This document shows, one piece after another, positions 1 through 64,000 of a stretch of DNA of 64,000 nt. The position numbers were made by a program, and so were the translations under genes. A model generated the notes under the pieces. It saw nothing but the letters and a program-made list of their open reading frames with translations. It did not search any database and was not told the DNA's origin. The stretch is from NCBI GenBank assembly GCA_013177895.1, contig JABLXV010000006.1, positions 1 to 64,000 of the forward strand. The letters run 5' to 3'. The number at the start of each line of letters is the position of its first letter. Within the stretch, counting starts at the first letter, position 1. The DNA comes from Brevinematales bacterium. GTDB lineage: Bacteria; Spirochaetota; Brevinematia; Brevinematales; GWF1-51-8.

Positions 1-354
1 CATCGGCCCGGGATCGATACCGAATAACGGAAGCAGGGCGGTACTGCCCCATGTGTTCAACGGGACGACAGCGAAGGCGACGAGAAACCAGACGGGATTA
101 GCGCGAACCTTCAACAATCGCGAAAAAAGTTTCCCGATCGCGCCAGGACCGTCGGCGATACGGCTGATAACCAGCGATGCGACAAACGGGCCGAAACCTC
201 CCAATGTGATAAACAGGAACGCGACCGGAGGAAGCTCGCCCGTACCGATACCGGATGGCGCGATCATATAAAGCCACACCCACCAGCCATACGACCAAAG
301 CATGGTGAGGGCGAAATACGAGATAACCGGATATTTTTTTATCCAAGCGGACAT
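1..354 (-). CDS. CPBP-family intramembrane protease, N-terminal part (cut by window edge)
   Basis: The frame is open from an ATG at 354 to the left edge: 118 residues of an incomplete protein. It starts MSAWIKKYPVISYFALTMLW, has a first membrane segment, then a GGFGPFVASLVISRIADGPG stretch and a basic LLKVRANPVWFLVAFAVVPL segment. That order (helix, GPxxAA-like loop, arginine-rich LLRRLL...W stretch, helix) is typical of the N-terminus of CPBP (CAAX protease and bacteriocin-processing) membrane proteins. The catalytic EExxxR motif would lie beyond the edge, so activity cannot be judged. The ATG follows directly on the stop of the TetR gene (TAGATG), so the two are almost certainly cotranscribed and the regulator may control this gene. 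Confidence 0.75.
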   Translation of the reverse strand, partial: MSAWIKKYPVISYFALTMLWSYGWWVWLYMIAPSGIGTGELPPVAFLFITLGGFGPFVASLVISRIADGPGAIGKLFSRLLKVRANPVWFLVAFAVVPLNTWGSTALLPLFGIDPGPM

Positions 355-990
355 CTAGGCCTCCATAAGGATTATTTTATTGATAAAGAAGCGGATATGC
401 TCCTCAGAGCGCTTTTCGACCTCCGAGGTATCCCATCCGTAAGCGGAAAGTACGAGGTACTCGAGATGGATCGCGCGCCCGGAATAGAAAAATTCATGCG
501 CGAGAAGCTCCGGGTCGTGACGCGGGATTTTTTTATGCTCGATCATTTTTGAAAATATCAGCGTTCCCATACGGAAGGTTCGCCCGGTTTCCTGTAAAAT
601 CGCCTCGCCCGCGCGCGGGTCGCGATACTGCTCCATCGAAATAATTCTCCAGAGCAGGCCTTCGAGGGTCGAGACCGAGTCGCGATAGTACTGCTTACTG
701 CTTGACAGCCAGAACTCGACGGGATCGGCCGCACGGACGCGCGCGTCGATCATGTCCTCTGACGGCGTACCGGCGTTCATTCCGTCGGCGAACCGGCGGT
801 AGACCTCGACAAGCAGGGCGTCTTTGGAGGGGTAATGATTATAGAATGAGCTTTCCTTGATGCCGACCGCGCGGCAGATGTCCCTGACCGAAACGCCGTT
901 ATATCCGTCCTTCGAGAACAGTTCGGCGGCGCGCAGGAACAGACGTTCCTTAGTGGGGATCAGGATCGAATCGTCTAAAGTTTCCGGCAA
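355..990 (-). CDS. TetR/AcrR-family transcriptional regulator
   Basis: A protein of 211 residues, the usual TetR length. Residues about 13-60 form the DNA-binding domain: TKERLFLRAAELFSKDGYNG followed by the helix-turn-helix VSVRDICRAVGIKESSFYNH and YPSKDALL. The rest is an all-helical ligand domain with no recognisable ligand signature. The start is a TTG at 990, six bases after a strong AAGGAGGG ribosome-binding site. A near-consensus promoter lies at 1046-1074, and tandem CGTT units between promoter and start could be its own operator. The downstream CPBP protease begins at the base after the stop codon, so the regulator probably controls that gene and itself. The inducer is unknown. Confidence 0.9.
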   Translation of the reverse strand: MPETLDDSILIPTKERLFLRAAELFSKDGYNGVSVRDICRAVGIKESSFYNHYPSKDALLVEVYRRFADGMNAGTPSEDMIDARVRAADPVEFWLSSSKQYYRDSVSTLEGLLWRIISMEQYRDPRAGEAILQETGRTFRMGTLIFSKMIEHKKIPRHDPELLAHEFFYSGRAIHLEYLVLSAYGWDTSEVEKRSEEHIRFFINKIILMEA

Positions 991-1016
991 GAGCCCTCCT
1001 TTTAGGGGTGCGAGCT

Positions 1017-1074
1017 AACGTTCGTTCGTTCTTCCACCCGGCTTTATTTTACCATATCCTTTCCTCCTTGTCAA
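1017..1074 (-). promoter_or_regulatory. Sigma-70 promoter and candidate operator of the TetR gene
   Basis: On the minus strand TTGACA (1074-1069) is followed after 17 bases by TAAAAT (1051-1046). Transcription would start near 1039. Just downstream, at about 1018-1031, AACGTTCGTTCGTT carries three CGTT units in tandem, placed where a bound repressor would block initiation. The promoter is seen directly; the operator role is inferred. Confidence 0.65.
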
Positions 1075-1176
1075 ATCCCGCAATATGTCGATCGCTTGCC
1101 TCAACAATAATGATGCGGAACAGCGTTTCACCACCGTTCCGCATATATTCTCACTGAAGTAGGAGGGGTTTAATAC

Positions 1177-3147
1177 TTATAGACCCAGTATCGCCTGATA
1201 GCGGTCTGATACCTCGCCCGCGGGCATCATGTAATTATACAGGTTGACCGTATCGATTATCCCGTCGAACCCGAAATTAAAATAGGTCGTATTGTAGATA
1301 TTGGTAATCTGCGCTCCGATCACGACCGGAGCGTCGTTCGTGCGAATCTCGCCCAGACCGTGCGCTTTACTTGCCTGAAGCACGCCGTTCACATACAGGC
1401 ACATATTCGTCGTGTCCCATGTTCCGACGATATGATACCATGTATCGTTCAGCAGCGCGTATGTCCCATGCACCTCGGTCGCGCCGCCGCTCATCCCGTT
1501 CAGGTAAAGATACGGCACGGACGTAGTCCAGAGTTGGAGGCTATAGCATTCGTCGGAAAAATCGGTAAGAATTCCCTTGTGGACTATTCCCGCGAATGAA
1601 ACGAACGCGTCCATTTTAATCAGAGCCTCGACAGTGCCCTGAATACCGAGCGCATTATTTGAAGATGCGGGAACCGTCATATAATTGGTGAGCCCTGAGA
1701 AGTCGTATCCGTTACCGGTCAGACTATTGGTCGCGGGAACCGCGCCGTAATTATTGGTCTCGTTAAAAAGCGACGTGCCGGGGAATGTATAGCTCGCGGA
1801 TGCTGCAACGGAGCTAATCCACGATGCGCGGATCGCTATTGCTTGAACGGTTTTGGACGACAGAAGCGATATAGGCCCGGTGTAGAGTATCGACGACGCG
1901 CTGGGGGCGCTCCCGTCAAGCGTATAGTACACGGATACGCCGGGGGTCGCGCATGTGATCACCAGATTTGTCGCCAGAGGGTATTCCCCGGACGGCAGGC
2001 CGAATACCGGCGCGGATGCTTTCAGCGAATAGGTATTGGTCACCGTATCCGAGTTAAAATATCCCGCTTTATGACACATGGATAATAATGTTACGTTACC
2101 GTCGATAATGACTTCCGTGTTAGTCAGCCATGTCGTCCCGCCATCGGTCGAATAGACAATGCCCGCGCCGGCAGTATCGCCGGGCGTGATGTACGCGGTG
2201 AACGACGCGGTATACTGGCCGCTCACGGGGGATACCGACGGTTTCGAGGCCTTCATATTGTAGGTGACATTCAACGTACCGGAATCGACCCAGCCGGCCT
2301 TGACGGCGCGCGCGAAGACGGTCATGGTGCGGCTGACGGCGAGCGAGGCGTTGGTGATCCATTCCGCGCCGCCATTGGTGGAATAGATGATCGATGCGCC
2401 GATTGTAGGCGTCGTCAATGTTAACACAAAGTCATTGCTGTATGTGCCTGCAGGGGCGTCGAAGCTGACGTTGGAGACCTTGTGGGTGATCGTATAGATA
2501 TTGGAAACGGCGTCGGAGTTTGTCATCCCGTAGAGGAAGCCGACCGCGGTGACCACGGTATCGGAGTATATATCGACCGGTACGGTATAGAGCGTGGAAG
2601 CGCCGCCGTTAAGTGTATAGCGGATAGCCGAGTTGGACGTGCCGCAATCCATCTCCACCTGCACGGTGTCGAGGTACGCGCCCGAAACAGGCGTAATCAC
2701 CGGGCTCTCGACCTTTCCGCCGAGCACCGATATTTCAAAGATGGAGGAATTGGTCTTGCTGTGGTTTCCCGACGAATCGACCGCGAATACCTTCAGGGTA
2801 TGGCTCCCGTTCGATAAACCCGTCAACGCACTGCTGAACGTGTAAAGCCCGTTGGTGCTCTCGAGTAACGTCAATTCGATTTCCGCGGAACCGTCGAGCG
2901 AATAGTAAGCGTTGCTGACCTCGATATTATCCCTGACCTGCCCGGTAAAAAGTACCGAACTAGAATCGTTGGTAGACCCGCTGACGGGCGAAACGTTGGT
3001 AATGACCGGCGAAATGGTATCCAGCGTCACCTGAGGCGTCGTCCCTCCGGGCTTACTTGGCGCGGCAACCGGGCCGACGCTGCAAGCGGTAATCGACAGG
3101 AAAAACATCACCCCCGTGATAAAAAACAATCCTTTGTCTTTTTTCAT
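1177..3147 (-). CDS. Secreted lipoprotein with Ig-like/chitobiase-type repeats and a LamG domain
   Basis: About 656 residues from an ATG at 3147, which has AAGGAG upstream and gives a lipoprotein signal (MKKDKGLFFITGVMFFLSIT then AC). An in-frame ATG at 3210 overlaps a TATAAT-like -10 and is unlikely to be used. After a short linker comes an Ig-like module (SPVITNVSPVSGSTNDSSSV), then four or five modules of about 80 residues with the chitobiase C-terminal-type signature (ASIIYSTNGG, GIVYSTDGGTTW, VSVYYTLDG). The last 190 residues form a LamG/concanavalin-like domain (QGTVEALIKMDAF, WYHIVGTWDTTNMCLYVNG). The modules suggest a surface protein binding a polysaccharide; no catalytic domain is visible. 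Confidence 0.8.
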   Translation of the reverse strand: MKKDKGLFFITGVMFFLSITACSVGPVAAPSKPGGTTPQVTLDTISPVITNVSPVSGSTNDSSSVLFTGQVRDNIEVSNAYYSLDGSAEIELTLLESTNGLYTFSSALTGLSNGSHTLKVFAVDSSGNHSKTNSSIFEISVLGGKVESPVITPVSGAYLDTVQVEMDCGTSNSAIRYTLNGGASTLYTVPVDIYSDTVVTAVGFLYGMTNSDAVSNIYTITHKVSNVSFDAPAGTYSNDFVLTLTTPTIGASIIYSTNGGAEWITNASLAVSRTMTVFARAVKAGWVDSGTLNVTYNMKASKPSVSPVSGQYTASFTAYITPGDTAGAGIVYSTDGGTTWLTNTEVIIDGNVTLLSMCHKAGYFNSDTVTNTYSLKASAPVFGLPSGEYPLATNLVITCATPGVSVYYTLDGSAPSASSILYTGPISLLSSKTVQAIAIRASWISSVAASASYTFPGTSLFNETNNYGAVPATNSLTGNGYDFSGLTNYMTVPASSNNALGIQGTVEALIKMDAFVSFAGIVHKGILTDFSDECYSLQLWTTSVPYLYLNGMSGGATEVHGTYALLNDTWYHIVGTWDTTNMCLYVNGVLQASKAHGLGEIRTNDAPVVIGAQITNIYNTTYFNFGFDGIIDTVNLYNYMMPAGEVSDRYQAILGL

Positions 3148-3315
3148 CCCTTTCTCCTTGGGCAATCCCCACAATATATGATGCAAAAACCATACCAATC
3201 GCAATTTCATTATATTTATCGGTTGTTCGGATAGATGAATATTAATTATTTATATAGTATATAATTAAATCATAGGGGTATTATTTTTCAGGAGGATTGG
3301 AGGGATGCGAAGAGC

Positions 3316-3371
3316 AAAAAATAAAGTGTATAAATACTACACAAAATATATGTATAGTATCTACACACTTT
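3316..3371 (-). terminator. AT-rich intrinsic terminator after the SpoIID-like gene
   Basis: Arms at 3323-3339 and 3355-3371 form a 17-base inverted repeat matching at 15 positions. Read on the minus strand the two mismatches become G-U pairs, so the RNA stem is complete. It is followed at once by a run of six U (complement of 3317-3322). It sits just after the stop of the minus-strand gene at 3394. The low GC of the stem is unusual. Confidence 0.55.
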
Positions 3372-3393
3372 AAAGAGATAATTTTAAAAAAGG

Positions 3394-4518
3394 CTACCAG
3401 ATTTTCTCGATAACGGTGCCCTTATAAAAGAACTTGAGGATATCGGGGTACTTGAACCCTGAGACCGCCATCCCGTATGCGTCCCATTGTCCCATGCCGA
3501 CACCGTGCCCGTAACCGACGCCGCTGATATTCAGGACGCCGTTCTCGAGCTTGATATTCGCGCGGGTACTTTTCATCAGGCTCGCGCCGACCAGCAACCG
3601 GAAATCATTCCCCTTCATTACTAACGTGTTGCCCTGATCGTCGACAATCTCGATCGTGTCTATCCGTTTCGACGGCGTGCGGGTGAGGACGTTTACCGAA
3701 ACAATAGTACCGAGCTTCGAGCCGAGCTTAGAATTGAGTTCCTTCACCGGGATATTGCATTCCCATGTGAAGTTCTGGTAAACCTTCTGCGCGTAGGGCG
3801 AGGCTACCGATGTGAGATAGGATTTCTGGTTGCCGAATACGAACGCGCAGTCCTCAGTCATTCCCCCGGAGCATGCGTGGAAAAAGGCTTGTATGATCTT
3901 ACCGTCGAACTCGATGACTTCCCCGTGGGTCAGTTCCACGGCGGCGATAGCGAATTTATTCTCCGCGGAGATACCGTTATAGACCTGCGAACGGGTATCG
4001 GCGTATACGTCGAACGCCTGCCCGGATTGGCGCGCCTGCATGATGTCGTAGAGGGCGTATGTCCGAGCCGCGACCGCCTGCGCCTTGAGCGCCTCGATAT
4101 TCCATTCGGCGGGCACTTCCGACGCGACCACCCCGTAGAGGTAGGACTCGATATCGATAATATTCATCACCCACAGGCTCGCGCCTGTATTGGTAATCCT
4201 GACCGTGCCCCGGTACGCGTTCCCGTCGAGGAGGAAATACTGCGAGGGCATCAGTTCGAGCGTCATCACCGGATAGAGCGTCCCGTTCAGCTCGATTCCC
4301 TTCGGCGAGTACCCGACATGGATATCCCCCGCCGCAACTTCTTTGCGGGTATCGATCGTCAGCAGATAATTTTTATAAGGCAGGATGGTGAATTCCTTCC
4401 CTTCGCTTAAAAATATCCTGACAACAGGCGAGGCCTTATAAACCGGCTTGCCGAAGTAGGAGCAGTTCGCGAGCAATAATACGGCGGCTAATGGAAGTAT
4501 GCTTTTTAATAAAGGCAT
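3394..4518 (-). CDS. SpoIID/LytB-domain lipoprotein (probable peptidoglycan lytic protein)
   Basis: A protein of 374 residues with a lipoprotein signal (LLKSILPLAAVLLLANC). The SpoIID/LytB core starts at about residue 115: IESYLYGVVASEVPAEWN with the conserved glutamate, ALKAQAVAARTYALY, then FHACSGGMTEDC and VASPYAQK. The C-terminus carries the family signature GVGYGHGVGMGQWDAYGMA. SpoIID proteins cleave glycan strands lacking stem peptides. Outside spore formers such proteins are found as envelope lytic factors, and no sporulation genes are seen here. The ATG at 4518 is preceded by GGGGGAA. It is transcribed alone, ending in the hairpin at 3316-3371. Confidence 0.88.
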   Translation of the reverse strand: MPLLKSILPLAAVLLLANCSYFGKPVYKASPVVRIFLSEGKEFTILPYKNYLLTIDTRKEVAAGDIHVGYSPKGIELNGTLYPVMTLELMPSQYFLLDGNAYRGTVRITNTGASLWVMNIIDIESYLYGVVASEVPAEWNIEALKAQAVAARTYALYDIMQARQSGQAFDVYADTRSQVYNGISAENKFAIAAVELTHGEVIEFDGKIIQAFFHACSGGMTEDCAFVFGNQKSYLTSVASPYAQKVYQNFTWECNIPVKELNSKLGSKLGTIVSVNVLTRTPSKRIDTIEIVDDQGNTLVMKGNDFRLLVGASLMKSTRANIKLENGVLNISGVGYGHGVGMGQWDAYGMAVSGFKYPDILKFFYKGTVIEKIW

Positions 4519-4544
4519 GCGATTCCCCCGAAAATATTTCTATG

Positions 4545-4652
4545 GGTCACTTCCTTGCCGCCGAGAATCGGCGGCAAGGAAGTGACCATTGGGCGTAATT
4601 AAAGATAAATCATTACTAATGTTAAAAACGTTAATAGTTTTTAGAATCGCCC
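4545..4652. repeat. Dispersed palindromic repeat, copy 1 (perfect 20-bp hairpin plus tail)
   Basis: Arms 4545-4564 and 4568-4587 are a perfect 20-base inverted repeat with a 3-base loop (GGTCACTTCCTTGCCGCCGA). The tail continues ATTGGGCG and ends in AGTTTTTAGAATCGCCC (4636-4652). Both the GGTCACTT/AAGTGACCATTGGGCG part and the TTTTTAGAA-GCCC part recur at 18591-18688 and 18859-18875. It has no T-run and is likely a mobile or processed repeat, not a simple terminator. Confidence 0.75.
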
Positions 4653-4697
4653 TAGTATATCATCGGTAGAAAAAGCGGGATGGGTTAATGAATTAAA

Positions 4698-5285
4698 TCA
4701 GGATATTTCAAGAATAAAGAACTCGATCTGTTTCATCAGTTTATTCATATCGCCGTTATTGAAGATGCTGAAGTGGGATTTGTCCTTGAAGAAGTCGAGA
4801 TACCGTTGGGCATGAAGCACCCCGTCAATCTTGCAGTCGTCCCATTTGCGGTAGAGTTTCACCCGCGCGCGGATAATATCCTCCGGGGCTTCCACCGATA
4901 CGACATAGTCGCAGAGCTCGTCCAATCCCATCTCGAAGAGTAACGCCGCGTCGATAATATAACGCTTCTTCGGGTGCTTCGTGATAATATCAGTGATTTC
5001 CTTTCTCATCCGCGGGTGCACGATGGAGTTCAGGACGGATAGTTTCTCTGCGTTGCGGAACACCAGATTCCCGAGGACTTGCCGGTCGATTTTCCCGGTG
5101 TTGTCGAGGATACCTGTGCCGAAATTCCCGACAATGTTTTCCTTCTCCCACTCGAGCGCGGAATGCCCGAATTTATCCACATCCAGCGCGGTAAACTTAT
5201 ATTCCTTAGCGAGGATACCGGATACGGTCGATTTTCCGCACCCCACTTTTCCGACAAGCCCCACGACAGGATATTCCACACTCAT
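4698..5285 (-). CDS. coaE: Dephospho-CoA kinase
   Basis: A protein of 195 residues, normal for CoaE, which phosphorylates the 3'-hydroxyl of dephospho-CoA in the last step of coenzyme A synthesis in the cytosol. The P-loop GLVGKVGCGKST is at residues 9-20. It is followed by the substrate-site segment TALDVDKFGH, the NSIVHPRMRKEI motif, the DAALLFEMGLDELCDYVV stretch and the lid region ARVKLYRKWDD. Its ATG overlaps by one base the stop codon of the Cys-rich gene upstream, so it is the last gene of the 7689-4698 operon. Confidence 0.95.
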   Translation of the reverse strand: MSVEYPVVGLVGKVGCGKSTVSGILAKEYKFTALDVDKFGHSALEWEKENIVGNFGTGILDNTGKIDRQVLGNLVFRNAEKLSVLNSIVHPRMRKEITDIITKHPKKRYIIDAALLFEMGLDELCDYVVSVEAPEDIIRARVKLYRKWDDCKIDGVLHAQRYLDFFKDKSHFSIFNNGDMNKLMKQIEFFILEIS

Positions 5286-5617
5286 TATTTGTCCCCAATT
5301 ATTTCATTTCGAATAATTTTAAAAATCTCGGCCTTATTCAATCCCTCGTAAAATAGTTCCATTATCCTTTTTACAGCCGCGGCGGAATGGACGAATACGC
5401 AACCGGTGCAGTCCCAAACCTGACCGTCGCGCCCCTCGATCATACATCCCCCGGTGCCGGTATCGCCGCACGGATAAAACGGGCAGTAGCAGAAAAGGCA
5501 CACCAGCGGCTCTGCGGTATCGTGGCAGGGATAGTACGGGCAGCGGTTTTCGCGCACGCAATCCTTCAACAACCCGTCGATTTGTTTATTAAAATATTTA
5601 TCCGCGGAATTCATCAT
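5285..5617 (-). CDS. Cysteine-rich small-domain protein (PF04071-like)
   Basis: A protein of 110 residues with a compact cysteine-rich core: ENRCPYYPCHDTAEPLVCLF then CYCPFYPCGDTGTGG, CMIEGR and WDCTGCVFVH, nine or ten cysteines within about 55 residues. This matches the small zinc-finger-like family PF04071, often beside cobalamin-related genes; its biochemical role is not established. The C-terminal 35 residues are helical (AAAVKRIMELFYEGLNKAEI). It begins in an ATGA overlap with the TPR-NHL-VWA gene and ends in a one-base overlap with coaE. The cysteines suggest metal binding; that is inference. Confidence 0.75.
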   Translation of the reverse strand: MMNSADKYFNKQIDGLLKDCVRENRCPYYPCHDTAEPLVCLFCYCPFYPCGDTGTGGCMIEGRDGQVWDCTGCVFVHSAAAVKRIMELFYEGLNKAEIFKIIRNEIIGDK

Positions 5618-7689
5618 TTTTTATTCTTCAGTTCCTCGTCCAGGTTAATCTTATCCTTCGAGAGGAATGCGGTCTCCGGGACAAAATACCCCGTATCGTC
5701 CACGCCGACCATGCTGTCGAATTTCAGCTTAATCACGATATGGACGTTGACCCAGAAATTCTTCAACCCCTTCAGATTCAATCCCTCGTAGCTCAGGATA
5801 TATTCGAGGGGCTTCGAGTTCTGTATCTCGTCGTGCAGGTTCAGGATATCCTTCATATCCTTCAGGGTGTAGTATTTCCCGAACGTCTGCGACGCCAGCT
5901 CCTGAAACACTTCCTTATTCTTATCGGTCATCGCGATAATATAGATAGGGATAGCGTTCTCGCGGGCGTAGGCCAGTATGACTTCCTCGTCATAGACACT
6001 GAAACTCTGCTCGCCGATTTCCCCGGACACGATGAGAAGTATCGCTTTATTGCGGTTGACGTTCAGTAACCCGGTCACCGAGTCGTACATGGCCGTCCCG
6101 AGCTGGGTAGGATAGGTTCCCTCGAACGGTTTCTTGAGCGTGTAGTCCATCGACCATAGCTCGTTCGCGTCGATACGTCCCGAATTCTCGGTGACGCTGT
6201 TCATCAGGGAGATATCCATCCAGTCGCTGCCGGACATCTTCTGGAGGAACGCCCCGAAGATTTCCTTGAATTCCGGCACGTACGGTTCCATCGCGGTACT
6301 TTTATCGATAATGAACTTGATATACATATTCTTGCGGTATTCGTCGGTTGTCCCGAGGCGCACGAACGGGATAAGCTCGTCCTCCTCGTAGACAAGGATA
6401 TTCTCGTCGCTGATATCGTAGATCGGGTTGCCTTCTTTGTCCCATATCCGCAGGTGGATAAAGTTATGCGGGTAGGATTGGAGCCATATCTGGTTGACCT
6501 TCACCCCAATGTTCGCGTAACGGAGCTGGAGGGGCGAGAAGATGCCGATATACTGCGAATTGAAATCCGATTCGTAGATAAAGTTCTTCGCGTCGATACA
6601 GGTATCGAACGGCAGAAGAAGCTGGTCCTGATCGACGCCGAGTTTCTCCATATTCTTCGTTTCAGTATTATAGATGAATATGCCCTGACGCGCGTCGACT
6701 ATATAGAGGAATTTCCCCTTGAGGCAAAGCCCGCGCGGTTCCTGGAGAATCTGGTCGCCGAATGTTTCGATCGTATTGCCGAAGAGGTCGAATTTTACGA
6801 TACGCTTATTATAGCTGTCGGACACGTAGAGAAAATCCCCTTCTCCCACTATGTCGGTCGGGCGGTCGAGGGTGCCTTTCCCGAAATTCTGTATCCATTT
6901 CCCGTCGAGGTCGAATTTCTGTATCCGGTCGTTCCCGTTATCGACTATGAACAGGTACTCGTCGGGAGAAATATACAAACCCATCGGCCCGGCAAGATTG
7001 GTGTCCCCGTACCCGGATATGCCGAATGTATTGAGTAGGCCGCCGCCGCGGTCGAAAACGTAGATTTTATCCGCCTGATAATCGGCGGCGTAGAGTTTAT
7101 CCTGATAGAGCGCGATACCCGTGGGGGCTTCGAATTGGGAGAAGTCGCCGATCTTGCGGCCGTACTCCTGGAATACGTTGCCGTCCGCGTCCATCTCCAC
7201 CACGTACTTGGTCTTGATAGACGATATAAGGATCGTATTTTTCTCCTCGTCGTAGATCACAAAGCTCGGACGGATGATCTGGTGCCGCCCGTCGATAATC
7301 CCGTCATACACCTTCCATAATATGTAGGGCTCGGAGTAGTCGAAACTTTTATCGATCGCGTTCTGGAAGTAGAGGTTGTTCAGCTTCTGCTTGACCTGAG
7401 GGGTTCCCCCGCCGAGCTTGATGAGGTTCTCCCATTCCTCCATCGCGTTCTTGGTGTAGCCCGCGTTGAGGTAGGAGTATCCGAGATAGTAACGCGCTTC
7501 GAGGTTCATCGGGTCGAGTCCCAGCGACTTATTGAATAGCTGGATCGCCGCCTGATATTCCCGGTTATTAAATCGCAGCATACCGGACTTAAAGACATCC
7601 TGCGCCATGATGGTACTGATGGATTGAGGATGGGTTGAAAGGGGGATGATTAGCAGAATAATTGATAAAAGAAACAAGCCTTTTTTCAA
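5614..7689 (-). CDS. Secreted TPR - NHL beta-propeller - VWA-like protein
   Basis: About 691 residues from a TTG at 7689. The TTG has GGAGGG six bases upstream and leads straight into a signal peptide (KKGLFLLSIILLIIPLSTHP). A farther in-frame ATG at 7737 lies inside the promoter -10 (7726-7731) and cannot be the start. Residues about 30-115 are two or three TPR units (NNREYQAAIQLFNKSLGLDP, ARYYLGYSYLNAGYTKNAME). A six-bladed NHL-type propeller follows (FEAPTGIALYQDKLYAADYQ, NDRIQKFDLDGKWIQNFG, PRGLCLKGKFLYIVD). The last 270 residues resemble a VWA domain (YIKFIIDKSTAMEPYVPEF, NKAILLIVSGEI), with DKSTA instead of the classical DxSGS metal site. It probably acts as an envelope scaffold; the function is unknown. 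First gene of the operon ending in coaE. Confidence 0.8.
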   Translation of the reverse strand: MKKGLFLLSIILLIIPLSTHPQSISTIMAQDVFKSGMLRFNNREYQAAIQLFNKSLGLDPMNLEARYYLGYSYLNAGYTKNAMEEWENLIKLGGGTPQVKQKLNNLYFQNAIDKSFDYSEPYILWKVYDGIIDGRHQIIRPSFVIYDEEKNTILISSIKTKYVVEMDADGNVFQEYGRKIGDFSQFEAPTGIALYQDKLYAADYQADKIYVFDRGGGLLNTFGISGYGDTNLAGPMGLYISPDEYLFIVDNGNDRIQKFDLDGKWIQNFGKGTLDRPTDIVGEGDFLYVSDSYNKRIVKFDLFGNTIETFGDQILQEPRGLCLKGKFLYIVDARQGIFIYNTETKNMEKLGVDQDQLLLPFDTCIDAKNFIYESDFNSQYIGIFSPLQLRYANIGVKVNQIWLQSYPHNFIHLRIWDKEGNPIYDISDENILVYEEDELIPFVRLGTTDEYRKNMYIKFIIDKSTAMEPYVPEFKEIFGAFLQKMSGSDWMDISLMNSVTENSGRIDANELWSMDYTLKKPFEGTYPTQLGTAMYDSVTGLLNVNRNKAILLIVSGEIGEQSFSVYDEEVILAYARENAIPIYIIAMTDKNKEVFQELASQTFGKYYTLKDMKDILNLHDEIQNSKPLEYILSYEGLNLKGLKNFWVNVHIVIKLKFDSMVGVDDTGYFVPETAFLSKDKINLDEELKNKK

Positions 7690-7725
7690 ATTCTCCCTCC
7701 CGTGAAATCTCTCTGGATACCACTT

Positions 7726-7754
7726 ATTATAACGCATATTCGGGAACTTGTCAT
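7726..7754 (-). promoter_or_regulatory. Sigma-70 promoter of the TPR-NHL-VWA / coaE operon
   Basis: On the minus strand ATGACA (7754-7749), 17 bases, then a perfect TATAAT (7731-7726). The -10 falls within the first codons of the longest reading frame, which shows that translation must start downstream, at the TTG at 7689. Confidence 0.7.
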
Positions 7755-7786
7755 ATTTTATCGGCAGATTCCCGGTTGAAACAGAC

Positions 7787-7815
7787 TTGTTATTTATGGA
7801 ATTGTGATGTATTAT
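7787..7815 (+). promoter_or_regulatory. Putative sigma-70 promoter of the YD-like secreted protein
   Basis: TTGTTA at 7787-7792, 17 bases, TATTAT at 7810-7815, 28 bases before the chosen ATG at 7843. It is divergent from the promoter at 7726-7754. Confidence 0.5.
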
Positions 7816-7842
7816 TATACTAACGTGTTATCGGGAGGCGCT

Positions 7843-8610
7843 ATGCGTTTCATAGTTCTATTAATAAGTGTATTCATGGTTTTCACCGGGGGTTTCGCCA
7901 AGAATACGGAATGGGATTTAATGGGGTTGAACGGGAATGTCAAATCGATGAAGATACAGGATTTCCAGTTAGACCCCGAGAACAGCAAGCAGGTGCTGAT
8001 TTCCGAGGAGACCTATAAGTTCACCAAGGACGGGCTTCTGACTGTCGTGGATTTCTCAGCGGAGGGCGGCGAAGTTAAGTTCCAGTCGGTCTTTAAGTAT
8101 AAGTCCGATTCCTCGGGCAATATTATCGAGAAAAAGGAGTTCGACGAGGGTAAAAATCTCCTGATGACCTATGTTTTCCAGTACGATAAGGCCGGAAAGC
8201 TTACCGCGAAGAACAGCAAATCCGCGTACCCGGAGGAGCCGAACGTACAGGAGAGTTATACCTACGACGCCGCCGGGAAACTGCTGAAGATCGACAAGGT
8301 CTATGTCGGGATGGGCGTCGAGGCGCTCCAATATGTGTACGACCAGTCCGGCAAGGTGCAGGCCGAGAAATGGAAGAACGATGTCGGCGACCCGCTGGAA
8401 TGGACGATTCTCTATGGGTATGATAAGAACGGGCATGTTGCCGAGAAGCAGGGCCTGCAGGGCGCGGGCGAGGATTGGGTCTCGAAGAAGTTCCAGTACG
8501 ACGCGAAGGGGAATGTCACTGTCGTGGAAGAATGGCAGCTCGCCGAAGCGGACGGCGCGGGCGAGATGGTGATGGTCGGTTCGCTGAAGTACCAGTATAT
8601 CTATTGGTAG
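7843..8610 (+). CDS. Secreted protein with YD/RHS-like repeats
   Basis: About 255 residues from the ATG at 7843, which has GGGAGG eight bases upstream and starts a signal peptide (MRFIVLLISVFMVFTGGFAK). The mature part is made of short tandem units ending in tyrosine-aspartate and a turn: FKYKSDSSGNIIEKKEF, FQYDKAGKLTAKNS, YTYDAAGKLLKID, YVYDQSGKVQAEKW, YGYDKNGHVAEKQ, FQYDAKGNVTVVEE. These resemble YD repeats of RHS proteins but form only a small six-unit beta structure with no toxin tip. Likely a small periplasmic or surface protein; no function is assigned. Its stop is one base before the convergent folE2 stop. Confidence 0.75.
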   Translation: MRFIVLLISVFMVFTGGFAKNTEWDLMGLNGNVKSMKIQDFQLDPENSKQVLISEETYKFTKDGLLTVVDFSAEGGEVKFQSVFKYKSDSSGNIIEKKEFDEGKNLLMTYVFQYDKAGKLTAKNSKSAYPEEPNVQESYTYDAAGKLLKIDKVYVGMGVEALQYVYDQSGKVQAEKWKNDVGDPLEWTILYGYDKNGHVAEKQGLQGAGEDWVSKKFQYDAKGNVTVVEEWQLAEADGAGEMVMVGSLKYQYIYW

Positions 8611-8611
8611 A

Positions 8612-9394
8612 TTATTCCACCCGTTTGGAGATGCATGCGTAGGCGTTGTGGTTATGGATCGACTCGGCGTTCTTGACCTCGACCGAGTACCACACGATAC
8701 GCGGATCGCTGTTCAGGCGCATCGCGGCCTCGCGCGCGGTATCCTCGACAAATCGAGGGTGATCGTAGGCGTGCTCGGTGATAAATTTCTCGTCCTCGCG
8801 TTTCAGTAACGTGAATACCGGCGCGGACGCGGACTCCTCCGCGATCGCGATCAATTCCTCGAACCATACCAGTTTATTCGAACGGATGCGTATCTTGATA
8901 TTCCCGCGCTGGTTGTGCGCGCCGTAATCGCTGATCTCCTTCGAGCATGGGCACAAATTCTGCGCGGGCACATTTACCTCGACGACCAACTCCAGCTTAT
9001 CGGATTTTTTCGCTTCGATCCGGCAGATATACTCCATCGGGCTTTCGATACCGGATACGGGGGCTTTCTTCCTGATAAAGTACGGGAATTCTATCTCGAT
9101 ATGCGACGTTTCGCTCTCGAACGTCTCGCGGATATCCTCCAGGAGTTCCCCGAGGCTCCGAAGGCTCAGCCCCATATGATAACGGCTCATCACCTCGAGG
9201 AAACGGCTCATATGTGTGCCCCGGTAATGGTGCGGGAGGTCGACATACATATTGATCTTCGCGACAGTCGGCTGGGTGTTGTTGTCGCGGTCGAGCACGG
9301 AGATGGGGTAGCTCAGGTCGCTGATGCCGACCTTGTCGATCGATATATTCCGGTCGTCCGGTTCGCTCTGGACATCCCGCATCGGGTTACTCAT
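8612..9394 (-). CDS. folE2: GTP cyclohydrolase FolE2
   Basis: About 260 residues from the ATG at 9394, preceded by GGAGGAAAGGTG; the longer frame to 9448 lacks a ribosome site. FolE2 (GCYH-IB) converts GTP to 7,8-dihydroneopterin triphosphate, the entry to folate and queuosine. Family motifs: DLPHHYRGTHMSRFLE, the central VEVNVPAQNLCPCSKEISDY with the catalytic cysteine, GAHNQRG, and C-terminal DHPRFVEDTAREAAMRL. It overlaps the end of queD by eight bases, so both are translated from one message. With QueD the likely product here is 7-deazaguanine for queuosine, although supply of folate is also possible. Confidence 0.95.
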   Translation of the reverse strand: MSNPMRDVQSEPDDRNISIDKVGISDLSYPISVLDRDNNTQPTVAKINMYVDLPHHYRGTHMSRFLEVMSRYHMGLSLRSLGELLEDIRETFESETSHIEIEFPYFIRKKAPVSGIESPMEYICRIEAKKSDKLELVVEVNVPAQNLCPCSKEISDYGAHNQRGNIKIRIRSNKLVWFEELIAIAEESASAPVFTLLKREDEKFITEHAYDHPRFVEDTAREAAMRLNSDPRIVWYSVEVKNAESIHNHNAYACISKRVE

Positions 9395-9758
9395 CACCTT
9401 TCCTCCATGTCGCGAAACTGGTCTCGGTCTCCCAGAGCAGGATTTCATAGAGAGAGTAATTATCCGTGCTCAGCTTATCGTTCAAACGGCCGCGTATCCA
9501 GAGCACGATATTTTCGGCGGTGGATTGCGAGACAATCTCGTTGATAAAATGGTGGTCGAGTTTATTGACCACCTCGTCCTTGACGATGCGGGAGAGATCG
9601 ACGAAATCGAGGATCATCCCGTTATCGGGGAGCGAGCGCGCCTGTATAGTGACGCGGAGTTTATAGGTATGGCCGTGCAGGTTCTCGCATTGGCCGTGGT
9701 AGTTCACCAGGCTGTGCGCGGCGTCGAACTTGAATTCCTTCGATAGAAATAGTGGCAT
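9387..9758 (-). CDS. queD: 6-carboxy-5,6,7,8-tetrahydropterin synthase (QueD)
   Basis: A protein of 123 residues, the normal size of the PTPS family. It contains the first zinc histidine in FKFDAAHSL, the catalytic cysteine and zinc histidines in GQCENLHGHTYKL, the LDHHFINE motif and the C-terminal glutamate segment LWETETSFA. The CxxxHGH spacing is that of QueD, which converts dihydroneopterin triphosphate to 6-carboxytetrahydropterin in queuosine synthesis. It has GGAGG upstream of the ATG at 9758 and is followed by folE2 in the same operon. queC and queE are not in the window. Confidence 0.93.
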   Translation of the reverse strand: MPLFLSKEFKFDAAHSLVNYHGQCENLHGHTYKLRVTIQARSLPDNGMILDFVDLSRIVKDEVVNKLDHHFINEIVSQSTAENIVLWIRGRLNDKLSTDNYSLYEILLWETETSFATWRKGDE

Positions 9759-10022
9759 TGTTCCTCCGGGTCTTGTATATTCTTTTTAATTCGTGTTCAT
9801 TCGTGGGTGCTTCCTACTGTTTTGGAAATCTCGATAAACCCTTCGGGCACTCGATTTCCGAACTGAGTATAGCATTCAAATTTATGCAATTAGGGATACC
9901 CCCGACCTGCGGTCAATGGTAATTAGGGATAAAAGGGATAGTTAGTCACCCCTTTTTCCCTGTATTTTGTCTTTTTCTTCTGCCTTTCTTTTTCTCCGCG
10001 CTTCTTCTAAGCAAAACGGAAA

Positions 10023-10091
10023 CCTCGATACATCCCGCACTTCACGCGGGACACTCGGTTTCCGGATGCCGAGTAACGAAGTGTATCGAGG
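10023..10091. repeat. CTCGATAC palindromic repeat, copy 1
   Basis: A 69-bp element ending in inverted CCTCGATAC / GTATCGAGG with an inner hairpin (ATCCCGC...GCGGGAC). Its right 34 bases, TCCGGATGCCGAGTAACGAA and onward, are identical to those of the copy at 11445-11512. A truncated left half lies at about 9829-9872. Confidence 0.8.
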
Positions 10092-10173
10092 CATTCGTTT
10101 TACGGCATTCTTCTCTAAAGCGGCATTCAGGAGGGCATCCGCTTGCCCCCGACCAAAGGAAGGGGGTTCTTTG

Positions 10174-10233
10174 TTACTTTCTTTCCGATGCGGCTTGTCC
10201 CCGATGGATTTCCTGAGGGGGGAAAGAAAGTAA
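10174..10233. repeat. Inverted repeat TTACTTTCTTTCC / GGAAAGAAAGTAA
   Basis: Two perfect 13-base arms, 10174-10186 and 10221-10233, separated by 34 bases, immediately downstream of the minus-strand ankyrin gene. It could fold in its transcript and act in termination or mRNA stability; no clear U-run follows. Confidence 0.6.
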
Positions 10234-10238
10234 ATTTC

Positions 10239-11252
10239 CTATTTCGCCCCCGCTTTCTTCAGGAGATTGATAATCTTTGTATACTTATAGCTTTTTGCCA
10301 TGCTTAAAGCGGTATCACCAAAATAGTCTTTTTTATTTACATTTGCCTTCGCGTCTATCAGCGCTTTCACGGCGTCGGTATGCCCGTTCATCGCCGCGAG
10401 CATCAACGCCGTCCTGCCAAAACCATCAACATTGTGGAGATTCGCCTTCGCTGCTATCAGTGCCTTTACGGCATCGGTATGCCCGTTCATCGCCGCGAGC
10501 ATCAACGCCGTCCTGTCATTAACCGCGTTGACGTCAGCCTTCGCTGCTATCAGCGCCTTCACGGCACCGGTATGCCCGTGCTCCGCCGCATACATCAACG
10601 CCGTCCAGCCGGTTTTATCAACCGCGTCGACGTCAGCCTTTACTGCGATCAACGCCTTTATGGCATCGGTATGCCCGTTCATCGCCGCGAAGATCAACGC
10701 CGACATGCCGTTTTTATCAACCGCGTTGACATCAGCATTTCCCGCGATGAGCGCGTTAATGGAATCGGTATGTCCGTTCCGCGCCGCGAACATCAAGGCT
10801 GTCCAGCCGTTTTTTTTAAACGCGTTGACGTCGGCCTTCGCCGCGATGAGCGCCTTTACTGCGTCCGTATGTCCGTTATACGCTGCTATCATCAACGTCG
10901 CAAAGCCATCTTTATCGACCGCGTTGACTTCAGCTTTTGCCGCAATAAGTGCCTTCACGGAATCGGTATGACCGTTTTGGGCCGCGAGCATCAACGCCGT
11001 CCAGCCGTCTTTTTCAAACATGTCAACGTCCGCCTTTGCCGCGATGAGCGCCTTCACGGCGTCTGTATGCCCGTTTTGCGCCGCATACATCAGCGCCGTC
11101 TTGCCGTATTCATCGAGCGGGGCGTTTATATCGCCGTCATAGTTTTGGATAAACGCGATATCTCCCTCTTTAGCGGCGTCGAGGAGATTATCTGTAGGGA
11201 ATAAAAACGCCGGGAATAAAAGAATCATGAATAATACGGATATTTTTTTCAT
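10239..11252 (-). CDS. Secreted ankyrin-repeat protein
   Basis: A protein of 337 residues with a signal peptide (KKISVLFMILLFPAFLFPT). From about residue 22 to the end it consists of ankyrin repeats: one degenerate capping repeat, eight repeats of the form NGHTDAVKALIAAKADVNAV plus DKDGWTALMLAA, and a short cap (INLLKKAG). The repeats are very alike, even at DNA level, which implies recent tandem expansion. The sixth full repeat is two residues short (AVNDRTALML). Ankyrin stacks bind proteins; export suggests a periplasmic or outer-surface partner, which cannot be identified. Downstream are repeat elements only, upstream the rpsI terminator; it is probably monocistronic. Confidence 0.92.
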   Translation of the reverse strand: MKKISVLFMILLFPAFLFPTDNLLDAAKEGDIAFIQNYDGDINAPLDEYGKTALMYAAQNGHTDAVKALIAAKADVDMFEKDGWTALMLAAQNGHTDSVKALIAAKAEVNAVDKDGFATLMIAAYNGHTDAVKALIAAKADVNAFKKNGWTALMFAARNGHTDSINALIAGNADVNAVDKNGMSALIFAAMNGHTDAIKALIAVKADVDAVDKTGWTALMYAAEHGHTGAVKALIAAKADVNAVNDRTALMLAAMNGHTDAVKALIAAKANLHNVDGFGRTALMLAAMNGHTDAVKALIDAKANVNKKDYFGDTALSMAKSYKYTKIINLLKKAGAK

Positions 11253-11597
11253 TGGAAACCTCCTGATAAAGCAATTAATACAATTTTAATACCGCTATAC
11301 CGCAAGTCAAATAACAATATGGGAGACCTTTCCTCCGGGTCTTTTATATTCACTATCATACTGATAAGAGGTATTCCTCCAAACCATCTGCGTGAAATTA
11401 GATCCTTTAGTGAACCCCCAATGTAATAAAGATCATCATCGGCGTCTCGATACACCCAGCCTTTGGCTGGGATACTCGACGTCCGGATGCCGAGTAACGA
11501 AGTGTATCGAGGCATACACTCTACTATATAACCAATCGTCCCAATAGTTTTCTTACGCTTTTTCTTTCCACTTTTTACTTGTAACTTTCATACTGAT
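11253..11597. other. Gene-free spacer between ankyrin gene and rpsI
   Basis: About 345 bases without a supported gene. An open frame at 11249-11515 (minus) is composition-driven and runs through the repeat copy. Contents: the CTCGATAC repeat at 11445-11512 and, at the far end, the rpsI terminator. No convincing promoter of the ankyrin gene was picked out. Confidence 0.5.
11445..11512. repeat. CTCGATAC palindromic repeat, copy 2
   Basis: A 68-bp copy of the element at 10023-10091: TCTCGATACACCCAGCC, inner hairpin CCCAGCC/GGCTGGG, then the conserved right half ending GTGTATCGAGG. The inner stem differs from copy 1 by paired changes while keeping complementarity, suggesting that folding is what is conserved. 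Confidence 0.8.
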
Positions 11598-11624
11598 ATA
11601 AATAAAGCCGCCCTTTCGGACGGC
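11598..11624 (-). terminator. Intrinsic terminator of the rplM-rpsI operon
   Basis: On the minus strand a GCCGTCC-GAAA-GGGCGGC stem (11624-11607, one G-U pair) is followed by TTTATTTAT. It lies seven bases after the rpsI stop. Confidence 0.8.
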
Positions 11625-11630
11625 CTATTA

Positions 11631-12023
11631 TTAACGTTTCGAGTACTGTTCTCTTTTGCGGGCTTTGCGTAAGCCGATTTTCTTGCGCTCCACCATGCGG
11701 TCGTCCCGTGTGAGGAACCCCGCGACCTTGACGGTCTTGCGGTACTTTTCAGCGTCGAGCGCCGATAACGCCCGCGCGATACCCTGACGGATGGCGCCGG
11801 CCTGTCCGGTAAATCCGCCGCCCTTCACGGTGATATAGAGATCGAATTTACCGATAGTTTCCGTCCATTTGAACGGTTCCAGCACCGTGGGGTGGTAGAA
11901 CGCGGGAAAATACGCGGCTAATTCTTTTTTATTGATAATGATCTTTCCTGTGCCTTTAGGGGAAAGGAAAACTCTTGCCACACTGGTCTTGCGACGTCCG
12001 GTCGCGTAAACTTTTTCAGCCAT
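11631..12023 (-). CDS. rpsI: 30S ribosomal protein S9
   Basis: A protein of 130 residues that matches uS9 throughout: [20 protein letters not shown] at the N-terminus, [20 protein letters not shown] in the middle, and the basic tail [20 protein letters not shown] ending KREQYSKR. The C-terminal tail reaches into the P-site of the 30S subunit. It follows rplM by 12 bases, the conserved bacterial rplM-rpsI pair, and is closed by a terminator. Confidence 0.98.
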
Positions 12024-12035
12024 CTATTGCCTCCG

Positions 12036-12464
12036 TTATATCTCTAAGTTCTTGAGCGGGACATTCTTGTAATTATGCTCGCCGCCTTCGATCAGGATGA
12101 GTTTCTTGATCATCTGGCGCGCGATTTTATTTTTGGGGAGCATACCGCGGACGGCGGCCAAAAGCGGGAACAAGGGTTTGCGCTCGACCATTTCCTTCGC
12201 GACAACGGACTTTAATCCGCCGGGGAAACCGGTGTGATGATAGTATATCTTGGTGTTGAGTTTGCGCCCGGTCAGCATGAATTCGCCCGCGTTCAGCACG
12301 ATAACGAAATCTCCGTTATCGATATGCGGGGTGTATTCGGCTTTATGTTTACCCTGGAGCACCATCGCCGCCTTAGAGGCGATCCGTCCGAGGGGTTTCC
12401 CTTTCGCGTCTATGACATACCAAGTACGCGTTACTTCTTTAGAACTTACCGAAGGTGTAATCAT
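12036..12464 (-). CDS. rplM: 50S ribosomal protein L13
   Basis: A protein of 142 residues, standard for uL13. Landmarks: RTWYVIDAKGKPLGRIASKA near the N-terminus, LQGKHKAEYTPHIDNGDFVI, the YYHHTGFPGGLKS motif, and AVRGMLPKNKIARQMIKKL. It is an early-assembling 23S rRNA-binding protein. Start at 12464 with AGGTAAGGA upstream; it leads the rplM-rpsI operon from the strong promoter at 12509-12537. Confidence 0.98.
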   Translation of the reverse strand: MITPSVSSKEVTRTWYVIDAKGKPLGRIASKAAMVLQGKHKAEYTPHIDNGDFVIVLNAGEFMLTGRKLNTKIYYHHTGFPGGLKSVVAKEMVERKPLFPLLAAVRGMLPKNKIARQMIKKLILIEGGEHNYKNVPLKNLEI

Positions 12465-12508
12465 TTCCTTACCTCTGCTTATGTATTCTCAATCTGAAAG
12501 TATTTTAA

Positions 12509-12537
12509 ATTATACAGGAATCGGGAGTTTTTGTCAA
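12509..12537 (-). promoter_or_regulatory. Strong sigma-70 promoter of rplM-rpsI
   Basis: Perfect TTGACA (12537-12532), 17-base spacer, perfect TATAAT (12514-12509) on the minus strand, 45 bases before the rplM start. It is back to back with the heptose operon promoter. Confidence 0.9.
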
Positions 12538-12569
12538 ATAATTCGCTTCTTTCGTTTCAGGGGAATTTC

Positions 12570-12598
12570 TTGAAATATGTCTATCTATCGGCTATAAT
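12570..12598 (+). promoter_or_regulatory. Sigma-70 promoter of the heptose operon
   Basis: TTGAAA at 12570-12575, 17 bases, perfect TATAAT at 12593-12598, 20 bases before the first ATG (12619). Together with 12509-12537 it forms a divergent promoter pair. Confidence 0.85.
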
Positions 12599-12618
12599 TA
12601 AAGAAAAACTGGAACACT

Positions 12619-13869
12619 ATGAAAGCACTGATACTCGCGGGCGGTTTCGGTACCCGTCTCGCCCATGTCGTCAAGGACGTACCGAAGCCTATGGCGCCGG
12701 TCTCCGGCAGGCCGTTCCTCGAGTATCCCATCCTCTCGCTGAAGAAGCAGGGCATCACGGATATTATCCTGCTGACCGGATACCGGAGCGCGCAGATCGA
12801 GGAGCATTTCGGCGACGGTTCGCGGCTCGGGGTCAATATCCGGTATTCCGTGGAAACCTCCCCTCTCGGTACAGCCGGGGCTATCAGCCGGGCAGTCCGC
12901 GATTTCGGGTTCGCGCCCGACGAGCGGTTCGTCGTACTGAACGGGGATACTTGGTTCGACGCGGATTACAGTCTGTTCGATAAATTTCACACCGGCGGTA
13001 ACTATACCCTTTCCGTCGCGCTCAAATACCGTGACGACGTGCGCCGCTACGGCGCGGTCGAACTGCGGGAATCACGCGTCGAGGGGTTTATCGAGAAGAA
13101 CGATACCCTCGGGGACGGGTTTATCAACGGCGGCGTGTACCTGATGAGCGCGTCCCTGATGCGGGATGTCCCCGACGGGCGGGCGGTGTCGTTCGAGACC
13201 GAGATCATCCCCCGTCTGCTCGCGGACAAGACTCCCATCGGCGGAATACCGTTCGGGGGGAGATTTATCGATATCGGGGTGCCGGAGGATTATGCGCTCG
13301 CGGGGCGGGAACTCCCGCTCTGGATCGATAACGCCGCGCGCAAGATAAGGGTTGCGTTTTTGGATAGGGATGGTATAATTATCGAGGACAATCGCTATCC
13401 CCACCGGGACGAGGACTTGCGGTTACTCCCCGGGGCGGTCAGGTTTATGGCCGGGCTGAGCGATGCGGGATACCGCCTGATTATCGTGACGAACCAGGCG
13501 GGTATCGCGAAGGGGGTATTTACCGAGGAGATCTACCGCGAGTTCAGCGGGAAACTTACGAACCTGCTCGCGGATAACGGGATTAATATACTGGATACCT
13601 ATTATTGCCCGTTCCACCCCGATGCGACCGTCGAGCGTTACCGGAGGGAAAGCCTCCTGCGGAAGCCGGGGCCGGGTATGATACTCGAGGCCGCCGACAG
13701 GCATTTCGCCGATCTCTCCCGCAGCGTCATGGTCGGGGATAAGGATTCCGACCGTATCCAACTTCCGTACCTTCGGTCGTATATCTTACGGGGCGGGTAC
13801 GAACTGGACGGTTCCAGGGACGCATACAACAGTTTCGAAGAAATGGAGGAGAAAATTATAAATGAATAA
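12619..13869 (+). CDS. Bifunctional heptose-1-P guanylyltransferase (HddC-like) / heptose-1,7-bisphosphate phosphatase (GmhB-like)
   Basis: A protein of 416 residues joining two enzymes. Residues 1-235 are a nucleotidyltransferase: LILAGGFGTRL at 4-14, the KPMAPVSGRPFLEY segment, NGDTWFDAD at 108-116, and FIDIGVPEDYALA. Residues 243-416 are a HAD phosphatase: FLDRDG with catalytic Asp249 and Asp251, TNQAGIAKG at 291-299, RKPGPGM at 348-354 and GDKDSD at 373-378. With HddA and GmhA next in the operon it should do the last two steps to GDP-D-glycero-alpha-D-manno-heptose: dephosphorylate the 1,7-bisphosphate, then transfer GMP. Of the zinc ligands of E. coli-type GmhB only Cys330 is kept: the histidine position is Phe332 and the Cys-x-Cys is Ser-Leu-Leu. 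An eight-base overlap leads into hddA. Confidence 0.9.
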   Translation: MKALILAGGFGTRLAHVVKDVPKPMAPVSGRPFLEYPILSLKKQGITDIILLTGYRSAQIEEHFGDGSRLGVNIRYSVETSPLGTAGAISRAVRDFGFAPDERFVVLNGDTWFDADYSLFDKFHTGGNYTLSVALKYRDDVRRYGAVELRESRVEGFIEKNDTLGDGFINGGVYLMSASLMRDVPDGRAVSFETEIIPRLLADKTPIGGIPFGGRFIDIGVPEDYALAGRELPLWIDNAARKIRVAFLDRDGIIIEDNRYPHRDEDLRLLPGAVRFMAGLSDAGYRLIIVTNQAGIAKGVFTEEIYREFSGKLTNLLADNGINILDTYYCPFHPDATVERYRRESLLRKPGPGMILEAADRHFADLSRSVMVGDKDSDRIQLPYLRSYILRGGYELDGSRDAYNSFEEMEEKIINE

Positions 13870-14893
13870 AACAGTAAGGAGCAGAGCTCCGCTGCGTCTG
13901 GGGCTCGCGGGGGGCGGCACCGATGTTTCGCCGTTTTCCGAAATGTACGGCGGGGCGATCCTCAATGTGACTATCGAGATGTACACCTATACCACGTTAC
14001 AGCCGATCGGCGCGAATAAAATTATTTTTGAATCGATGGATCAGGATATCATAGTGGAATACGACCTCGCGGCGGTACTTCCGGTGGACGGGACGCTCGA
14101 CCTGCATAAAGGGGTGTACAACCGCATCATCCGCGACTTCTGCGGCGGGAAGCCCTTCCCGATAAAGATGATTACTTATTCCGACGCGCCAGCCGGGTCG
14201 GGACTCGGCTCGTCCTCCGCGCTGATGGTCTCCATGATCGCCGCGATGAAGGAGTATCTCAATCTCCCGCTCGGCGATTACGAACTCGCGCATCTCGCCT
14301 ACGAGATCGAACGGATCGACCTGAACATGGCGGGCGGGAAGCAGGACCAGTACTCCGCGACATTCGGCGGATTTAACTTTATGGAGTTCTTCAAGGAAGA
14401 TCAGGTGATCGTCAATCCCCTGCGTATCAAGTCGAATATCACGAACGAGCTCGAGTTTAACATGATGCTCTATTATACCGGGAAGAGCCGCGTATCGTCG
14501 GATATCATCAAGGATCAGGTGAAGAACGTCAACGCGAAGGAAGGGAAATCGATCGACGCGATGATGAACCTGAAGGAGCAGGCGGTGCAGATGAAAAACG
14601 CCCTTCTCCGTGGGGAGCTCGACCAGATCGGGAAAATCCTCAATTACGGGTGGGAAAACAAGAAGAATATGGCGAAAAATATATCTAATACGAATATCGA
14701 CCAAATCATGGAAAAAGCGTTCTCGCTCGGCGCCATAGGCGGCAAGGTCAGCGGAGCCGGAGGCGGTGGGTATATCATGCTGTATGTGGACGGGCTGAAA
14801 CGCGCCGAAATACGCAACGGGCTTTCCGAATTCGGCGGGTCGTTTATGGATTTCTCATTCTGTTTGACGGGAGTGCAGACATGGACAGTATAG
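13862..14893 (+). CDS. hddA: D-glycero-alpha-D-manno-heptose-7-phosphate kinase
   Basis: A protein of 343 residues of the GHMP kinase family. Motif 1 RSRAPLRLGLAGGGTDVSPF is at 6-25, the ATP loop DAPAGSGLGSSSALMVSMI near 108-126, NMAGGKQDQYSATFGGFNFM in the substrate region, and motif 3 GGKVSGAGGGGYIMLYVD near the C-terminus. The GGGTD motif and the AGGKQDQY box separate heptose kinases of the HddA type from galacto- or mevalonate kinases. It makes heptose 1,7-bisphosphate in the cytosol. It overlaps the fusion gene before it by eight bases and gmhA after it by thirteen, so translation is tightly coupled. Confidence 0.92.
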   Translation: MNKTVRSRAPLRLGLAGGGTDVSPFSEMYGGAILNVTIEMYTYTTLQPIGANKIIFESMDQDIIVEYDLAAVLPVDGTLDLHKGVYNRIIRDFCGGKPFPIKMITYSDAPAGSGLGSSSALMVSMIAAMKEYLNLPLGDYELAHLAYEIERIDLNMAGGKQDQYSATFGGFNFMEFFKEDQVIVNPLRIKSNITNELEFNMMLYYTGKSRVSSDIIKDQVKNVNAKEGKSIDAMMNLKEQAVQMKNALLRGELDQIGKILNYGWENKKNMAKNISNTNIDQIMEKAFSLGAIGGKVSGAGGGGYIMLYVDGLKRAEIRNGLSEFGGSFMDFSFCLTGVQTWTV

Positions 14894-15483
14894 ACCGCTA
14901 TATAGAAAAGACGCGCGAGACGATTGAGGACAGTATCCGCGTGAAGGAACTGATTATCGCCGACGCGGGGCTGATGAAGAAGATTGCCGGGGTCTCGGAG
15001 GCGATGGTCGCGTGTTACCGGAACGGGGGGCGCGTGTTCTTCGCGGGTAACGGCGGAAGCGCGGCGGACGCCCAGCACCTTGCGGCCGAACTGGTCAGTA
15101 AATTTTTCATCGAGCGCGAGGGGCTTCCCGCCGAGGCGCTCAACTGCAATACGTCGATACTCACCGCCGTCGGCAACGATTACTCGTTCGACAGGGTGTT
15201 CGCGCGGCAGATCGAGGCGAACGGTAAAAAGGGCGACATGTTCGTCGGGCTGTCCACGAGCGGGAATTCGCGGAATATCGTGGAGACCCTCGAAAGCTGT
15301 AAAAAGCGGGGCATCGTCACAGTCGGGATGACGGGCGAGGGCGGCGGTAAGATGGCCGCGCTGTGCGATTTCCTGATCGCGGTACCGTCGAAAATAACCC
15401 CGCGTATCCAGGAAGCCCATATCACTATCGGGCATATCGTTTGCGAGATCGTTGAGTACGAACTCTTCGGCGGCAAAAAATGA
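14881..15483 (+). CDS. gmhA: Sedoheptulose-7-phosphate isomerase
   Basis: A protein of 200 residues, the usual GmhA size, with a SIS domain. Motifs: GRVFFAGNGGSAADAQHLAA (50-69), SKFFIEREGLPAEAL, ILTAVGNDYSFDRVFARQ and GLSTSGNSRNIVETL, and the C-terminal histidine helix EAHITIGHIVCEIVE. GmhA isomerises sedoheptulose 7-phosphate to D-glycero-D-manno-heptose 7-phosphate, the first committed step of the pathway completed by the two genes before it. It overlaps hddA by 13 bases and the glycosyltransferase by 4. Confidence 0.95.
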   Translation: MDSIDRYIEKTRETIEDSIRVKELIIADAGLMKKIAGVSEAMVACYRNGGRVFFAGNGGSAADAQHLAAELVSKFFIEREGLPAEALNCNTSILTAVGNDYSFDRVFARQIEANGKKGDMFVGLSTSGNSRNIVETLESCKKRGIVTVGMTGEGGGKMAALCDFLIAVPSKITPRIQEAHITIGHIVCEIVEYELFGGKK

Positions 15484-16607
15484 AGACCGCGATCGTACAC
15501 GAGTGGCTTACCACCTTCGCGGGCAGCGAGAAGGTTGTCGAGGAAATCTACGAGGTGTTTCCCTCGCCCATATACACGCTGTTCATGGATAAGAAAATGG
15601 TGTCGCAGTCGCGGCTGAGCGGGGCGGAAATCCATACCTCCTCCTTACAGCGGTTTCCGATGATAACCAAAATTTACAGGAAACTGCTCGCCCTTTTCCC
15701 CCGCAAGATCGAGGAATTCGACCTGCGGGGATACGACGTGGTGATCTCGTCGTCCCATTCGGTCGCCAAGGGCGCGCTGACCGACAGCAATCAGCTCCAT
15801 ATCAGCTATATCCATACCCCGGTGCGGTACGCGTGGGATTTGTACTTCCGCTATCTCGAGGAAGCGGGGCTCAATCGCGGGATCAAGCGCCGGTACGCGG
15901 AACGGGTACTGCACGAGATACGGAAGTGGGACGTTATCTCCGCGAACCGGGTGGATTATTTTGTCGCGAACAGCAAGAATATTGCGCGTCGGGTGAATAA
16001 AATATACCGTCGCGAAGCCGAGGTGATTTATCCCCCGGTGAACGTGCAGGAGTTTGCGCTCAAGGAAACGAAGGATAATTACTACCTTGCCGCGTCGAGG
16101 CTCGTTGCATATAAGAAGATCGACCTGATCGCCGAGGCGTTTTCACGGATGCCGGATAAGCGCCTGGTAATTGTCGGGGACGGCCCGGATATGAAAAAGA
16201 TCAGGAAAATCGCGGCGGGGCATCCGAATATCGAGCTTCTGGGGTATCGCCCGTTCCCGGAACTGAGAGACCATATGCAGAACGCGAAGGGATTTGTGTT
16301 CGCGGCGGACGAGGATTTCGGCATCATGCCGGTCGAGGCGCAGGCGTGCGGAACCCCGGTGATCGCATACGGCGCTGGCGGCGCGCTCGAGACTGTCGTG
16401 CAGGGCGCGACGGGGCTGTTTTTCGATACGCAGACTCCCGAAAGTATTATCGATACGGTCGGGAAGTTCGAGAAGGCCGGGGATAAGTGGGACGCGAAAA
16501 AAATCAGGAAGCACGCGGAAAAATTCTCCACCGCGGTGTTCCAGAAAAATATGCGGGAATTTGTAGAAAAGAAATACGCGGAGTTTTCGGCGAAACGCGG
16601 GGGTTAG
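15480..16607 (+). CDS. GT4-family glycosyltransferase (mannosyl/heptosyltransferase-like)
   Basis: A protein of 375 residues with the GT-B fold. The N-terminal half has VHEWLTTFAGSEKVVEEIYE and the segment YIHTPVRYAWDLYFRYLEEA, which recalls WbaZ-type mannosyltransferases. The C-terminal donor-binding half has NSKNIARRVNKIYRREAEVI, YPPVNVQEF, the LAASRLVAYKKIDLIAEAF start of the domain, IVGDGPDMKKI, and the GT4 EX7E segment EDFGIMPVEAQACGTPVIAY. GT4 enzymes are retaining and use NDP-sugars. It is the last gene of the operon, overlapping gmhA by ATGA, so GDP-heptose is the likely donor, for a surface glycan or glycoprotein. Acceptor unknown. Confidence 0.88.
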   Translation: MKTAIVHEWLTTFAGSEKVVEEIYEVFPSPIYTLFMDKKMVSQSRLSGAEIHTSSLQRFPMITKIYRKLLALFPRKIEEFDLRGYDVVISSSHSVAKGALTDSNQLHISYIHTPVRYAWDLYFRYLEEAGLNRGIKRRYAERVLHEIRKWDVISANRVDYFVANSKNIARRVNKIYRREAEVIYPPVNVQEFALKETKDNYYLAASRLVAYKKIDLIAEAFSRMPDKRLVIVGDGPDMKKIRKIAAGHPNIELLGYRPFPELRDHMQNAKGFVFAADEDFGIMPVEAQACGTPVIAYGAGGALETVVQGATGLFFDTQTPESIIDTVGKFEKAGDKWDAKKIRKHAEKFSTAVFQKNMREFVEKKYAEFSAKRGG

Positions 16608-16690
16608 GGCGTGAATTTGGTTATGCGAGCGGATTAGCGCATGGAAGTCATATTGTAGAACGATATCCATAATAGGGAAATCGGTTCGCC

Positions 16691-18526
16691 CTAAGCTTCC
16701 CGCAGCATTTCGGAAACCGATGCGCGGATTTGAGAGACTTCCTTGATCAGGAGGTCGTTCTTCGTATTGAACTCGGCCATCTTCCCGACAATCTCGCGGA
16801 GTTTCTGCACATCATCCGATTCTTTAGTGATGTCCATGTTGATGTCCGATATAAATTTCTGAACATGCCGTACTTTTTTCAATAGATCGTTATTCAATTC
16901 CGCCTCGTTCATACTCAGGTCGCTGTTTTTCTCGGCGATTTTCTTCAACTTTTCCATATCGCTGAAAATATTGTCGATCTCCGATTTAAGGTCTTTTGAC
17001 GTATTGATGACGTTGAGGATATAGACGAACAATTCCTCGAGCGAGCCGGAGAACGCGGAAAAGATTTCGCTGATCTCGTTGACAAATACTTCTTCTTTGC
17101 CCGTCTTGTTGATAATTTCCGAGATGCGGGTGAGGATATTTTCCGATTCGGACATCGTCAGTAACGATACCTCGCGGATCTCCTCGGCAATCACAGCGAA
17201 TCCCTTTCCGGCATGTCCCGCGTGGCCGGCCTCAATGGCGGCGTTCATAGATAGTATATTGATCTGATCGGAAATATCGTTGATGACGTCGATGATATAA
17301 AACACCTTATCGACCGATGCGCGGATACTCTCCATCGCTTTCAGATTCTTGGTCACCAGCTGCCGGCCTTTTTCGATATCCCCGCTCAAACCTGAAATAC
17401 TGCTCGCTATACTGTTGCTGTCGTTATTGATCATCCCCACCGCGTCCACCATATTGGACAATTCGGATTCGGCTTTGAGAATCGATTCGCTCTGGCGTTT
17501 CATATGCTTCATAATATTCGTAAATACCGAAAGATTCTGATTGACGATTTCCCCGGCTTTTTGAATCGCCGTATTGCCGTCGGATGAAAGTTTGACCAGC
17601 TTTTTCATCGATTCGGAGTTCTGGGTGACTGAATCGGTCAGCAGAACCGAGTGCTCGTCGATCTCCCCCGACGATTGGGTCAGGTTAACCGAAAGCGATT
17701 CGAAGCTGATATAGAGCTCCTTGAGCGAACTGATGAGCTTCTTCAATGCGGTCTTGTTTTTATTCATCGCCTGGAAATAGAGCAATAAACGGTAGATGGT
17801 CGATAGGCCGAAGAATACCGAGGCGATGGTAATACCGATGGGAAGCCCGGGATTGAGTATCGCGAACTCCTTCAGGCCGATCAGGTACATGATCTCCGAG
17901 AGAGCGCCGGTGAAAATACTGATAATCCCGAATATAAAGAAGAAGAACCTTTTTTTATCGATCTGATTCATTTTTTTATACCCGATAATCAGGCGGATAG
18001 CGCCGTATAAAAGAAGGAGCGCGGTGAGCGGAGCATATGCCACGTCGAACAGGAAGCCGTACTGCACGTCGTAGAGGAAGTATGTTGCATCGACTTGGGT
18101 AGTCTGGGTACTGTTCATCACGATCGTATCGGTGAAAAAACTCAGGAGCGATACGCCTGAGGAGAAAGCCACAAACACATAGGTAAGGATTTTATTCCAC
18201 TTTTTACCCCAGTCCGAAGCGATGACCGAACAATAAATAAAATCGAAAAACAGCGCCCATACGATAACGGCTAACTGAATCCGGGTGGTGAGGATAAGGA
18301 TAGCGGGGTCGGCATTATAGACATAGATGAGTGTCTGTAAGAGCGAGTATAATCCGAGACACAATCCGAACAGGAAAAGGGTGATAGATTCCAGACGGCT
18401 TTTGCGATCCATATCTTTCATTAACAGGGAGAATACCCCGAATATAAGCGCTAAAAAAAAGGTTCCTACTGTTGCGCAAAGCGAAAAAATATAGCTTATG
18501 GGGATATTTAAGGTTTGATCGAACAT
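16691..18526 (-). CDS. Chemoreceptor-like protein with 7TM N-terminus and MCP signalling domain
   Basis: A protein of 611 residues. Residues about 10-255 hold seven membrane helices (for example SYIFSLCATVGTFFLALIFG, LFLFGLCLGLYSLLQTLIYV, FFFFIFGIISIFTGALSEIM), resembling the 7TM input domain of some histidine kinases. A long coiled coil follows, with the hairpin tip IDVINDISDQINILSMNAAI, then EAGHAGHAGKGFAVIAEEIR. The canonical tip has AARAGE at this place; here the glutamate is a histidine. There is no HAMP and no periplasmic ligand domain. Expected to sit in the inner membrane and signal to CheA/CheW. Transcribed alone, convergent with the heptose operon. Confidence 0.88.
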   Translation of the reverse strand: MFDQTLNIPISYIFSLCATVGTFFLALIFGVFSLLMKDMDRKSRLESITLFLFGLCLGLYSLLQTLIYVYNADPAILILTTRIQLAVIVWALFFDFIYCSVIASDWGKKWNKILTYVFVAFSSGVSLLSFFTDTIVMNSTQTTQVDATYFLYDVQYGFLFDVAYAPLTALLLLYGAIRLIIGYKKMNQIDKKRFFFFIFGIISIFTGALSEIMYLIGLKEFAILNPGLPIGITIASVFFGLSTIYRLLLYFQAMNKNKTALKKLISSLKELYISFESLSVNLTQSSGEIDEHSVLLTDSVTQNSESMKKLVKLSSDGNTAIQKAGEIVNQNLSVFTNIMKHMKRQSESILKAESELSNMVDAVGMINNDSNSIASSISGLSGDIEKGRQLVTKNLKAMESIRASVDKVFYIIDVINDISDQINILSMNAAIEAGHAGHAGKGFAVIAEEIREVSLLTMSESENILTRISEIINKTGKEEVFVNEISEIFSAFSGSLEELFVYILNVINTSKDLKSEIDNIFSDMEKLKKIAEKNSDLSMNEAELNNDLLKKVRHVQKFISDINMDITKESDDVQKLREIVGKMAEFNTKNDLLIKEVSQIRASVSEMLREA

Positions 18527-18590
18527 ACCGCCGCTCCTTGAAACCGATAAATTATATAATGATTTTCGATAAGACGCAAGTCTATAATAT

Positions 18591-18640
18591 GGTCACTTTT
18601 AATAACCGCCTTTTCAATGCGGTAAGGAAGTGACCATTGG
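18591..18640. repeat. Dispersed palindromic repeat, copy 2 (GGTCACTT hairpin)
   Basis: Arms GGTCACTT (18591-18598) and AAGTGACC (18628-18635) enclose an inner ACCGC/GCGGT stem, followed by ATTGGGCG. The right arm and tail, GGAAGTGACCATTGGGCG, are identical to copy 1 at 4578-4595, while the inner stem differs. The 411-base spacer 18527-18937 holds no gene, only this and the next elements. Confidence 0.7.
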
Positions 18641-18671
18641 GCGCGTACTAAAGAATTATGAATACAATTAT

Positions 18672-18875
18672 GGGCGCTTCTAAAAACTCAATAATAATTC
18701 AGAGATTACCAAATAGGAAAATAACCCTGCCATTGCGATGCCGCGCTACAAAGATTATTGAAGCGCGGTGGAAGCAATCTATTCTATTGTCATTTAATAA
18801 ATTACATAGTAATATCTCCTTTATTCGATAATTATACGTATTCATTTCATTTCCATGAAGTTTTTAGAACTGCCC
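18672..18875. mobile_element. MITE-like 204-bp element with 17-bp terminal inverted repeats
   Basis: GGGCGCTTCTAAAAACT at 18672-18688 and its inverse AGTTTTTAGAACTGCCC at 18859-18875 match at 15 of 17 bases and bound a non-coding stretch. A similar end, AGTTTTTAGAATCGCCC, closes the repeat at 4636-4652. Inside (about 18728-18790) is a partial copy of the TGTCATTGCGA / GAAGCAATCTA repeat, so the two families are nested. No transposase is present. Confidence 0.5.
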
Positions 18876-18878
18876 TTA

Positions 18879-18914
18879 TAAAAAGAAGCGGCTGTCCCTG
18901 ATGAGACAGCCGCT
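18879..18914 (-). terminator. Intrinsic terminator of the secreted GH13 gene
   Basis: On the minus strand AGCGGCTGTC (18914-18905), an 8-base loop and GACAGCCGCT (18896-18887) form a perfect 10-bp stem followed by TCTTTTTAT. It starts 23 bases after the stop at 18938. Confidence 0.92.
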
Positions 18915-18937
18915 CTAAAAACCACCCTTTCCTTAGT

Positions 18938-21643
18938 CTAGTAGAGGTCGTAAACAACCACGCTGTAGGGCGCGATAGCGATATTAGCCTTCTGGGCCAT
19001 ACCGTCCATACCGCCGGAGATAGGACCGGTTTCCCATCCGCCGAAGTTACCGAAGTCGGACGAATATCCGTTCCAGTCGCTGTTGAATACCGCGTGACCC
19101 GTAGCCCATACCGGCCAGCCGATCTGGTAGTCCCAGTTCCATGTCTTATTCGCGAAGTTGCAGATAATGACCATGTTCTGGGAACCGTTCCAGCGATGGA
19201 AGGCGATGAGCTTGTTCGCGTTATCGACATGGAATACGGTGATATTGTTGCTTCTGAGCGCGCCGTAATTCTTCCTGAGAGTGATCAGGTCTTTATACAT
19301 CTGGACAATACCCGCGTTCTGGGTAACCAGATTCCAGTTCATGAAGTTATTGTAGACACTGTTGTCGAACCAACCGGGCTGGAGGAATTCCTCGCCTTGG
19401 AAGATCATCGGGATACCCGGAGCGGTAAAGAGCACCGCGGCGCCGAGAGTACTGCGCTTCTTGGCGAACCAGCTTCCGGGATTGGCGCTGTCGATCGCCG
19501 AAGGCGGGCGGGATTTACCGTTACCGACTTCATCATGCGACGAGACATAGATCACCTGACGGCATCTGTCGCCGTACTTAATCGCAAGAGCGGCGGCTAC
19601 ATCGACCATATTACGGTCGCTGTCCCAACCGGTTTCGATAGCGGTCTTAACAGGATGTACGAACCCTGCGTCCCACTGCGCATCGAAGCCCGCGCCGCCG
19701 GAACCGGTGGTGTAGGTGATCCACGGGTCTTTGGCAAGGTCTTCGGCTATCGAGATAGCGCTGCCCTTGACCGCGTTGATTTCGTTATTGATCCACTGCA
19801 TGAGAGTCCATGCCTCGGGGATTTCGTCGGTGTAGTTGACCTTGCGGATATTGATGGTGGAATCCCAACGGAGACCGTCCACATTGAATGTCTGAAGCCA
19901 GTAGATCGCGTTATCGCGGAGGAACTGACGGACTTCGCCGCGGCCGTAGTCGGGACGGGTGTGTCCCCACGGGGTCTCGGCTCTCCAATCGTTGAAGAAG
20001 TAGATACCGCCGAGGTTGTTCTGATACCAGCCGTCGAAGCGCCACAGATCCATATCGGATGGCCCGAGATGGTTGTAGACTATATCGAGAATGATACCGA
20101 CGCCTTTGGTATGCAGGGCGGTGACGAGGGATTTGAGGCCTTCGGGTCCGCCGTAGTCTGATTCAGGGGCGAATATGTCGGTCGGGTTATATCCCCAGCT
20201 GTTTTCGCCCGGGAATTCCATAATAGGAAGGAGCTCGACCATATTGACGCCGAGGTCTTTGATATATTGGGCTTTATTCGCTACATCGGCGAATTTGCTG
20301 ATGCCGGTAGCGGAGCTTCCCGCGTAGGAACCGACATGGAGCTGATAAATGATCATATCCTCAAAGTAGGGGATAGCGATACCGGCGGGAGCGGTCTGGC
20401 TATAGATAATGGAAGCGCCGACGGAGCTTTCCTGCTTCTTGGAATAAGGGTCTTTCTTCCAATCGGTACCGTTGACGATAAATTTATACTTCTGTCCGAC
20501 AGTCGCGCCCGCGACGTCGCGAGACCAGTATCCGTTGCCCTCGTTGGCGAGAGGGGTAGCGGAGGCGCTCCAACTATTGAAATCGCCGCCGACAGTGACG
20601 GATGTGGCATAAGGCGCCCATACGCGGAAGCCGACGCCGCCGGTGTAGACGATCGCGCCCATACCGCTATGAGTGGAGGGAGTTGCGGCGATCGCGGGAG
20701 TACCCGAAATCACCACATCTTCGACATACCCGTAATCGGCGGTCGAGTTTGCGATAGTGCGGAAACGAATCTGGAACGATGCGTTGTTATTCGCCGCGGC
20801 GGGGATGCTGACACTAAAAGATTTCCATGTCAGATCATCCGATGGGTCGGCGAGAGTGGCGCCGATAACCCAGCCGCTTCCGGTATTATACTCGAATACG
20901 ATGCTTTCGCCCGCTTCGAGGGAAGATCCGAGCAGCTTAAATGTTGCCGATATACCGGTATAACCGACTGTGCTGATAGGGTAGGAAGCCCAACCGTTAT
21001 AAACGATACGCATCGAGCCTGTACCGATTTTATAAGTACTGGTATAGTAGGTAACATTGACCGTATCGGAACGTACCCAACCCGCGAGGGTGGTATCGCC
21101 GTCAAAATTCTTCGACAGGATGGTGCCCGACGGAGGCGTAGAGGATGTTCCGGAAATCACCAAATCTTCGATATAGGCATAATCGGCAGTCGAGTTTGCG
21201 ATAATGCGGAAACGAATCTGCAATGCGGAGTTGTTATTCGCCGCCGCGGGGAGATTTACCGTATAGGCTACAAACGCACCGGTATCGGCAGGATCGGCGA
21301 GAGTTGCACCGATGACCCAACCGCTTCCGGTGTTGTACTCGAATACGATCTTTTCACCGGCTTCAAGGGAATAACCGCAGATTTTAAAGGTTGCGGAAAT
21401 CCCGGTATACCCTACGGAACTAACTGGCAGTGTCGATGATCCATTATAAAGCAGCTTCATTGAACCAGTCCCGATCTTATAGGTACCGGTATAATAAGCT
21501 ACATAACTTGTGCTGGAGCGTGTCCAACCGGCAAGTGTGGTATCGCCGTCAAAATTTTTTGACACGATCGTAGCAGAAAATGCAAGTCTCGCGGAGAATA
21601 TAAAAAGAATTGCGAGACCGAAAAACTTAAATATTTTCGCCAT
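18938..21643 (-). CDS. Secreted GH13 alpha-glucan-active enzyme with duplicated N-terminal module
   Basis: A protein of 901 residues. A signal peptide ends near residue 23 (FIFSARLAFSA). Two nearly identical modules follow, about 24-166 and 172-314, each opening with SKNFDGDTTLAGW and ending YIEDLVISGT-like; they are probably beta-sandwich substrate binders. Residues 325-420 are an E-set/CBM48 module (GGVGFRVWAPYATSVTVGGD, FNSWS). The GH13 barrel runs from about 428: ILDIVYNHLGP at 518-528, nucleophile Asp594 in VDGLRWDS, acid/base Glu634 in SIAEDL, Asp704 in SSHDEVGNGK. The CBM48-GH13 pairing and HDE motif are like branching or debranching enzymes, so exact bond specificity is open; it acts outside the cytoplasm on starch or glycogen. 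A LacI-type operator lies upstream at 21711-21724. Confidence 0.88.
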   Translation of the reverse strand: MAKIFKFFGLAILFIFSARLAFSATIVSKNFDGDTTLAGWTRSSTSYVAYYTGTYKIGTGSMKLLYNGSSTLPVSSVGYTGISATFKICGYSLEAGEKIVFEYNTGSGWVIGATLADPADTGAFVAYTVNLPAAANNNSALQIRFRIIANSTADYAYIEDLVISGTSSTPPSGTILSKNFDGDTTLAGWVRSDTVNVTYYTSTYKIGTGSMRIVYNGWASYPISTVGYTGISATFKLLGSSLEAGESIVFEYNTGSGWVIGATLADPSDDLTWKSFSVSIPAAANNNASFQIRFRTIANSTADYGYVEDVVISGTPAIAATPSTHSGMGAIVYTGGVGFRVWAPYATSVTVGGDFNSWSASATPLANEGNGYWSRDVAGATVGQKYKFIVNGTDWKKDPYSKKQESSVGASIIYSQTAPAGIAIPYFEDMIIYQLHVGSYAGSSATGISKFADVANKAQYIKDLGVNMVELLPIMEFPGENSWGYNPTDIFAPESDYGGPEGLKSLVTALHTKGVGIILDIVYNHLGPSDMDLWRFDGWYQNNLGGIYFFNDWRAETPWGHTRPDYGRGEVRQFLRDNAIYWLQTFNVDGLRWDSTINIRKVNYTDEIPEAWTLMQWINNEINAVKGSAISIAEDLAKDPWITYTTGSGGAGFDAQWDAGFVHPVKTAIETGWDSDRNMVDVAAALAIKYGDRCRQVIYVSSHDEVGNGKSRPPSAIDSANPGSWFAKKRSTLGAAVLFTAPGIPMIFQGEEFLQPGWFDNSVYNNFMNWNLVTQNAGIVQMYKDLITLRKNYGALRSNNITVFHVDNANKLIAFHRWNGSQNMVIICNFANKTWNWDYQIGWPVWATGHAVFNSDWNGYSSDFGNFGGWETGPISGGMDGMAQKANIAIAPYSVVVYDLY

Positions 21644-21710
21644 CTGGTCCTCCTATGATTTGTAAGTGTATTGGTGCAATAAACATACCAAATATCGGCA
21701 GAAAGAACGG

Positions 21711-21724
21711 TGTAACCGCTTACA
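21711..21724. promoter_or_regulatory. LacI/CcpA-type operator upstream of the secreted GH13 gene
   Basis: TGTAACCGCTTACA is a palindrome around a central CG pair, close to the LacI-family consensus TGTAANCGNTTACA. It lies 68 bases upstream of the GH13 start at 21643. A sister site, TGATAGCGCTTACA, lies at 58980-58993 before the second secreted amylase. This suggests a shared maltose/glucan-responsive LacI-family repressor, whose gene is not in the window. Confidence 0.65.
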
Positions 21725-21790
21725 AACTGTTTAACTTATTACCCGGCAATAAATAAAAAACGGGGTTCATTTACGACAAATGATATATTA

Positions 21791-21827
21791 TTTTCCTACA
21801 AAGTGCACAATGCACTTTGTAGGAAAA
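21791..21827. repeat. Perfect 17-bp inverted repeat between GH13 and phoH
   Basis: TTTTCCTACAAAGTGCA (21791-21807), loop CAA, and the exact inverse (21811-21827). It lies between divergent genes, so it is not an ordinary terminator of either. The inner TGCACTTTGTA recurs at 59111-59121 upstream of the other secreted amylase, which could make it a regulatory site or a shared small RNA-like hairpin. Confidence 0.7.
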
Positions 21828-21882
21828 TTTCCGCATTTTTTAAGGTTTCCCCCCTTTTTTCCCGTCCGTTTACCGAATGCTA

Positions 21883-21911
21883 TTGACAGAACTATGGTTT
21901 TACAGTATAGT
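21883..21911 (+). promoter_or_regulatory. Sigma-70 promoter of phoH-pgpH
   Basis: TTGACA at 21883-21888, 17 bases, TATAGT at 21906-21911, 25 bases before the chosen ATG at 21937. An in-frame start at 21877 would lie upstream of this promoter, which supports 21937. Confidence 0.85.
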
Positions 21912-21936
21912 ATTATCCCCTAGCGAAAGGAGTCGT

Positions 21937-22902
21937 ATGAGTTCGAAAATTCCCGTTCCGCAAAGCGTTAACCCTGTGCTGGCATTCGGCGTCCATGATT
22001 CCCACCTGCGGTTGGTGGAGAGGATGCTCAAGGTGAAGGTCTTTCCTGTGGAAAACAGCATCGTGATCGAGGGTGACGACAATTCGTCCGCCAAGGCTGC
22101 GTACGTCCTGAACGGGATATTCCAGCTTGCGCAGGGCAATATCCCGATCACCCATGAAGACGTCGCTATCCTGATAGAAAAAAGCGACACCCCCATTCAT
22201 TTCGCCGGTGAAGAAGCTATCAACGAGGGGCTGATGATTTCCGGCCGGAGACGCGGGAAGGAGTTCAGGGTCAAGCCGCGCAATATCAATCAAATCGAAT
22301 ATGTAAAAAAAATTCTGGATAACGACCTTGTTTTTTCCATCGGCCCCGCGGGCACGGGAAAGACCTATCTCGCGGTGGCGGTCGGGCTTCATCTGCTGAC
22401 TAAGGGCGCGGTGCACCGTCTGATCCTTACCCGTCCGGTTATCGAGGCGGGCGAGACTCTCGGCTTTCTGCCGGGCACGCTCGAGGAGAAAATCGACCCC
22501 TATGTCCGTCCGCTCTACGATGCTATCCATGACATGCTCCCCGGCGAGGAAGCCCGTTATATGATGGAGGACGGCCTGATCGAGCTCGCGCCGCTCGCGT
22601 ATATGCGCGGACGCACCCTTGCCAACGCGTTTATTATTCTCGACGAGGCGCAGAATACCACGTCCCTCCAGATGAAGATGTTCCTGACCCGCCTCGGGGA
22701 GAATTCCAAGATGGTGATTACCGGGGACGTCAGCCAGATCGACCTCCCGGCAGGGAAGGCTTCCGGCCTGATGCAGGCGGAAACCCTTTTTAAAAAAGTC
22801 GAGGGGATATCGTTCCATTATTTTACCCGAAACGACGTAGTCCGGCACGGATTAGTCAAGAAGATACTGGAAATTTACGAAAATAATGAGAAGAAAATAT
22901 GA
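21937..22902 (+). CDS. phoH: PhoH-family ATPase (YbeZ type)
   Basis: About 321 residues from the ATG at 21937, five bases after AAAGGAG. The N-terminal third is a small KH-like region (VFPVENSIVIEGDDNSSAKA); the rest is the PhoH NTPase: Walker A SIGPAGTGKTYLAV, the signature ILTRPVIEAGETLGFLPGTL, DPYVRPLYDAI, Walker B AFIILDEAQNTTSLQMKMFL, and MVITGDVSQIDLP. YbeZ proteins are cytosolic RNA-linked ATPases that work with the endoribonuclease YbeY in 16S rRNA maturation. It overlaps pgpH by ATGA, the familiar phoH-yqfF order, but ybeY, usually next, is missing here. Confidence 0.93.
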   Translation: MSSKIPVPQSVNPVLAFGVHDSHLRLVERMLKVKVFPVENSIVIEGDDNSSAKAAYVLNGIFQLAQGNIPITHEDVAILIEKSDTPIHFAGEEAINEGLMISGRRRGKEFRVKPRNINQIEYVKKILDNDLVFSIGPAGTGKTYLAVAVGLHLLTKGAVHRLILTRPVIEAGETLGFLPGTLEEKIDPYVRPLYDAIHDMLPGEEARYMMEDGLIELAPLAYMRGRTLANAFIILDEAQNTTSLQMKMFLTRLGENSKMVITGDVSQIDLPAGKASGLMQAETLFKKVEGISFHYFTRNDVVRHGLVKKILEIYENNEKKI

Positions 22903-25088
22903 AAGAAATGTTATATAAAATCGGCTCGGAGCTTTTAACCGAAATCCGCAAACTGGGTAAACGGAACCTTTTCCTGTTCGCGGGCGCGTATCTGATTATC
23001 GCGGTCCTGATTACCCTGAGCTATATTATCCCGGTCGATACGGATTACCAGATCGGCGATACCGCGCGCGAGACGGTGATTTCCGAATATACCTTCTCTT
23101 ATTACGATAAGGCCGAGCTGAAAAATATCCTGAATTATATCGAGGTTTCCAAACCCTACTATTATAAACCGGTTCCCGCGCAAAAAACTATTTTTATGAA
23201 CGCGTTGAAAAAACTCCTCGAGCTGATGGGCACGGAAAAGAACGACGATTTCCTCAATAGAATGAAGGATGAGGGATATGTCTTTTCCCAGAATATCTGG
23301 CAGTACATCCAGAATAACCGTTTCCTGCTCACCAAGTACCAGGACCGTTTCGAGTATGTCTATAATACCCTGACGCGGAATTACTGGATCGTTGACCGTC
23401 TCCCCGAAACCGGCATGAAGAACTTCATCATTATCGAGACTATCGAGGGGATTACTAATGTCCCGCTGGACAAGGTCTATATCGCCCCGATGGATAAGGA
23501 CGCCGTTCTCCTGACGGTAAATTCCATCTATCCCAAGATGAACTTCCTCTTCCGGGAAACGATGTCGGAAATCATGGTGAATCTGGTGACGTCCACCGCC
23601 CTCATCGATACGGAAAAACGGAATGTGATTATCGAAAAAGAGCTTGAGAAAAATAAGCTGAAGAAGGTGATTCGCGAGGGCGAGCTGATTGTCAGTAAGG
23701 GGGAAATCCTGATACCGGAGACCCTTTCGAAGATACTGGGATATCAGGATTTTCGGGAGAATATCGCCGGGAAGCGGATATTCCTCTATCTCGTCTGCTC
23801 GTTTCTGCTCTCGGTGATGATCGTATATCTGTTCCTCCGGCTGGAAAGCGCTTCGTTCGCGAAGAACCGCAACATCTGGATCACGCTGATCTTTTTCGTT
23901 CTGATGAATTCCTTCTATTATGTCGCATATATATCGCGAAACTATTTCGCTATCCCGATATTTCTCCTGATTCCCGCGGTGCTCGGCGCGATCAACCTGC
24001 CGGTGCTCCTTCGGGACACCCGCCTCTCGATCTACCTCCTGCTGATGTTCGACCTGTTTTACCTGTTCTATCCGTCGTTCCAGATCATCTCGCTCCTCAA
24101 TCTGGTAGTGATTACCCTCTCGCTGACCCTGACCGCGCGGCTTCTTCGGAACCGTACGGATTTCTTCTTCCAGGGGCTGATCTTCGGCTTTATCGAGATA
24201 CTTTTCGCGCTCTTCTCGTACTACGACCGGAGCAGTAACATAGTCGGGTACGACCTCGGGCTGAGCATCGTCTTCGCGTTCGGCAACAGCTTCGTGAGCG
24301 CGATAGTCAGCCTCGGGGTGGTCATCCCGTTATTCGAGAAGGTGTTCAATATCCCGACGCGGTTCCGCCTGCTCGAGCTGTCTAATCCGTCGACAAGCCC
24401 CTTGCTGAAGAAGCTGAAGATCGAGGCGCCGGGGACGTATAATCATTCGATGCTGATAGGCGACCTGATGGAAGCCTGCGCCGACCAGCTCGGGATCGAT
24501 ACGCTGATGGCGAAGGTCGGGGGGTTTTATCACGATATCGGGAAAATGAACAATCCGCAGTACTTTATCGAGAACCAGGAACAGAAGAACCCGCATGACG
24601 AGATCAAACCGATGATATCGGTCAGCGTCATCAAGTCCCATGTACGCGAGGGTGTGGAGATCGCGCATAAGTACAACCTGCCCGAGGAGATCATCGACTT
24701 TATCCGCGAGCATCACGGGACGACTACCATATCCTACTTCTACCATCAGGCGGCGGGGATGTACGGCGACCAGAACGTGAACCGCGAGGATTTTACCTAT
24801 CCCGGCCCGGTTCCGCATAATAAATTTACCGCGATCTTACAGATTATCGATACGGTCGAGGCTACTGTCCGGGCGTATATCCAGAACAGCGACCGCTTCT
24901 CCGCGAGCAATATACAGGATATTATAGAAGATTCCGTGACGAAACGGATGAACGAGGGGCAATACTCCAACTGCGAAATTACCCTGCGGGATATGGATAT
25001 TGTCAAACAGACCCTTTTCAAGGATCTCCAGTCCTACTATCACCGCCGTATCGAGTACCTGAAGAAGAAAGAGAAGAACGGCGACTGA
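22899..25088 (+). CDS. pgpH: 7TM-HD family phosphodiesterase (PgpH/YqfF-like)
   Basis: A protein of 729 residues. One N-terminal helix (LFLFAGAYLIIAVLITLSYI) precedes an extracytoplasmic 7TMR-HDED domain of about 230 residues (VDTDYQIGDTARETVISEYT), then seven membrane helices (about 290-480), then a cytosolic HD domain: APGTYNHSMLIGDLMEACAD, GGFYHDIGKMNNPQYFIENQ with the HD pair, IKSHVREGVEIAHKY and IREHHGTT. Proteins of this architecture (PgpH in Listeria) hydrolyse c-di-AMP to pApA. It is coupled to phoH by a four-base overlap. The matching c-di-AMP cyclase is not in the window. Downstream the gene content changes abruptly to an AT-rich island. Confidence 0.92.
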   Translation: MKEMLYKIGSELLTEIRKLGKRNLFLFAGAYLIIAVLITLSYIIPVDTDYQIGDTARETVISEYTFSYYDKAELKNILNYIEVSKPYYYKPVPAQKTIFMNALKKLLELMGTEKNDDFLNRMKDEGYVFSQNIWQYIQNNRFLLTKYQDRFEYVYNTLTRNYWIVDRLPETGMKNFIIIETIEGITNVPLDKVYIAPMDKDAVLLTVNSIYPKMNFLFRETMSEIMVNLVTSTALIDTEKRNVIIEKELEKNKLKKVIREGELIVSKGEILIPETLSKILGYQDFRENIAGKRIFLYLVCSFLLSVMIVYLFLRLESASFAKNRNIWITLIFFVLMNSFYYVAYISRNYFAIPIFLLIPAVLGAINLPVLLRDTRLSIYLLLMFDLFYLFYPSFQIISLLNLVVITLSLTLTARLLRNRTDFFFQGLIFGFIEILFALFSYYDRSSNIVGYDLGLSIVFAFGNSFVSAIVSLGVVIPLFEKVFNIPTRFRLLELSNPSTSPLLKKLKIEAPGTYNHSMLIGDLMEACADQLGIDTLMAKVGGFYHDIGKMNNPQYFIENQEQKNPHDEIKPMISVSVIKSHVREGVEIAHKYNLPEEIIDFIREHHGTTTISYFYHQAAGMYGDQNVNREDFTYPGPVPHNKFTAILQIIDTVEATVRAYIQNSDRFSASNIQDIIEDSVTKRMNEGQYSNCEITLRDMDIVKQTLFKDLQSYYHRRIEYLKKKEKNGD

Positions 25089-25120
25089 TTTTGATTAATA
25101 AATATGTAACTGGACAAGAC

Positions 25121-25386
25121 ATGAAATATTTTGTTGTTTTATCGCTTTTCTAATAATCATTTCCGTTTGTTCCGTTGACCCGGATAATCCGCTACCGGAT
25201 CCTAATAAGGTTGATATTTATCCGATGACGTACCGGACAGTCAATAATATGATTGTGTTCTATTCTTCTATCAATAAATTATCAATGAATAGTGCCCAGT
25301 ATATGAATGTTATTGATGTAGGAGAAAACGATCCTTCCCGTAAATTCCTCAGAAGAGGATTAATAAATTTACTTTTTCTTATATAA
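25121..25386 (+). pseudogene. Frameshifted and truncated lipoprotein remnant
   Basis: An ATG at 25121 reads MKYFVVLSLF then stop. Shifting the frame by one base at the TTTT run near 25146-25149 joins it to LIIISVCSVDPDNPLPDPNK, giving a perfect lipoprotein signal with lipobox SVCS, then VDIYPMTYRTVNNMIVFYSS. The shifted frame stays open to 25386, but from about 25260 it runs antisense to the next gene, so the original 3' part is probably lost. Either a real indel or a sequencing error in the T-run could explain the shift; the truncation argues for decay. Confidence 0.5.
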
Positions 25387-25784
25387 TCAAGTTTGTTATT
25401 TAATTCTCTTCTCTTTTCCCCTTTTGAAATACGTTCATAGTAACTGGATATTAGTAGGAGTCCTACATACCATCCAATTATCTCATTCGTGTACAAATCA
25501 TTTTGTTTTGGAGTACCTTCATTTTCCATGATAAATCCAACTAAAGGTTTATATTTCCTTATATAGAAACATAAAGAACCTGCTTGCTTAAATATGTTCG
25601 GGTTATGATTCGGATAGTATTTAATTAGGTATTCGTTAGTCTGATTAACACAATCGATAAGTATTCCTTTAAGAATAATGATATTGACTTTTTTTGATAC
25701 CGAATAATTCGTTATAATGATACTCACACTTTCTTCGACCACTTCATAAGGGATAATGATTTTATCTTGAGATTCGGCGGGCAT
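25260..25784 (-). CDS. Hypothetical protein in AT-rich island
   Basis: A protein of 174 residues, not recognised. It is mostly helical with hydrophobic stretches (VNIIILKGILIDCVNQTNEY, LYTNEIIGWYVGLLLISSYY) and basic patches (RISKGEKRRELNNKLDYIRK). No signal peptide; the N-terminus (MPAESQDKIIIPYEVVEESV) looks cytosolic. Its codons are rich in AAT, ATA and AAA, clearly more AT-biased than pgpH or the M48 gene on either side, which points to recent acquisition. It lies 22 bases after the 57-residue gene, so the two form a small operon. The pairing of a tiny gene with a larger one could be a toxin-antitoxin or immunity arrangement, but no family is recognised. Confidence 0.6.
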   Translation of the reverse strand: MPAESQDKIIIPYEVVEESVSIIITNYSVSKKVNIIILKGILIDCVNQTNEYLIKYYPNHNPNIFKQAGSLCFYIRKYKPLVGFIMENEGTPKQNDLYTNEIIGWYVGLLLISSYYERISKGEKRRELNNKLDYIRKSKFINPLLRNLREGSFSPTSITFIYWALFIDNLLIEE

Positions 25785-25806
25785 TATTTCCCCGTCAAAT
25801 GCGTTA

Positions 25807-25980
25807 TTAGATCAGATGGCCTTTTACTGCGTCATACCCTTTTCTTACATCATCAACGGAGAGTTTAACACCATCGTTTTTAGGGTTACGTTCACATTTA
25901 TTGTTATTTTCAATATCTATAGAGTATACACCCTCGGATACTTTTTTACCCATACTCTCTAATTTTTCTCTCTCATCCAT
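25807..25980 (-). CDS. Small hypothetical protein in AT-rich island
   Basis: A protein of 57 residues from the ATG at 25980, six bases after GGAGG; an in-frame start 16 codons earlier lacks a ribosome site. The sequence is charged (MDEREKLESMGKKVSEGVYS, then KCERNPKNDGVKLSVDDVRK, ending GYDAVKGHLI), with no membrane segment and a single cysteine. The lysine-glutamate bias and small size would suit an antitoxin or an adaptor. It is the first gene of the two-gene unit with 25260-25784. Not recognised. Confidence 0.55.
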   Translation of the reverse strand: MDEREKLESMGKKVSEGVYSIDIENNNKCERNPKNDGVKLSVDDVRKGYDAVKGHLI

Positions 25981-26218
25981 TACCCGCCTCCGAATACTTA
26001 CTTTCCCTGCTTCCTTCCGGTATTCCACCTCAATTACCTTGAGAAAGAACCCTTACTAGCTTTCCACTATTCATATAGATTATATCACATATTTTAGCTA
26101 TTCTACGCATTTTTCGCAATATTATATCACAAAATTACATATATTTTATTTTTGTCTTAAAAAATAATAAAAAAAGCCTCTTACCTAATGTGGCTCGGCA
26201 CGAATAAAACCTGCGTAT
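25981..26218. other. AT-rich spacer with direct repeats
   Basis: No gene seen. ATTATATCACA occurs at 26079-26089 and again at 26121-26131, 42 bases apart, in very AT-rich DNA upstream of the small island operon; this could be a paired operator or a promoter region. The end near 26150-26178 is A-rich and borders the stop of the M48 gene. Confidence 0.45.
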
Positions 26219-27463
26219 TCAATTAAGCGATCTCAGATAAGCGATCCGTTCCAGCACCGGGGGATGCGAGTAATAGAACTTCGCGTACAACGGGTGGGGG
26301 TGGAGCGCGGAAAGGTTATCCGCCGACAGCTTCACGAGCGACGCTATCAGCTTGTCTCCCGACCCGGTGAGCGTGTGCGCGTAGTGATCGGCCTGCCGTT
26401 CGTCCCGGCGCGACAGCCAGTTTGACAGCGGCGCGAACAGGAATCCCAGCAGACTCCCGCAGAACCCGATGACGATCAGGTCGGTGAGTATCCCCGCGCC
26501 GGATACCGGGAATAACGCGCGGACAATCCCCCATTTGACGACCGCGAACACGAGGGCGAACACGCCCAGCGACAGAACGGTCATCCCCGCCAGGCGCTTG
26601 ATAAAGTGCCCCTTCTTCCAATGTCCCGCCTCGTGGGCGAGCACCGACAGGATTTCATCGTCGTCGAGCTTCTGTAGTAACGTATCGTAGAATACGATAC
26701 GTTTATTCCGCCCGATCCCAGTAAAGTACGCGTTAGTATGCAGGGTGCGTTTCGACGCGTCCATCATATATATCTTCGAGACATGGATTCCCGCGCGGCC
26801 GAGCAGGTCGCGTATCCGTTCCTCGAGCCCGGGGCGTTCGAGGGGTTTGTACTTATTGAATAACGGCTCGATGACGTAGGGGGAGATATACAGCATAAAC
26901 ACCGTGTACAGCGTAAAGAAGCCCCAGATGATGAGCCACCAGTAATCGGGGCTGGCCTCGATAATCGCGAGCGCCCCCGCTATCAGGAGGGACGTGAAGA
27001 TCAGGTTGACGAGGAGTCCTTTGACGAAGTCGCCGATCCACAGCCCCGGCGTCATGGAGTTGAACCCGTACTTCTTCTCTATCCCGAACGTGAAGATCAG
27101 GTCGAACGGGATATCCGCGAGAAGGGACGCGACGGACAGCATCAGGAAGAAGAATATCCCGCCGGTGATGAACGTCATCCCGAGGGAACTCACCCAGCTG
27201 TGATAGATACCGAGGAGCGGGGTGAACAGGAAGGCGACTGTGACGAGCGAGTTCCACACCTGCTCCCATGTGCCGATACGGGTCTTGTCGCGGGTATAGT
27301 CGAGCGACTTTCCCGTGCGGTCGGGGGTGAGCGTGTCCGCGAATTCGGGCGGTACGATATCCCCATGCCGGCGCATATGATTGTAGTTCATCGCGCTCAG
27401 GATTCTTCCCGCCGCGATTTCGAGGACATATATTCCTAATGCGAGATATTGAAACCAGGTCAT
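26219..27463 (-). CDS. M48-family zinc metallopeptidase (CAAX prenyl protease 1/Ste24-like)
   Basis: A protein of 414 residues, the size of Ste24/CaaX prenyl protease 1. Several membrane helices (FFFLMLSVASLLADIPFDLI, WLIIWGFFTLYTVFMLYISP) surround the catalytic domain. The zinc site is VLAHEAGHWKKGH with HExxH, and the third ligand is in DERQADHYAHTL. Other family marks: SKIYMMDASKRTLHTNAYFT and GIGRNKRIVFYDTLLQKL. In bacteria such enzymes act in membrane protein quality control; true prenyl processing is not expected. The start follows the BatA stop by eight bases, so it belongs to the BatD-BatA operon. Confidence 0.92.
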   Translation of the reverse strand: MTWFQYLALGIYVLEIAAGRILSAMNYNHMRRHGDIVPPEFADTLTPDRTGKSLDYTRDKTRIGTWEQVWNSLVTVAFLFTPLLGIYHSWVSSLGMTFITGGIFFFLMLSVASLLADIPFDLIFTFGIEKKYGFNSMTPGLWIGDFVKGLLVNLIFTSLLIAGALAIIEASPDYWWLIIWGFFTLYTVFMLYISPYVIEPLFNKYKPLERPGLEERIRDLLGRAGIHVSKIYMMDASKRTLHTNAYFTGIGRNKRIVFYDTLLQKLDDDEILSVLAHEAGHWKKGHFIKRLAGMTVLSLGVFALVFAVVKWGIVRALFPVSGAGILTDLIVIGFCGSLLGFLFAPLSNWLSRRDERQADHYAHTLTGSGDKLIASLVKLSADNLSALHPHPLYAKFYYSHPPVLERIAYLRSLN

Positions 27464-27471
27464 GTGCGCTC

Positions 27472-28539
27472 CTACGGGATTTTTATCACGAAACTGGTGA
27501 ACACGATATACGACGCGAACAGGATAAACCCGACGGTCAGGAATATCATAAAATTCTCTTTGAACAGCGTGCGGATTTTAATATCGATCTTGGATTTTTC
27601 CAGCTTGTCGATATCGTCGTAAATTTCCTTGAGGGAGTCCGGGTCCTCCGCCTTGTAGAACTTTCCCCCGGTAATTTCCGCGATCTTTCTGAGCACGCCC
27701 TCGTCGAAGCCGACCTCCGTCTGGAGGTAATACTCGTTCATCGACGCGAAATCCGCCGGCGCGAGATACCCGTGGGGATTGCCCACCCCGATGGTGTAGA
27801 TACGGATGCCCATATCGCGCGCGATGGTGGCGGCGGTCGCGGGGTCGATCCACCCGGCGTTATTCACCCCGTCGGTTAAGAGGATGATAACTTTGCTCTT
27901 CGCGTCGGACTTGCGGAGACGGTTCACCGCTGTGGCAAGTCCCATCCCGATTGCCGTACCGTCGTTCTTAGGGTCGAAATTGAGGTCGGATATAATTTTC
28001 AGCAGCATACTTTTATCGAGGGTGAGGGGGCATCGCGTAAAACTATAGCCCGCGAATGTGACTATCCCGATACGGTTGAAGTTCTGCTTATTGATATATC
28101 CGCTGATGACTTTTTTAGCGGAGTTGAGGCGGTTCAGGCCGACCAGCGTGTGGTTCTGGTCGTAGTAGATGCGCGTGCCGAGCACGTCGCGGTAGGGTAT
28201 CCCCGACGGGATACGGTCGACGAACATCATACTCCCGGATACGTCGATAGCCAGAACGATATCGATACCGAAGTTGCGTTCGTTAGAAATCTCCTCGCCG
28301 CCGAGCGGGCGGGCGAGCGCGACGATAAAGAACGCGAGCGCGGTACAGAACAGGATATCGCCGATGATGTCGAACAGGCGGCCGATCGCGGTCGTCCTGC
28401 GGGACAGCAGCGAGTTGGACGAGTAGAGCATCGTCGGGGTCATATTCATCCTGCCGAGCTTGGTGCCCCGGTACTTGAAGACGAGATAGACGGGGATTGC
28501 CGCTAGGAAAAGTAAAAACCACGGGCTTGCGAATATCAT
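27472..28539 (-). CDS. batA: BatA-like VWA-domain membrane protein
   Basis: A protein of 355 residues. N-terminal BatA membrane region (FASPWFLLFLAAIPVYLVFK and LFCTALAFFIVALARPLGG), then a VWA domain with MIDAS motif VLAIDVSGSMMF (about residues 93-104), conserved threonine and VIILLTDGVNNAGW, and a C-terminal helix (IFLTVGFILFASYIVFTSFV). BatA proteins of the aerotolerance operon present a metal-dependent adhesion site to the periplasm or cytosol and act with a MoxR ATPase. An unusual insert at about 109-135 (IPYRDVLGTRIYYDQNHTLV) widens the MIDAS loop. It overlaps the BatD-like gene by ATGA. moxR and the DUF58 gene are not beside it. Confidence 0.88.
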   Translation of the reverse strand: MIFASPWFLLFLAAIPVYLVFKYRGTKLGRMNMTPTMLYSSNSLLSRRTTAIGRLFDIIGDILFCTALAFFIVALARPLGGEEISNERNFGIDIVLAIDVSGSMMFVDRIPSGIPYRDVLGTRIYYDQNHTLVGLNRLNSAKKVISGYINKQNFNRIGIVTFAGYSFTRCPLTLDKSMLLKIISDLNFDPKNDGTAIGMGLATAVNRLRKSDAKSKVIILLTDGVNNAGWIDPATAATIARDMGIRIYTIGVGNPHGYLAPADFASMNEYYLQTEVGFDEGVLRKIAEITGGKFYKAEDPDSLKEIYDDIDKLEKSKIDIKIRTLFKENFMIFLTVGFILFASYIVFTSFVIKIP

Positions 28540-29462
28540 GCGTTGCCCCCTTCTTCTTCGGCGGCTTGCCGGGTTTTTATCATTTTAACCCGTTCGACCA
28601 TTTGGGTGAGTTCCTGATAAACCTGCTCGACATTTTCGTCGGTAGGGACATGTTTCGCGTATTTGACATGGTCGCAGAGTTTCAGGATAAACATATTGAT
28701 CTCGGTCAGTTCCTCATCGGATTGGCCGCCCTTCAACTGTTCGTATATCTCCGAGGTGGACATCTCGAGCGCGGGGAAATCCATCACGTTCTCGAGGAAC
28801 TCCCTGTCGATTTCCGAGATCGCGCTGAAGTAGAGTTTCACGTCGGTCTTGGCGGTATTCTTCACCTTCAGCTCCCTCAGGCGGCGTAACGTGTATTCGT
28901 AGGGGTCCTGCGGCTTGGTACGCTTCGGCTTCCGCTTCGAGAGCAGGGCGCGGACGAGAAAGAATATCCCCACCGCGAGCGCCAATCCTCCCGCAGTCCA
29001 GACGAGCCAGAGCCAGTCCGGGAAGTCGTATATCTCCATGATCGGCAGAAGCTCCTTCTGCTGGTTTTGCATCGCTTTGCCGTCTATCGGGATTTCCGGG
29101 GTGTAGAATGTGTCGGTCATGTTTCCCGCCGCGGAGGTCACTAAGAACGCCGGAATGAGGAAGTTGCTTACCTCATAGGAACGTAATTTCAGGACGAAGG
29201 TGTTCGTGCTGATCCCGGTTAATTGGATTTCGAGCGACGTCTTGTAGAAATCGTAGTTAGTGGTGATAACCGAGAGTATTTTATGAGCGTTCTTTATCGT
29301 ATATGCGACAAACGCGGTCTCGCCGAAATTCAGCGAACCGCTTTTCATATTGATCGCGATATTGAAATTTGTGGGGTATGCCGGGGCAGGCTGGTTGGAT
29401 TGCGAAACGGCGGGAGATAACGTGAACAATAGGGTGAAAATTACGGATAAGCATTGCTTCAT
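28536..29462 (-). CDS. BatD-like secreted/membrane protein
   Basis: A protein of 308 residues with a signal peptide (KQCLSVIFTLLFTLSPAVSQ). Residues about 30-140 form a beta-rich extracytoplasmic domain (FNIAINMKSGSLNFGETAFV), followed by one membrane helix (WLWLVWTAGGLALAVGIFFL) and a cytosolic helical tail with DPYEYTLRRLRELKVKN and LYFSAISEIDREFLE. This layout is that of BatD or of the DUF4381 proteins that accompany BatA. It is the first gene of the BatD-BatA-M48 operon, overlapping batA by four bases. Identity as BatD rests mainly on layout and context. Confidence 0.7.
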   Translation of the reverse strand: MKQCLSVIFTLLFTLSPAVSQSNQPAPAYPTNFNIAINMKSGSLNFGETAFVAYTIKNAHKILSVITTNYDFYKTSLEIQLTGISTNTFVLKLRSYEVSNFLIPAFLVTSAAGNMTDTFYTPEIPIDGKAMQNQQKELLPIMEIYDFPDWLWLVWTAGGLALAVGIFFLVRALLSKRKPKRTKPQDPYEYTLRRLRELKVKNTAKTDVKLYFSAISEIDREFLENVMDFPALEMSTSEIYEQLKGGQSDEELTEINMFILKLCDHVKYAKHVPTDENVEQVYQELTQMVERVKMIKTRQAAEEEGGNA

Positions 29463-29556
29463 GACGTACCGTCCATTACAGTTTTTCGAGTATTATTGTA
29501 ATGTGCCGGAGCGTTTTTCTCAAGCGTGGAAAAAATATTTTCGGAATAGTGTTTCT

Positions 29557-29584
29557 TTGACATTTCTTAGGTGTTATATATAAT
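29557..29584 (+). promoter_or_regulatory. Sigma-70 promoter of the DUF4342 gene
   Basis: Perfect TTGACA at 29557-29562, 16 bases, perfect TATAAT at 29579-29584, 29 bases before the start at 29614. Confidence 0.85.
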
Positions 29585-29613
29585 GAATAAAATACATTTC
29601 AAAGGAGATGGAA

Positions 29614-29883
29614 ATGGCTGATGAAGAAAAAAAGACCGAAGAGAAGAAAAATGAAGAAACTTTCCGCGTGTCGGGAGCCGAAATCTGGGATAAGGTGAAT
29701 GAAGTAGTAAAAGAAGGCAATGCGAGAAGGATAGTCATTAAAAACGACAAGGACGAAGTGCTGATCGAATTCCCCCTTACAGTGGGAGCGGTGGGCTTAG
29801 TCCTCGCGCCCGTATTTGCCGCAGTGGGCGCAATCGCCGCATTGGCGATGAAGTGCACGATAGTCGTCGAGAGAAGAGGATAA
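29614..29883 (+). CDS. DUF4342-domain protein
   Basis: A protein of 89 residues from the ATG at 29614, seven bases after GGAG (an ATG two codons earlier is also possible). A charged N-terminus (ADEEKKTEEKKNEETFRVSG) is followed by the DUF4342 core: AEIWDKVNEVVKEGNARRIV, IKNDKDEVLIEFPLTVG and a hydrophobic glycine-alanine helix (VGLVLAPVFAAVGAIAALAM) ending KCTIVVER. The family is widespread, small and of unknown function; some members are fused to UBA-like helices. It has its own strong promoter and is followed by a repeat-filled spacer. Confidence 0.85.
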   Translation: MADEEKKTEEKKNEETFRVSGAEIWDKVNEVVKEGNARRIVIKNDKDEVLIEFPLTVGAVGLVLAPVFAAVGAIAALAMKCTIVVERRG

Positions 29884-29901
29884 TCACTGGGCTGCTTCTA
29901 T

Positions 29902-30045
29902 TTTCCGTCACGGCGATACCCCGCGCCGTATACTTTTTCGATGCGCGGGGTAAAGCAGTCTATATAACATGAGATACATATTCGTAAAATAGATTGCTTC
30001 TACCGCGCTTCGATAAGTTTTGGTGCGCGGCATCGCAATGACAAG
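29902..30045. repeat. TGTCATTGCGA-type palindromic repeat, copy B
   Basis: A composite element with inverted ends (CCGTCACGGCGATACC ... GCGGCATCGCAATGACA). It holds AAAGCAGTCTATATAA and AAATAGATTGCTTCTACCGC in the middle and two inner hairpins (CCCCGCGC/GCGCGGGG; CGCGCTT/GGTGCGCGG). It shares its left half with the copy at 42086-42221 (inverted) and its right half with 48213-48347. Confidence 0.8.
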
Positions 30046-30121
30046 AAATTAGTTGTTTTCTATGTTAATCGACACCCCCTTTTACAGCACTTTTTTGCAT
30101 TTTTTACATCTGGGATTTCAT

Positions 30122-30150
30122 TTGATATTTTCAGTTTCCGATAGTATAAT
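30122..30150 (+). promoter_or_regulatory. Sigma-70 promoter of the first GHKL ATPase gene
   Basis: TTGATA at 30122-30127, 17 bases, TATAAT at 30145-30150, 27 bases before the ATG at 30178. Confidence 0.8.
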
Positions 30151-30177
30151 ATTACATATCATAATCTTGGGGTGTTC

Positions 30178-30810
30178 ATGGAAATTCCGGAAATTCAGCA
30201 GAGGATCGCTCAGGGCGAAGATATCTGTTTAGACCTGTATGTTATGGACGGCGATGCCCAGCAGTTAGTGCATTCTCTGGTTCAGGGAATAATTAATAAA
30301 TATGAAAGACAAGATCTCGAAGAAATGATCTACAGCTCGCTCAAGGAATTGATTATCAACGGGGTAAAAGCTAACCTCAAGCATTTTCTATTCAAAGCGA
30401 AAAATATCAACGATACGGACGAGGAACACGGGGTAGGTTTCGACGACCTCAAGCGACTGCTCGATGAGAACGAGCTCGAGCGATTTAAAGAAGTCGCGGC
30501 GATGGAAGGCCTGAGCGTCCGCGTAACCGTCATTCATTCGCAGGAACGTCTGATGTTCCTGATCGAGAACAACACCCCCATGACCCGTTACGAACGCCGC
30601 AGGGTGCGGGAAAAATTCGACAGCGCGCTTCAGTACGATAATATTTTCGAGTACTATCTCGGGAATGCCGACGATACTGAGGGTAGCGGCCTCGGTATCA
30701 CGATGATCGTGCTGATGCTGAAAGGCGTCGGAATCGACCCTCACGCATTCTCGATCAATGTTCACGGTAAAAGTACGACTGTCGCGAAAATTCATCTCCC
30801 GTTACGATAG
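30178..30810 (+). CDS. Stand-alone GHKL (histidine-kinase-like) ATPase-domain protein
   Basis: About 210 residues from the ATG at 30178. It lacks any sensor, membrane segment or phospho-accepting histidine box. The ATPase N-box is SLKELIINGVKANLKHFLFK (Glu57, Asn61). IENNTPMTRYERRRVREKFD lies at the G1/F-box position, and DDTEGSGLGITMIVLMLKGV is the G2 box. A paralogue with the same NG-KAN box and NNTP stretch is at 35665-36462. GHKL-only proteins can be anti-sigma kinases of the SpoIIAB/RsbW type or partners of split kinases; neither is proven. The gene stands alone, ahead of the WG-repeat gene. Confidence 0.75.
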   Translation: MEIPEIQQRIAQGEDICLDLYVMDGDAQQLVHSLVQGIINKYERQDLEEMIYSSLKELIINGVKANLKHFLFKAKNINDTDEEHGVGFDDLKRLLDENELERFKEVAAMEGLSVRVTVIHSQERLMFLIENNTPMTRYERRRVREKFDSALQYDNIFEYYLGNADDTEGSGLGITMIVLMLKGVGIDPHAFSINVHGKSTTVAKIHLPLR

Positions 30811-30942
30811 CCCCTCCCGCCTTGATATTTTATTCCCGATTCATTAAAATATGGGTAATGATTAAACCCTTACCATAGCAGGTGGTTTACCTGTGGTGTA
30901 GGTTTAAAAACGGCGCATCTAAAAATTTTCAGGGAGTCTGGA

Positions 30943-32964
30943 TTGAATCGTTCTCCGGTCAAAATACTGCTATTAACCGTTCTTTTGCTCATCATCGGTA
31001 ATTCCCTTTCGGCCGAGGGTTTACTTCCTATATGGGTTAACGGGAAGTGGGGTTTTATCGATAACACGGGTAAAATAATTGTCGCCCCCATGTACGATTA
31101 TGCGTTCCCCACCTCCGACGGGATGAATATGGTCAAAGAGGGGACGAAGTTCGGGTACGTCAATACGGAGGGAAAGGCGATTATCTCGCCGAAATTCGTC
31201 GAAGCCTATCCGTTTAACGGGGGTATCGCGCGAATCAAGATGAAAGATTTTTACGCCTATATCAATAAAGTCGGACAGATTATCGCGAGCGAGGATTTCG
31301 AGGAAGCCTACGACCTGAGCGACGGCCTCGCGAGGATTAAACTGAACGGGAAGTACGGGTATATCAACAGTTTCGGCGAGGTGGCGATCCAGCCGAAGTT
31401 CGCGAACGCCGGGGATTTCCACCAAGGGTACGCGATGGTCAAATATGCTAAAACGGTTACCAATAAATCGATCTTCTATTTCGACCAGAGTTTTTTCGAC
31501 GAATCCCTCTATAGCGTTTACCCGGTGAAGAACCTGGTGCAGGATATGATGCTGAACGGGTATATCGGGAAGAGCGGGGAAGTCAAGATACCGTTCCGGT
31601 ATAAGGACGCGCGCGATTTCAGCGAGGGTCTCGCGGCGGTAATTACCACCAACGCGGGCGGGTACGGAAAATGGGGATATATCAACCTCAAGGGCGAAAT
31701 GGTGATCGCCCCGCAGTTCGATACTGCTCTCGATTTCCATGAGGGGCTCGCGGCGGTCAGGGTCGGCTCCAAATGGGGCTATATCGACCGTTACGGGAAA
31801 TATGTCATTACCCCGCAGTTCAGCTACGCGGACGATTTTTATGAAGGGATGGCGCGTATCAATATCGGCGGCAGGATTACAATGGCCGGGAAATGTTTCA
31901 GCGGGAAATGGGGGTTTGTCAATAAGTCCGGCGATATGATCTGCCCGGTGATATTCGACTGGGTATCCCGTTTCGAGGGCGGGCTCGCGAGGATCGAGCT
32001 GAACGGCCAGATGGGGATCATGAATAAAGAGGGCAAGTATAAAGTCAACGAGAAGGTGGAATATATTTTTCCCGTGTTCGACGGGCTCGCGAGGGTGAAG
32101 TCGGCGGGAAAGTTCGGGTATCTGACCGATTCCGGCGCGTTGAAGCTGAAGGTGCAGTACCTTCAGGCCGCCGATTTCAACGGCGGGTTGGCGCTCGTGC
32201 TCCTGAAAACGAACCAGAATTTTACGCTGGCGTATATCGATAAAACGGGCGCGCCAAAATGGCAGACGGGCGCGAACCTGAAATACCCGTTCGACCCGGG
32301 CAGTGTGCTGAACGTACTTTGCCCTACAGGGTTATGGCTTTACGACCTGCCGAGTATGGACTCCAAGAAGATAGTGAATATTCCCTACGGCGAAACGGTG
32401 ACGATGAAGAAAAAGTCCCAGAAGAAGGAACTCCTCCGCAGTCACGGACTGATCGGGGGGTGGCTCTTCGTTCAGTTCCGTACGGTCGAGGGATATATCT
32501 TCGAGGGGTATCTCTCGAAACTCCCCGCGCCGATCTACGGGATGGGGCTGGAGAATTATTTTACCGAGAAGCTGGGACTGATCTACCAGACCGAAGCGGA
32601 ACGTATCGACGACGAGAACGAGGATTACTTTAAGGGTTTCAATCTCGGGGTCGAACTGCATAAGGAAGTGTTCGGCGGAAAGAAGGTCTATCACTATACG
32701 ATCCCGGGGATTTCGATGCAGGAAGCGTTCGTGCTGGTCAAGCACTGCATGGGTTTCTCGTTTATGGCGATGCCGGATTATGAGGGAATCGAATCGAAGC
32801 AGGTCTCCGAGACTCAGGTGGATACCTGCTCGGTGAAGGTGTACCGCAATTCGCCGACGGATATCACGCAGATCGATATGATCATTACCACGCGCGGCGC
32901 GGAGATCAGTATCAAGATTCTCCCGTCGGGGGATAAAGTCACGATTACGATGGAACAGATATAA
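30943..32964 (+). CDS. Secreted WG-repeat protein with SH3-like domain
   Basis: A protein of 673 residues starting at TTG, with GGGAG seven bases upstream. Signal peptide: VKILLLTVLLLIIGNSLSA. From residue 28 to about 440 there are some eleven WG repeats (GKWGFIDNTGKIIVAPMYD, GKYGYINSFGEVAIQPKF, SKWGYIDRYGKYVITPQF), each closed by a (D/E)GLARI-like segment. Around 460-530 an SH3b-like domain follows (GLWLYDLPSMDSKKIVNIPY, GWLFVQFRTVEGYIFEGYL). The last 140 residues are unrecognised. WG-repeat proteins are exported binding proteins of poorly known role. It is followed by the cNMP-binding gene after 86 bases on the same strand. Confidence 0.88.
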   Translation: MNRSPVKILLLTVLLLIIGNSLSAEGLLPIWVNGKWGFIDNTGKIIVAPMYDYAFPTSDGMNMVKEGTKFGYVNTEGKAIISPKFVEAYPFNGGIARIKMKDFYAYINKVGQIIASEDFEEAYDLSDGLARIKLNGKYGYINSFGEVAIQPKFANAGDFHQGYAMVKYAKTVTNKSIFYFDQSFFDESLYSVYPVKNLVQDMMLNGYIGKSGEVKIPFRYKDARDFSEGLAAVITTNAGGYGKWGYINLKGEMVIAPQFDTALDFHEGLAAVRVGSKWGYIDRYGKYVITPQFSYADDFYEGMARINIGGRITMAGKCFSGKWGFVNKSGDMICPVIFDWVSRFEGGLARIELNGQMGIMNKEGKYKVNEKVEYIFPVFDGLARVKSAGKFGYLTDSGALKLKVQYLQAADFNGGLALVLLKTNQNFTLAYIDKTGAPKWQTGANLKYPFDPGSVLNVLCPTGLWLYDLPSMDSKKIVNIPYGETVTMKKKSQKKELLRSHGLIGGWLFVQFRTVEGYIFEGYLSKLPAPIYGMGLENYFTEKLGLIYQTEAERIDDENEDYFKGFNLGVELHKEVFGGKKVYHYTIPGISMQEAFVLVKHCMGFSFMAMPDYEGIESKQVSETQVDTCSVKVYRNSPTDITQIDMIITTRGAEISIKILPSGDKVTITMEQI

Positions 32965-33050
32965 CGGTACCCGGAAAAATTTTACTATAGAAAACTTTGC
33001 CTTTCTTCGGAAACTATTCCATAATTTAACATCAAAGCTCGGAGGCGTAT

Positions 33051-33611
33051 ATGACTGAAATTACCCCGGATAGAACAAAATTGATTGAAGCGTTGAAAAC
33101 CGCGAATATATTCCATTACCTCAGCGATAAGGAGCTCGAGGAAATTATCGGGCTGTCCCAGTTCTATAGCTACGAGGCCGACGAGGTGATTATCGACGAG
33201 GGCGACGTCAGTTCGTACCTGTTTGTGATTACGAAGGGGATTACCGAGGTGTATGTCCATAACGAGGTGGGCAACGATATCTTCATCTGCACGATCAGCA
33301 GGGGGGACGTATTCGGCGAGGCCGCGGTGTTTCTCGACGTCAAACGAACCGCGAAGATTATCGCGAAGGACGAGGTCGAAGTGCTTCGGATATCGCGCAC
33401 CAAGTTCGTTCATTATATCAAATACTACCCGTCCGCGGGCATAAAAATCCTGACCCTGATCATCTATAGCCTCATCCGAAAACTTCGCGAGGCCAATCAG
33501 GATATCGCGTTCGAGCGCGCGAACACCTACCAGCACGAAGAGGTGGATACGCTGATACAGGAATTCCTCAACACCGGGGCGGATATTATAGGGACTCCCC
33601 GGGTCGAATAG
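33051..33611 (+). CDS. Cyclic-nucleotide-binding domain protein without output domain
   Basis: A protein of 186 residues. Residues about 18-140 are a cNMP-binding beta-roll: LSDKELEEIIGLSQFYSYEA, DEVIIDEGDVSSYLFVITKG and the phosphate-binding cassette GDVFGEAAVFLDVKRTAKI, which keeps the Gly-Glu and Arg that contact cyclic phosphate. It ends in a helical tail (LIIYSLIRKLREANQDIAFE, TLIQEFLNTGA) with no helix-turn-helix, so it is not a CRP-type activator but a possible cytosolic cAMP effector or adaptor. GGAGG precedes the ATG. An adenylate cyclase lies 3 kb away at 36626-38833, which makes cAMP the likely ligand. Confidence 0.88.
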   Translation: MTEITPDRTKLIEALKTANIFHYLSDKELEEIIGLSQFYSYEADEVIIDEGDVSSYLFVITKGITEVYVHNEVGNDIFICTISRGDVFGEAAVFLDVKRTAKIIAKDEVEVLRISRTKFVHYIKYYPSAGIKILTLIIYSLIRKLREANQDIAFERANTYQHEEVDTLIQEFLNTGADIIGTPRVE

Positions 33612-33663
33612 TTTCATCCTTCCATAACATTAAAGTTTGCCGGTGAGATATTCCGGCGGATAG

Positions 33664-35580
33664 TTAATACTTGATCTTGATGAACGCGTTAACCTCGTCG
33701 GAGGAAATTTTATCCAATCCGAGGTATACCCGTTCCTGATAGAGCGCGTTATGAGTCAATCCCGCCGCGGCTATCGCGGTGATAATACTGATCGTATAGC
33801 AGGTTTTCCCGATATTCTGGTAATCGTCGCCCTGCACCTTATTGACCGGCTGGTGGGTCACATTATAGAGGTCGTAATTGTATTCCGACTGGTAATGGGT
33901 ATAGATGCCCACTCCGAACGCGGCTAACGTCAGTCCCCATCCGCTGTACGCGGCGATCCACGCGGCTTTCTGGATTTCTTTAGGCGACACTTCCTGATAG
34001 TCCCTCAGCCACGCGTTAATCATGATCTCCTGATCGGGGTTATTGAGCTTAAATATCGTATAGAACGGTTTGTACTCGTTGGTATCGCCCGTCAGGATTT
34101 TTACACGGTGCTCGACTCCGATGGTAAGGTTCGATACCTGTAACGGCGTATTGCCCATATAGATCGAATCGATAAATACCAGACAATTAGTCGGGTAGGA
34201 GCCGATATAGACCATGCCCCCCTCGTTCAGTTTGCTGATCGGGGCGCTCACAATATTCGTCATATTCGTCAGGACGTTGACCGCGATATTCTTCAGGTTA
34301 TACCCGTCCTTGATAAACGCGATCTGGTGCTTGCCGCCGAGAACCGCGGGATAGAATAACGGCGATTTACCGAGATAAGAACCGTCGAGATAAACGTTGG
34401 CGGCAGCCGGCTCGGTGAGGATAATCAGGTCGCCCGACGGGCGGCTGAGAATCAATTCGCGTATCGGCTTGAGGAACTCCAGTATCTTGTCGGACAACTG
34501 ATCCTCGCGGCATACCAGCTTATATACGTTGGTGTTCGTCGCGCCCGCCACCTTAATCAGATTGAGCGTCACCTCGATTTCCGTAGGGCCTTTCCCCTGC
34601 GATTTGATTTTATAGGAACCATTGATATATACCGTGTACGGCTTCAGCTCCACGGCCGGTTTGACCGCGTTGGTGACCTTGACGGTATTGGTCTGTTTCA
34701 CCGCCGCCACAGGAGTTTTATCCTTCGCCGGCGGAGTCTTATCCTTAACGGGCGCGGGTTTCACGTCCTTTTTGACATCCTTTTTCGGGTCGGTCTTCGG
34801 AGGTACTTTAGTATCCTTCGACGGTTGTACCGCGTTGGTGGAAACCTGCTTAGTTAAATTTGTCGCTTTGGAAGCCGCGGCGGCATTCGTCGCGATGAAC
34901 GCGAATTTTTTCACGAGCGAGACCGGTATCAGGGAGAAACTCTCCTTTAACGCGGGGTACTCGTTCGTTATCAGGGAATACAACTGCGGGACAAACACGC
35001 GGTTCAGGTTCGTTTTAATAACATTTGTCCCCGTATAATTGGTATAGATAAAGATAATCATATTGGTGATAATATTCGTATTCTTCCATTGAATCTTCAT
35101 GCTGAAGTTCGTCAGAATAATATTCTGGTAGGTATTCGTTTTGGAAAGATACTTCGTGTAGTTGGTGACATGGTCGAAGAAATTGGTGTTGGTCGCGAGG
35201 GCGAACAGCCTCTGGGTAATCATACTTTCGACATTGGTGATGTAATTTGAGAAAAACATCTTATTATCGAGAATAACCTTTTCCAGTTCCTTGGAAATTG
35301 ACAGAGTGGCGGGCGAGAAATCGATAGAGGCGCGCTCGACCTCGATCGGTTTGAGGTAGGCGTACAGCATCTCGGGCAGCGCCTTGGAAAGATAATTAAT
35401 ATCCTGCGCGCCTGAAAGATTGGTAAAGAAATCCATTTCAATCTTGAGGTCGCGGGTGTAGGATTTGATCAGTCCGTCCTGTACCGCTTTTTTCGCGTCT
35501 TCGGTCTGCTTGATGAGCGACGGGCCGCATGAAATGAATAGCACGGAAAAAATGGCCAAAAAAACAAATCGGAATTTCAA
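33664..35580 (-). CDS. PEGA-domain lipoprotein
   Basis: About 638 residues from a TTG at 35580, six bases after GAGG; an ATG 12 codons earlier has no ribosome site. Lipoprotein signal: KFRFVFLAIFSVLFISC. The N-terminal half (to about 250) is asparagine/threonine-rich helical sequence. A lysine-proline-rich linker follows (KDTKVPPKTDPKKDVKKDVK). Two PEGA domains lie at about 395-450 and 455-515 (ANVYLDGSYLGKSPLFYPAV; VFIDSIYMGNTPLQVSNLTI), and two helices near the C-terminus (AAWIAAYSGWGLTLAAFGVG) resemble a DUF5683-like tail. PEGA modules are thought to bind surface glycan or envelope components. Convergent with the cNMP-binding gene. Confidence 0.82.
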   Translation of the reverse strand: MKFRFVFLAIFSVLFISCGPSLIKQTEDAKKAVQDGLIKSYTRDLKIEMDFFTNLSGAQDINYLSKALPEMLYAYLKPIEVERASIDFSPATLSISKELEKVILDNKMFFSNYITNVESMITQRLFALATNTNFFDHVTNYTKYLSKTNTYQNIILTNFSMKIQWKNTNIITNMIIFIYTNYTGTNVIKTNLNRVFVPQLYSLITNEYPALKESFSLIPVSLVKKFAFIATNAAAASKATNLTKQVSTNAVQPSKDTKVPPKTDPKKDVKKDVKPAPVKDKTPPAKDKTPVAAVKQTNTVKVTNAVKPAVELKPYTVYINGSYKIKSQGKGPTEIEVTLNLIKVAGATNTNVYKLVCREDQLSDKILEFLKPIRELILSRPSGDLIILTEPAAANVYLDGSYLGKSPLFYPAVLGGKHQIAFIKDGYNLKNIAVNVLTNMTNIVSAPISKLNEGGMVYIGSYPTNCLVFIDSIYMGNTPLQVSNLTIGVEHRVKILTGDTNEYKPFYTIFKLNNPDQEIMINAWLRDYQEVSPKEIQKAAWIAAYSGWGLTLAAFGVGIYTHYQSEYNYDLYNVTHQPVNKVQGDDYQNIGKTCYTISIITAIAAAGLTHNALYQERVYLGLDKISSDEVNAFIKIKY

Positions 35581-35664
35581 AGAGAACCTCTTTCTACGGA
35601 CGTTGATAGAGTCCATCGGATTATTTATTTTGTGAGTTATTTGTCATCCATCATTGCTAACCGG

Positions 35665-36462
35665 CTAGTTTTTCTCGAACATGACGGTCAGGCTCGCGAT
35701 TGTCTCGCCGAAGTCGCTTTCGTACACACGGAAAATCGTCTCGAAATCGTACTTTTCCTTCATTTCGTCCTTGAAGAAATTGACGAAGAATAGGCCGAGC
35801 CCCGCCCCGATTTTATCGTCAATTTCGCCGATAAAACCGTCCGCGATCGTATTCAGCTTCATGGATACCTTATCCTTGATATTGGAAAGCCCCATGCTGT
35901 CAATCGGGGTATTGTTCTTGACTTCGATCTTAAATATCTTATGGGTGAATTTCCACGAGATTTTCGCCCATTTGCATTTATCGTTGCACATGTGTAGCAG
36001 CATATCGCGCTCGTTCCGTATCAACGGGGGCACGTCCTTCGGGTTGGTGGCGAGCTTCTGGCGGACTATGATGTTCTCGAGGTTCGCTTTTTCGCCGTTC
36101 GCCGTCAACTCGTGGATAATATTAATCGAGGTCTCGAGTTCCATCCGGTCGATAAAATCGAGGATGGAGTCGTTGAGATAAGTAATCAGCTTCCGGCGCT
36201 TCTGGGGCGCGGTCAGTTTCAGTGTGATGCCCTTCGTGTAGGGGAAAAGCTTCGGCACCTTGTCGAGTATGAGCGACGTGTTCTCCGGCTTCATAAAAAT
36301 TGTGTAGAGCGGAATACTTCCATCGTTGGGCATAGTCAGCATATTTTTGAATTTTATCAAGCCGAGGTTATTAAACATGATTCCGATAGCATCCTGCGAA
36401 AACAGGTTGTTCTGCGCTTCCTCGATTACCTCATTCATGGGTATAGACGGTGCTTGAGCCAT
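35665..36462 (-). CDS. Stand-alone GHKL ATPase-domain protein, paralogue 2
   Basis: A protein of 265 residues, cytosolic. N-box: NIIHELTANGEKANLENIIV; IEVKNNTPIDSMGLSNIKDK matches the NNTP region of the paralogue at 30178-30810; G2 box DDKIGAGLGLFFVNFF. The N-terminal 95 residues (IGIMFNNLGLIKFKNMLTMP, YTIFMKPENTSLILDKVPKL) are an extra unrecognised domain. As in its paralogue there is no histidine phospho-acceptor domain. GAGGAAGCG precedes the ATG. It lies between the PEGA lipoprotein and the adenylate cyclase, on the same strand as both, with spacers of 84 and 163 bases. Confidence 0.72.
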   Translation of the reverse strand: MAQAPSIPMNEVIEEAQNNLFSQDAIGIMFNNLGLIKFKNMLTMPNDGSIPLYTIFMKPENTSLILDKVPKLFPYTKGITLKLTAPQKRRKLITYLNDSILDFIDRMELETSINIIHELTANGEKANLENIIVRQKLATNPKDVPPLIRNERDMLLHMCNDKCKWAKISWKFTHKIFKIEVKNNTPIDSMGLSNIKDKVSMKLNTIADGFIGEIDDKIGAGLGLFFVNFFKDEMKEKYDFETIFRVYESDFGETIASLTVMFEKN

Positions 36463-36537
36463 CGCTTCCTCTTACTGTCGGATAGAATTAAGCGCGATTT
36501 CAGTACCATAAATATGATAACCGAGAAACCGCTCAAT

Positions 36538-36578
36538 GGGCACTTCCGCGGAACGAAAACCGTTATGCGGAAGCGCCC
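36538..36578. repeat. Inverted repeat GGGCACTTCCGC / GCGGAAGCGCCC
   Basis: Twelve-base arms (36538-36549, 36567-36578; one mismatch) around an inner AAACCGTTATGCGG segment, upstream of the GHKL gene and downstream of the cyclase. The CACTTCC core recalls the hairpins at 4545 and 18591, so it may be a distant member of that family. Confidence 0.55.
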
Positions 36579-36625
36579 AAGAGTATTTTAGCGGAATTAC
36601 CTGTTTTAGTCAATAATCGGGGATT

Positions 36626-38833
36626 TTAGTCCCACTTCTTCACGTCCAAAAGCTCGTATATCTTGACGGGCTCTTTTTTACCCTTCACCGCGATATAATC
36701 GAGCTCCCTTACGATCACATTATCCTTCACTATTTCGTAGGTCGAATCGCTGATAATGATATTCGTATGGTAGATCTTGTTCGTACCTTCGAGACGGGAC
36801 GCGAGGTTGACTCCGTCGCCGATAACCGTGTAGTTCTTACGGGTCGACGAGCCCACGTTGCCGACATTCACGACCGCGGTGTTCAGGCCGATACCGATAT
36901 CGATCGGCTTATCTCCGTGACTCTCGCGGGATACGTTGAATTCGTGCATCGATTCCATCATCTTGATCGCGGCCTGACATCCCCGCATGGCATGGTCGGC
37001 CAGTTCGATCGGCGCGCCCCAGAACGCCATCACCGCGTCGCCGATATACTTATCGAGCGTCCCCTGTGTCTGCATCACGATGTCGGTTTGCCCGGTCAGG
37101 TACTCGTTGAGGAAGTTGATGAGATATTCAGGCGTCATCCCTTCCGAGATAGACGTAAACCCGCGGATATCGGAGAACATGATCGTGAGTTCCTTCGAGT
37201 CGCCGCCGAGTTTCATTTTATCGGGGTGCTGGATCAGGATTTCGACCACTTCGGGGTTCACATAGCTGGAGAACGTGCTCTTGATGAAGCGCTTTTCCTT
37301 TTCTTCGGTGAGCAGGAGGAAAATTTCTCCCGCGATCAGCGTAAGGGCGTTGGTGATTAGCGGCACCAGCGTCAGGATTTCGATATTCATGAAAAACAGC
37401 GCGAAACCTACGCCGACTGGAATTACGATACCGACTAATCCCGCGGCGATTGTAAAACGGGTGCCGCGCGAGATGAGCATGGCGACTATAGCCGCGAGGA
37501 TGACGGTATACAGGATATTCAGCCAATGCGGGACTGCGACGATAAAGTCGCGGTTCATCACAGTGCCCAGGGCATACGCGATATGGAGTATCCCGAACAT
37601 GTTGCCGAGAGGCGACAGCTTGACGTCCTGTACCGCCTTCGCGCCCTTAGCGAACATACCCACTAAGATCACCGAGTTCGCCGATACGCCGCCGTTCATC
37701 AGGTCATGGAAGGGCATCATCTTCACGTATTCGGAGTTCTCGGTCGCTTTATAGTTGATCGAGAGGCGGAAACGGTCGTCGACGGGGATGGTGAAATCCA
37801 TCTTCGTCCCGTTATAGGTCGCGTTTTTAATAGTGATCTGGCCTTTCTTTACAAATATATTGGATACCTGCGAATCGAGCAGTTGTACGACCATTGAAAG
37901 AATGATATTCGGGTAGTAAGCGTATTTCTTTTCAAGGTAACCCTCAAGTTCGCCGGCATCATTGGTGGTATAGGTAATTTCGTAATAAGTCTGGCGTATG
38001 ATGAGCGGGTTCTTGCGGGATAACCCGAACTGGGTATCGATATTCGCGGAACCGCAGAACGAAAGGTTGCTGACGATTTCCGGGAGAATAAGATACGCTT
38101 TATCGAAGGTTTGAATCTTTCTCAATTCATCCAGCGATATGTCGAAGTTCTTTTCGGGGTCAATTTCGTATTTTTTCAGAGCCTGCACGTAATTCGACGA
38201 GTAATCCATACTTTCGGTGAGGAGTTTGTTGATCTCATGCTCCATCATCGCCTGCTCGTCGACGGCCTTGATTTCGGTTACCGCGCTGTTATCGAGGATG
38301 AAGTCTTCGCCGATCGGGCCGGTATAATTCTTGATCGCCTCGTAGAGAGCCTCATCGCTCTGCGGGTCGCCCTTGACGCCGAACAGTACGTCGAAGAAGA
38401 CGAACCGTTTATTTACGGGGTTCTTCGCGTTCGTCTGGGCGTTCAGGTTGTTCAGGAATTGGGCATGGTACTTCCGGTCGAAGGGCCATTCGCCCAACTG
38501 CGAGAGGGTTTCCCCGGTGATACCCGCGATCACGATATTTTTATATACCCCTTCTTTTTCCTGGATATTGACGACCGCGGAACCCTGAGCGGTATGGAAA
38601 CCGGAGAGGGCTTTCGCGCCGAAACGCCATGTGATGGAGGTTTGTTCGATCGTATGGAACATCGAGTTCAGCGGAAATCTCGAGCTGCCTTCCGTATCGA
38701 TATAGTAGCTCCCGAGAACGATCAGCAATACGCCCAAACAGAGAAGGAGCATCATAACGGTTTTATTCAGTTTCTTCTTAGCGGGTTTTCCCTCGCCTTC
38801 GGCTTGGGCGCTTTTCACTTTTTCGTCAGCCAT
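36626..38833 (-). CDS. CHASE2-domain adenylate cyclase
   Basis: A protein of 735 residues. A charged cytosolic start is followed by one membrane helix (KTVMMLLLCLGVLLIVLGSY) and a large extracytoplasmic CHASE2 sensor (about 50-420; IVIAGITGETLSQLGEWPFD, FVFFDVLFG, SVILVGMFAKGAKAVQD). Three helices follow, then a class III cyclase domain (about 525-735): IMFSDIRGFTSISEGMTPEY with a metal Asp, GTLDKYIGDAVMAFWGAP with the adenine-selecting Lys and second metal Asp, and NYTVIGDGVNLASRLEG with the Asp typical of ATP specificity plus catalytic Asn and Arg. All key residues are present, so it should make cAMP in response to an outside signal. The cNMP-binding protein at 33051 is a plausible receiver. 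Confidence 0.93.
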   Translation of the reverse strand: MADEKVKSAQAEGEGKPAKKKLNKTVMMLLLCLGVLLIVLGSYYIDTEGSSRFPLNSMFHTIEQTSITWRFGAKALSGFHTAQGSAVVNIQEKEGVYKNIVIAGITGETLSQLGEWPFDRKYHAQFLNNLNAQTNAKNPVNKRFVFFDVLFGVKGDPQSDEALYEAIKNYTGPIGEDFILDNSAVTEIKAVDEQAMMEHEINKLLTESMDYSSNYVQALKKYEIDPEKNFDISLDELRKIQTFDKAYLILPEIVSNLSFCGSANIDTQFGLSRKNPLIIRQTYYEITYTTNDAGELEGYLEKKYAYYPNIILSMVVQLLDSQVSNIFVKKGQITIKNATYNGTKMDFTIPVDDRFRLSINYKATENSEYVKMMPFHDLMNGGVSANSVILVGMFAKGAKAVQDVKLSPLGNMFGILHIAYALGTVMNRDFIVAVPHWLNILYTVILAAIVAMLISRGTRFTIAAGLVGIVIPVGVGFALFFMNIEILTLVPLITNALTLIAGEIFLLLTEEKEKRFIKSTFSSYVNPEVVEILIQHPDKMKLGGDSKELTIMFSDIRGFTSISEGMTPEYLINFLNEYLTGQTDIVMQTQGTLDKYIGDAVMAFWGAPIELADHAMRGCQAAIKMMESMHEFNVSRESHGDKPIDIGIGLNTAVVNVGNVGSSTRKNYTVIGDGVNLASRLEGTNKIYHTNIIISDSTYEIVKDNVIVRELDYIAVKGKKEPVKIYELLDVKKWD

Positions 38834-38846
38834 TCGTAACCCCCTG

Positions 38847-41051
38847 TTATTGTTGTTTCTGGAGCTTAAATATCACGCCGCCCAACGGAGGGAGGGTCGC
38901 GTTCAGGGAATGCGGCTTACCCTGCCATGAGATGGGATCGGTCCAGCGGCCGCCCTCGTTCCCGATATTTCCGCCCCAGTACTGGAACGCATCGGAGTTC
39001 AGTACTTCTTTATAGAATCCGTCGTAGAGTACGCCGATCCGGTAATTATGACGCGGGACGGGCGTAAAGTTCAGCGCGACCACTACGAAATCGCCGTTCT
39101 TCGCGCGGCGTATAAAAGATAGTACGCTGTTATCCGAGTCATAGAAATCGATCCATTCGAAGCCGGACGGCTCGAAATCGACCTCATAGAGCGCGGGCTC
39201 GCTTTTATAGATATGGTTCAGGTCGCGTACGAGTTCCATCAGCTTGCGGTGCGGGTCGTACTGCGCGAGATGCCAGTCGATACTGAACTCGGCCTTCCAT
39301 TCGTCCCATTGTCCGAAGTCCTGTCCCTGGAACAGGAGCTTTTTACCCGGGTGCGTCCACATATACATATAGAGGAGTCTCGTATTGGCGAATTTCTGCC
39401 ACATATCGCCGGGCATCTTGTTGATGATCGAGTTTTTACCGTGCACCACCTCGTCATGCGAGAGTACGAGGACGAAGTTTTCGCTGAACGCGTAGATGAG
39501 CGAGAACGTCAGCTCGCCCTGGTGGTATCTTCTATGTACCGGCTCCTTCGAAAAATAGCGGAGCGTATCGTTCATCCAGCCCATGTTCCATTTGAACTCG
39601 AAGCCGAGGCCGCCCACATAGGTGGGGCGCGATACTCCGCCGAACGCGGTGGATTCTTCCGCGATAGTGGTCACGCCCGGGAAGCGGGCATATACGATTT
39701 CGTTCATCTGCTTCATAAACGCGATAGCCTCGAGGTTCTCGCGGCCGCCGTAGATATTCGGGACCCATTCCCCTTCCTTGCGGCTGTAGTCGAGGTAGAG
39801 CATCGACGCGACCGCGTCCACGCGGAGACCGTCGATATGGTACTTTTCCAGCCAGAAAATGGCGTTCGACAGCAGGAAGCACTTGACCTCGTTGCGGCCG
39901 TAGTTGAATATCTTCGTGCCCCAGTCCATATGCTCGCCCTGACGCGGGTCGGAATGTTCGTACAGCGCGGTGCCGTCGAAGTTGTTCAGGCCGTGGGAGT
40001 CCTTCGGAAAGTGCCCGGGAACCCAGTCCACGATCACCCCGATATCATGCTGGTGCATATAATCGACGAAGTTCATAAAGTCCTCGGGGCATCCGAAACG
40101 GCTGGTGGGGGCGAAGTAACCGGTCACCTGATAGCCCCATGACCCGTCGAACGGGTGTTCCGCGATAGGCATCAGCTCGATATGGGTGTACCCCATATAG
40201 TTGCAGTATTCCGCGAGGTCGTGCGCGAGTTCTTTATAGGTCATATATTCGCTGTTCGCGCCGCGCTTCCATGAGCCGAGATGTACCTCATAGGCGGACA
40301 TCGGCTCGGAGAGGTTATGCTTCTTCGCGCGCTTCTCCATGAATTCCTTATCGTGCCATTTATACTTGTTGATATCCCAGACTACCGACCCGGTGCGGGG
40401 GCGCAGTTCCGCGTAGAACGCGTAGGGGTCGGCCTTCTCGAGCACCTGATTGTGCTGGCTCTTGATGGAAAATTTGTAGACTTCGCCCTCGGCCATGCCG
40501 GGGATGAAGATTTCCCAGATACCGCATCCGCCGAGGGTACGCATCTGGTGACGGCGGCCGTCCCATCCGTTAAATCCGCCCACAACCGATACCGCCTTAG
40601 CGTTGGGAGCCCAAACCGCGAAGTGCACGCCCTTGATCTTGTTGATAGTCATCACATGGGCGCCGAGCTTCTCGTAGACGGTCTGGTGGGTGCCGCTGCT
40701 GAAATAGTACATATCCTGTTCCCCGAGGATGGGCAGGAATGCGTAAGGGTCGTGGTACTTGTGGGTTTCGCCGCTATGGTATTCCACTCTGTATTCGTAA
40801 TCGAAGACGTTTTTACGGTTTTCAAAAACAACCTCGAAAAAGCCCTCGTCATGGGTTTTATCCATTTCGAACTCTTTTTTCGATTCGGAGTCGATTACCC
40901 ACACCTTTTTTGCGGCGGGATTAAAATGCCGTATAGCGACTACACTTTTGCCTTCGGATTCAATAGGGTGGATTCCGAGGACATGAAACGGGTCATGGTA
41001 GTCGAAATGCACGACACGGTTGAGAATATCCTTCGATACGGTGTGGATCAT
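38847..41051 (-). CDS. glgB: 1,4-alpha-glucan branching enzyme
   Basis: About 734 residues from the ATG at 41051, which has GAGGAGGG upstream; a farther ATG at 41093 overlaps an AT-rich promoter-like stretch. N-terminal domain: [14 protein letters not shown]48: [30 protein letters not shown]. The GH13_9 barrel has [22 protein letters not shown], nucleophile Asp in [20 protein letters not shown], acid/base Glu in [16 protein letters not shown] and [15 protein letters not shown]. It introduces alpha-1,6 branches into glycogen in the cytosol. It follows the cyclase region on the minus strand; glgA, glgC and glgP are not here. Confidence 0.96.
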
Positions 41052-41229
41052 AAAACCCTCCTCGATTTTCAGAAAAATAGCTAAGTATATCATAAAGCAA
41101 AAGTTAAAACTTTCAATATTTTTTATGTTTTTTCAGCGCCCCGGATACGAATATTCTCAATCCCGGTGATTCGTGTAAGTAAGTTGCCTTTTTTTCGGCG
41201 GCATTATAAGATTACACGAGGAGGAATAT

Positions 41230-41787
41230 ATGAAAAACATAATCGTAGCGGTATCATTGGCGGTTATCATAGTTTTAACCGGCTTGACGGCCTGCGGGAG
41301 TAAAGAAAAGACGGATAATCCCGTCCCGAAAGCGGAGATAGCCGCGCCCGCGGTCACCCATATCGGTACCGGGAATTTTTCACTGGCTTGGGTTCTCACC
41401 GAAAGTAATATCACGTTTACCCTGAGGGGTAAGACGACCGGTTGGATAGCCCTCATGGTCGACCCTAAGAATAAAATGAAGGACGGCGATATCTATATCG
41501 GGTATGTGAAGGACGGCCAAGCCTATATGCAGGACGAGTTCGGCGTACAGCCGTGGAAGCATCAGCCGGATACGGAACTCGGCGGGAAGGATCAGATACT
41601 TTCATGCGAGGGGACGGAGAAGGACGGATTCACTGAAATCAAGTTTGTCGTCGACCTGACCTCGCGCGATAAGTTCGATTCGACCTTCGGCCCGGGCGAC
41701 CATAATCTGGTTTTCGCCGCCGGCCCCGACGACAGTTTTACATCCAAGCATAATCAGCTTGCGATGATCGGGACGAGGTTTCAATAA
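41230..41787 (+). CDS. DOMON-domain lipoprotein
   Basis: A protein of 185 residues with AGGAGG before the ATG and a lipoprotein signal (IIVAVSLAVIIVLTGLTAC). The mature part is one DOMON beta-sandwich: NFSLAWVLTESNITFTLRGK, TTGWIALMVDPKNKMKDGDI, YIGYVKDGQAYMQDEF, then ILSCEGTEKDGFTEIKFVVD and DHNLVFAAGPDD. The GWIALMVDP-like strand and ADIYIG-type loop are those of haem- or sugar-binding DOMON domains. The next gene, two bases later, is a DUF4405 membrane protein, so a small redox pair like cytochrome b561-DOMON is plausible. Confidence 0.87.
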   Translation: MKNIIVAVSLAVIIVLTGLTACGSKEKTDNPVPKAEIAAPAVTHIGTGNFSLAWVLTESNITFTLRGKTTGWIALMVDPKNKMKDGDIYIGYVKDGQAYMQDEFGVQPWKHQPDTELGGKDQILSCEGTEKDGFTEIKFVVDLTSRDKFDSTFGPGDHNLVFAAGPDDSFTSKHNQLAMIGTRFQ

Positions 41788-41789
41788 GT

Positions 41790-42029
41790 ATGAAGAGTAA
41801 ATATCTGAAATACCTGAACCCCGTTCTGTTTCTCGCGATCCTGATTCAGTTGATCACCATTTCGATTTTTAAGATGCAGGATTTCGGGTGGGTTTCCGCG
41901 CCGTCATGGATATCCGATGTGCATGATATTAACGGGACAGTTTTCGCGGGACTGGCGATTGCGCATATCATCCTGAACTGGGGATGGATCAAGAGCACGA
42001 TACTTGGGATCAAGCCGAAAGCAAAGTAA
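41790..42029 (+). CDS. DUF4405-type small membrane protein
   Basis: A protein of 79 residues with two predicted helices: YLNPVLFLAILIQLITISIF and INGTVFAGLAIAHIILNWGW. Histidines near residue 45 (SDVHDINGTV) and 59 (IAHIILNWGWIKS) sit where DUF4405 / cytochrome b561-like proteins coordinate haem, and the HxxLNW ending is typical. With two helices it would have to dimerise to bind b-type haem. Two bases after the DOMON lipoprotein; the two are surely cotranscribed and may pass electrons across the inner membrane. Confidence 0.8.
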   Translation: MKSKYLKYLNPVLFLAILIQLITISIFKMQDFGWVSAPSWISDVHDINGTVFAGLAIAHIILNWGWIKSTILGIKPKAK

Positions 42030-42085
42030 AGGTTAATATTGAAGCAACATGCCGTCTCCGCGAGGGTTTGATGACGAACTTATAA

Positions 42086-42221
42086 TGTCATTGCGAGGCG
42101 TCATGGTGAGCCTGTCGAACCATAGCCGAAGCAATCTATTTTATTATTGTGTATAATGTTATATAGACTGCTTCACCCCGCGCATCGAAAAAGTATACGG
42201 CGCGGGGTATCGCAGTGACGG
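42086..42221. repeat. TGTCATTGCGA-type palindromic repeat, copy C
   Basis: Starts TGTCATTGCGAGGCGTCATG, contains GAAGCAATCTATTTTATTAT and ATAGACTGCTTCACC, and ends TCGCAGTGACGG. Its first half is nearly identical to the inverse of the copy at 59252-59365; its second half matches the inverse of 29902-29962. The following bases (42230-42270, CCGACTTCGTCAACA and a GC-rich stretch) also recur next to the 59252 copy. Confidence 0.85.
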
Positions 42222-42272
42222 GAAATAGTATAGCTTCCGACTTCGTCAACAAGCCCGCGAGGGGGCGGTTTT

Positions 42273-42581
42273 TTATTGTTGAGGAGAATTCTTTAAAAGT
42301 CCCGGCGCGACATTCCAGTTTTCGTTATCGTCTGTTCTGATGGAAGCTGTTTTTTTATTCAATCGGATTATAAAACCCTGCCTTCGCTGTCCGTCCGGGG
42401 CGGTAAAAGAAACGCGTTCCCCGATATTGAAACGCATCATTTGCGAAGTGCTTTTTTCCTGTGAGATGAGTTTCAGGCGTTCTATTACCAACCGATTTAA
42501 ATATATTAACTCTTTTTCGGATAAACTCTTGATAAACTCTTCAATCCGTGGAATCTCGATTTTATTTTCTTTTCTGTTCAT
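42273..42581 (-). CDS. Small hypothetical protein with SH3-like C-terminus
   Basis: A protein of 102 residues. The N-terminal half is a helical segment (PRIEEFIKSLSEKELIYLNR, LVIERLKLISQEKST). The C-terminal half is a small beta barrel (MMRFNIGERVSFTAPDGQRR, QGFIIRLNKKTASIRTDD, NENWNVAPGLL) similar to small SH3/KOW-like domains in many hypothetical proteins. It may bind nucleic acid, but this is not shown. AGGATACT precedes the ATG. It lies 90 bases downstream of the HicBA pair on the same strand, in an accessory stretch between repeats and bioB. Confidence 0.65.
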   Translation of the reverse strand: MNRKENKIEIPRIEEFIKSLSEKELIYLNRLVIERLKLISQEKSTSQMMRFNIGERVSFTAPDGQRRQGFIIRLNKKTASIRTDDNENWNVAPGLLKNSPQQ

Positions 42582-42670
42582 AGTATCCTTCCATAACTAT
42601 TAAAAATTACTACCGGCGATAAAGGTAATTTAATCATTAATCCTTCTCGGTGCTGATTTGAGGGAGCTTT

Positions 42671-42847
42671 TTATATCCCTAACTGTTTGCGGATCAGCAT
42701 GCATAACGTTTCTTTGATCTCGGAGTGGCGCGGAATCGGCGCAATTTTTCCGTTGTTTTCATTTTCGAATATATCGTGCCGGCTCCCGTGACGCTTAATA
42801 TGGCATCCTTTAGCCGTCAACTCCTTCAGGAACAGGGCTCGTTTCAA
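42671..42847 (-). CDS. hicA: HicA-family mRNA interferase toxin
   Basis: A protein of 58 residues starting at a TTG (42847-42845) that overlaps the HicB stop codon (TTGA). Sequence: KRALFLKELTAKGCHIKRHG, SRHDIFENENNGKIAPIPRH, SEIKETLCMLIRKQLGI. It has the double-stranded RNA-binding-like HicA fold, with the catalytic histidine in HGSRHDIF, the PIPRHSEI strand and the C-terminal helix of the family. HicA cleaves mRNA and is neutralised by HicB. The gene is intact, but the weak start suggests low, translation-coupled expression. Confidence 0.88.
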   Translation of the reverse strand: MKRALFLKELTAKGCHIKRHGSRHDIFENENNGKIAPIPRHSEIKETLCMLIRKQLGI

Positions 42848-43050
42848 GAATCGACCCCGATTTCTTTATGGAATACTTCGCTCTTTAGCTCGATTTCGTT
42901 CGAATCCGACATCATTTTATACGCGTCTTTCAGGTTGACTTCTAACTCCTCGACGGTCTTCCCTTGACTGAATATCCCGGGAATCTCTTTCAGCCGCCCG
43001 ACATACCAACCTTCGTCCATCCAGTATTCCATTGTATAAGTATGAAGCAT
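42844..43050 (-). CDS. hicB: HicB-family antitoxin
   Basis: A protein of 68 residues: MEYWMDEGWYVGRLKEIPGI, FSQGKTVEELEVNLKDAYKM, with the HicB partial RNase H fold (G-Y-x-x-x-P-E-x-P-G pattern, then T-x-E-E-L). It lacks a C-terminal DNA-binding domain, so it may regulate only by binding the toxin. It precedes hicA, the reverse of the usual hicA-hicB order, and its stop overlaps the hicA start. GAGG precedes the ATG at 43050. Confidence 0.88.
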   Translation of the reverse strand: MLHTYTMEYWMDEGWYVGRLKEIPGIFSQGKTVEELEVNLKDAYKMMSDSNEIELKSEVFHKEIGVDS

Positions 43051-43148
43051 ACTACTACCTCGTCGTTTTTAATATTCTAAACGATTCTCCATAACTGGTC
43101 AAATATTTACAAGCTACTTCTAGACTATTAAAATTGATGATATGGGTT

Positions 43149-44138
43149 CTAGTCAATAAACCCCCGCATCTCGCCGAGAAACCGCACGTCCTCTTCGACG
43201 CTCCGTCCGCGGGTGGTCAGGTATCCCCCGGTGAGGAATCCGTTTACTCCCGCGAGCATCAGTAAGCCCTGGAAATCCTTCATCACAGTTTCGCGCCCGG
43301 CGGCGAACTTAATAACCGAGTGGGGATTCACGAGCCGGAATATCGCGAACGTTTTTACGGTCTCCATCACTGTGGGGGACGGGGCGTTTTCCAGCGCCGT
43401 ACCCGCTATCGGGACAAGGACGTTCAACGGGATAATATCCGCACCCGCGTCGCGGAGCGCATATGCGAGTTCCACCCGGTCGTCCATCGTCTCGCCAAGC
43501 CCCAGTATTCCCCCGGAGCAGATACGGATACCGTTCCGCTTCAGCAGGCGCAGCGTCTCGAAACGTTCCTCCACAGTATGGGTGGTTGCGACCAGCTCGC
43601 CGTACTTGGAGGGGTTGACTTGGAGGTTGTGATTATAATGGCGGATGCCGTGCTCGGCGAGCAGGCGGGCGGTCGCGCCGGATAGGACGCCCATCGACGC
43701 GCCGACGTCGAGCGACGGGTAGCGCGCGTGAATTTTATCGGCGGCGGCAAGCACATCGCGGAAATCATCGTCAGCCTCAGTAGCGCCGTATCCCGACGTG
43801 ACGATGCCGAAACAGTCCGCTCCGTTGGAATAAGCCTTTCCCGCGGCGGTCAGGATATCGTTCGGGGACATGAGCGGATAGGATTCGATTCCCGTACCGG
43901 CGTGTAGCGATTGGGCGCAGTAACGGCAATCCTCGGGACAGTTCCCGGACTTGGCGTTTAATATCGTGCAGATATGGATGCCGGGCGAATATTTCAGACG
44001 CACCTTATGGGCGAGGGCGATCAGGTCGGGGATATCGTGTCCGCGAAGCCCCGCGAGTTCCATCGCAAGTCCCTTATCGAGCGGTTTCCCCTCCAGCACA
44101 AATGTTGCTTTCTCAATCAGGCTATGGATATTTCGCAT
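43149..44138 (-). CDS. bioB: Biotin synthase
   Basis: A protein of 329 residues, normal for BioB, the radical SAM enzyme that inserts sulfur into dethiobiotin. The SAM cluster motif is CPEDCRYC in NAKSGNCPEDCRYCAQSLHA. Further marks: SYPLMSPNDILTAAGKAYSN, YNHNLQVNPSKYGELVATTH, ICSGGILGLGETMDDRVELA, PLNVLVPIAGTALENAPSPT and KFAAGRETVMKDFQGLLMLA with the auxiliary-cluster residues. It is monocistronic from a clear promoter at 44172-44200. No other bio genes are in the window. Confidence 0.96.
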   Translation of the reverse strand: MRNIHSLIEKATFVLEGKPLDKGLAMELAGLRGHDIPDLIALAHKVRLKYSPGIHICTILNAKSGNCPEDCRYCAQSLHAGTGIESYPLMSPNDILTAAGKAYSNGADCFGIVTSGYGATEADDDFRDVLAAADKIHARYPSLDVGASMGVLSGATARLLAEHGIRHYNHNLQVNPSKYGELVATTHTVEERFETLRLLKRNGIRICSGGILGLGETMDDRVELAYALRDAGADIIPLNVLVPIAGTALENAPSPTVMETVKTFAIFRLVNPHSVIKFAAGRETVMKDFQGLLMLAGVNGFLTGGYLTTRGRSVEEDVRFLGEMRGFID

Positions 44139-44171
44139 AATGTATACCTGTTATTAAATATAGTTTACATA

Positions 44172-44200
44172 ATTATAGTGCCCCGGCGAAAAAACGTCAA
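44172..44200 (-). promoter_or_regulatory. Sigma-70 promoter of bioB
   Basis: TTGACG (44200-44195), 17 bases, perfect TATAAT (44177-44172) on the minus strand, 33 bases upstream of the bioB ATG. The -35 is only two bases from the 37-bp direct repeat at 44203. No BirA-type operator (TTGTAAACC-like) is obvious, although GTAAACTATATT follows the -10. Confidence 0.8.
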
Positions 44201-44202
44201 AC

Positions 44203-44239
44203 AATTCTTGAGAAAAACGGGCGATGGGTGCATATTATA
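44203..44239. repeat. 37-bp direct repeat, left copy, flanking a toxin-antitoxin module
   Basis: AATTCTTGAGAAAAACGGGC and 17 further bases are identical at 44203-44239 and 44869-44905. The bases on either side differ, so the identity is exactly bounded. The right copy lies where the promoter of the large secreted gene (44924) should be. Confidence 0.92.
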
Positions 44240-44287
44240 CCAGTTATGAAATAGTTCTATTTTTAATCGGTGGCCAGTCCGCGATTC

Positions 44288-44317
44288 TTGGAATTATTTT
44301 TAAGGATTATTTATAAT
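44288..44317 (+). promoter_or_regulatory. Sigma-70 promoter of the toxin-antitoxin pair
   Basis: TTGGAA at 44288-44293, 18 bases, TATAAT at 44312-44317, 35 bases before the antitoxin ATG. Confidence 0.65.
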
Positions 44318-44352
44318 AGTTCCAGAAAGACGTGCAAATAGTAGGAGGGAAA

Positions 44353-44562
44353 ATGTCATCCGGCGTTCGTGAAGTCATCGAAGAATTCGAGCAGCTCTCG
44401 GAATCAGATAAAGAGTATGTCGCGGAAATTATTCAGAAGCAGATGAATGATCTGAAACGGGAGGAAATTTTTAACCGCTCGTTGGAAGCGCGTTCTAATA
44501 TGGAAAAGGAACATTCTTCAATCGGGACTGCCGGCGAATTGCTACAGGATTTGGAAAAATGA
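44353..44562 (+). CDS. Antitoxin of a YafQ/RelE-type system
   Basis: A protein of 69 residues from the ATG at 44353, seven bases after GGAGG. It is helical and acidic (SSGVREVIEEFEQLSESDKE, YVAEIIQKQMNDLKREEIFN) and ends IGTAGELLQDLEK, the kind of C-terminal clamp that wraps RelE/YafQ toxins. The EFEQLSESDKEYVAEII start is common in addiction-module proteins next to RelE-like toxins. ATGA overlap with the toxin gene. No clear helix-turn-helix or ribbon-helix-helix, so autoregulation is uncertain. Confidence 0.78.
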   Translation: MSSGVREVIEEFEQLSESDKEYVAEIIQKQMNDLKREEIFNRSLEARSNMEKEHSSIGTAGELLQDLEK

Positions 44563-44828
44563 TCCAATTCATCTGGGATTCGGCGTTTAAGCGAAGATAT
44601 AAGAAGGTAATTGAAACGCACCCTGAATGGAAAGATCGGTTTACGGAATCAGTCATATTATTTTCAGAAAATCCCTATCATAAGAAACTAAAAACCCATA
44701 AACTCTCCGGTAAATTAAAAGGCCTCTGGGCATTCAGCGTCGACTATGACTGCAGGGTAGTTTTTGAGTTTATTAAGGAAGATACCGTTCTGCTTATCGA
44801 TATCGGTTCCCATGACGACGTCTATTAA
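44559..44828 (+). CDS. RelE/YafQ-family toxin
   Basis: A protein of 89 residues: IWDSAFKRRYKKVIETHPEW, then HKKLKTHKLSGKLKGLWAFS, VDYDCRVVFEFIKEDTVLLI and DIGSHDDVY. The LKTHKLSGKLKG...WS.D.R....F pattern and terminal IGSHDDVY are those of YafQ-type ribosome-dependent mRNA interferases of the RelE/ParE superfamily, with the terminal histidine-aspartate kept. It is translationally coupled to the antitoxin. The pair lies between two identical 37-bp repeats. Confidence 0.88.
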   Translation: MIQFIWDSAFKRRYKKVIETHPEWKDRFTESVILFSENPYHKKLKTHKLSGKLKGLWAFSVDYDCRVVFEFIKEDTVLLIDIGSHDDVY

Positions 44829-44868
44829 ATCCCCCCGCCGCTTATCATATAAGTGCGGTTCCGTCTCA

Positions 44869-44905
44869 AATTCTTGAGAAAAACGGGCGATGGGTGCATA
44901 TTATA
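44869..44905. repeat. 37-bp direct repeat, right copy
   Basis: Exact copy of 44203-44239. It contains TTGAGA, 17 bases, CATATT and lies 18 bases before the GTG at 44924, so it is probably the promoter of the large secreted gene. A diverged relative (GGGTACATATTGTATTATC) lies before the paralogue, at 48425-48443. Confidence 0.85.
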
Positions 44906-44923
44906 TCCGGCAGGAGGCACGCC

Positions 44924-47900
44924 GTGAAAAAATACCTTCCTTCTATAATAACATTCCTCATCGCCGCGTACGTGGTTCCGTCAACCGCTCAAAGCGGTAT
45001 CGTCCCCGCGATGAAGGGGCTTGAGACGGCATATCCGTCGCTACCCGCGCAGACGGCGATCCTTTCGGGGAATAATGTCCCCGGCGCCGATTTCCAGAAG
45101 GCGTTTATCAGCCTCAAGAAATATATCGCCGGTTCCGATCCCGACGTGCTTCACGGGTGGAAACTGGTGCTGCAGGAGGAGTATTTCCTGAAATGCAGCG
45201 CTCCGGCGGCGAACGGGATAAAGATCGACGGGAAGGATACGGAGTGGGGGGACGGCGGGTTTGCCGTGAACGACAGCCCCACAAATAACCCGTCGAAAAA
45301 TCCCGCGCTCGATATTATAGGCGCGAGTTTCGTTTTCGACGGGGATACCCTTTACGGGGTCTACCGCACGGCAAAGAAACCCGCCAATCCGGGATGGTAT
45401 CTCGTTCTGATCGACTATACCGGCGACGGGTACTGCGATTTTCAGGTCGGGACGGGATGGAACGCACAGGGTGTTCCGGCGATGTGGATGAACGATCTGA
45501 TCGCGAAGAAAAATTCCCTTCCCGTGAAGGCGGAATTCGCGGCGGGCGATGTGTTCGAGTTCTCCCTGAAATTATCCCAGTTCGGGCTGCCGGCGTCGAA
45601 ATATAAACCGAACATCCTGATATGGGCGCAGAGTTCCGATACGGCGTTCAAGGTTGTCGAAAGCTGCGGGCCCGCGACGGTGATGCACCGGATGGAAAAC
45701 TCCGCGCTCGCGTTGTATCTCGCCCTGCTCGCGCGGGACTGCTACCGGCCGGGCGACAGTATCACCGCCGCAATCGCGCTCGCGAATAGTCTGGTCTATT
45801 CCCTGGCGGATGACGAGGTGAAAAAGGCCATCGCGGACGACGCGGTCAAGCAGTACCAATTCTACCGGAAAATCGTCGATTGGCAGGATAGCTGGAAATG
45901 CCCCTACGCGCTCGAAAAAGCGTCCCTCGTGCCGAAGATTTTCTGGGCCGACCGCGCCCGATATTCCCACTATTATTTTACCGACGCGATGTACCGGATG
46001 AAACTGGACAAGATGAATATGGACATCTACCGCGAGTTTGTCGACCGTATCGATGTGCTGGATAAAATCCATAATATTATCGTTGATAACGGCCTTGCGG
46101 TAATAGCTATGGAAGTGACCGCCCGTAACCTCGAGGACTGGGTGCACGCCCACCGGATGTACCTCAGCAGTATCGAGAATATGGATACCTTCTACGCCGA
46201 TAACGTGGCATGGAAGGAGCAGTGGGAGAACGCCCACAAATTATATAAGGAAGGAAAGTACTATGTGGAGTACTTCGGCAAGAAGTACCGTTGGGACGAT
46301 TTCCGCTGGATCAACTACCAGTACAATCACCTAGTGAAGGACGGGTGTTTTATCGGCGACTGCGGGGATACGACGGTCGCGCAGATGGCGTTTTACCGCG
46401 CCTCGGGAATAGCTCCCGCCTCGTTCCAGCATACCGACCCCTACGGTACCGCGCTCGCCTCGCATAACTATCCCGCGCATTACGACCCCAACCTCAAGCG
46501 GTGGTATGTCTATCAAATCCCGCGTTTCTACTCCGGCGGGAAAGAGAAACCCGATATGCCGCTTGTGTTCTATTTTAACAAGCCCTACTGGCACCCGTGG
46601 AAAAGCGCCGATAACTGGATAAATATTAAAAAAGGCAATGCGAATTATGCCTTTTCCTATTTCTACCCCGGCGAGCAGGTCAATTCCTATGCCTACGCGA
46701 ATTTTATGACAATGGGGATGTCCGAATCGCTCTTGGAGTTTTTATTCTTCTCGAATATTACCCTGCGGGAAGGGACGATTTTCAATAAAGATACCGCTCC
46801 GAAGAAGATCGCCGATACCGACGGAGACGGACTTCCCGATACGCTCGAGAAGGACTATAGTACCGACGCGAAGAAGTGGGACTCCGACGGCGACGGGTAT
46901 TCCGATTATTGGGAGATTACCCACGCGCTCAACCCTATGAAAAAGACCCTGCCCTCACAGTTGCCGGGAGTTCCGCTCGCGGTGGACGGATTCCTCGGGG
47001 ACTGGAACGCCGTGCAAGGAAAAATTTATGTAATCGATCCGCCGTCCGATTCCACTGTCAAGCAGAATGTTTACGATATCTCGAATTTCAATGTTTACTC
47101 CGATAGTCAAAACATCTACCTCGGCGCGGGGTTCTACGGAAATCCCGCCGGGAATAAATCGTACAACCTCGAGTTCTGGATCAATTTCCCCGGGATGACT
47201 CCCGCGACCTACTGGTACGGCGGGGGCTATATGTCGGTATGGGGTACGCATAACCTGCTCCGAAGCGCGATCTCAGTTTTAACCCCCGATGGAAAATGGA
47301 CGAACCTTATCTGCTCGATCGGCAACGATTACATTATCACCGGGAACGCGCTCGAAGCGGCGCTCCCGGTGAAGGTTATCGGCAATCCCGTATGGGCGGA
47401 TATCACGTTCCTGGTCAATTCCGGCCCCGAGGGGAAAGAGGTGGACGGCTCCGATTCGACTGAACGGATTATCTATCAGCTCCAGCCGGACGCGGACGGG
47501 GACAACCTTTCCGACAGCGTCGAGAAGGCCATCGGTACCGATCTGTCGAAATGGGACACGGACGGCGATATGGTCTCCGATTTCTGGGAATGGCGGCACG
47601 GTTCCGACCCGTTATCGGCGGGCAGTCCCGGGTTGAAGGGTAAGATCGCGCTCGACGGGTTTTCCGCCGATATCGCGGCGTTTCCCGGCGCGGTGAGTGT
47701 CGCCGACCCGCAGGGCGACCCGGTGACTCAGGAGAATATGTATGACATCTCTACGATTGCCGCCGCAGTATCGGGGGATACCCTTTATATCGGGGTGAAA
47801 TTCTATAATAACCCGCTCGGGAACCTCGGCAAGAATCATTGCCTGTGGATTACGGCCGACGGCGGGCGGGAGTACTGGATCGGCGGGGGGTGGAATACGA

Positions 47901-48139
47901 TGGGCGGAATAGACTATAATCAGCCGTTACTCCTGCGCGCGAAAAAGGGCGAGCAGTGGACGGATATTCCCGATACCAAGGGCGCGGAAATCGCGATCAA
48001 GCAGGACGTCGAGTTCGCGATACCGCTGAAGTATATCGGGAATCCCAAGACGATATCGTTTATATATTACGTGACGTTCGGCCCGGAGGACAAGGAGACA
48101 TACGGCGCGGATCAGTCGGAATTAATCAAGGTAAAATGA
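44924..48139 (+). CDS. Giant secreted protein 1: CBM9-like / transglutaminase-like / TSP3 modules
   Basis: A protein of 1071 residues from a GTG at 44924 after AGGAGG. Signal peptide: KKYLPSIITFLIAAYVVPST. Module order: CBM9/DOMON-like domain (about 98-250; GIKIDGKDTEWGDGGFAVND, GDGYCDFQVGTGW); a long helical region (250-470); a transglutaminase-like segment with Cys480 in GCFIGDCGDTTVAQMAFYRA and His514 in ALASHNYPAHYDP; a first calcium-binding TSP3 pair (628-675; DTDGDGLPDTLEKDY, DSDGDGYSDYWE); a second CBM9-like domain (about 684-845); a second TSP3 pair (855-900); a third CBM9-like domain to the end. Its neighbour at 48457 has the same plan. Probably a calcium-stabilised surface or secreted enzyme or adhesin bound to glycan; the reaction is not known. 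Confidence 0.8.
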   Translation: MKKYLPSIITFLIAAYVVPSTAQSGIVPAMKGLETAYPSLPAQTAILSGNNVPGADFQKAFISLKKYIAGSDPDVLHGWKLVLQEEYFLKCSAPAANGIKIDGKDTEWGDGGFAVNDSPTNNPSKNPALDIIGASFVFDGDTLYGVYRTAKKPANPGWYLVLIDYTGDGYCDFQVGTGWNAQGVPAMWMNDLIAKKNSLPVKAEFAAGDVFEFSLKLSQFGLPASKYKPNILIWAQSSDTAFKVVESCGPATVMHRMENSALALYLALLARDCYRPGDSITAAIALANSLVYSLADDEVKKAIADDAVKQYQFYRKIVDWQDSWKCPYALEKASLVPKIFWADRARYSHYYFTDAMYRMKLDKMNMDIYREFVDRIDVLDKIHNIIVDNGLAVIAMEVTARNLEDWVHAHRMYLSSIENMDTFYADNVAWKEQWENAHKLYKEGKYYVEYFGKKYRWDDFRWINYQYNHLVKDGCFIGDCGDTTVAQMAFYRASGIAPASFQHTDPYGTALASHNYPAHYDPNLKRWYVYQIPRFYSGGKEKPDMPLVFYFNKPYWHPWKSADNWINIKKGNANYAFSYFYPGEQVNSYAYANFMTMGMSESLLEFLFFSNITLREGTIFNKDTAPKKIADTDGDGLPDTLEKDYSTDAKKWDSDGDGYSDYWEITHALNPMKKTLPSQLPGVPLAVDGFLGDWNAVQGKIYVIDPPSDSTVKQNVYDISNFNVYSDSQNIYLGAGFYGNPAGNKSYNLEFWINFPGMTPATYWYGGGYMSVWGTHNLLRSAISVLTPDGKWTNLICSIGNDYIITGNALEAALPVKVIGNPVWADITFLVNSGPEGKEVDGSDSTERIIYQLQPDADGDNLSDSVEKAIGTDLSKWDTDGDMVSDFWEWRHGSDPLSAGSPGLKGKIALDGFSADIAAFPGAVSVADPQGDPVTQENMYDISTIAAAVSGDTLYIGVKFYNNPLGNLGKNHCLWITADGGREYWIGGGWNTMGGIDYNQPLLLRAKKGEQWTDIPDTKGAEIAIKQDVEFAIPLKYIGNPKTISFIYYVTFGPEDKETYGADQSELIKVK

Positions 48140-48212
48140 AAATTGCGCAAACTGCGGGAATGGTTTTTATGGAAAAATGGGGGTGTCTTAAAATCCTATA
48201 TTTGAGAAGGTT

Positions 48213-48347
48213 TGTCGTTGCGAACCCCGCGCTGTAATATATTTTCGATGCGAGGGGTGAAGCAATCCATCATATTAACTGATAAATAAAACAGACTGCT
48301 TCTACCGCGCTTCAAAAAATTTTGTAGCGCGGCATCGCGGTGACAGA
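48213..48347. repeat. TGTCATTGCGA-type palindromic repeat, copy D
   Basis: Starts TGTCGTTGCGAACCCCGCGC, contains GAAGCAATCCATCATATTAA and AACAGACTGCTTCTACCGC, ends GCGGCATCGCGGTGACAGA. It fills most of the spacer between the two giant secreted genes; its right half is like that of copy B. Confidence 0.82.
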
Positions 48348-48393
48348 CTTTTCCGCCATTTGTTTCCTTTGAAACAGAGTCTTTTTTTCGCCG

Positions 48394-48424
48394 AACAATC
48401 CCGCGCCTGCGGGAGATTGTTTTT
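48394..48424 (+). terminator. Hairpin with T-run before the second giant gene
   Basis: AACAATCCCGC (48394-48404) pairs with GCGGGAGATTGTT (one bulged base) and is followed by TTTT. It can end transcription from the first giant gene so that the second is controlled separately. Confidence 0.6.
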
Positions 48425-48456
48425 GGGTACATATTGTATTATCGAAGGAGGACGCA

Positions 48457-51400
48457 ATGAAGAGTATTCTTATTCGCGCGGCAGCGCTGGGGTTGTTTTT
48501 ATTTTCCGGAAATGTTCTTTTCGCGACGCCGGTCAAAATATCGCCGGAATCGCAGAAGCAATTAAAAAAACTCGAAGCGAAGTATCCGACCATCTACGCG
48601 CAGGTAAATACGGGCGCGGAGAACGATCTCCTCGGTATCGATTACGATAACGCGTTATACAATCTTTCAGGTTACCTCGCGGACACCGGGGCGGATATCC
48701 GTCAGGGTATGGATATGATTCTTCAGGCGTCGTTCTACCAGAGCAAGACGTCTCCCCCGGCGGATCAGGTAACAATCGACGGCGACGCTTCGGAATGGGC
48801 GGGGGCCGGATGGGATAAACTCGACGAGAAGGGCGATAACCCCGGTAAGAATCCCGCTCTCGATATTGTCCGTGCGAGCGCGGTCATCCATGACGGGATA
48901 CTCTATGGGGTCATTGAAACGGCGAAAAAGCCCACATTCCCCAACCGTTTTGTGGTGTATCTCGATACGACGGCGGACGGGTATTACGATTACCAGTTCA
49001 TCGCAGGATGGGAAAAAGACGGCACGAAAGTTTCATGGATGAACGATTTTGTAAAGAAGGTATCCGGTTTCCCGTTTGAGGCCGATGTCTTCTGCGGGAA
49101 TGTCTTCGAGTACGCAATCCCGCTGGACCAGATCAGTACAAAATTAAAAGATATGCCTGAAATGATAAATATAGGCGTACAGACGGCGGACAAGGATTTT
49201 AAGTATACCGAGGGGCTTGACCTTATCCCCGTTTGCCGGGTGATGGAGAACCTGCCGTTAACCATGCTTCTCTACCTCATGGATAAAGGCGTCGCGCCCG
49301 AAGGGGACAGTATCCCCGAGGCGCTTTCGCTTGCGAACGGATTCCTTTACTCGGTTTCGGATAAAACCGTCCGCGGGATGATAGCCAAGGATTTGGTGAA
49401 ACAGTACGAACTCTATAAAAAAATCTGCGAATGGCAGGAAGGGTGGGGATGCCCCTACCCGCTGGAGAAACTGCCCGTCATCCCGAAAATATTCTGGGCA
49501 GACCGTTCGCGTTATTCCGACTCTGCAATTTACGATGCCATGCGGATATTCAAGGTGAAGTCCGTTACCAAGGAAATCTACAACGAGTTTGTCGATAAAA
49601 TAGGCATACTCGAAGCGATTCACGGGCTTGTTGTGAAAAACAATCTGGCAAAAAAGGATATATCGATTACCGCGGGGGTGTTGGACGAATGGGTACACCG
49701 TTACCGGCTATACCTCAGCAGTATGGAAAACCTCGAGATGTTCAACAAGTGGGGATGGTACACGGATGAAATGCTCGCCAAAGCGAAAAAGATGAAGAAC
49801 GAGGGGAAGTATTTCCAGAATTACTTCGGACGGGAACACCGTTGGGACGATTTTGCATGGCTGAATTACCAGTATGGCCATTTTATCAAGGACGGGTGTT
49901 TTATCGGCGACTGCGGGAGCACGACGGTCGTCCAGATGGGGGTATACCGGATGGCGGGAATTGCGCCGGTCTCTTTCCAGATGATCGATCTATCCGATTA
50001 TGCCGTCTACACGCATAACTTTCCCGGCTACTTCGACCCCGCGCTCAACCGGTGGTGTTTCTATCAGGTGCCGAATCCCATCGGGCCCGGCGGGAAGTAT
50101 ATGGGCGATAATGCGATCGTTCTGCATTTTAACAAGCCGTTTCCGCATCCGTGGCTATATTACGGAAACTATCAGAATATAAAGGTAGGAAAGAAAGAAG
50201 TCTGCGCCTACTTATACTATCCAGGGGAAATGACGGTGGTTCAGAAGATGATTAATTTCCTGAAAACGGGTCTCCCGGCTAAGAAAATGGATACTATTTT
50301 TATGACGAATATCACGCTGGTAAAAGGGTTATTATTCGATAAAACCTCCGCGCCGGATAAGCTGACCGATTCCGATAACGACGGCCTGTACGATATAGTG
50401 GAAAACGATATCGGGCTGAATGCCGCCGGTTGGGATTCCGACGGCGACGGGTATTCCGATTTATGGGAGCTTCATAACGGGCAAAATCCGCTCAAGACGG
50501 ACGCATGGGGCACGGTCGCGGTCGACGGATTTATCGGAGAGTGGAAAGGGTCGGATGGCGTAACGGTGGTGAAAGACCCTCAGGGCGACTCGACGGTAAA
50601 AGTAAATGTTTTCGATATAGCCGCCTTTTATGTTCTTCCCAAGGACGAAAAAATCTATCTGGGATGCGAGTTCTTCGGCGAACCGGCGAAAAGCAGTCTC
50701 AAGGTTTTCGGGTTCTGGATCGACGCGCCGGGACGGTTCCCGGTCTCCTACTGGTTCGGGGTATACGACAAGGAGTGGGGTTCGTATACCGCGATGGCCG
50801 GGAATATGGAAGTCAATTACCAGCCTGAAAAATGGAGCAATCTTAATTCAGTATTGGACGAGCATTATGTGATCGGCAAGGATATAGAAGCGGCGCTTCC
50901 GATGGCGTATATTTACTATCCGGTCTGGTTATCGGTGAAAGTGATACTGACATCCGGCCCGAAGGGTAATGAAGTGAGAGGATCGGACGAGGCGGATCGT
51001 GTGTACATCAAGATTGCTGAGGACGGCGATAACGACAGTCTTTCCGACGAGTTCGAGATAAAAATCGGCGCCGATCCCGCGAAGTGGGATACCGACGGCG
51101 ACCTGATATCGGATAACTGGGAGTACTGGCACGGGTACGACCCGTTATCGGCGAAAAGCCCCGCGTTGAAGAATCAGGCCGCGCTCGACGGATTTGCCGA
51201 CGACATCGAGAAACTCCCCGGAGCGGCGATCGGGAACGATCCCAAGGGCGACACGCTCCTGCAGGATAACGGTTACGATATCGCGTCGATCGCCGCCGCG
51301 AAGGCGGGCGGGAATTTATACATCGGGGTGAAATTCCACGGCGATAACACTTATAAGTCGTGCGTGCATTATGCGTTGGAGATAACCGCCGACGGGTCGC

Positions 51401-51675
51401 GGCAGTATTGGGTGGGTTCGGGATGGGATACGATGGCCGGGCCGGATATCTACCAGAGTCTGTGGATTACCAAGAAATCAGGGAAAAGCGGGGATTGGCC
51501 GGCTATTCCGAAAATGGACGGCGCATGGCTGTATGCCAAACGCGACGCGGAATTTGTCATACCGCTGGCCTATCTGGGTAATCCTAAAACGATTACTGTG
51601 AAGGCGGCGGTGACAATAAAAACCAAGGAAAATGATAATCAATGGAATGACGATTCCGGGGAGCTGAAATTATAA
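48457..51675 (+). CDS. Giant secreted protein 2: CBM9-like / transglutaminase-like / TSP3 modules
   Basis: A protein of 1072 residues, tandem paralogue of the gene before it. GGAGGACGCA precedes the ATG; signal peptide KSILIRAAALGLFLFSGNVLFA. Same order: CBM9-like (about 105-265; QVTIDGDASEWAGAGWDKLD), helical region, transglutaminase-like segment with Cys486 (DGCFIGDCGSTTVVQMGVYR) and His520 (YTHNFPGYFDPALNRW), TSP3 pair (634-680; DSDNDGLYDIVENDI, DSDGDGYSDLWE), CBM9-like (687-845), TSP3 pair (854-898), CBM9-like to the end. The best kept stretch between the two is around the cysteine (HFIKDGCFIGDCGSTTV), which argues that it is an active site. A third catalytic acid at the usual distance is not evident. 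Confidence 0.8.
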   Translation: MKSILIRAAALGLFLFSGNVLFATPVKISPESQKQLKKLEAKYPTIYAQVNTGAENDLLGIDYDNALYNLSGYLADTGADIRQGMDMILQASFYQSKTSPPADQVTIDGDASEWAGAGWDKLDEKGDNPGKNPALDIVRASAVIHDGILYGVIETAKKPTFPNRFVVYLDTTADGYYDYQFIAGWEKDGTKVSWMNDFVKKVSGFPFEADVFCGNVFEYAIPLDQISTKLKDMPEMINIGVQTADKDFKYTEGLDLIPVCRVMENLPLTMLLYLMDKGVAPEGDSIPEALSLANGFLYSVSDKTVRGMIAKDLVKQYELYKKICEWQEGWGCPYPLEKLPVIPKIFWADRSRYSDSAIYDAMRIFKVKSVTKEIYNEFVDKIGILEAIHGLVVKNNLAKKDISITAGVLDEWVHRYRLYLSSMENLEMFNKWGWYTDEMLAKAKKMKNEGKYFQNYFGREHRWDDFAWLNYQYGHFIKDGCFIGDCGSTTVVQMGVYRMAGIAPVSFQMIDLSDYAVYTHNFPGYFDPALNRWCFYQVPNPIGPGGKYMGDNAIVLHFNKPFPHPWLYYGNYQNIKVGKKEVCAYLYYPGEMTVVQKMINFLKTGLPAKKMDTIFMTNITLVKGLLFDKTSAPDKLTDSDNDGLYDIVENDIGLNAAGWDSDGDGYSDLWELHNGQNPLKTDAWGTVAVDGFIGEWKGSDGVTVVKDPQGDSTVKVNVFDIAAFYVLPKDEKIYLGCEFFGEPAKSSLKVFGFWIDAPGRFPVSYWFGVYDKEWGSYTAMAGNMEVNYQPEKWSNLNSVLDEHYVIGKDIEAALPMAYIYYPVWLSVKVILTSGPKGNEVRGSDEADRVYIKIAEDGDNDSLSDEFEIKIGADPAKWDTDGDLISDNWEYWHGYDPLSAKSPALKNQAALDGFADDIEKLPGAAIGNDPKGDTLLQDNGYDIASIAAAKAGGNLYIGVKFHGDNTYKSCVHYALEITADGSRQYWVGSGWDTMAGPDIYQSLWITKKSGKSGDWPAIPKMDGAWLYAKRDAEFVIPLAYLGNPKTITVKAAVTIKTKENDNQWNDDSGELKL

Positions 51676-51745
51676 AAAAAGACTCAAGTTCCTGAAAACA
51701 CGAAACCGATAATCGAGAGACCGAAATACCAAGGAGGGTAAATTC

Positions 51746-51943
51746 ATGGTAGGGAGTATCGGAAGCCCGGTCAATCCGGCGCAAATGATCGCGAAATCTG
51801 TACAGAACATGGACGAGCTGTCACAGAAAATTATCGACGCTATTCAGGGAATGAGCACCAAATTTGTGAAGGTCTCCGCCGAACTACAGGTAGGGGCTAT
51901 GATGGACGAGACTACCGGAAATGCCGTAGATATGTTCGTTTAA
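51746..51943 (+). CDS. Small hypothetical protein (YjfB-like appearance)
   Basis: A protein of 65 residues with AAGGAGGG before the ATG: VGSIGSPVNPAQMIAKSVQN, MDELSQKIIDAIQGMSTKFV, KVSAELQVGAMMDETTGNAV ending DMFV. It is amphipathic-helical, without signal peptide or cysteine. Size and pattern (NPAQ...helix...ETTGN) are reminiscent of small motility-associated proteins such as YjfB, but similarity is too weak to name it. It lies 70 bases after the second giant gene, has its own ribosome site and is closed by a strong terminator, so it may be the last gene of that unit. Confidence 0.65.
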   Translation: MVGSIGSPVNPAQMIAKSVQNMDELSQKIIDAIQGMSTKFVKVSAELQVGAMMDETTGNAVDMFV

Positions 51944-51970
51944 TGATTGAGCGATGCGATTTCAAAGGGG

Positions 51971-51998
51971 CCGCTCCCGGAAGGGGGCGGTTATTTTT
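51971..51998 (+). terminator. Intrinsic terminator after the small 65-residue gene
   Basis: CCGCTCCC (51971-51978), loop GGAA, GGGGGCGG (51983-51990; one G-T pair), followed by TTATTTTTA. Confidence 0.9.
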
Positions 51999-52018
51999 AT
52001 GCAGGGGTATTCGAGACC

Positions 52019-53665
52019 CTAAACCCCGTTGATATGCTCGGATTCACCGATTTTGCGTATCTCGGTATAAAGCCCGTTCAGCATATCCATATTCGATGTG
52101 ACGAAGTTGTTCACACTTTCCGCTTCCGACATCATCGCTCCGAACGATTCCCCGATATTGGAAATGAGCCCGACTATCTCGTCGGATAACTGGGTCACCT
52201 TGCCGATACCCTCGTTACTCACGGCGATCATCAATTGAGATTCTTCCATAGCCTGATCCACACCCACCGAGGACTGCATGATCTCGGTAACCGCGGTCAG
52301 AATATCTCCCGCGTTGACCGACATCTGCTCGACGCCGACTATGACTTCCTCGATCAGGGTAATCACCCCTTTAATCTCGGTATTGATTTTCTGGAACGAT
52401 TCCCCGGTGCCCGAGGAAATCTCGACCGTCGTTTTTATCTCTTCGATATTTTTCTTTAAATTTTCGGTGATGCTCTTCGAATTGCGGGTAGTTTCTTCGG
52501 CGAGTTTCCGTATTTCACCCGCGACCACCGCGAAACCCTTTCCGCTCTCCCCGGCATGCGACGCTTCGATCGACGCGTTAAGGGCGAGCATATTCGTCCG
52601 GCTCGCGACATCGGTGATCATATCCGCGATCCCGAGCATCCCGGCGGTCGATTGGGAGATCCCTTTGATCGACTCCACCCCTTTGCCGATTTTCTGTTCC
52701 CCCTCGTGCGCGCTGTCGACAAGGTTGTTTATTGAAGAACGTTTCGCTTTAGCGTTCTCCGCGAGACTCCTGATAGCGGTGACTATTTCCTCGATCGAGG
52801 AACTGACATGCCCGACCAGTTCGGAGTACTTGCCCACCGTTTCCTTCACTATCCCTGACGACCTGACGACATTCGAATTCGCCTCCGAGGAAGAGTGCAC
52901 TGATGTATAAAGTTGTTCGATACCGTTCGTCATATTTTCCAGATGCGAGGAAAACTCGTGAATTTTATTGATCGTGGATTCGGACGTCTCCGAAAGAATC
53001 CTGCTGTTTTCCAGTGTTTTTTCCTGCGCGTTCTTCAGGATAAGATCGACCTTCTCGAAACGGCGCTTATTGATGATAGCACGGTCTTCCGCCTCGCGAA
53101 CCAATTCCTTCTGAAGCGATAAAGTGATGGCGCCGAAAACTCCCCCGACTATCACCATCACGAGCGATGTCGCGATGGACTGGATATCGATAGTGAGGAT
53201 CGTATAGTTCTGCTGGACATAGCTGTCGAGAAAATATATCGCCAGTATCGCGGCAACGTTCAGTACGGTAACGATGATCGGCTGAAACCGGTGGTATCCG
53301 ACTAGGATTGTGGTGGTGAGGAGGAATAATCCGAGTGTGGCGAAAACATAGGTCTCGTACGAACCCACATACTGGTCGAACTTGATCGCCATGAACATGA
53401 TAATAAACAGTACGAACAGGAACATATTGACGGCGATTTTATACTTCCCGAATCGGATGAGGATCATGGTAACGTCGCAGAACGCGAAAAACACCACGAG
53501 AAGGATACCGACTACGACCGCCCCCGTGATGAACATAGTCGTACCCAGAATCACCGCGAAAGCAGCCAGCACGAGGTTAGTGATAAGGAGAATACGGACT
53601 TTTTTCCGTATCTCGAGTTTCTCGCCGGAATAACCGGATAAAAAATAATCGAAGAACCGTTTCAT
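52019..53665 (-). CDS. Methyl-accepting chemotaxis-type receptor with membrane N-terminus
   Basis: About 548 residues from the ATG at 53665, six bases after GGGAG. Five or six membrane helices fill residues about 20-190 ([69 protein letters not shown]) with no large sensor domain. A coiled-coil cytosolic domain follows with the MCP tip [40 protein letters not shown] and [13 protein letters not shown]. Compared with the receptor at 16691 the tip is closer to consensus, keeping the glutamate after AG. Likely an inner-membrane receptor or energy/membrane-state sensor signalling to CheA/CheW. Confidence 0.88.
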
Positions 53666-53772
53666 AAATTGCTCCCGATAAATCATATAGGTATGAGATA
53701 AATATCGCAAGTTTTTTTAATTGGATACACAGTATACTCTCTGTTTAAAGATAACCAATGGCACTCGGAGAT

Positions 53773-53801
53773 TTGACATTTTTTAGGTTATTTTTTATAT
53801 T
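53773..53801 (+). promoter_or_regulatory. Sigma-70 promoter of the DUF6062 gene
   Basis: Perfect TTGACA at 53773-53778, 17 bases, TATATT at 53796-53801. A long leader of about 100 bases, with a short AGGCGA/TCGCCT hairpin near 53816-53833, precedes the ATG at 53912. Confidence 0.7.
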
Positions 53802-53911
53802 TATAAGCGAATAAAAGGCGATGGAGTTCGCCTAAAATTGCCGTTTTTAAACCCTTCCCGGCTGATAACTCCTACTTATTAAGGTTTCTGCGTTAATAAT
53901 TAGGAGCTACG

Positions 53912-54565
53912 ATGGAAAAACATAACCTATTCTATGAATTATTAGAATCCCTTCAAAAACATCAATGTTCTGCGTGTTTCTATATGCAAAATTCTATTTC
54001 AAGATACTTCGATAATATTTTATACGAAAGCGTCATGGATTCTGGATTTATTGCAAACTTTAGAAAAAATGAGGGTTTTTGTAATGATCATGCATATAAA
54101 TTTCTAAGCTATAAGGATGGATTGGCGACCGCCAGACTTTATTATTATCTTTCACAGGATATCAATATCAATTTAAAAAAGGAAAACCGGATCGGTTACG
54201 GATTTAGAAAACATTACGGATGCCAAATCTGCGATTTTATTCAATCTACGGAAGAGATTATTATCGATGCGATCGGAGAATATCTTTTCGAACCGGAATA
54301 TGAAAACGCTTTTAAAAGTTCATACTGTTTATGTTATCCTCACTACATGAGATTAATAAAGGCATCAAAACGAAAACTACCGAAATGGCTGATTGATTTT
54401 CATAACTTAAAATTTGATGAGATAACAGAAAAACTTAAATCTTATCTGGATTTCCAAAATTTCTCATTAGGGGATAAGCGCCCGCAATTGACATACGAGG
54501 AACAATTGATTTATCAGGAAGCTGTCAGGTTTTTTTCTGGTTATGAAGGAATGAAAACAAAATAA
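53912..54565 (+). CDS. DUF6062-like cysteine/histidine-rich cytosolic protein
   Basis: A protein of 217 residues without signal peptide. Regularly spaced Cys and His: HQCSACFYMQNSISRYFDNI near residue 20, NEGFCNDHAYKFL near 55, HYGCQICDFIQS near 107, SSYCLCYPHYMRLI near 145. The CxxC ... GFCxxH ... CxxC ... LCxxH arrangement is that of the DUF6062 family, whose function is unknown; metal binding is likely. The gene is more AT-rich than its neighbours and uses many AAA/AAT/TTA codons, hinting at transfer. TTAGGAG precedes the ATG. Confidence 0.75.
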   Translation: MEKHNLFYELLESLQKHQCSACFYMQNSISRYFDNILYESVMDSGFIANFRKNEGFCNDHAYKFLSYKDGLATARLYYYLSQDININLKKENRIGYGFRKHYGCQICDFIQSTEEIIIDAIGEYLFEPEYENAFKSSYCLCYPHYMRLIKASKRKLPKWLIDFHNLKFDEITEKLKSYLDFQNFSLGDKRPQLTYEEQLIYQEAVRFFSGYEGMKTK

Positions 54566-54581
54566 AACAAAGGCGGCTATT

Positions 54582-54668
54582 ATGAAAATAATTGTAATCC
54601 TAATTGGAAGCGGTACCGGAAGTATCGGAAGTTTTATCAGTCAGGGCGTAAAAGTCTCAAAGGGTTAG
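54582..54668 (+). CDS. Possible 28-residue peptide upstream of enolase
   Basis: An ATG at 54582 reads KIIVILIGSGTGSIGSFISQ then GVKVSKG and stop. The hydrophobic N-terminus with glycine-rich GSGTGSIGS resembles a nucleotide-loop start, so this may be a gene remnant or a leader peptide. The ribosome site (AAAGG, 12 bases upstream) is poor. Weakly supported. Confidence 0.2.
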   Translation: MKIIVILIGSGTGSIGSFISQGVKVSKG

Positions 54669-54669
54669 T

Positions 54670-54698
54670 TTGACATTTTCGATATTTACAAATATCCT
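54670..54698 (+). promoter_or_regulatory. Sigma-70 promoter of enolase
   Basis: Perfect TTGACA at 54670-54675, 17 bases, TATCCT at 54693-54698, 34 bases before the ATG at 54733. Confidence 0.75.
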
Positions 54699-54702
54699 AT
54701 AA

Positions 54703-56055
<1,353 letters not shown>

Positions 56056-56072
56056 GCAGGACTTAATGATAT

Positions 56073-56100
56073 GCCCCGTCGTAATGGCGGGGCTTTTTTT
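56073..56100 (+). terminator. Intrinsic terminator of enolase
   Basis: GCCCCG (56073-56078), a 9-base loop, CGGGGC (56088-56093), then seven T. Confidence 0.93.
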
Positions 56101-56169
56101 ATGATCGATAGGCTACCCGATGAAAGCGCCGGTCACTGAGCGAAGTCGAAGCGCCGTCTATCAGTTTTG

Positions 56170-57036
56170 TCAGAATTTTATTTCCCCTTCCTTCATTCCG
56201 CCGTCCTTCGTGAGAATCTCCACCTTGCCGGGGTAGAGAAAATAGTAGAACTTTCCGCCCTTTTCGGACGCGATATCCAGCGGGGACGCGGGGATGCCTA
56301 CGATATTCCGGTTCGCGCACTCCGCGTAGATAAATACCCGTTCCGCGCCGTACACTAGGAGGCTGTTATCTCCGGCGAGGATTTCCATCCGCAGGACCGG
56401 GAACGGCGGCGCGTCGATAAACTCGTTTGCCTTACTGAAAATGTTATACACGAAAATGCGGTCGTTACGGTCGGTATAGAAGATATACGGCGAGGCCGGG
56501 TGGATAATCCACATCACCGCTTCGGGAAGTACCGCGGATACCCGGAGAGGGGATACCCCGATAGCGTCCGTCTCGTAAATGGTCAGCTGACCGTCCTTCG
56601 TCCCGATGAGGAACCTCGACCCCCAGATGCGGACATCGTTCATGCCGCCCGGGATTTTGAGGCTGTTCTGCGGGATAAAGTCCTTGTAGTAGCGCAGACG
56701 GTCTCCGTCGCTGGAGTAGACGATTCCGGAGTCTGTGCAGAGACTCGTCCCCTCGCCGAACTGAGTCCATTTCAATCCCGCGGCAGTCAGTTCGATCTTC
56801 CAGAGCTTGCCGCCCTGTACGCCGATGAGGATATTGCTCGCATAGACGATAGGGTCGTTCAGCCCGGCGTTGGTGAAAAAGTTCGTGCCCATATAGCCGG
56901 CGTAAAGAGTCTTGCCGTCGTAGGCGATCACCGTGCCGTTAGTGCCGGGGGTCTCGATAAACGGGGCGCTTTTACCGCCGCCCGAACAGGATACGGTGAG
57001 GAAAATAACTGACATGAAAATAAATAGAACGCGCAT
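56170..57036 (-). CDS. Lipoprotein with beta-propeller-like repeats, unknown function
   Basis: A protein of 288 residues with a lipoprotein signal (RVLFIFMSVIFLTVSC). The mature part is beta-rich with blade-like units: GTVIAYDGKTLYAGYMG, DPIVYASNILIGVQGGKLWK, SGIVYSSDGDRLRYYKD, WGSRFLIGTKDGQLTIYE, YIFYTDRNDRIFVYNI, NSLLVYGAERVFIYAE. This suggests a partial or six-bladed propeller like PQQ/WD40 proteins, without a signature strong enough to name it. It stands alone, convergent with enolase. Confidence 0.75.
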   Translation of the reverse strand: MRVLFIFMSVIFLTVSCSGGGKSAPFIETPGTNGTVIAYDGKTLYAGYMGTNFFTNAGLNDPIVYASNILIGVQGGKLWKIELTAAGLKWTQFGEGTSLCTDSGIVYSSDGDRLRYYKDFIPQNSLKIPGGMNDVRIWGSRFLIGTKDGQLTIYETDAIGVSPLRVSAVLPEAVMWIIHPASPYIFYTDRNDRIFVYNIFSKANEFIDAPPFPVLRMEILAGDNSLLVYGAERVFIYAECANRNIVGIPASPLDIASEKGGKFYYFLYPGKVEILTKDGGMKEGEIKF

Positions 57037-57084
57037 TGATTTACTCCCGGTATATTCTATCCTAACCCGCCGAATAAAACAAAA

Positions 57085-57113
57085 AAGGGCAGGGTGAGGA
57101 TCCCTGCCCTTTC
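57085..57113 (-). terminator. Intrinsic terminator of the secreted alpha-amylase
   Basis: On the minus strand AAAGGGCAGGG (57113-57103), 7-base loop, CCCTGCCCTTT (57095-57085), then TTTTG: a perfect 11-bp stem, 27 bases after the stop at 57140. Confidence 0.92.
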
Positions 57114-57139
57114 GGGTATTGAGAAGGACTATTTGAACT

Positions 57140-58912
57140 TTAGGGTAATGCTACAAATTCGACCCAGTTGTCGTTGTACTTACATTTTGTAATGTAGCCT
57201 TTTTTACCCCAGTGGTTTATGGTCGTATAGGGAGTGCCAGCCTGAGCGCGGTTGCTTTCCCACCATTCGCTCGTGCGTTCGCGCATAAATGCTTTGAATT
57301 CGAACCAGGCGCCCTTGACGCCGTTCATCTTAACATCGAATTTCCACCAGTGCAGGCCCATCGTGTTCTCGGGATCCTCGCCGAAACCGTCGACCGCGTA
57401 GGTCTTTTTGGTACCCCATGAGGCGGGCCATACGTTACAGGTCCAATCGAGAGCCGATTCGGTGCCCCAGTCGAGGGAAACATCGTTCGCCTTGATGGCG
57501 GCGGTGGTCGTATTCTTGGTATTCAGGTAAGTGATCGGTTCAGCCATCGAGGGATAGACCGAGGGTACGAGACCCGCGTCATGTCCGCCCTTGATGAAGA
57601 TGTCCTGACCGGGAATGGTTTCTTTGAACATGAATACTACGGTGCGGATCGCGCCGGTAGGAGGAGGAGTGGCGCTCTTCGTCCATACGGCATAACCGGT
57701 ACCTGTAGCGGCGAGAGTCCATCCGGTGCCGGGATCCCAGCTGCCGTTGCCTATCTTCATCGCGACTTTGCCGTCTATGATCGCGGCGTATTTCGAGGAG
57801 TCGGCGGCCTGGATGCTCACTACGCTCGTCGAGGTGATGCCGTTGTTCTTGCGGATCGAGATGAGGGTCTTGATCGCGTCATGCAGACCCCAATCGTAGA
57901 AATGTACCCAATAGACGCAGGGGATACCGGGGTGTGTCAGGATATAAGCATAACCCCACATAACCTTATCCGAGGGGAAGGGCCAGAGGTTCTGTCCGCC
58001 GGGGGTGCTGGGGCCGGTGTCATGGTTGTCGATAAAGGTAACCGCTTTGGCGGGCCACCATCCGATCAAGCCGGAAGGTTTGCCTTCGGAGTCTTTCAGG
58101 CGCCAGAACTCGCTGTTCCCGCAGGCCTGACCGAGGATACCCTTAGTGGTGAAGTCGAACGCGCCGGAAGTCCCGCCGGTCGAATTGATCCAGTTGCATA
58201 ACGCCTGACGGCTGGGGTTGGGATTATTGATATCGAGGTCGGCCCAGTACTCGCCAACTGAAATATAAGGAGCGGTAGCGTTGTTGTACATCTGGTTGTA
58301 GTAACCGCTGTACCCGCGGACAAAGTCGTAACGCCATCCGTCGTAACCGATATAAGATTTCAACCAGTTCATCCAATCCTTGATGCTGGTCTGAACATAG
58401 GCTTTGGTATGGTCGATGTCGCGGGCCGCGGCGTAAGCCTCGCCGGTATCATAATTACCGGTAGCCCCCGGCCATTCGTCGCCCTTACATACTGAATCCG
58501 CGCCCCAAACGGGATCGGTGAAATCCGCCCAGTTGAGGGTGCCGCAACGGTGGTTGATGACCATATCGGCGACCGCTTTGATGCCTACGAGATGCAGAGC
58601 GCCGATAGCGGATTTTAGCTGGGCTTCGGTACCGTACTTGGAAGACTGGATATACAGACGGGTAGGAAGATATCCTTCGTCGCTAGCCGCCGCTGAGGAA
58701 GGGGGAAACCAGACGATAGAAATACCCGAAGCGGAAAGATCGCCCGCTTTGGATTGAACTGTCGTCCACCACGTATTGGCTTGGTGAGATTCCCAGTGGA
58801 AACCCTGGATCATAACATCCTGAGAGGCGCCGTCGAGAACCGCGGCATAGGACGCGGAGAATACGGCCAGAAAGAGGGATAGGAAAATCCCGGCAAAAGC
58901 GAACTTTTTCAT
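57140..58912 (-). CDS. Secreted alpha-amylase, plant-type GH13 with C-terminal starch-binding-like domain
   Basis: About 590 residues from the ATG at 58912 (GGAGGATTAT before it). Signal peptide: KKFAFAGIFLSLFLAVFSAS. The GH13 barrel opens with QDVMIQGFHWESHQANTWW, as in plant/archaeal alpha-amylases, then VADMVINHRCG, nucleophile Asp196 in GYDGWRYDFVRGYSG, acid/base Glu221 in SVGEYWADL, Asp298 in TFIDNHDTG. The barrel ends near 410; a PPPTG linker leads to a tail of about 170 residues (VVFMFKETIPGQDIFIKGGH, HWWKFDVKMNGVKGAWFEFK) that looks like a starch-binding domain. It should cut alpha-1,4 bonds of external starch or glycogen. A LacI-type operator overlaps its promoter region (58980-58993). 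Confidence 0.92.
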   Translation of the reverse strand: MKKFAFAGIFLSLFLAVFSASYAAVLDGASQDVMIQGFHWESHQANTWWTTVQSKAGDLSASGISIVWFPPSSAAASDEGYLPTRLYIQSSKYGTEAQLKSAIGALHLVGIKAVADMVINHRCGTLNWADFTDPVWGADSVCKGDEWPGATGNYDTGEAYAAARDIDHTKAYVQTSIKDWMNWLKSYIGYDGWRYDFVRGYSGYYNQMYNNATAPYISVGEYWADLDINNPNPSRQALCNWINSTGGTSGAFDFTTKGILGQACGNSEFWRLKDSEGKPSGLIGWWPAKAVTFIDNHDTGPSTPGGQNLWPFPSDKVMWGYAYILTHPGIPCVYWVHFYDWGLHDAIKTLISIRKNNGITSTSVVSIQAADSSKYAAIIDGKVAMKIGNGSWDPGTGWTLAATGTGYAVWTKSATPPPTGAIRTVVFMFKETIPGQDIFIKGGHDAGLVPSVYPSMAEPITYLNTKNTTTAAIKANDVSLDWGTESALDWTCNVWPASWGTKKTYAVDGFGEDPENTMGLHWWKFDVKMNGVKGAWFEFKAFMRERTSEWWESNRAQAGTPYTTINHWGKKGYITKCKYNDNWVEFVALP

Positions 58913-58979
58913 ATAATCCTCCATTACTAAATTAATACGGGGTAACCTGAATTAAATTTTTCATTTGTTGAAAATAAAC

Positions 58980-58993
58980 TGATAGCGCTTACA
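58980..58993. promoter_or_regulatory. LacI/CcpA-type operator upstream of the alpha-amylase
   Basis: TGATAGCGCTTACA, sharing CGCTTACA with the site at 21711-21724. On the minus strand it directly follows a TTGGCA ... TATATG promoter-like stretch (about 59020-58992), so a bound repressor would cover the start point. The rest of the 506-base spacer 58913-59418 contains TGCACTTTGTA (59111-59121), the repeat at 59252-59365 and a GC hairpin, but no gene. Confidence 0.65.
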
Positions 58994-59251
58994 TATAATA
59001 TACATCAAGAATCGTGCCAAGCCAAAGAAAAAATAATTGCTTATCGGGCAATAAGATAGATTCGGGCAATTCACGGGGAAAACCCGGAATCTCACAATTC
59101 ATAGGCGCGATGCACTTTGTATTATGTAGCGAAATGCACTGTACTTTTATTGAAGGATATTAATGGCGGTTTTACCGGGAATCAGGTGAAAATATAAAAA
59201 AAAGACCCCGCCGAAAGAGCGTGTTGACGAAGTCGGATTTTTATTCTTTTC

Positions 59252-59365
59252 TGTCACTGCGAGTCCCCAAGGGGGACGAAGCAGTCTGTTTTATTTTATA
59301 ACCAATAATAAAATAGATTGCTTCGGCTATGGTTCGGCAAGCTCACCATGACGCCTCGCAATGAC
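59252..59365. repeat. TGTCATTGCGA-type palindromic repeat, copy E
   Basis: Begins TGTCACTGCGAGTCCCC, contains GAAGCAGTCTGTTTTATTT and AAATAGATTGCTTCGGC, ends GCCTCGCAATGACA. The right part, inverted, is nearly identical to 42086-42145. It is bracketed by GTTGACGAAGTC (about 59223) and GTTCGTCAACAC (about 59374), an outer inverted pair also seen as CCGACTTCGTCAACA at 42238-42252. Confidence 0.85.
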
Positions 59366-59384
59366 AAAAACAGTTCGTCAACAC

Positions 59385-59401
59385 GCCCCGAAAGCGGGGC
59401 C
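59385..59401 (-). terminator. GC hairpin after the Ig-like lipoprotein gene
   Basis: GCCCCG-CTTT-CGGGGC on the minus strand, 18 bases after the stop at 59419. The U-run (TGTTTTTG) comes only about 15 bases later, so termination is possible but not textbook. Confidence 0.45.
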
Positions 59402-59418
59402 TTAACTGATTTATCGAA

Positions 59419-61254
59419 TTACTGCTGAATCACTTTTATCCCGATCTGCCCTTGAGCAGGGGGGGCATTGTGATAAGGCTCGAAACTGATATAGATTTTT
59501 TCTGTTTTCTGCGCGGTGATCAGGTTGATATTGAGATAGCCCGAGTCCGCCATATACATATAACGAATTCCGCTCGCTCCCCATGCGGAGGCATCCGTAT
59601 CCCCGGAGTAAGTACCCGTTCCCTGGTATGCGTCGTCCCACCAGACCCGGTAGGTGACACCCGCCACGGCGTTGAAGGAGTACCATGCGAAATTATCGCA
59701 TATTAATAGGGGTTCGTACAACGTGTTCAGCGTCAGGGGTGTTACGAGGGGAACATGCAAATAATTAATGAGCGATGAAAAATTGGTTTTCCCGTCCGAG
59801 GTGATCATCATGACATACAGGTCGTCCCCGTTGGTGGCGGTGGGAATATCGATAGACCAGTTCGCCGAGGGGGAAATAGTCCACTGGTTAGTCGTAATAT
59901 CCGAGAAAAGCGTCAATGATACTAGGGTGGCGGGAGCGTCGATATGGCATTCCCCGGAAACAGTCAGGGAACCGCTCTCGACTATAAAAGGCGAAGAGAG
60001 GGTAACCGAATGGACGCCGGACGTCCTGACCAGACTGATCGAGTTTGTCGCGGAGGAGTTACCGACAAAATCCGCCCCATAATATAAAATCGTATGCGGC
60101 CCCGTGGCGGTCAATTCCGCGTTGAATGACCAAGTATTACCTATCAGGGTTGCATTCTGAAAACCGCCGCCGTCGATTTTGATATAAATCTTATCGACAC
60201 CAACAATCATATCCGTAGCCTGCCCGTTCAACGAGGCGATCTCGCCGACAGGCTGATTATTGGTGTGGGAGTCAAGAGTTACCACCGGTGTAACCGTATC
60301 GATCATTAAGCCCTGATGTATCTCGTTCGTCGTCCCGTTATTACCTGCAGCTGTAATAGTATATGCCGCAGAAATCAAAGAACCTTGGGGCAGCGGGAAG
60401 TCGAACCACCATGTCCCTCCGCTGATATTAGCAGTATTGGTAATAGATCCATCATTGATAAGTACCGCTGAGATGGCGGCAGGCGCGCCGATAGATACTG
60501 TCCCGCTGAGGTGAACAGTCAATCCGCCGATAAAGGCGCCGTCGTATAAATCCGCGGGGGTGGGGGTAATACAGGTAACCGCGGGAACATTGGAGCAGTA
60601 AAATCCCCGTATGTTTGTCGCCGAGTAATTACCCGCGTCGTCTACGCCATAACAGTAGAAGGTGTTCGATCCGGTAACTCCCGTAAAACTATTTGTAAAA
60701 TAAGGAGTACCGTATGCCACATAGTAGTTACATGCTATATAAGAACCGGAGTTTAACTTCATGTACACCTTCCCGGCTTTCAAGGAAAAGGAGTCGTTAT
60801 ATTGGACAATGGCTGTAAATTTTATCGGATTGATACCGGCCGCTGATGGAGAATCGATATTAAGGCCGGGTTTTGTACAATCGTACTCGAAGGCTACTAC
60901 GGATGATAAATTGGTAGTCCCGTCGCTCAGGATCAGCGCCGCAACAAGGTAATGTATTCCCTCGGAGGTTACAATGATATTGGTCGTCCAGTTGTTCGCG
61001 GGCGCGACATTTCCAAATACGCCGCTATCGACCGAAAGCAGGATTTGCGCGATACTCGAACCCTCCGCCAGAGTGACCGTACCGCTGACGACGATGTTCG
61101 ATAGTTGGGAAGAACTGTTCTGCGCGGGCACGGTAATCTTGATAGAGTTTACCGGGACAGGGGGATAACTCCCGGTCTCGATAGGACCGGCGCATGAGAC
61201 GAGTATTATTCCCGCGAACAGGAATAAGGATAGTGAAAGCCCTTCTTTCTTCAT
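59419..61254 (-). CDS. Lipoprotein with Ig-like/bacterial-type repeats
   Basis: About 611 residues from the ATG at 61254, which has AGGAGG upstream; the frame is open farther (to 61356) but that would cross the promoter. Lipoprotein signal: KKEGLSLSLFLFAGIILVSC. Five or six beta-sandwich units of about 90 residues follow (SIKITVPAQNSSSQLSNIVV, SGTVTLAEGSSIAQILLSVD, PVVTLDSHTNNQPVGEIASL, YIKIDGGGFQNATLIGNTWS), each with the SG-x-V/DG-x-F pattern of Ig-like folds. The final 90 residues are a jelly-roll-like module (CDNFAWYSFNAVAGVTYRVW), resembling pre-peptidase C-terminal or CBM domains. Likely cell-surface; the architecture recalls the lipoprotein at 1177-3147. Confidence 0.8.
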   Translation of the reverse strand: MKKEGLSLSLFLFAGIILVSCAGPIETGSYPPVPVNSIKITVPAQNSSSQLSNIVVSGTVTLAEGSSIAQILLSVDSGVFGNVAPANNWTTNIIVTSEGIHYLVAALILSDGTTNLSSVVAFEYDCTKPGLNIDSPSAAGINPIKFTAIVQYNDSFSLKAGKVYMKLNSGSYIACNYYVAYGTPYFTNSFTGVTGSNTFYCYGVDDAGNYSATNIRGFYCSNVPAVTCITPTPADLYDGAFIGGLTVHLSGTVSIGAPAAISAVLINDGSITNTANISGGTWWFDFPLPQGSLISAAYTITAAGNNGTTNEIHQGLMIDTVTPVVTLDSHTNNQPVGEIASLNGQATDMIVGVDKIYIKIDGGGFQNATLIGNTWSFNAELTATGPHTILYYGADFVGNSSATNSISLVRTSGVHSVTLSSPFIVESGSLTVSGECHIDAPATLVSLTLFSDITTNQWTISPSANWSIDIPTATNGDDLYVMMITSDGKTNFSSLINYLHVPLVTPLTLNTLYEPLLICDNFAWYSFNAVAGVTYRVWWDDAYQGTGTYSGDTDASAWGASGIRYMYMADSGYLNINLITAQKTEKIYISFEPYHNAPPAQGQIGIKVIQQ

Positions 61255-61282
61255 TACTTGAACCTCCTTAAATATTAACTTT

Positions 61283-61311
61283 ATTTTATGTGATAAATCT
61301 GCGGATGTCAA
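61283..61311 (-). promoter_or_regulatory. Sigma-70 promoter of the Ig-like lipoprotein
   Basis: Perfect TTGACA (61311-61306), 17 bases, TAAAAT (61288-61283) on the minus strand, 29 bases before the start at 61254. Confidence 0.85.
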
Positions 61312-61576
61312 CATATGTAATAAACATAGTATTAAATTGTACAGTATTGATACCATTATTCAATGACTCCTCCGTAACGGGAACTGACCGGAAATTAGCA
61401 TTACCAGCGGGTGACCGGATGCTTATAAAAGCACTAAAACGGCTAACTATTAATCACAAAATGGATAGAATGATTAACTACTATGCATATATTTCCGCTT
61501 ATGATTATTTCCTGAACCGTGCTGTTTGTAATTATATATACTGTAATAATATATAATATGGATAAAATATTCTGAA

Positions 61577-61591
61577 TGGTACAATATTTGC
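61577..61591 (+). promoter_or_regulatory. Sigma-54 promoter of amtB-glnB
   Basis: TGGTAC-AATAT-TTGC: GG at 61578-61579 and GC at 61590-61591 are exactly 10 bases apart, as required for the -24/-12 elements (consensus TGGCAC-N5-TTGC). The start point would be near 61603, leaving a 38-base leader. amtB-glnB is a classic NtrC/sigma-54 target. The 260 bases upstream are AT-rich with no clear NtrC palindrome and no gene. Confidence 0.72.
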
Positions 61592-61640
61592 CGCAATCCA
61601 GCATCATAGAGAGATCGTGAAACAACTTCAGGAGGTATAG

Positions 61641-62975
61641 ATGAAATCTGTCGACGGTAAGGTACGGGGATTCATTGCGGCTGCAATCGCGCTATTTATC
61701 CCCGCTGCGCTATTCGCGCAGGAGACGGTTCCCCCGATGAACAGCGGAGATACGGCGTGGATTCTCGTATCCGCCGCGCTGGTGCTGCTGATGACTGTGC
61801 CGGCGCTCGCCATGTTCTACGGCGGCCTGGTTAAGAAAAAGAACATCATCAATACGATGTATTTTTCTTTCGCGGCCGCCATTATTGTCAGTATTCTCTG
61901 GGTCGCGTTCCAGTACTCCGCGATATTTAACGCGAACGAGATTATCCCCGGGATATTGGGCGCGTTCGATAAGGCGTTTATGAACGGGGTGAAGACCGCC
62001 GATCAGGGTATGAGGATGCCGTGGGCAGGGGCGAATGTCACCGCCGGGGTACCCGAGAATGTGTTCTCGATGTACCAGATGACCTTCGCTATCATCACGG
62101 TCGCGCTGGTCGCGGGCGCTGTCGCGGAACGCATGCGCTTCGGGGCATGGCTATTATTTGTGATACTCTGGACACTGTTAGTATATACTCCGCTCGCGCA
62201 CTGGGTATGGGGCGGCGGCTTCCTCGCGAAGATGGGCACGCTCGATTTCGCGGGAGGGCTGGTGGTGCATGTTTCCTCGGGCGTATCCGGTCTGGTCGCC
62301 GCGCTGATGATCGGGAAACGTAAATCGAAGGAAGAGACCCTGCCCGGAAATATCCCGTTCGTCGCGATCGGCGCGGGGCTGCTCTGGGTAGGATGGTTCG
62401 GGTTTAACGCGGGAAGCGCGATAGGCGCGAACGGGCTTGCCGGGAACGCGTTCATGGTCACTAATACCGCCGCGGCGGTCGGAGGACTTGCATGGTTCCT
62501 CCTCGACTGGATATTTACGAAAAAACCGACTATAATAGGTGCGGCGTCGGGACTAGTCGCGGGACTCGCGTCGATAACCCCGGCCGCGGGGTTTGTCACA
62601 GTCCCCGCCGCGATGGTGATAGGACTGGGCGGGAGTTTGCTGTGTTACTTCATGGTGGCGGTCGCAAAGAAGGCGCTGAAGTACGACGACGCTCTCGACG
62701 CGTTCGGTATCCACGGGATCAGCGGGATATGGGGCATGACCGCGACGGGTATTTTCGCGAGTTCCGTTGTCCAGCCCGCGTTCAAGGGGCTTCTCGAGGG
62801 GAATGCCGCGCAGTTGGGTATCCAGCTATTATCGGTTCTGATCGGGATTGTTCTCTCGGTGGTCGGTACGGTGATCGTTTTATTTATCGTTCGTATCTTT
62901 ACGCCGTGGGCTGTGGAGGAGAAGGTTGAAGCGATTGGTCTCGACTATGCCGAGCATGGCGAAGCGGTGGAATAA
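61641..62975 (+). CDS. amtB: Ammonium transporter
   Basis: A protein of 444 residues. A cleavable signal (GFIAAAIALFIPAALFAQ) is followed by the Amt channel: DTAWILVSAALVLLMTVPAL, AMFYGGLVKKKNIINTMYFS, GAVAERMRFGAWLLFVILWT, THWVWGGG-like segment AHWVWGGGFLAKMGTLDFAG, VHVSSGVSGLVAALMIGKRK, WFGFNAGSAIGANGLAGNAF, and DALDAFGIHGISGIWGMTAT with the twin-histidine region. It conducts ammonium into the cytosol under nitrogen limitation and is gated by P-II, whose gene follows after 20 bases. AGGAGG precedes the ATG. Confidence 0.97.
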   Translation: MKSVDGKVRGFIAAAIALFIPAALFAQETVPPMNSGDTAWILVSAALVLLMTVPALAMFYGGLVKKKNIINTMYFSFAAAIIVSILWVAFQYSAIFNANEIIPGILGAFDKAFMNGVKTADQGMRMPWAGANVTAGVPENVFSMYQMTFAIITVALVAGAVAERMRFGAWLLFVILWTLLVYTPLAHWVWGGGFLAKMGTLDFAGGLVVHVSSGVSGLVAALMIGKRKSKEETLPGNIPFVAIGAGLLWVGWFGFNAGSAIGANGLAGNAFMVTNTAAAVGGLAWFLLDWIFTKKPTIIGAASGLVAGLASITPAAGFVTVPAAMVIGLGGSLLCYFMVAVAKKALKYDDALDAFGIHGISGIWGMTATGIFASSVVQPAFKGLLEGNAAQLGIQLLSVLIGIVLSVVGTVIVLFIVRIFTPWAVEEKVEAIGLDYAEHGEAVE

Positions 62976-62995
62976 ATATAGCACAGGAGGTTTAG

Positions 62996-63334
62996 ATGAA
63001 AAAAATTGAGGCGATTATCAGGCCCGAGAAGCTCGAGGCGGTGGTGGATAAACTTCAGGATTTGGGCTATCCCGGCCTGAATATTACGAATATCCAGGGC
63101 CACGGCCGCCAGAAGGGCATGAAGGAAATCTTCCGCGGGCGGGAGTACGATATAAAGTTCATCCAGAAGGTCAAGATCGAATTAGTGGTTCCCGACGATA
63201 AAGTCGAGATGATCGTCGACGCGATCATCGATATCGCGAAGACCGGGGCGATCGGCGACGGGAAAATATTCCTGTCCGATATTGCCGACGCGATCCGTGT
63301 TAGGACAAAGGAACGCGGCGATACGGCGTTATAG
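62996..63334 (+). CDS. glnB: Nitrogen regulatory protein P-II
   Basis: A protein of 112 residues, exact P-II length. MKKIEAIIRPEKLEAVVDKL at the N-terminus; T-loop GHGRQKGMKEIFRGREYDIK with Tyr51, the uridylylation site, kept (position 46 is Phe, not Tyr); KVKIELVVPDDKVEMIVDAI; and the B/C-loop signature AKTGAIGDGKIFLSD. Trimeric cytosolic sensor of 2-oxoglutarate, ATP/ADP and, if uridylylated, glutamine. Linkage to amtB indicates the AmtB-blocking (GlnK-like) role. Confidence 0.96.
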   Translation: MKKIEAIIRPEKLEAVVDKLQDLGYPGLNITNIQGHGRQKGMKEIFRGREYDIKFIQKVKIELVVPDDKVEMIVDAIIDIAKTGAIGDGKIFLSDIADAIRVRTKERGDTAL

Positions 63335-63357
63335 AAACAAGTCACTCGAAAGAATTT

Positions 63358-63393
63358 CCCCCTCGTTACGGAAAGGCGCGAGGGGGTTTTTAT
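63358..63393 (+). terminator. Intrinsic terminator of amtB-glnB
   Basis: CCCCCTCG (63358-63365), a loop, CGAGGGGG (63379-63386), then TTTTTATTT, 23 bases after the glnB stop. Confidence 0.92.
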
Positions 63394-63451
63394 TTGCCGC
63401 GAGATCGACGTCATCTGGAAGTATAATAACTTCGCCGTGTGGCGCGGGGGG

Positions 63452-63485
63452 AAATAAAAAAAGCGGGGAATTTTCATCCCCGCTT
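63452..63485 (-). terminator. Intrinsic terminator of the RCC1-repeat gene
   Basis: On the minus strand AAGCGGGG (63485-63478), 9-base loop, CCCCGCTT (63468-63461), then TTTTTATTT. It lies 44 bases after the stop at 63530. Confidence 0.9.
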
Positions 63486-63529
63486 TGAAACTTATTTAAA
63501 AACGTTGAGAGGGTAAACCGTCTTTTAGG

Positions 63530-64000
63530 CTACCAAATTTTCACCCAAGCATTCGCATCAACATAATCGTTCTTACCCAATTGTCCGTACAGGTTATCGC
63601 CCGCGGCCCAGAGCGTATTGTCTGTTTTTATTACCAGGCTGTGATTATAACCGCATGCGATTTTGCTTACGTTTGAAAGCACCAAAATCCAATTGTTCGT
63701 ACTAATATTATCTCCTTTTCCGAGCTGACCATCAAAGTTATCGCCGGTAACCCAGAGCGTACCGTCGGTTTTAACAGCCATGCTGTGATAAGAACCACAT
63801 GCGATTTTGCTTACGTTTGACAGCACGGGCGTCCAATTGTTTGTGTCAATAATATTCCCCGTGCCGAGTTGACCGCTCAGGTTTCTGCCGGTAGCCCAGA
63901 GCGTTCCGTCGGTCTTGAGGGCGAGACTAAAAAAACTTCCGCATGCAATTTCGCTGACACCAGAAAGTACCGATACCCAGATGTTGGTTGGATTATTATC
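63530..64000 (-). CDS. RCC1-repeat protein, C-terminal part (cut by window edge)
   Basis: The frame is open from the stop at 63530 to the right edge: the last 156 residues of a longer protein. Three RCC1 units of about 51 residues are visible: IACGSFFSLALKTDGTLWAT then GRNLSGQLGTGNIIDTNNWT; IACGSYHSMAVKTDGTLWVT then GDNFDGQLGKGDNISTNNWI; IACGYNHSLVIKTDNTLWAA then GDNLYGQLGKNDYVDANAWV. The repeats are very similar, also in DNA, pointing to recent duplication. RCC1 repeats form a seven-bladed propeller; in bacteria such proteins are usually exported or on the surface. The N-terminus, and thus the signal peptide, is outside the window. Confidence 0.9.
   Translation of the reverse strand, partial: DNNPTNIWVSVLSGVSEIACGSFFSLALKTDGTLWATGRNLSGQLGTGNIIDTNNWTPVLSNVSKIACGSYHSMAVKTDGTLWVTGDNFDGQLGKGDNISTNNWILVLSNVSKIACGYNHSLVIKTDNTLWAAGDNLYGQLGKNDYVDANAWVKIW

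Follow-up and report, generated by a model that had tools for sequence, protein, structure and literature searches.

The locus described here lies in a 64,000-nucleotide stretch of DNA, which was analysed as a whole and is called the window below, from the 3.6-Mb genome G000 (Spirochaetota, Brevinematales kin). In it, a small toxin–antitoxin (TA) gene pair stands between bioB and a giant gene and is flanked on both sides by the same 37-bp sequence. The comparison set consisted of MAGs with four congeners, and the giant-gene region was present in three same-genus genomes, G001, G002 and G003. The features of the locus, in window coordinates, are as follows.

43149–44138, minus strand: bioB, biotin synthase, the left neighbour (TIGR00433, 337 bits against a cut-off of 225)
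44172–44200, minus strand: bioB promoter, TTGACG-17-TATAAT, as read from the sequence
44203–44239, plus strand: left 37-bp copy, promoter-like (TTGAGA..TATTAT), adjoining the bioB promoter and now facing the antitoxin gene; exact repeat, with a left flank continuous with the pair-less sites of G001 and G003
44240–44868, no strand assigned: putative inserted segment, 629 bp between the copies, absent from G001 and G003
44288–44317, plus strand: putative TA operon promoter, TTGGAA-18-TATAAT, 88% kept in G002 over 44285–44318
44353–44562, plus strand: antitoxin gene, 69 aa, with its ATG at 44353 and a stop codon ending at 44562
44559–44828, plus strand: toxin gene, 89 aa, RelE/ParE superfamily and YafQ-like by profile matches, with a 4-nt overlap with the antitoxin stop
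44869–44905, plus strand: right 37-bp copy, the apparent giant gene promoter; exact repeat, with a right flank continuous with the pair-less sites
44924–48139, plus strand: giant gene, 1071 aa, with TSP3 repeats, the right neighbour and probable original owner of the duplicated promoter

The two copies of the repeat, AATTCTTGAGAAAAACGGGCGATGGGTGCATATTATA, are direct and identical at 37 of 37 positions, with a start-to-start spacing of 666 bp in a repeat search of the window; the number of exact 37-mer pairs expected by chance in 64 kb is ~1e-13. Both copies read as sigma-70-like promoters (TTGAGA-17-CATATT, with TATTAT 2 bases further on), and a search of the window revealed no hairpin or inverted repeat in them. 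To the right of the right copy follow the giant gene's leader and its ribosome-binding site. The first-pass annotation had proposed that the repeats bracket exactly a RelE/YafQ-type pair, that the left copy stands beside the bioB promoter and that the right copy is the native promoter of the giant gene. Indeed, the coordinates were confirmed and the two open reading frames of the pair stand alone between the copies, the left copy starts next to the -35 hexamer of the divergent bioB promoter, and the single copy found in pair-less relatives appears to serve as the giant gene promoter there. A repeat that is an abundant, unrelated promoter element would have told against that annotation; a search of the whole genome allowing up to three mismatches located two sites only.

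The segment between the copies has a GC content of ~40% versus about 58% outside it (55–63% in the genes on either side). The repeat search found no terminal inverted repeats around this segment, and no transposase or integrase is encoded between the copies. The small antitoxin gene lies directly upstream of the toxin gene and the two overlap by 4 nt (44559–44562), a translationally coupled arrangement. The toxin scored above the cut-offs of Pfam PF15738 YafQ_toxin (38.7 bits, cut-off 30), PF05016 ParE_toxin (27 bits, cut-off 23) and NCBIfam TIGR02385 RelE_StbE (34.8 bits, cut-off 27.9), and far under that of the YafQ equivalog TIGR00053 (27.8 bits, cut-off 87.25). As judged from its sequence, the family of the toxin is clear, and the protein is YafQ-like rather than YafQ proper. 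The antitoxin matched no curated antitoxin family and is not DinJ/RelB by any curated model; its homologues are located upstream of toxins in other Spirochaetota and lie adjacent to toxins in genomes G031 and G132. The two proteins are predicted to act as toxin and antitoxin. A search for a donor locus of the pair found none, the nearest toxin being 56–59% identical.

Several other features surround the locus. An inverted motif, TGTAAAC-N15-GTATACA, upstream of bioB (window 44140–44172) resembles a BirA operator and is kept in G001. Directly downstream of bioB lies a HicA toxin gene with a UPF0150-like partner (42671–43050); this pair is present in G001, absent in G003 and was not seen at this place in G002, and a repeat bracket was looked for around it and none was found. 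The giant gene is the first of two tandem paralogues that are 44% identical (window 44924–51675). Among the relatives (L028, L029), G001 has the first paralogue only, while G003 has only a relative of the second, beside bioB. The promoter of the second paralogue resembles the 37-bp repeat in its -10 part, and for this reason a promoter-to-promoter deletion between the paralogues is possible. Further away, the window holds a fluoride riboswitch (RF01734, 53808–53881; 54.8 bits, cut-off 34), and on contig C10 of the same genome there is a CRISPR-like array with 36-bp repeats and a period of 66 bp (L112, 5698–6652).

The related genomes provide both filled and empty versions of the site. G002, which shares 85% DNA identity with G000, carries the same pair between two repeat copies that differ from each other by 1 base and have a spacing of 687 bp. 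By DNA identity, G000 and G002 are each other's closest relatives. In G001 and G003 the pair is absent and one diverged copy of the repeat lies between bioB and the downstream gene, matching the 37-bp sequence at 28 and 27 of 37 positions, respectively, by direct comparison. These empty-site copies largely keep the -35-like (TTGAGA/TTGCGA) and -10-like (TATTAT/GATTAT) hexamers and differ in the spacer. The sequence flanking the left copy on its left, CGTCAAAC, which contains the bioB -35 region, is identical in G001, while the sequence to the right of the right copy (the GGAGGC.CG leader before the start codon) runs on into the G001 leader. When the outer flanks of G000 or of G002 were joined, they aligned with the G001 site with 127 of 151 and 130 of 158 matching columns, respectively. 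By contrast, the inner flanks of both copies showed no match at the empty site. Because the empty-site sequence carries on outwards from both copies, into the left flank of the left one and the right flank of the right one, the 37 bp are read as a duplicated target, which from its sequence and position would be the promoter of the giant gene. The first-pass annotation had suggested an insertion that duplicated its target and had named pair-less relatives as the comparison to make; the natural empty sites of G001 and G003, with their single copies between bioB and the giant-gene side, lend support to that suggestion, and none of the relatives compared keeps two repeats without the pair. In sum, single-copy sites in two congeners, outer flanks continuous with them and a bracket shared with G002 define the locus.

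The origin that we consider highly probable is that, in the ancestor of G000 and G002, a TA pair that brought its own promoter inserted into the interval separating bioB from the giant gene and duplicated a 37-bp target. In this event, placed in the common ancestor of G000 and its sister, an AT-rich type II TA pair would have entered the short stretch that separates the divergently oriented promoters of bioB and the giant gene, and the target, the giant gene promoter, would have been copied so that one copy came to lie on each side of the pair. The giant gene would have kept an intact promoter and bioB would have been left untouched, which may explain why the insertion was tolerated. At the DNA level, incoming DNA would most likely have entered the target through repair or illegitimate recombination that left a copy of the target on either side. 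Because there is neither a transposase nor a terminal inverted repeat, we liken the event to “insertion with long target duplication” and not to ordinary transposition.

Four-fold-site identities between G000 and G002 are 70% for the antitoxin gene, 69% for the toxin gene, 72% for bioB and 74% for the giant gene. The agreement between pair and neighbours places the pair at the site before the G000/G002 split and shows that all of these genes diverged together, vertically. As the pair has not been lost since, its deletion must be rare or selected against (addiction); a precise deletion between the direct repeats is possible in principle, and current excision looks rare. In G002, a one-base deletion breaks the frame of the toxin gene (L027, 2274–2545) and the antitoxin gene is intact. 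This frame break could be decay or an assembly error.

The single-copy sites of G001 and G003 would look the same if the bracketed pair were ancestral and each of these genomes had lost it through a precise deletion between the 37-bp repeats, and the already broken appearance of the G002 toxin makes such loss plausible. However, this history calls for two independent losses in place of one gain, sits poorly with an insert that is AT-rich and foreign-looking and with a pair carried by the two closest relatives, and still requires an earlier target duplication to account for the repeats. We regard it as unlikely. Far less probable again is an origin of the repeats as integron attC sites or within an insertion sequence. 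Multi-copy attC-like or dispersed repeats do bracket some TA pairs of the phylum (L094, L066, L087, L088 and L157), but the window repeat occurs twice in its genome, forms no hairpin or inverted repeat and corresponds to a single promoter at the empty sites. Candidate elements were also considered individually. An integron cassette was rejected for the window, where there is no attC array and no inverted core and the genome holds two copies, and an insertion sequence or MITE was rejected on the lack of terminal inverted repeats and on a duplication of 37 bp, which is not short.

Other alternatives concern the left copy and are compatible with the insertion. Between G000 and G002, the left copy is identical at 36 of 37 positions and the right copy at 35 of 37, while non-coding DNA inside the insert, the TA promoter apart, has diverged to 50–65% identity, and that beside the left copy to 54–65%. 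At the neutral rate given by four-fold sites (~72% identity), at most one change in 37 has a probability of ~8e-5, and the left copy has therefore been constrained or converted. This copy is no longer needed by the giant gene, and perhaps it is held by constraint, possibly as a second promoter for the pair, or by conversion. The same conservation favours a present regulatory role, in which the left copy would co-regulate the pair with the giant gene or be bound by the antitoxin. We find such a role doubtful, as a conserved promoter belonging to the pair lies between the left copy and the antitoxin gene and the genome contains no further copies of the repeat; any such role may be secondary and not the origin of the repeat, given that G001 and G003 have the element without any pair. 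For that same reason, a repeat that originated as a TA operator is ruled out. Somewhat better placed, yet still on the unlikely side, is the proposal that gene conversion (concerted evolution), and not selection on each copy, maintains the similarity of the two. At position 17 of the repeat, both copies read G in G000 and both read A in G002, alike within genomes and different between them, which hints at conversion. Yet this is one informative site at which a parallel change is possible, and the right-hand G002 copy carries a difference of its own.

To place the locus in context, 40 loci in the phylum with homologous (YafQ-like) toxins, in regions mostly of 20 kb, were each given a score for direct repeats on either side of the pair; about 4,000 brackets shifted within those regions served as a control. 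Near-exact repeats with scores of 30 to 59 bracketed the pair at 7 of the 40 loci (the window, L066, L068, L072, L087, L088 and L093), and only a handful of the ~4,000 shifted brackets scored above 25. In an independent draw, 5 of 30 HicA loci were bracketed. Taken together, 12 of 70 TA loci compared to 0 of 30 NUDIX loci were bracketed (Fisher p ~0.016), where NUDIX genes, being mostly stable housekeeping genes, are an imperfect control, a closer one being gene pairs that are accessory but not addictive. About one in six of the sampled TA units of the phylum is bracketed, with repeat lengths of 26–235 bp. When all such repeats were listed, four brackets outside the YafQ-like set were found to hold other TA or TA-like pairs:

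L080: HicAB pair behind hsdS, assigned by Pfam
L085: DUF4160/DUF2442 pair, assigned by Pfam
L094: HigB-like/XRE pair, as read from the sequence
L096: PIN-domain pair, assigned by Pfam

A 1.2-Mb sample that was not chosen for TA genes gave few brackets beyond paralogues, CRISPR and dispersed repeats, namely a VapBC-like locus (L157) and a GIY-YIG locus (L119). At L119 (4739–5231, contig C17 of G000), a lone GIY-YIG nuclease gene lies between direct repeats of 59 bp and 86% identity that are absent from the rest of the genome.

When each repeat was counted in its own genome, the brackets fell into two classes. The repeats of L066, L087, L088, L157 and L094 are multi-copy (integron attC-like or dispersed), and that of L094 recurs in a long array in genome G125 (1.23–1.28 Mb). 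This array has integron-like repeats of ~60 bp and is common to several species of one genus. The second class, whose repeats occur at the two flanks only, has at least seven members: the window (37 bp), L068 (33 bp), L072 (65 bp), L080 (92 bp), L085 (44 bp), L093 (59 bp) and L096 (26 bp). Repeats of this class often correspond to a gene 3′ end or a promoter. At L080 (11690–12547), the duplicated part of the type I restriction specificity gene hsdS is its final 92 bases, stop codon included, and at L085 the upstream gene contributes its end, again with the stop. Outside this count, a 52-bp exact repeat at L232 reads like the 3′ end of the downstream, opposite-strand gene. Such copies are as expected if the insertions that persist are those in which the duplication restores the neighbour they interrupted. 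At L072 (from 10093, reverse complement), the right repeat after the toxin gene is followed by an apparent PIN-domain C-terminal part, possibly the remnant of a truncated second TA gene. A second empty site was sought for L093, L094 and L232 with no clean result, L094 involving the integron-like repeat, and the window is the one survey locus with documented empty sites. Of nine pairs in E. coli K-12, none was bracketed, the longest shared flank stretch being 13–14 bp, which suggests that the pattern is lineage-specific or that its traces fade.

We put forward only tentatively, as a possibility at somewhat less than even odds, that type II TA pairs of several families move as transposase-free two-gene units with long target duplications of tens to >200 bp, preferentially surviving where the promoter or 3′ end of a neighbour is restored. 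The enrichment of bracketed TA pairs has two readings: either this is how TA pairs insert, or genes of every kind can do so and, between direct repeats, only the addictive ones persist. A survival bias would be equally informative. If movement of this kind does extend across several families, it would explain in general terms how chromosomes acquire TA pairs, and the wider pattern would be of general interest if it holds against better controls. The bracketing itself is a clue to how TA pairs move without a transposase. The window offers a clean before-and-after view of one TA insertion and, with a footprint that seems to recur in several TA families, makes the question of integration testable.

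A review of type II TA systems describes their mechanisms of movement and integration as still unelucidated (PMC7167474). The same review lists E. coli chromosomal TA insertions, mazEF in relA-mazG, yafNO in dinB-yafP and ccdO157 in folA-apaH, in which, as in the window, the pair interrupts an otherwise undisturbed neighbourhood in some strains only; unlike the window, the K-12 cases tested have no flanking repeat above 14 bp. With dinJ-yafQ of E. coli the window pair shares a YafQ-like type II toxin (PF15738 and TIGR02385 above cut-off) and an upstream antitoxin gene with a 4-nt overlap. It differs in that its toxin falls under the YafQ equivalog cut-off and its antitoxin is not DinJ/RelB, and in that K-12 dinJ-yafQ is not bracketed by repeats. 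Superintegron TA cassettes, whose recombinational loss is opposed by addiction (PMC7167474), likewise place a TA pair between direct repeats, but the window has no attC array or hairpin, and its repeat has two copies in the genome and a single one at the empty site. In a Mycoplasma study, direct repeats beside one TA pair were taken as recombination scars (PMC8562856). A search of the open-access literature found no report of long target duplications for type II TA pairs.

The closest parallel is provided by restriction-modification systems, to which the phrase “insertion with long target duplication” has been applied (PMC3874152, PMC2654758 and PMC3031569). For these systems such insertion was inferred by Nobusato et al. 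(2000) and Furuta et al. (2010), both as cited in PMC3874152 and PMC3031569, with duplications of variable length, reported to be on the order of 100 bp and recognised via the empty site. The window differs in its cargo, a type II TA pair of ~0.6 kb, and in its duplication, 37 bp that appear to be a promoter. It has the same marks otherwise: exactly flanking repeats, a single-copy empty site and neither transposase, integrase nor inverted repeats. Like the restriction-modification insertions, it combines an addiction-type gene pair, no linked mobile element, long flanking copies of the target and an empty site for comparison. These features support the view that the locus is an insertion with long target duplication, a form already known for restriction-modification systems and here with a TA pair, and a shared mode of insertion would tie TA pairs to those systems.

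Follow-up and report, generated by a model that had tools for sequence, protein, structure and literature searches.

In an uncultured spirochaete (Brevinematales bacterium, GCA_013177895.1), two adjacent genes are best explained as old duplicates, lying in tandem, of a gene for a secreted enzyme with several domains. Both proteins combine a Cys-His core, which appears to be a very divergent transglutaminase-like domain, with TSP3 calcium repeats and CBM9-like domains; every part is of a known kind, and the combination is unnamed and rare. The first-pass annotation had been unable to match this combination to a named system, and we likewise found it in neither Pfam nor NCBIfam, while a literature search for the architecture returned nothing. 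Judging from the sequences, we lean towards reading the pair as secreted enzymes of a peptidase or amidase type with a Cys-His-Gln active site, tethered to glycan by their accessory domains.

Architecture of the tandem gene pair

In the window, by which we mean the whole stretch of 64,000 nucleotides analysed (contig JABLXV010000006.1), the two open reading frames follow one another on the forward strand at 44924-48139 (protein 1, 1071 residues) and 48457-51675 (protein 2, 1072 residues). Protein 1 starts at a GTG a few bases downstream of AGGAGG, with a longer version from a GTG at 44894 also possible, and protein 2 starts at an ATG with AGGAGG upstream. Signal-peptide-like N-termini were recognized by eye in both, that of protein 1 covering about 22 residues (44924-44989, +). 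Because a terminator-like hairpin (48399-48425, +), about 30-40 bases 5' of the second start, separates the genes, a single transcript may not form. The proteins are 43% identical over a full-length alignment with very few gaps. Their parts follow the order given by the first-pass annotation, namely a CBM9-like domain, a helical region, the Cys-His core, and then twice a TSP3 pair followed by a CBM9-like domain. The word "giant" used there overstates the size of proteins of about 118 kDa. Comparison with orthologues gave dN/dS values of 0.13-0.16 for protein 1 and 0.12-0.17 for protein 2; both genes are under purifying selection, and both copies are therefore maintained.

All domains lie on the forward strand. 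In protein 1, domain alignments and comparison with a PF06452 profile delimit CBM9-like domains 1 (residues 98-252; 45215-45679) and 2 (residues 683-851; 46970-47476), and a domain alignment, profile comparison and structure model delimit domain 3 (residues 906-1071; 47639-48136). The helical region (residues 255-440; 45686-46243) was drawn from the alignment and from helices in a model of low to moderate confidence, and the transglutaminase-like core (about residues 455-600; 46286-46723) from profile alignments. TSP3 pairs 1 (46814-46948) and 2 (47489-47623) were located by Pfam and a motif search. The corresponding parts of protein 2 are CBM9-like domains at 48766-49230, 50509-51015 and 51172-51672, placed by domain alignments; the helical region at 49240-49794, aligned with protein 1 and its homologues; the core at 49837-50274, from alignments and profile comparison; and TSP3 pairs at 50368-50496 (Pfam and motif search) and 51022-51150 (motif search).

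The TSP3 repeats reported earlier were confirmed by Pfam, since TSP3_bac (PF18884) exceeds its 25-bit cut-off in both proteins (44.4 and 27.5 bits); no other domain rose above cut-off in the Pfam search of the two proteins. Each carries four DxDxDxxxD motifs, beginning at residues 631, 653, 856 and 878 in protein 1 and at 638, 660, 856 and 878 in protein 2, compared with 0.008-0.009 motifs per protein in shuffled sequences. By their sequence, these repeats would bind calcium.

Within each protein the three CBM9-like domains can be aligned with one another, and they also align with the CBM9-like domains of relatives. They share with CBM9_1 (PF06452) a D-G-x-x-x-[ED]-W start, a D-x-LY strand and an E-x-x-[IL]-P strand, and their profile scored 31.6 against PF06452 domains of other spirochaetes, compared with 14.6 for the best shuffled control. 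None of the 17 CBM9-like domains tested had a Pfam CBM9 match above cut-off, and the genome itself yielded no CBM9_1 match. A model of TSP3 pair 2 and CBM9-like domain 3 of protein 1 (pLDDT 82.8, pTM 0.82) is all-beta past the repeats. Its best fold match in the PDB was glucodextranase (1ug9, E 2.7e-3, TM 0.32). Many immunoglobulin folds ranked below it, and CBM9 structures were absent from the best 50; as modelled, the fold would be a beta-sandwich, and the match says no more than that. The best fold match also led us to consider the glucodextranase C-terminal domain (PF09985), a candidate we rejected because its profile score was at the level of shuffled controls, with the caveat that one row in this comparison had been read on the wrong strand. 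The CBM9-like assignment made in the first pass is thus upheld by the profile comparison and finds no backing in Pfam matches or significant fold matches, so that a remote kinship of these domains with CBM9 is weakly supported.

The Cys-His core and transglutaminase-like domains

The assignment of the core, proposed earlier as transglutaminase-like, is carried by profile comparisons. A profile covering the core together with the helical region, built from the six rows of alignment A5 plus the homologues L092 and L099, scored 34.2 (E 3.6e-4) against 14 transglutaminase domains of the same order, with the Cys and His residues of the two sides in register. These 14 domains were a Pfam selection, made without regard to any resemblance to the core, and the highest score among 30 column-shuffled control profiles was 22.0. 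Searching with the core profile also returned ordinary transglutaminase-like proteins from unrelated phyla (L100, L101 and L158), the third of them from the phylum to which a Flavobacteriaceae genome belongs. Alignment A5 matched L100 and L101 with E 2.9e-6 and probability 88, placing Gln over the catalytic Asp; as both were themselves retrieved with this profile, the comparison serves as a check of register and not as independent proof. Transglut_core (PF01841) has no match in either window protein at the Pfam gathering cut-off of 23 bits, and it gave sub-threshold matches at matching columns in three homologues, L090, L095 and L099 (12.3, 15.4 and 13.4 bits).

The resemblance to PF01841 extends to a G-x-C motif at the Cys followed by G-I-[AP], a His before a strand, a Trp immediately preceding the third residue, and the order and spacing of these elements. 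The differences are that all tested homologues stay under the Pfam cut-off, that Gln or Glu takes the place of Asp, and that the window proteins add a long helical domain N-terminal to the core and TSP3 and CBM9-like domains C-terminal to it. PDB sequence searches with protein 1, the core profile and the CBM9-like profile returned nothing usable; the best matches of a short core profile were peptide:N-glycanases (E 0.16, not significant). These enzymes (PDB 1x3w, 3esw) have the transglutaminase fold and match around the catalytic His and third residue, but they carry Asp where the window cores have Gln, are intracellular and lack TSP3 and CBM9-like domains.

That the core is not transglutaminase-like at all, and that a Cys-bearing helix and a His-bearing strand resemble the fold by chance, seems to us highly improbable. 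In its favour, no match passes any curated cut-off, and the full-length structure model, built from a seven-sequence alignment, has a pLDDT of only 45 (23-45 in the core region), too low for it to serve as a guide to the fold. Nevertheless, the core score exceeds its shuffled controls, independent sub-threshold Pfam matches fall on the same columns, and the profile retrieves ordinary members of the superfamily from unrelated phyla. The Cys and His of transglutaminase-like domains are retained in these alignments, which support the core as a very divergent transglutaminase-like domain (papain-like, clan CA) of remote homology.

The Cys, His and Trp are invariant across seven diverged cores that share only about 20-30% identity. 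The third residue is Gln in six of the seven and Glu in the other, the Asp usual for the superfamily being absent from all. In protein 1 the three residues are C480 (46361-46363, +), H514 (46463-46465) and Q531 (46514-46516), and in protein 2 C486 (49912-49914, +), H520 (50014-50016) and Q537 (50065-50067). Asn, Gln, Asp and Glu all appear as third residues in a review of papain-like enzymes (PMC10318531), and the vasohibins, active-site variants within the transglutaminase-like group (PMC4866520), are Cys-His-Ser proteases that offer a precedent for an altered third residue; they differ from the window proteins in being eukaryotic, in having Ser/Thr instead of Gln and in sharing no domains. 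With Gln accepted in papain-like enzymes and with the vasohibin precedent, catalysis by the core is plausible on sequence grounds.

The replacement of the catalytic Asp could also mean that the Cys and His are purely structural and that the proteins are non-enzymatic surface or adhesion proteins, forming a calcium-stiffened, glycan-binding fibre. Such a role would fit the presence of three domains of the binding type and two pairs of TSP3 repeats in each protein, and also the existence of a homologue that lacks the core (L091, below). We consider it unlikely, while taking it seriously: the Cys and His have stayed invariant in cores of such low identity, a short protein with no other domain (L099) also retains both, and Gln is an accepted third residue. 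The first-pass annotation had offered a surface filament or an exo-enzyme; the filament found no support, and the exo-enzyme is favoured.

Distribution and genomic surroundings

Our distribution searches were samples of groups. Within them, full-length relatives occur only in four genomes of one Brevinematales genus; the metagenome-assembled genomes nearest by this locus are GWF1_49_6, DeMMO6_14 and GWF1_51_8. Two of the four carry the tandem pair (G000, G002), and the others a single copy, of the protein 1 type in G001 (L005) and of the protein 2 type in G003 (L006). This pattern suggests that the duplication predates the members of the genus and that one copy was lost twice. In the first copy of the tandem locus L004, around residues 861-920, nucleotide identity is 0.85 to its own tandem neighbour and 0.70-0.82 to the orthologue, a pattern in the second TSP3 pair that resembles local gene conversion. 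What looked like a frameshift in the second L004 copy was rejected, as it is an assembly gap with identical bases on either side.

Homologues of the core were found in 9 of 393 Spirochaetota genomes, the four of the genus included. L074 (631 residues) has the helical region, core, one TSP3 pair and one CBM9-like domain, and further Spirochaetota homologues are L089 (823 residues), L090 (841-860 residues) and L095 (588 residues). L091 (377 residues; 751-1881, minus strand) keeps the helical part, TSP3 and CBM9-like domain and lacks the core, so the remainder may serve alone. L092 is a truncated, frameshifted remnant with a broken Cys-His core. Among 195 genomes of a verrucomicrobial phylum, we found a single short Cys-His-Gln protein without other domains (L099), and the core was absent from the 193 genomes of a myxobacterial phylum and the 32 mixed genomes searched. 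A similarity search gave 66 loci, of which those past the first three matched through TSP3 repeats and surroundings only. We rejected a phage or mobile-element origin, as phages and viral contigs gave no match.

In the window, as in L004 and L005, the locus is flanked by bioB and an MCP gene; in L006 it precedes that same MCP gene. The first-pass annotation had asked whether the pair and the small gene that follows are conserved together. This gene (51746-51943, +), 3' of the pair, encodes a 65-residue protein that Pfam assigns to no family; every one of the four genomes in the genus keeps it and it went undetected in 27 further genomes, whereas the tandem pair itself occurs in only two of the four. 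Since the whole locus is syntenic, their co-occurrence gives no separate indication that they are functionally linked. An operon with conserved partners was rejected for the distant homologues, whose neighbours differ from genome to genome.

Several other features of the surroundings were recorded. Directly 5' of protein 1, overlapping reading frames at 44332-44562 and 44559-44828 resemble a toxin-antitoxin pair (toxin YafQ/ParE-like, 38.7 bits). Further upstream are a gene for a DOMON-domain lipoprotein (41230-41787) followed by one for a small membrane protein (41790-42029), possibly a redox pair, and a small HicB-like frame (UPF0150; 42844-43050, minus strand) with no evident partner. Downstream, a fluoride riboswitch (RF01734; 53808-53881, +; 54.8 bits) precedes a DUF6062 gene (53912-54565) and enolase (54721-56055). 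It was not found in L004, L005 or L006, where enolase lies nearer the MCP gene, and this piece therefore looks specific to the genome of the window.

Proposed function of the pair

Each of the four genomes of the genus also encodes one protein (L081, L079, L078 and L082) in which an HExxH...E motif is joined to a TSP3 pair and one or two CBM9-like domains. The motif reads HEINHFLFP...EWC(I/M)EG in three of them. The catalytic part has no Pfam domain above cut-off in any of the four, and one shows a sub-threshold match to Peptidase_M1 (E 0.066), so the name metallopeptidase rests on the HExxH motif. The occurrence of the same tail on two peptidase-type cores suggests that it serves secreted hydrolases, and is the best hint that the gene pair encodes such enzymes.

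A secreted cross-linker, that is, a true acyl transferase at the cell surface or in the matrix positioned by calcium-bound TSP3 linkers and glycan-binding domains, would share the transglutaminase fold relationship of the core and would fit the large multidomain surface build. Moreover, the nearest TSP3 proteins in NCBIfam are the myxobacterial surface adhesion and motility proteins CglD (NF033765) and MtsD (NF047639), for which protein 1 reaches 39.6 of 400 bits and 34.7 of 800 bits, respectively, and protein 2 less. This similarity is restricted to the TSP3 repeats and lies far below the cut-offs, and hydrolysis is suggested by the metallopeptidase-like relatives that share the tail. Bacterial transglutaminase-like domains are mostly thought to be hydrolases, which also weighs against cross-linking, and we regard this alternative as improbable.

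For the favoured hydrolase, we infer export, catalytic activity, amide chemistry, glycan binding and the part played by calcium. Cys480 (Cys486 in protein 2) would act as the nucleophile and His514 (His520) as the base, with Gln531 (Gln537) orienting the His in place of the customary Asp. The likeliest chemistry would be cleavage of a peptide or amide bond, with cross-linking less likely, and the substrate would be extracellular and proteinaceous or a glycoprotein. The CBM9-like beta-sandwiches may anchor the enzyme to a glycan of the cell envelope, the biofilm matrix or a polymer, and the TSP3 pairs may be stiff, calcium-stabilized linkers that join the core to these binding domains.

A bolder proposal is that the core founds a new extracellular Cys-His-Gln family of transglutaminase-like enzymes whose substrates would be glycoproteins or glycans that bear peptides; one example would be a secreted amidase with a mechanism related to that of peptide:N-glycanase. 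Calcium-stiffened CBM9-like arms would hold it in place, the arm being an interchangeable targeting device also used by a spirochaete metallopeptidase. We offer this as a long shot, quite improbable as it stands.

In summary, our analysis provides a testable identity for a family of which current profile libraries recognize only the calcium repeats. The gene pair has no bearing on a long-standing open question. The results suggest that the transglutaminase-like superfamily has a Cys-His-Gln branch within Spirochaetota, and they show one accessory module, a TSP3 pair with a CBM9-like domain, carried by two unrelated peptidase-type cores in the same genus. If active, the pair would represent an undescribed secreted enzyme of uncultured spirochaetes.
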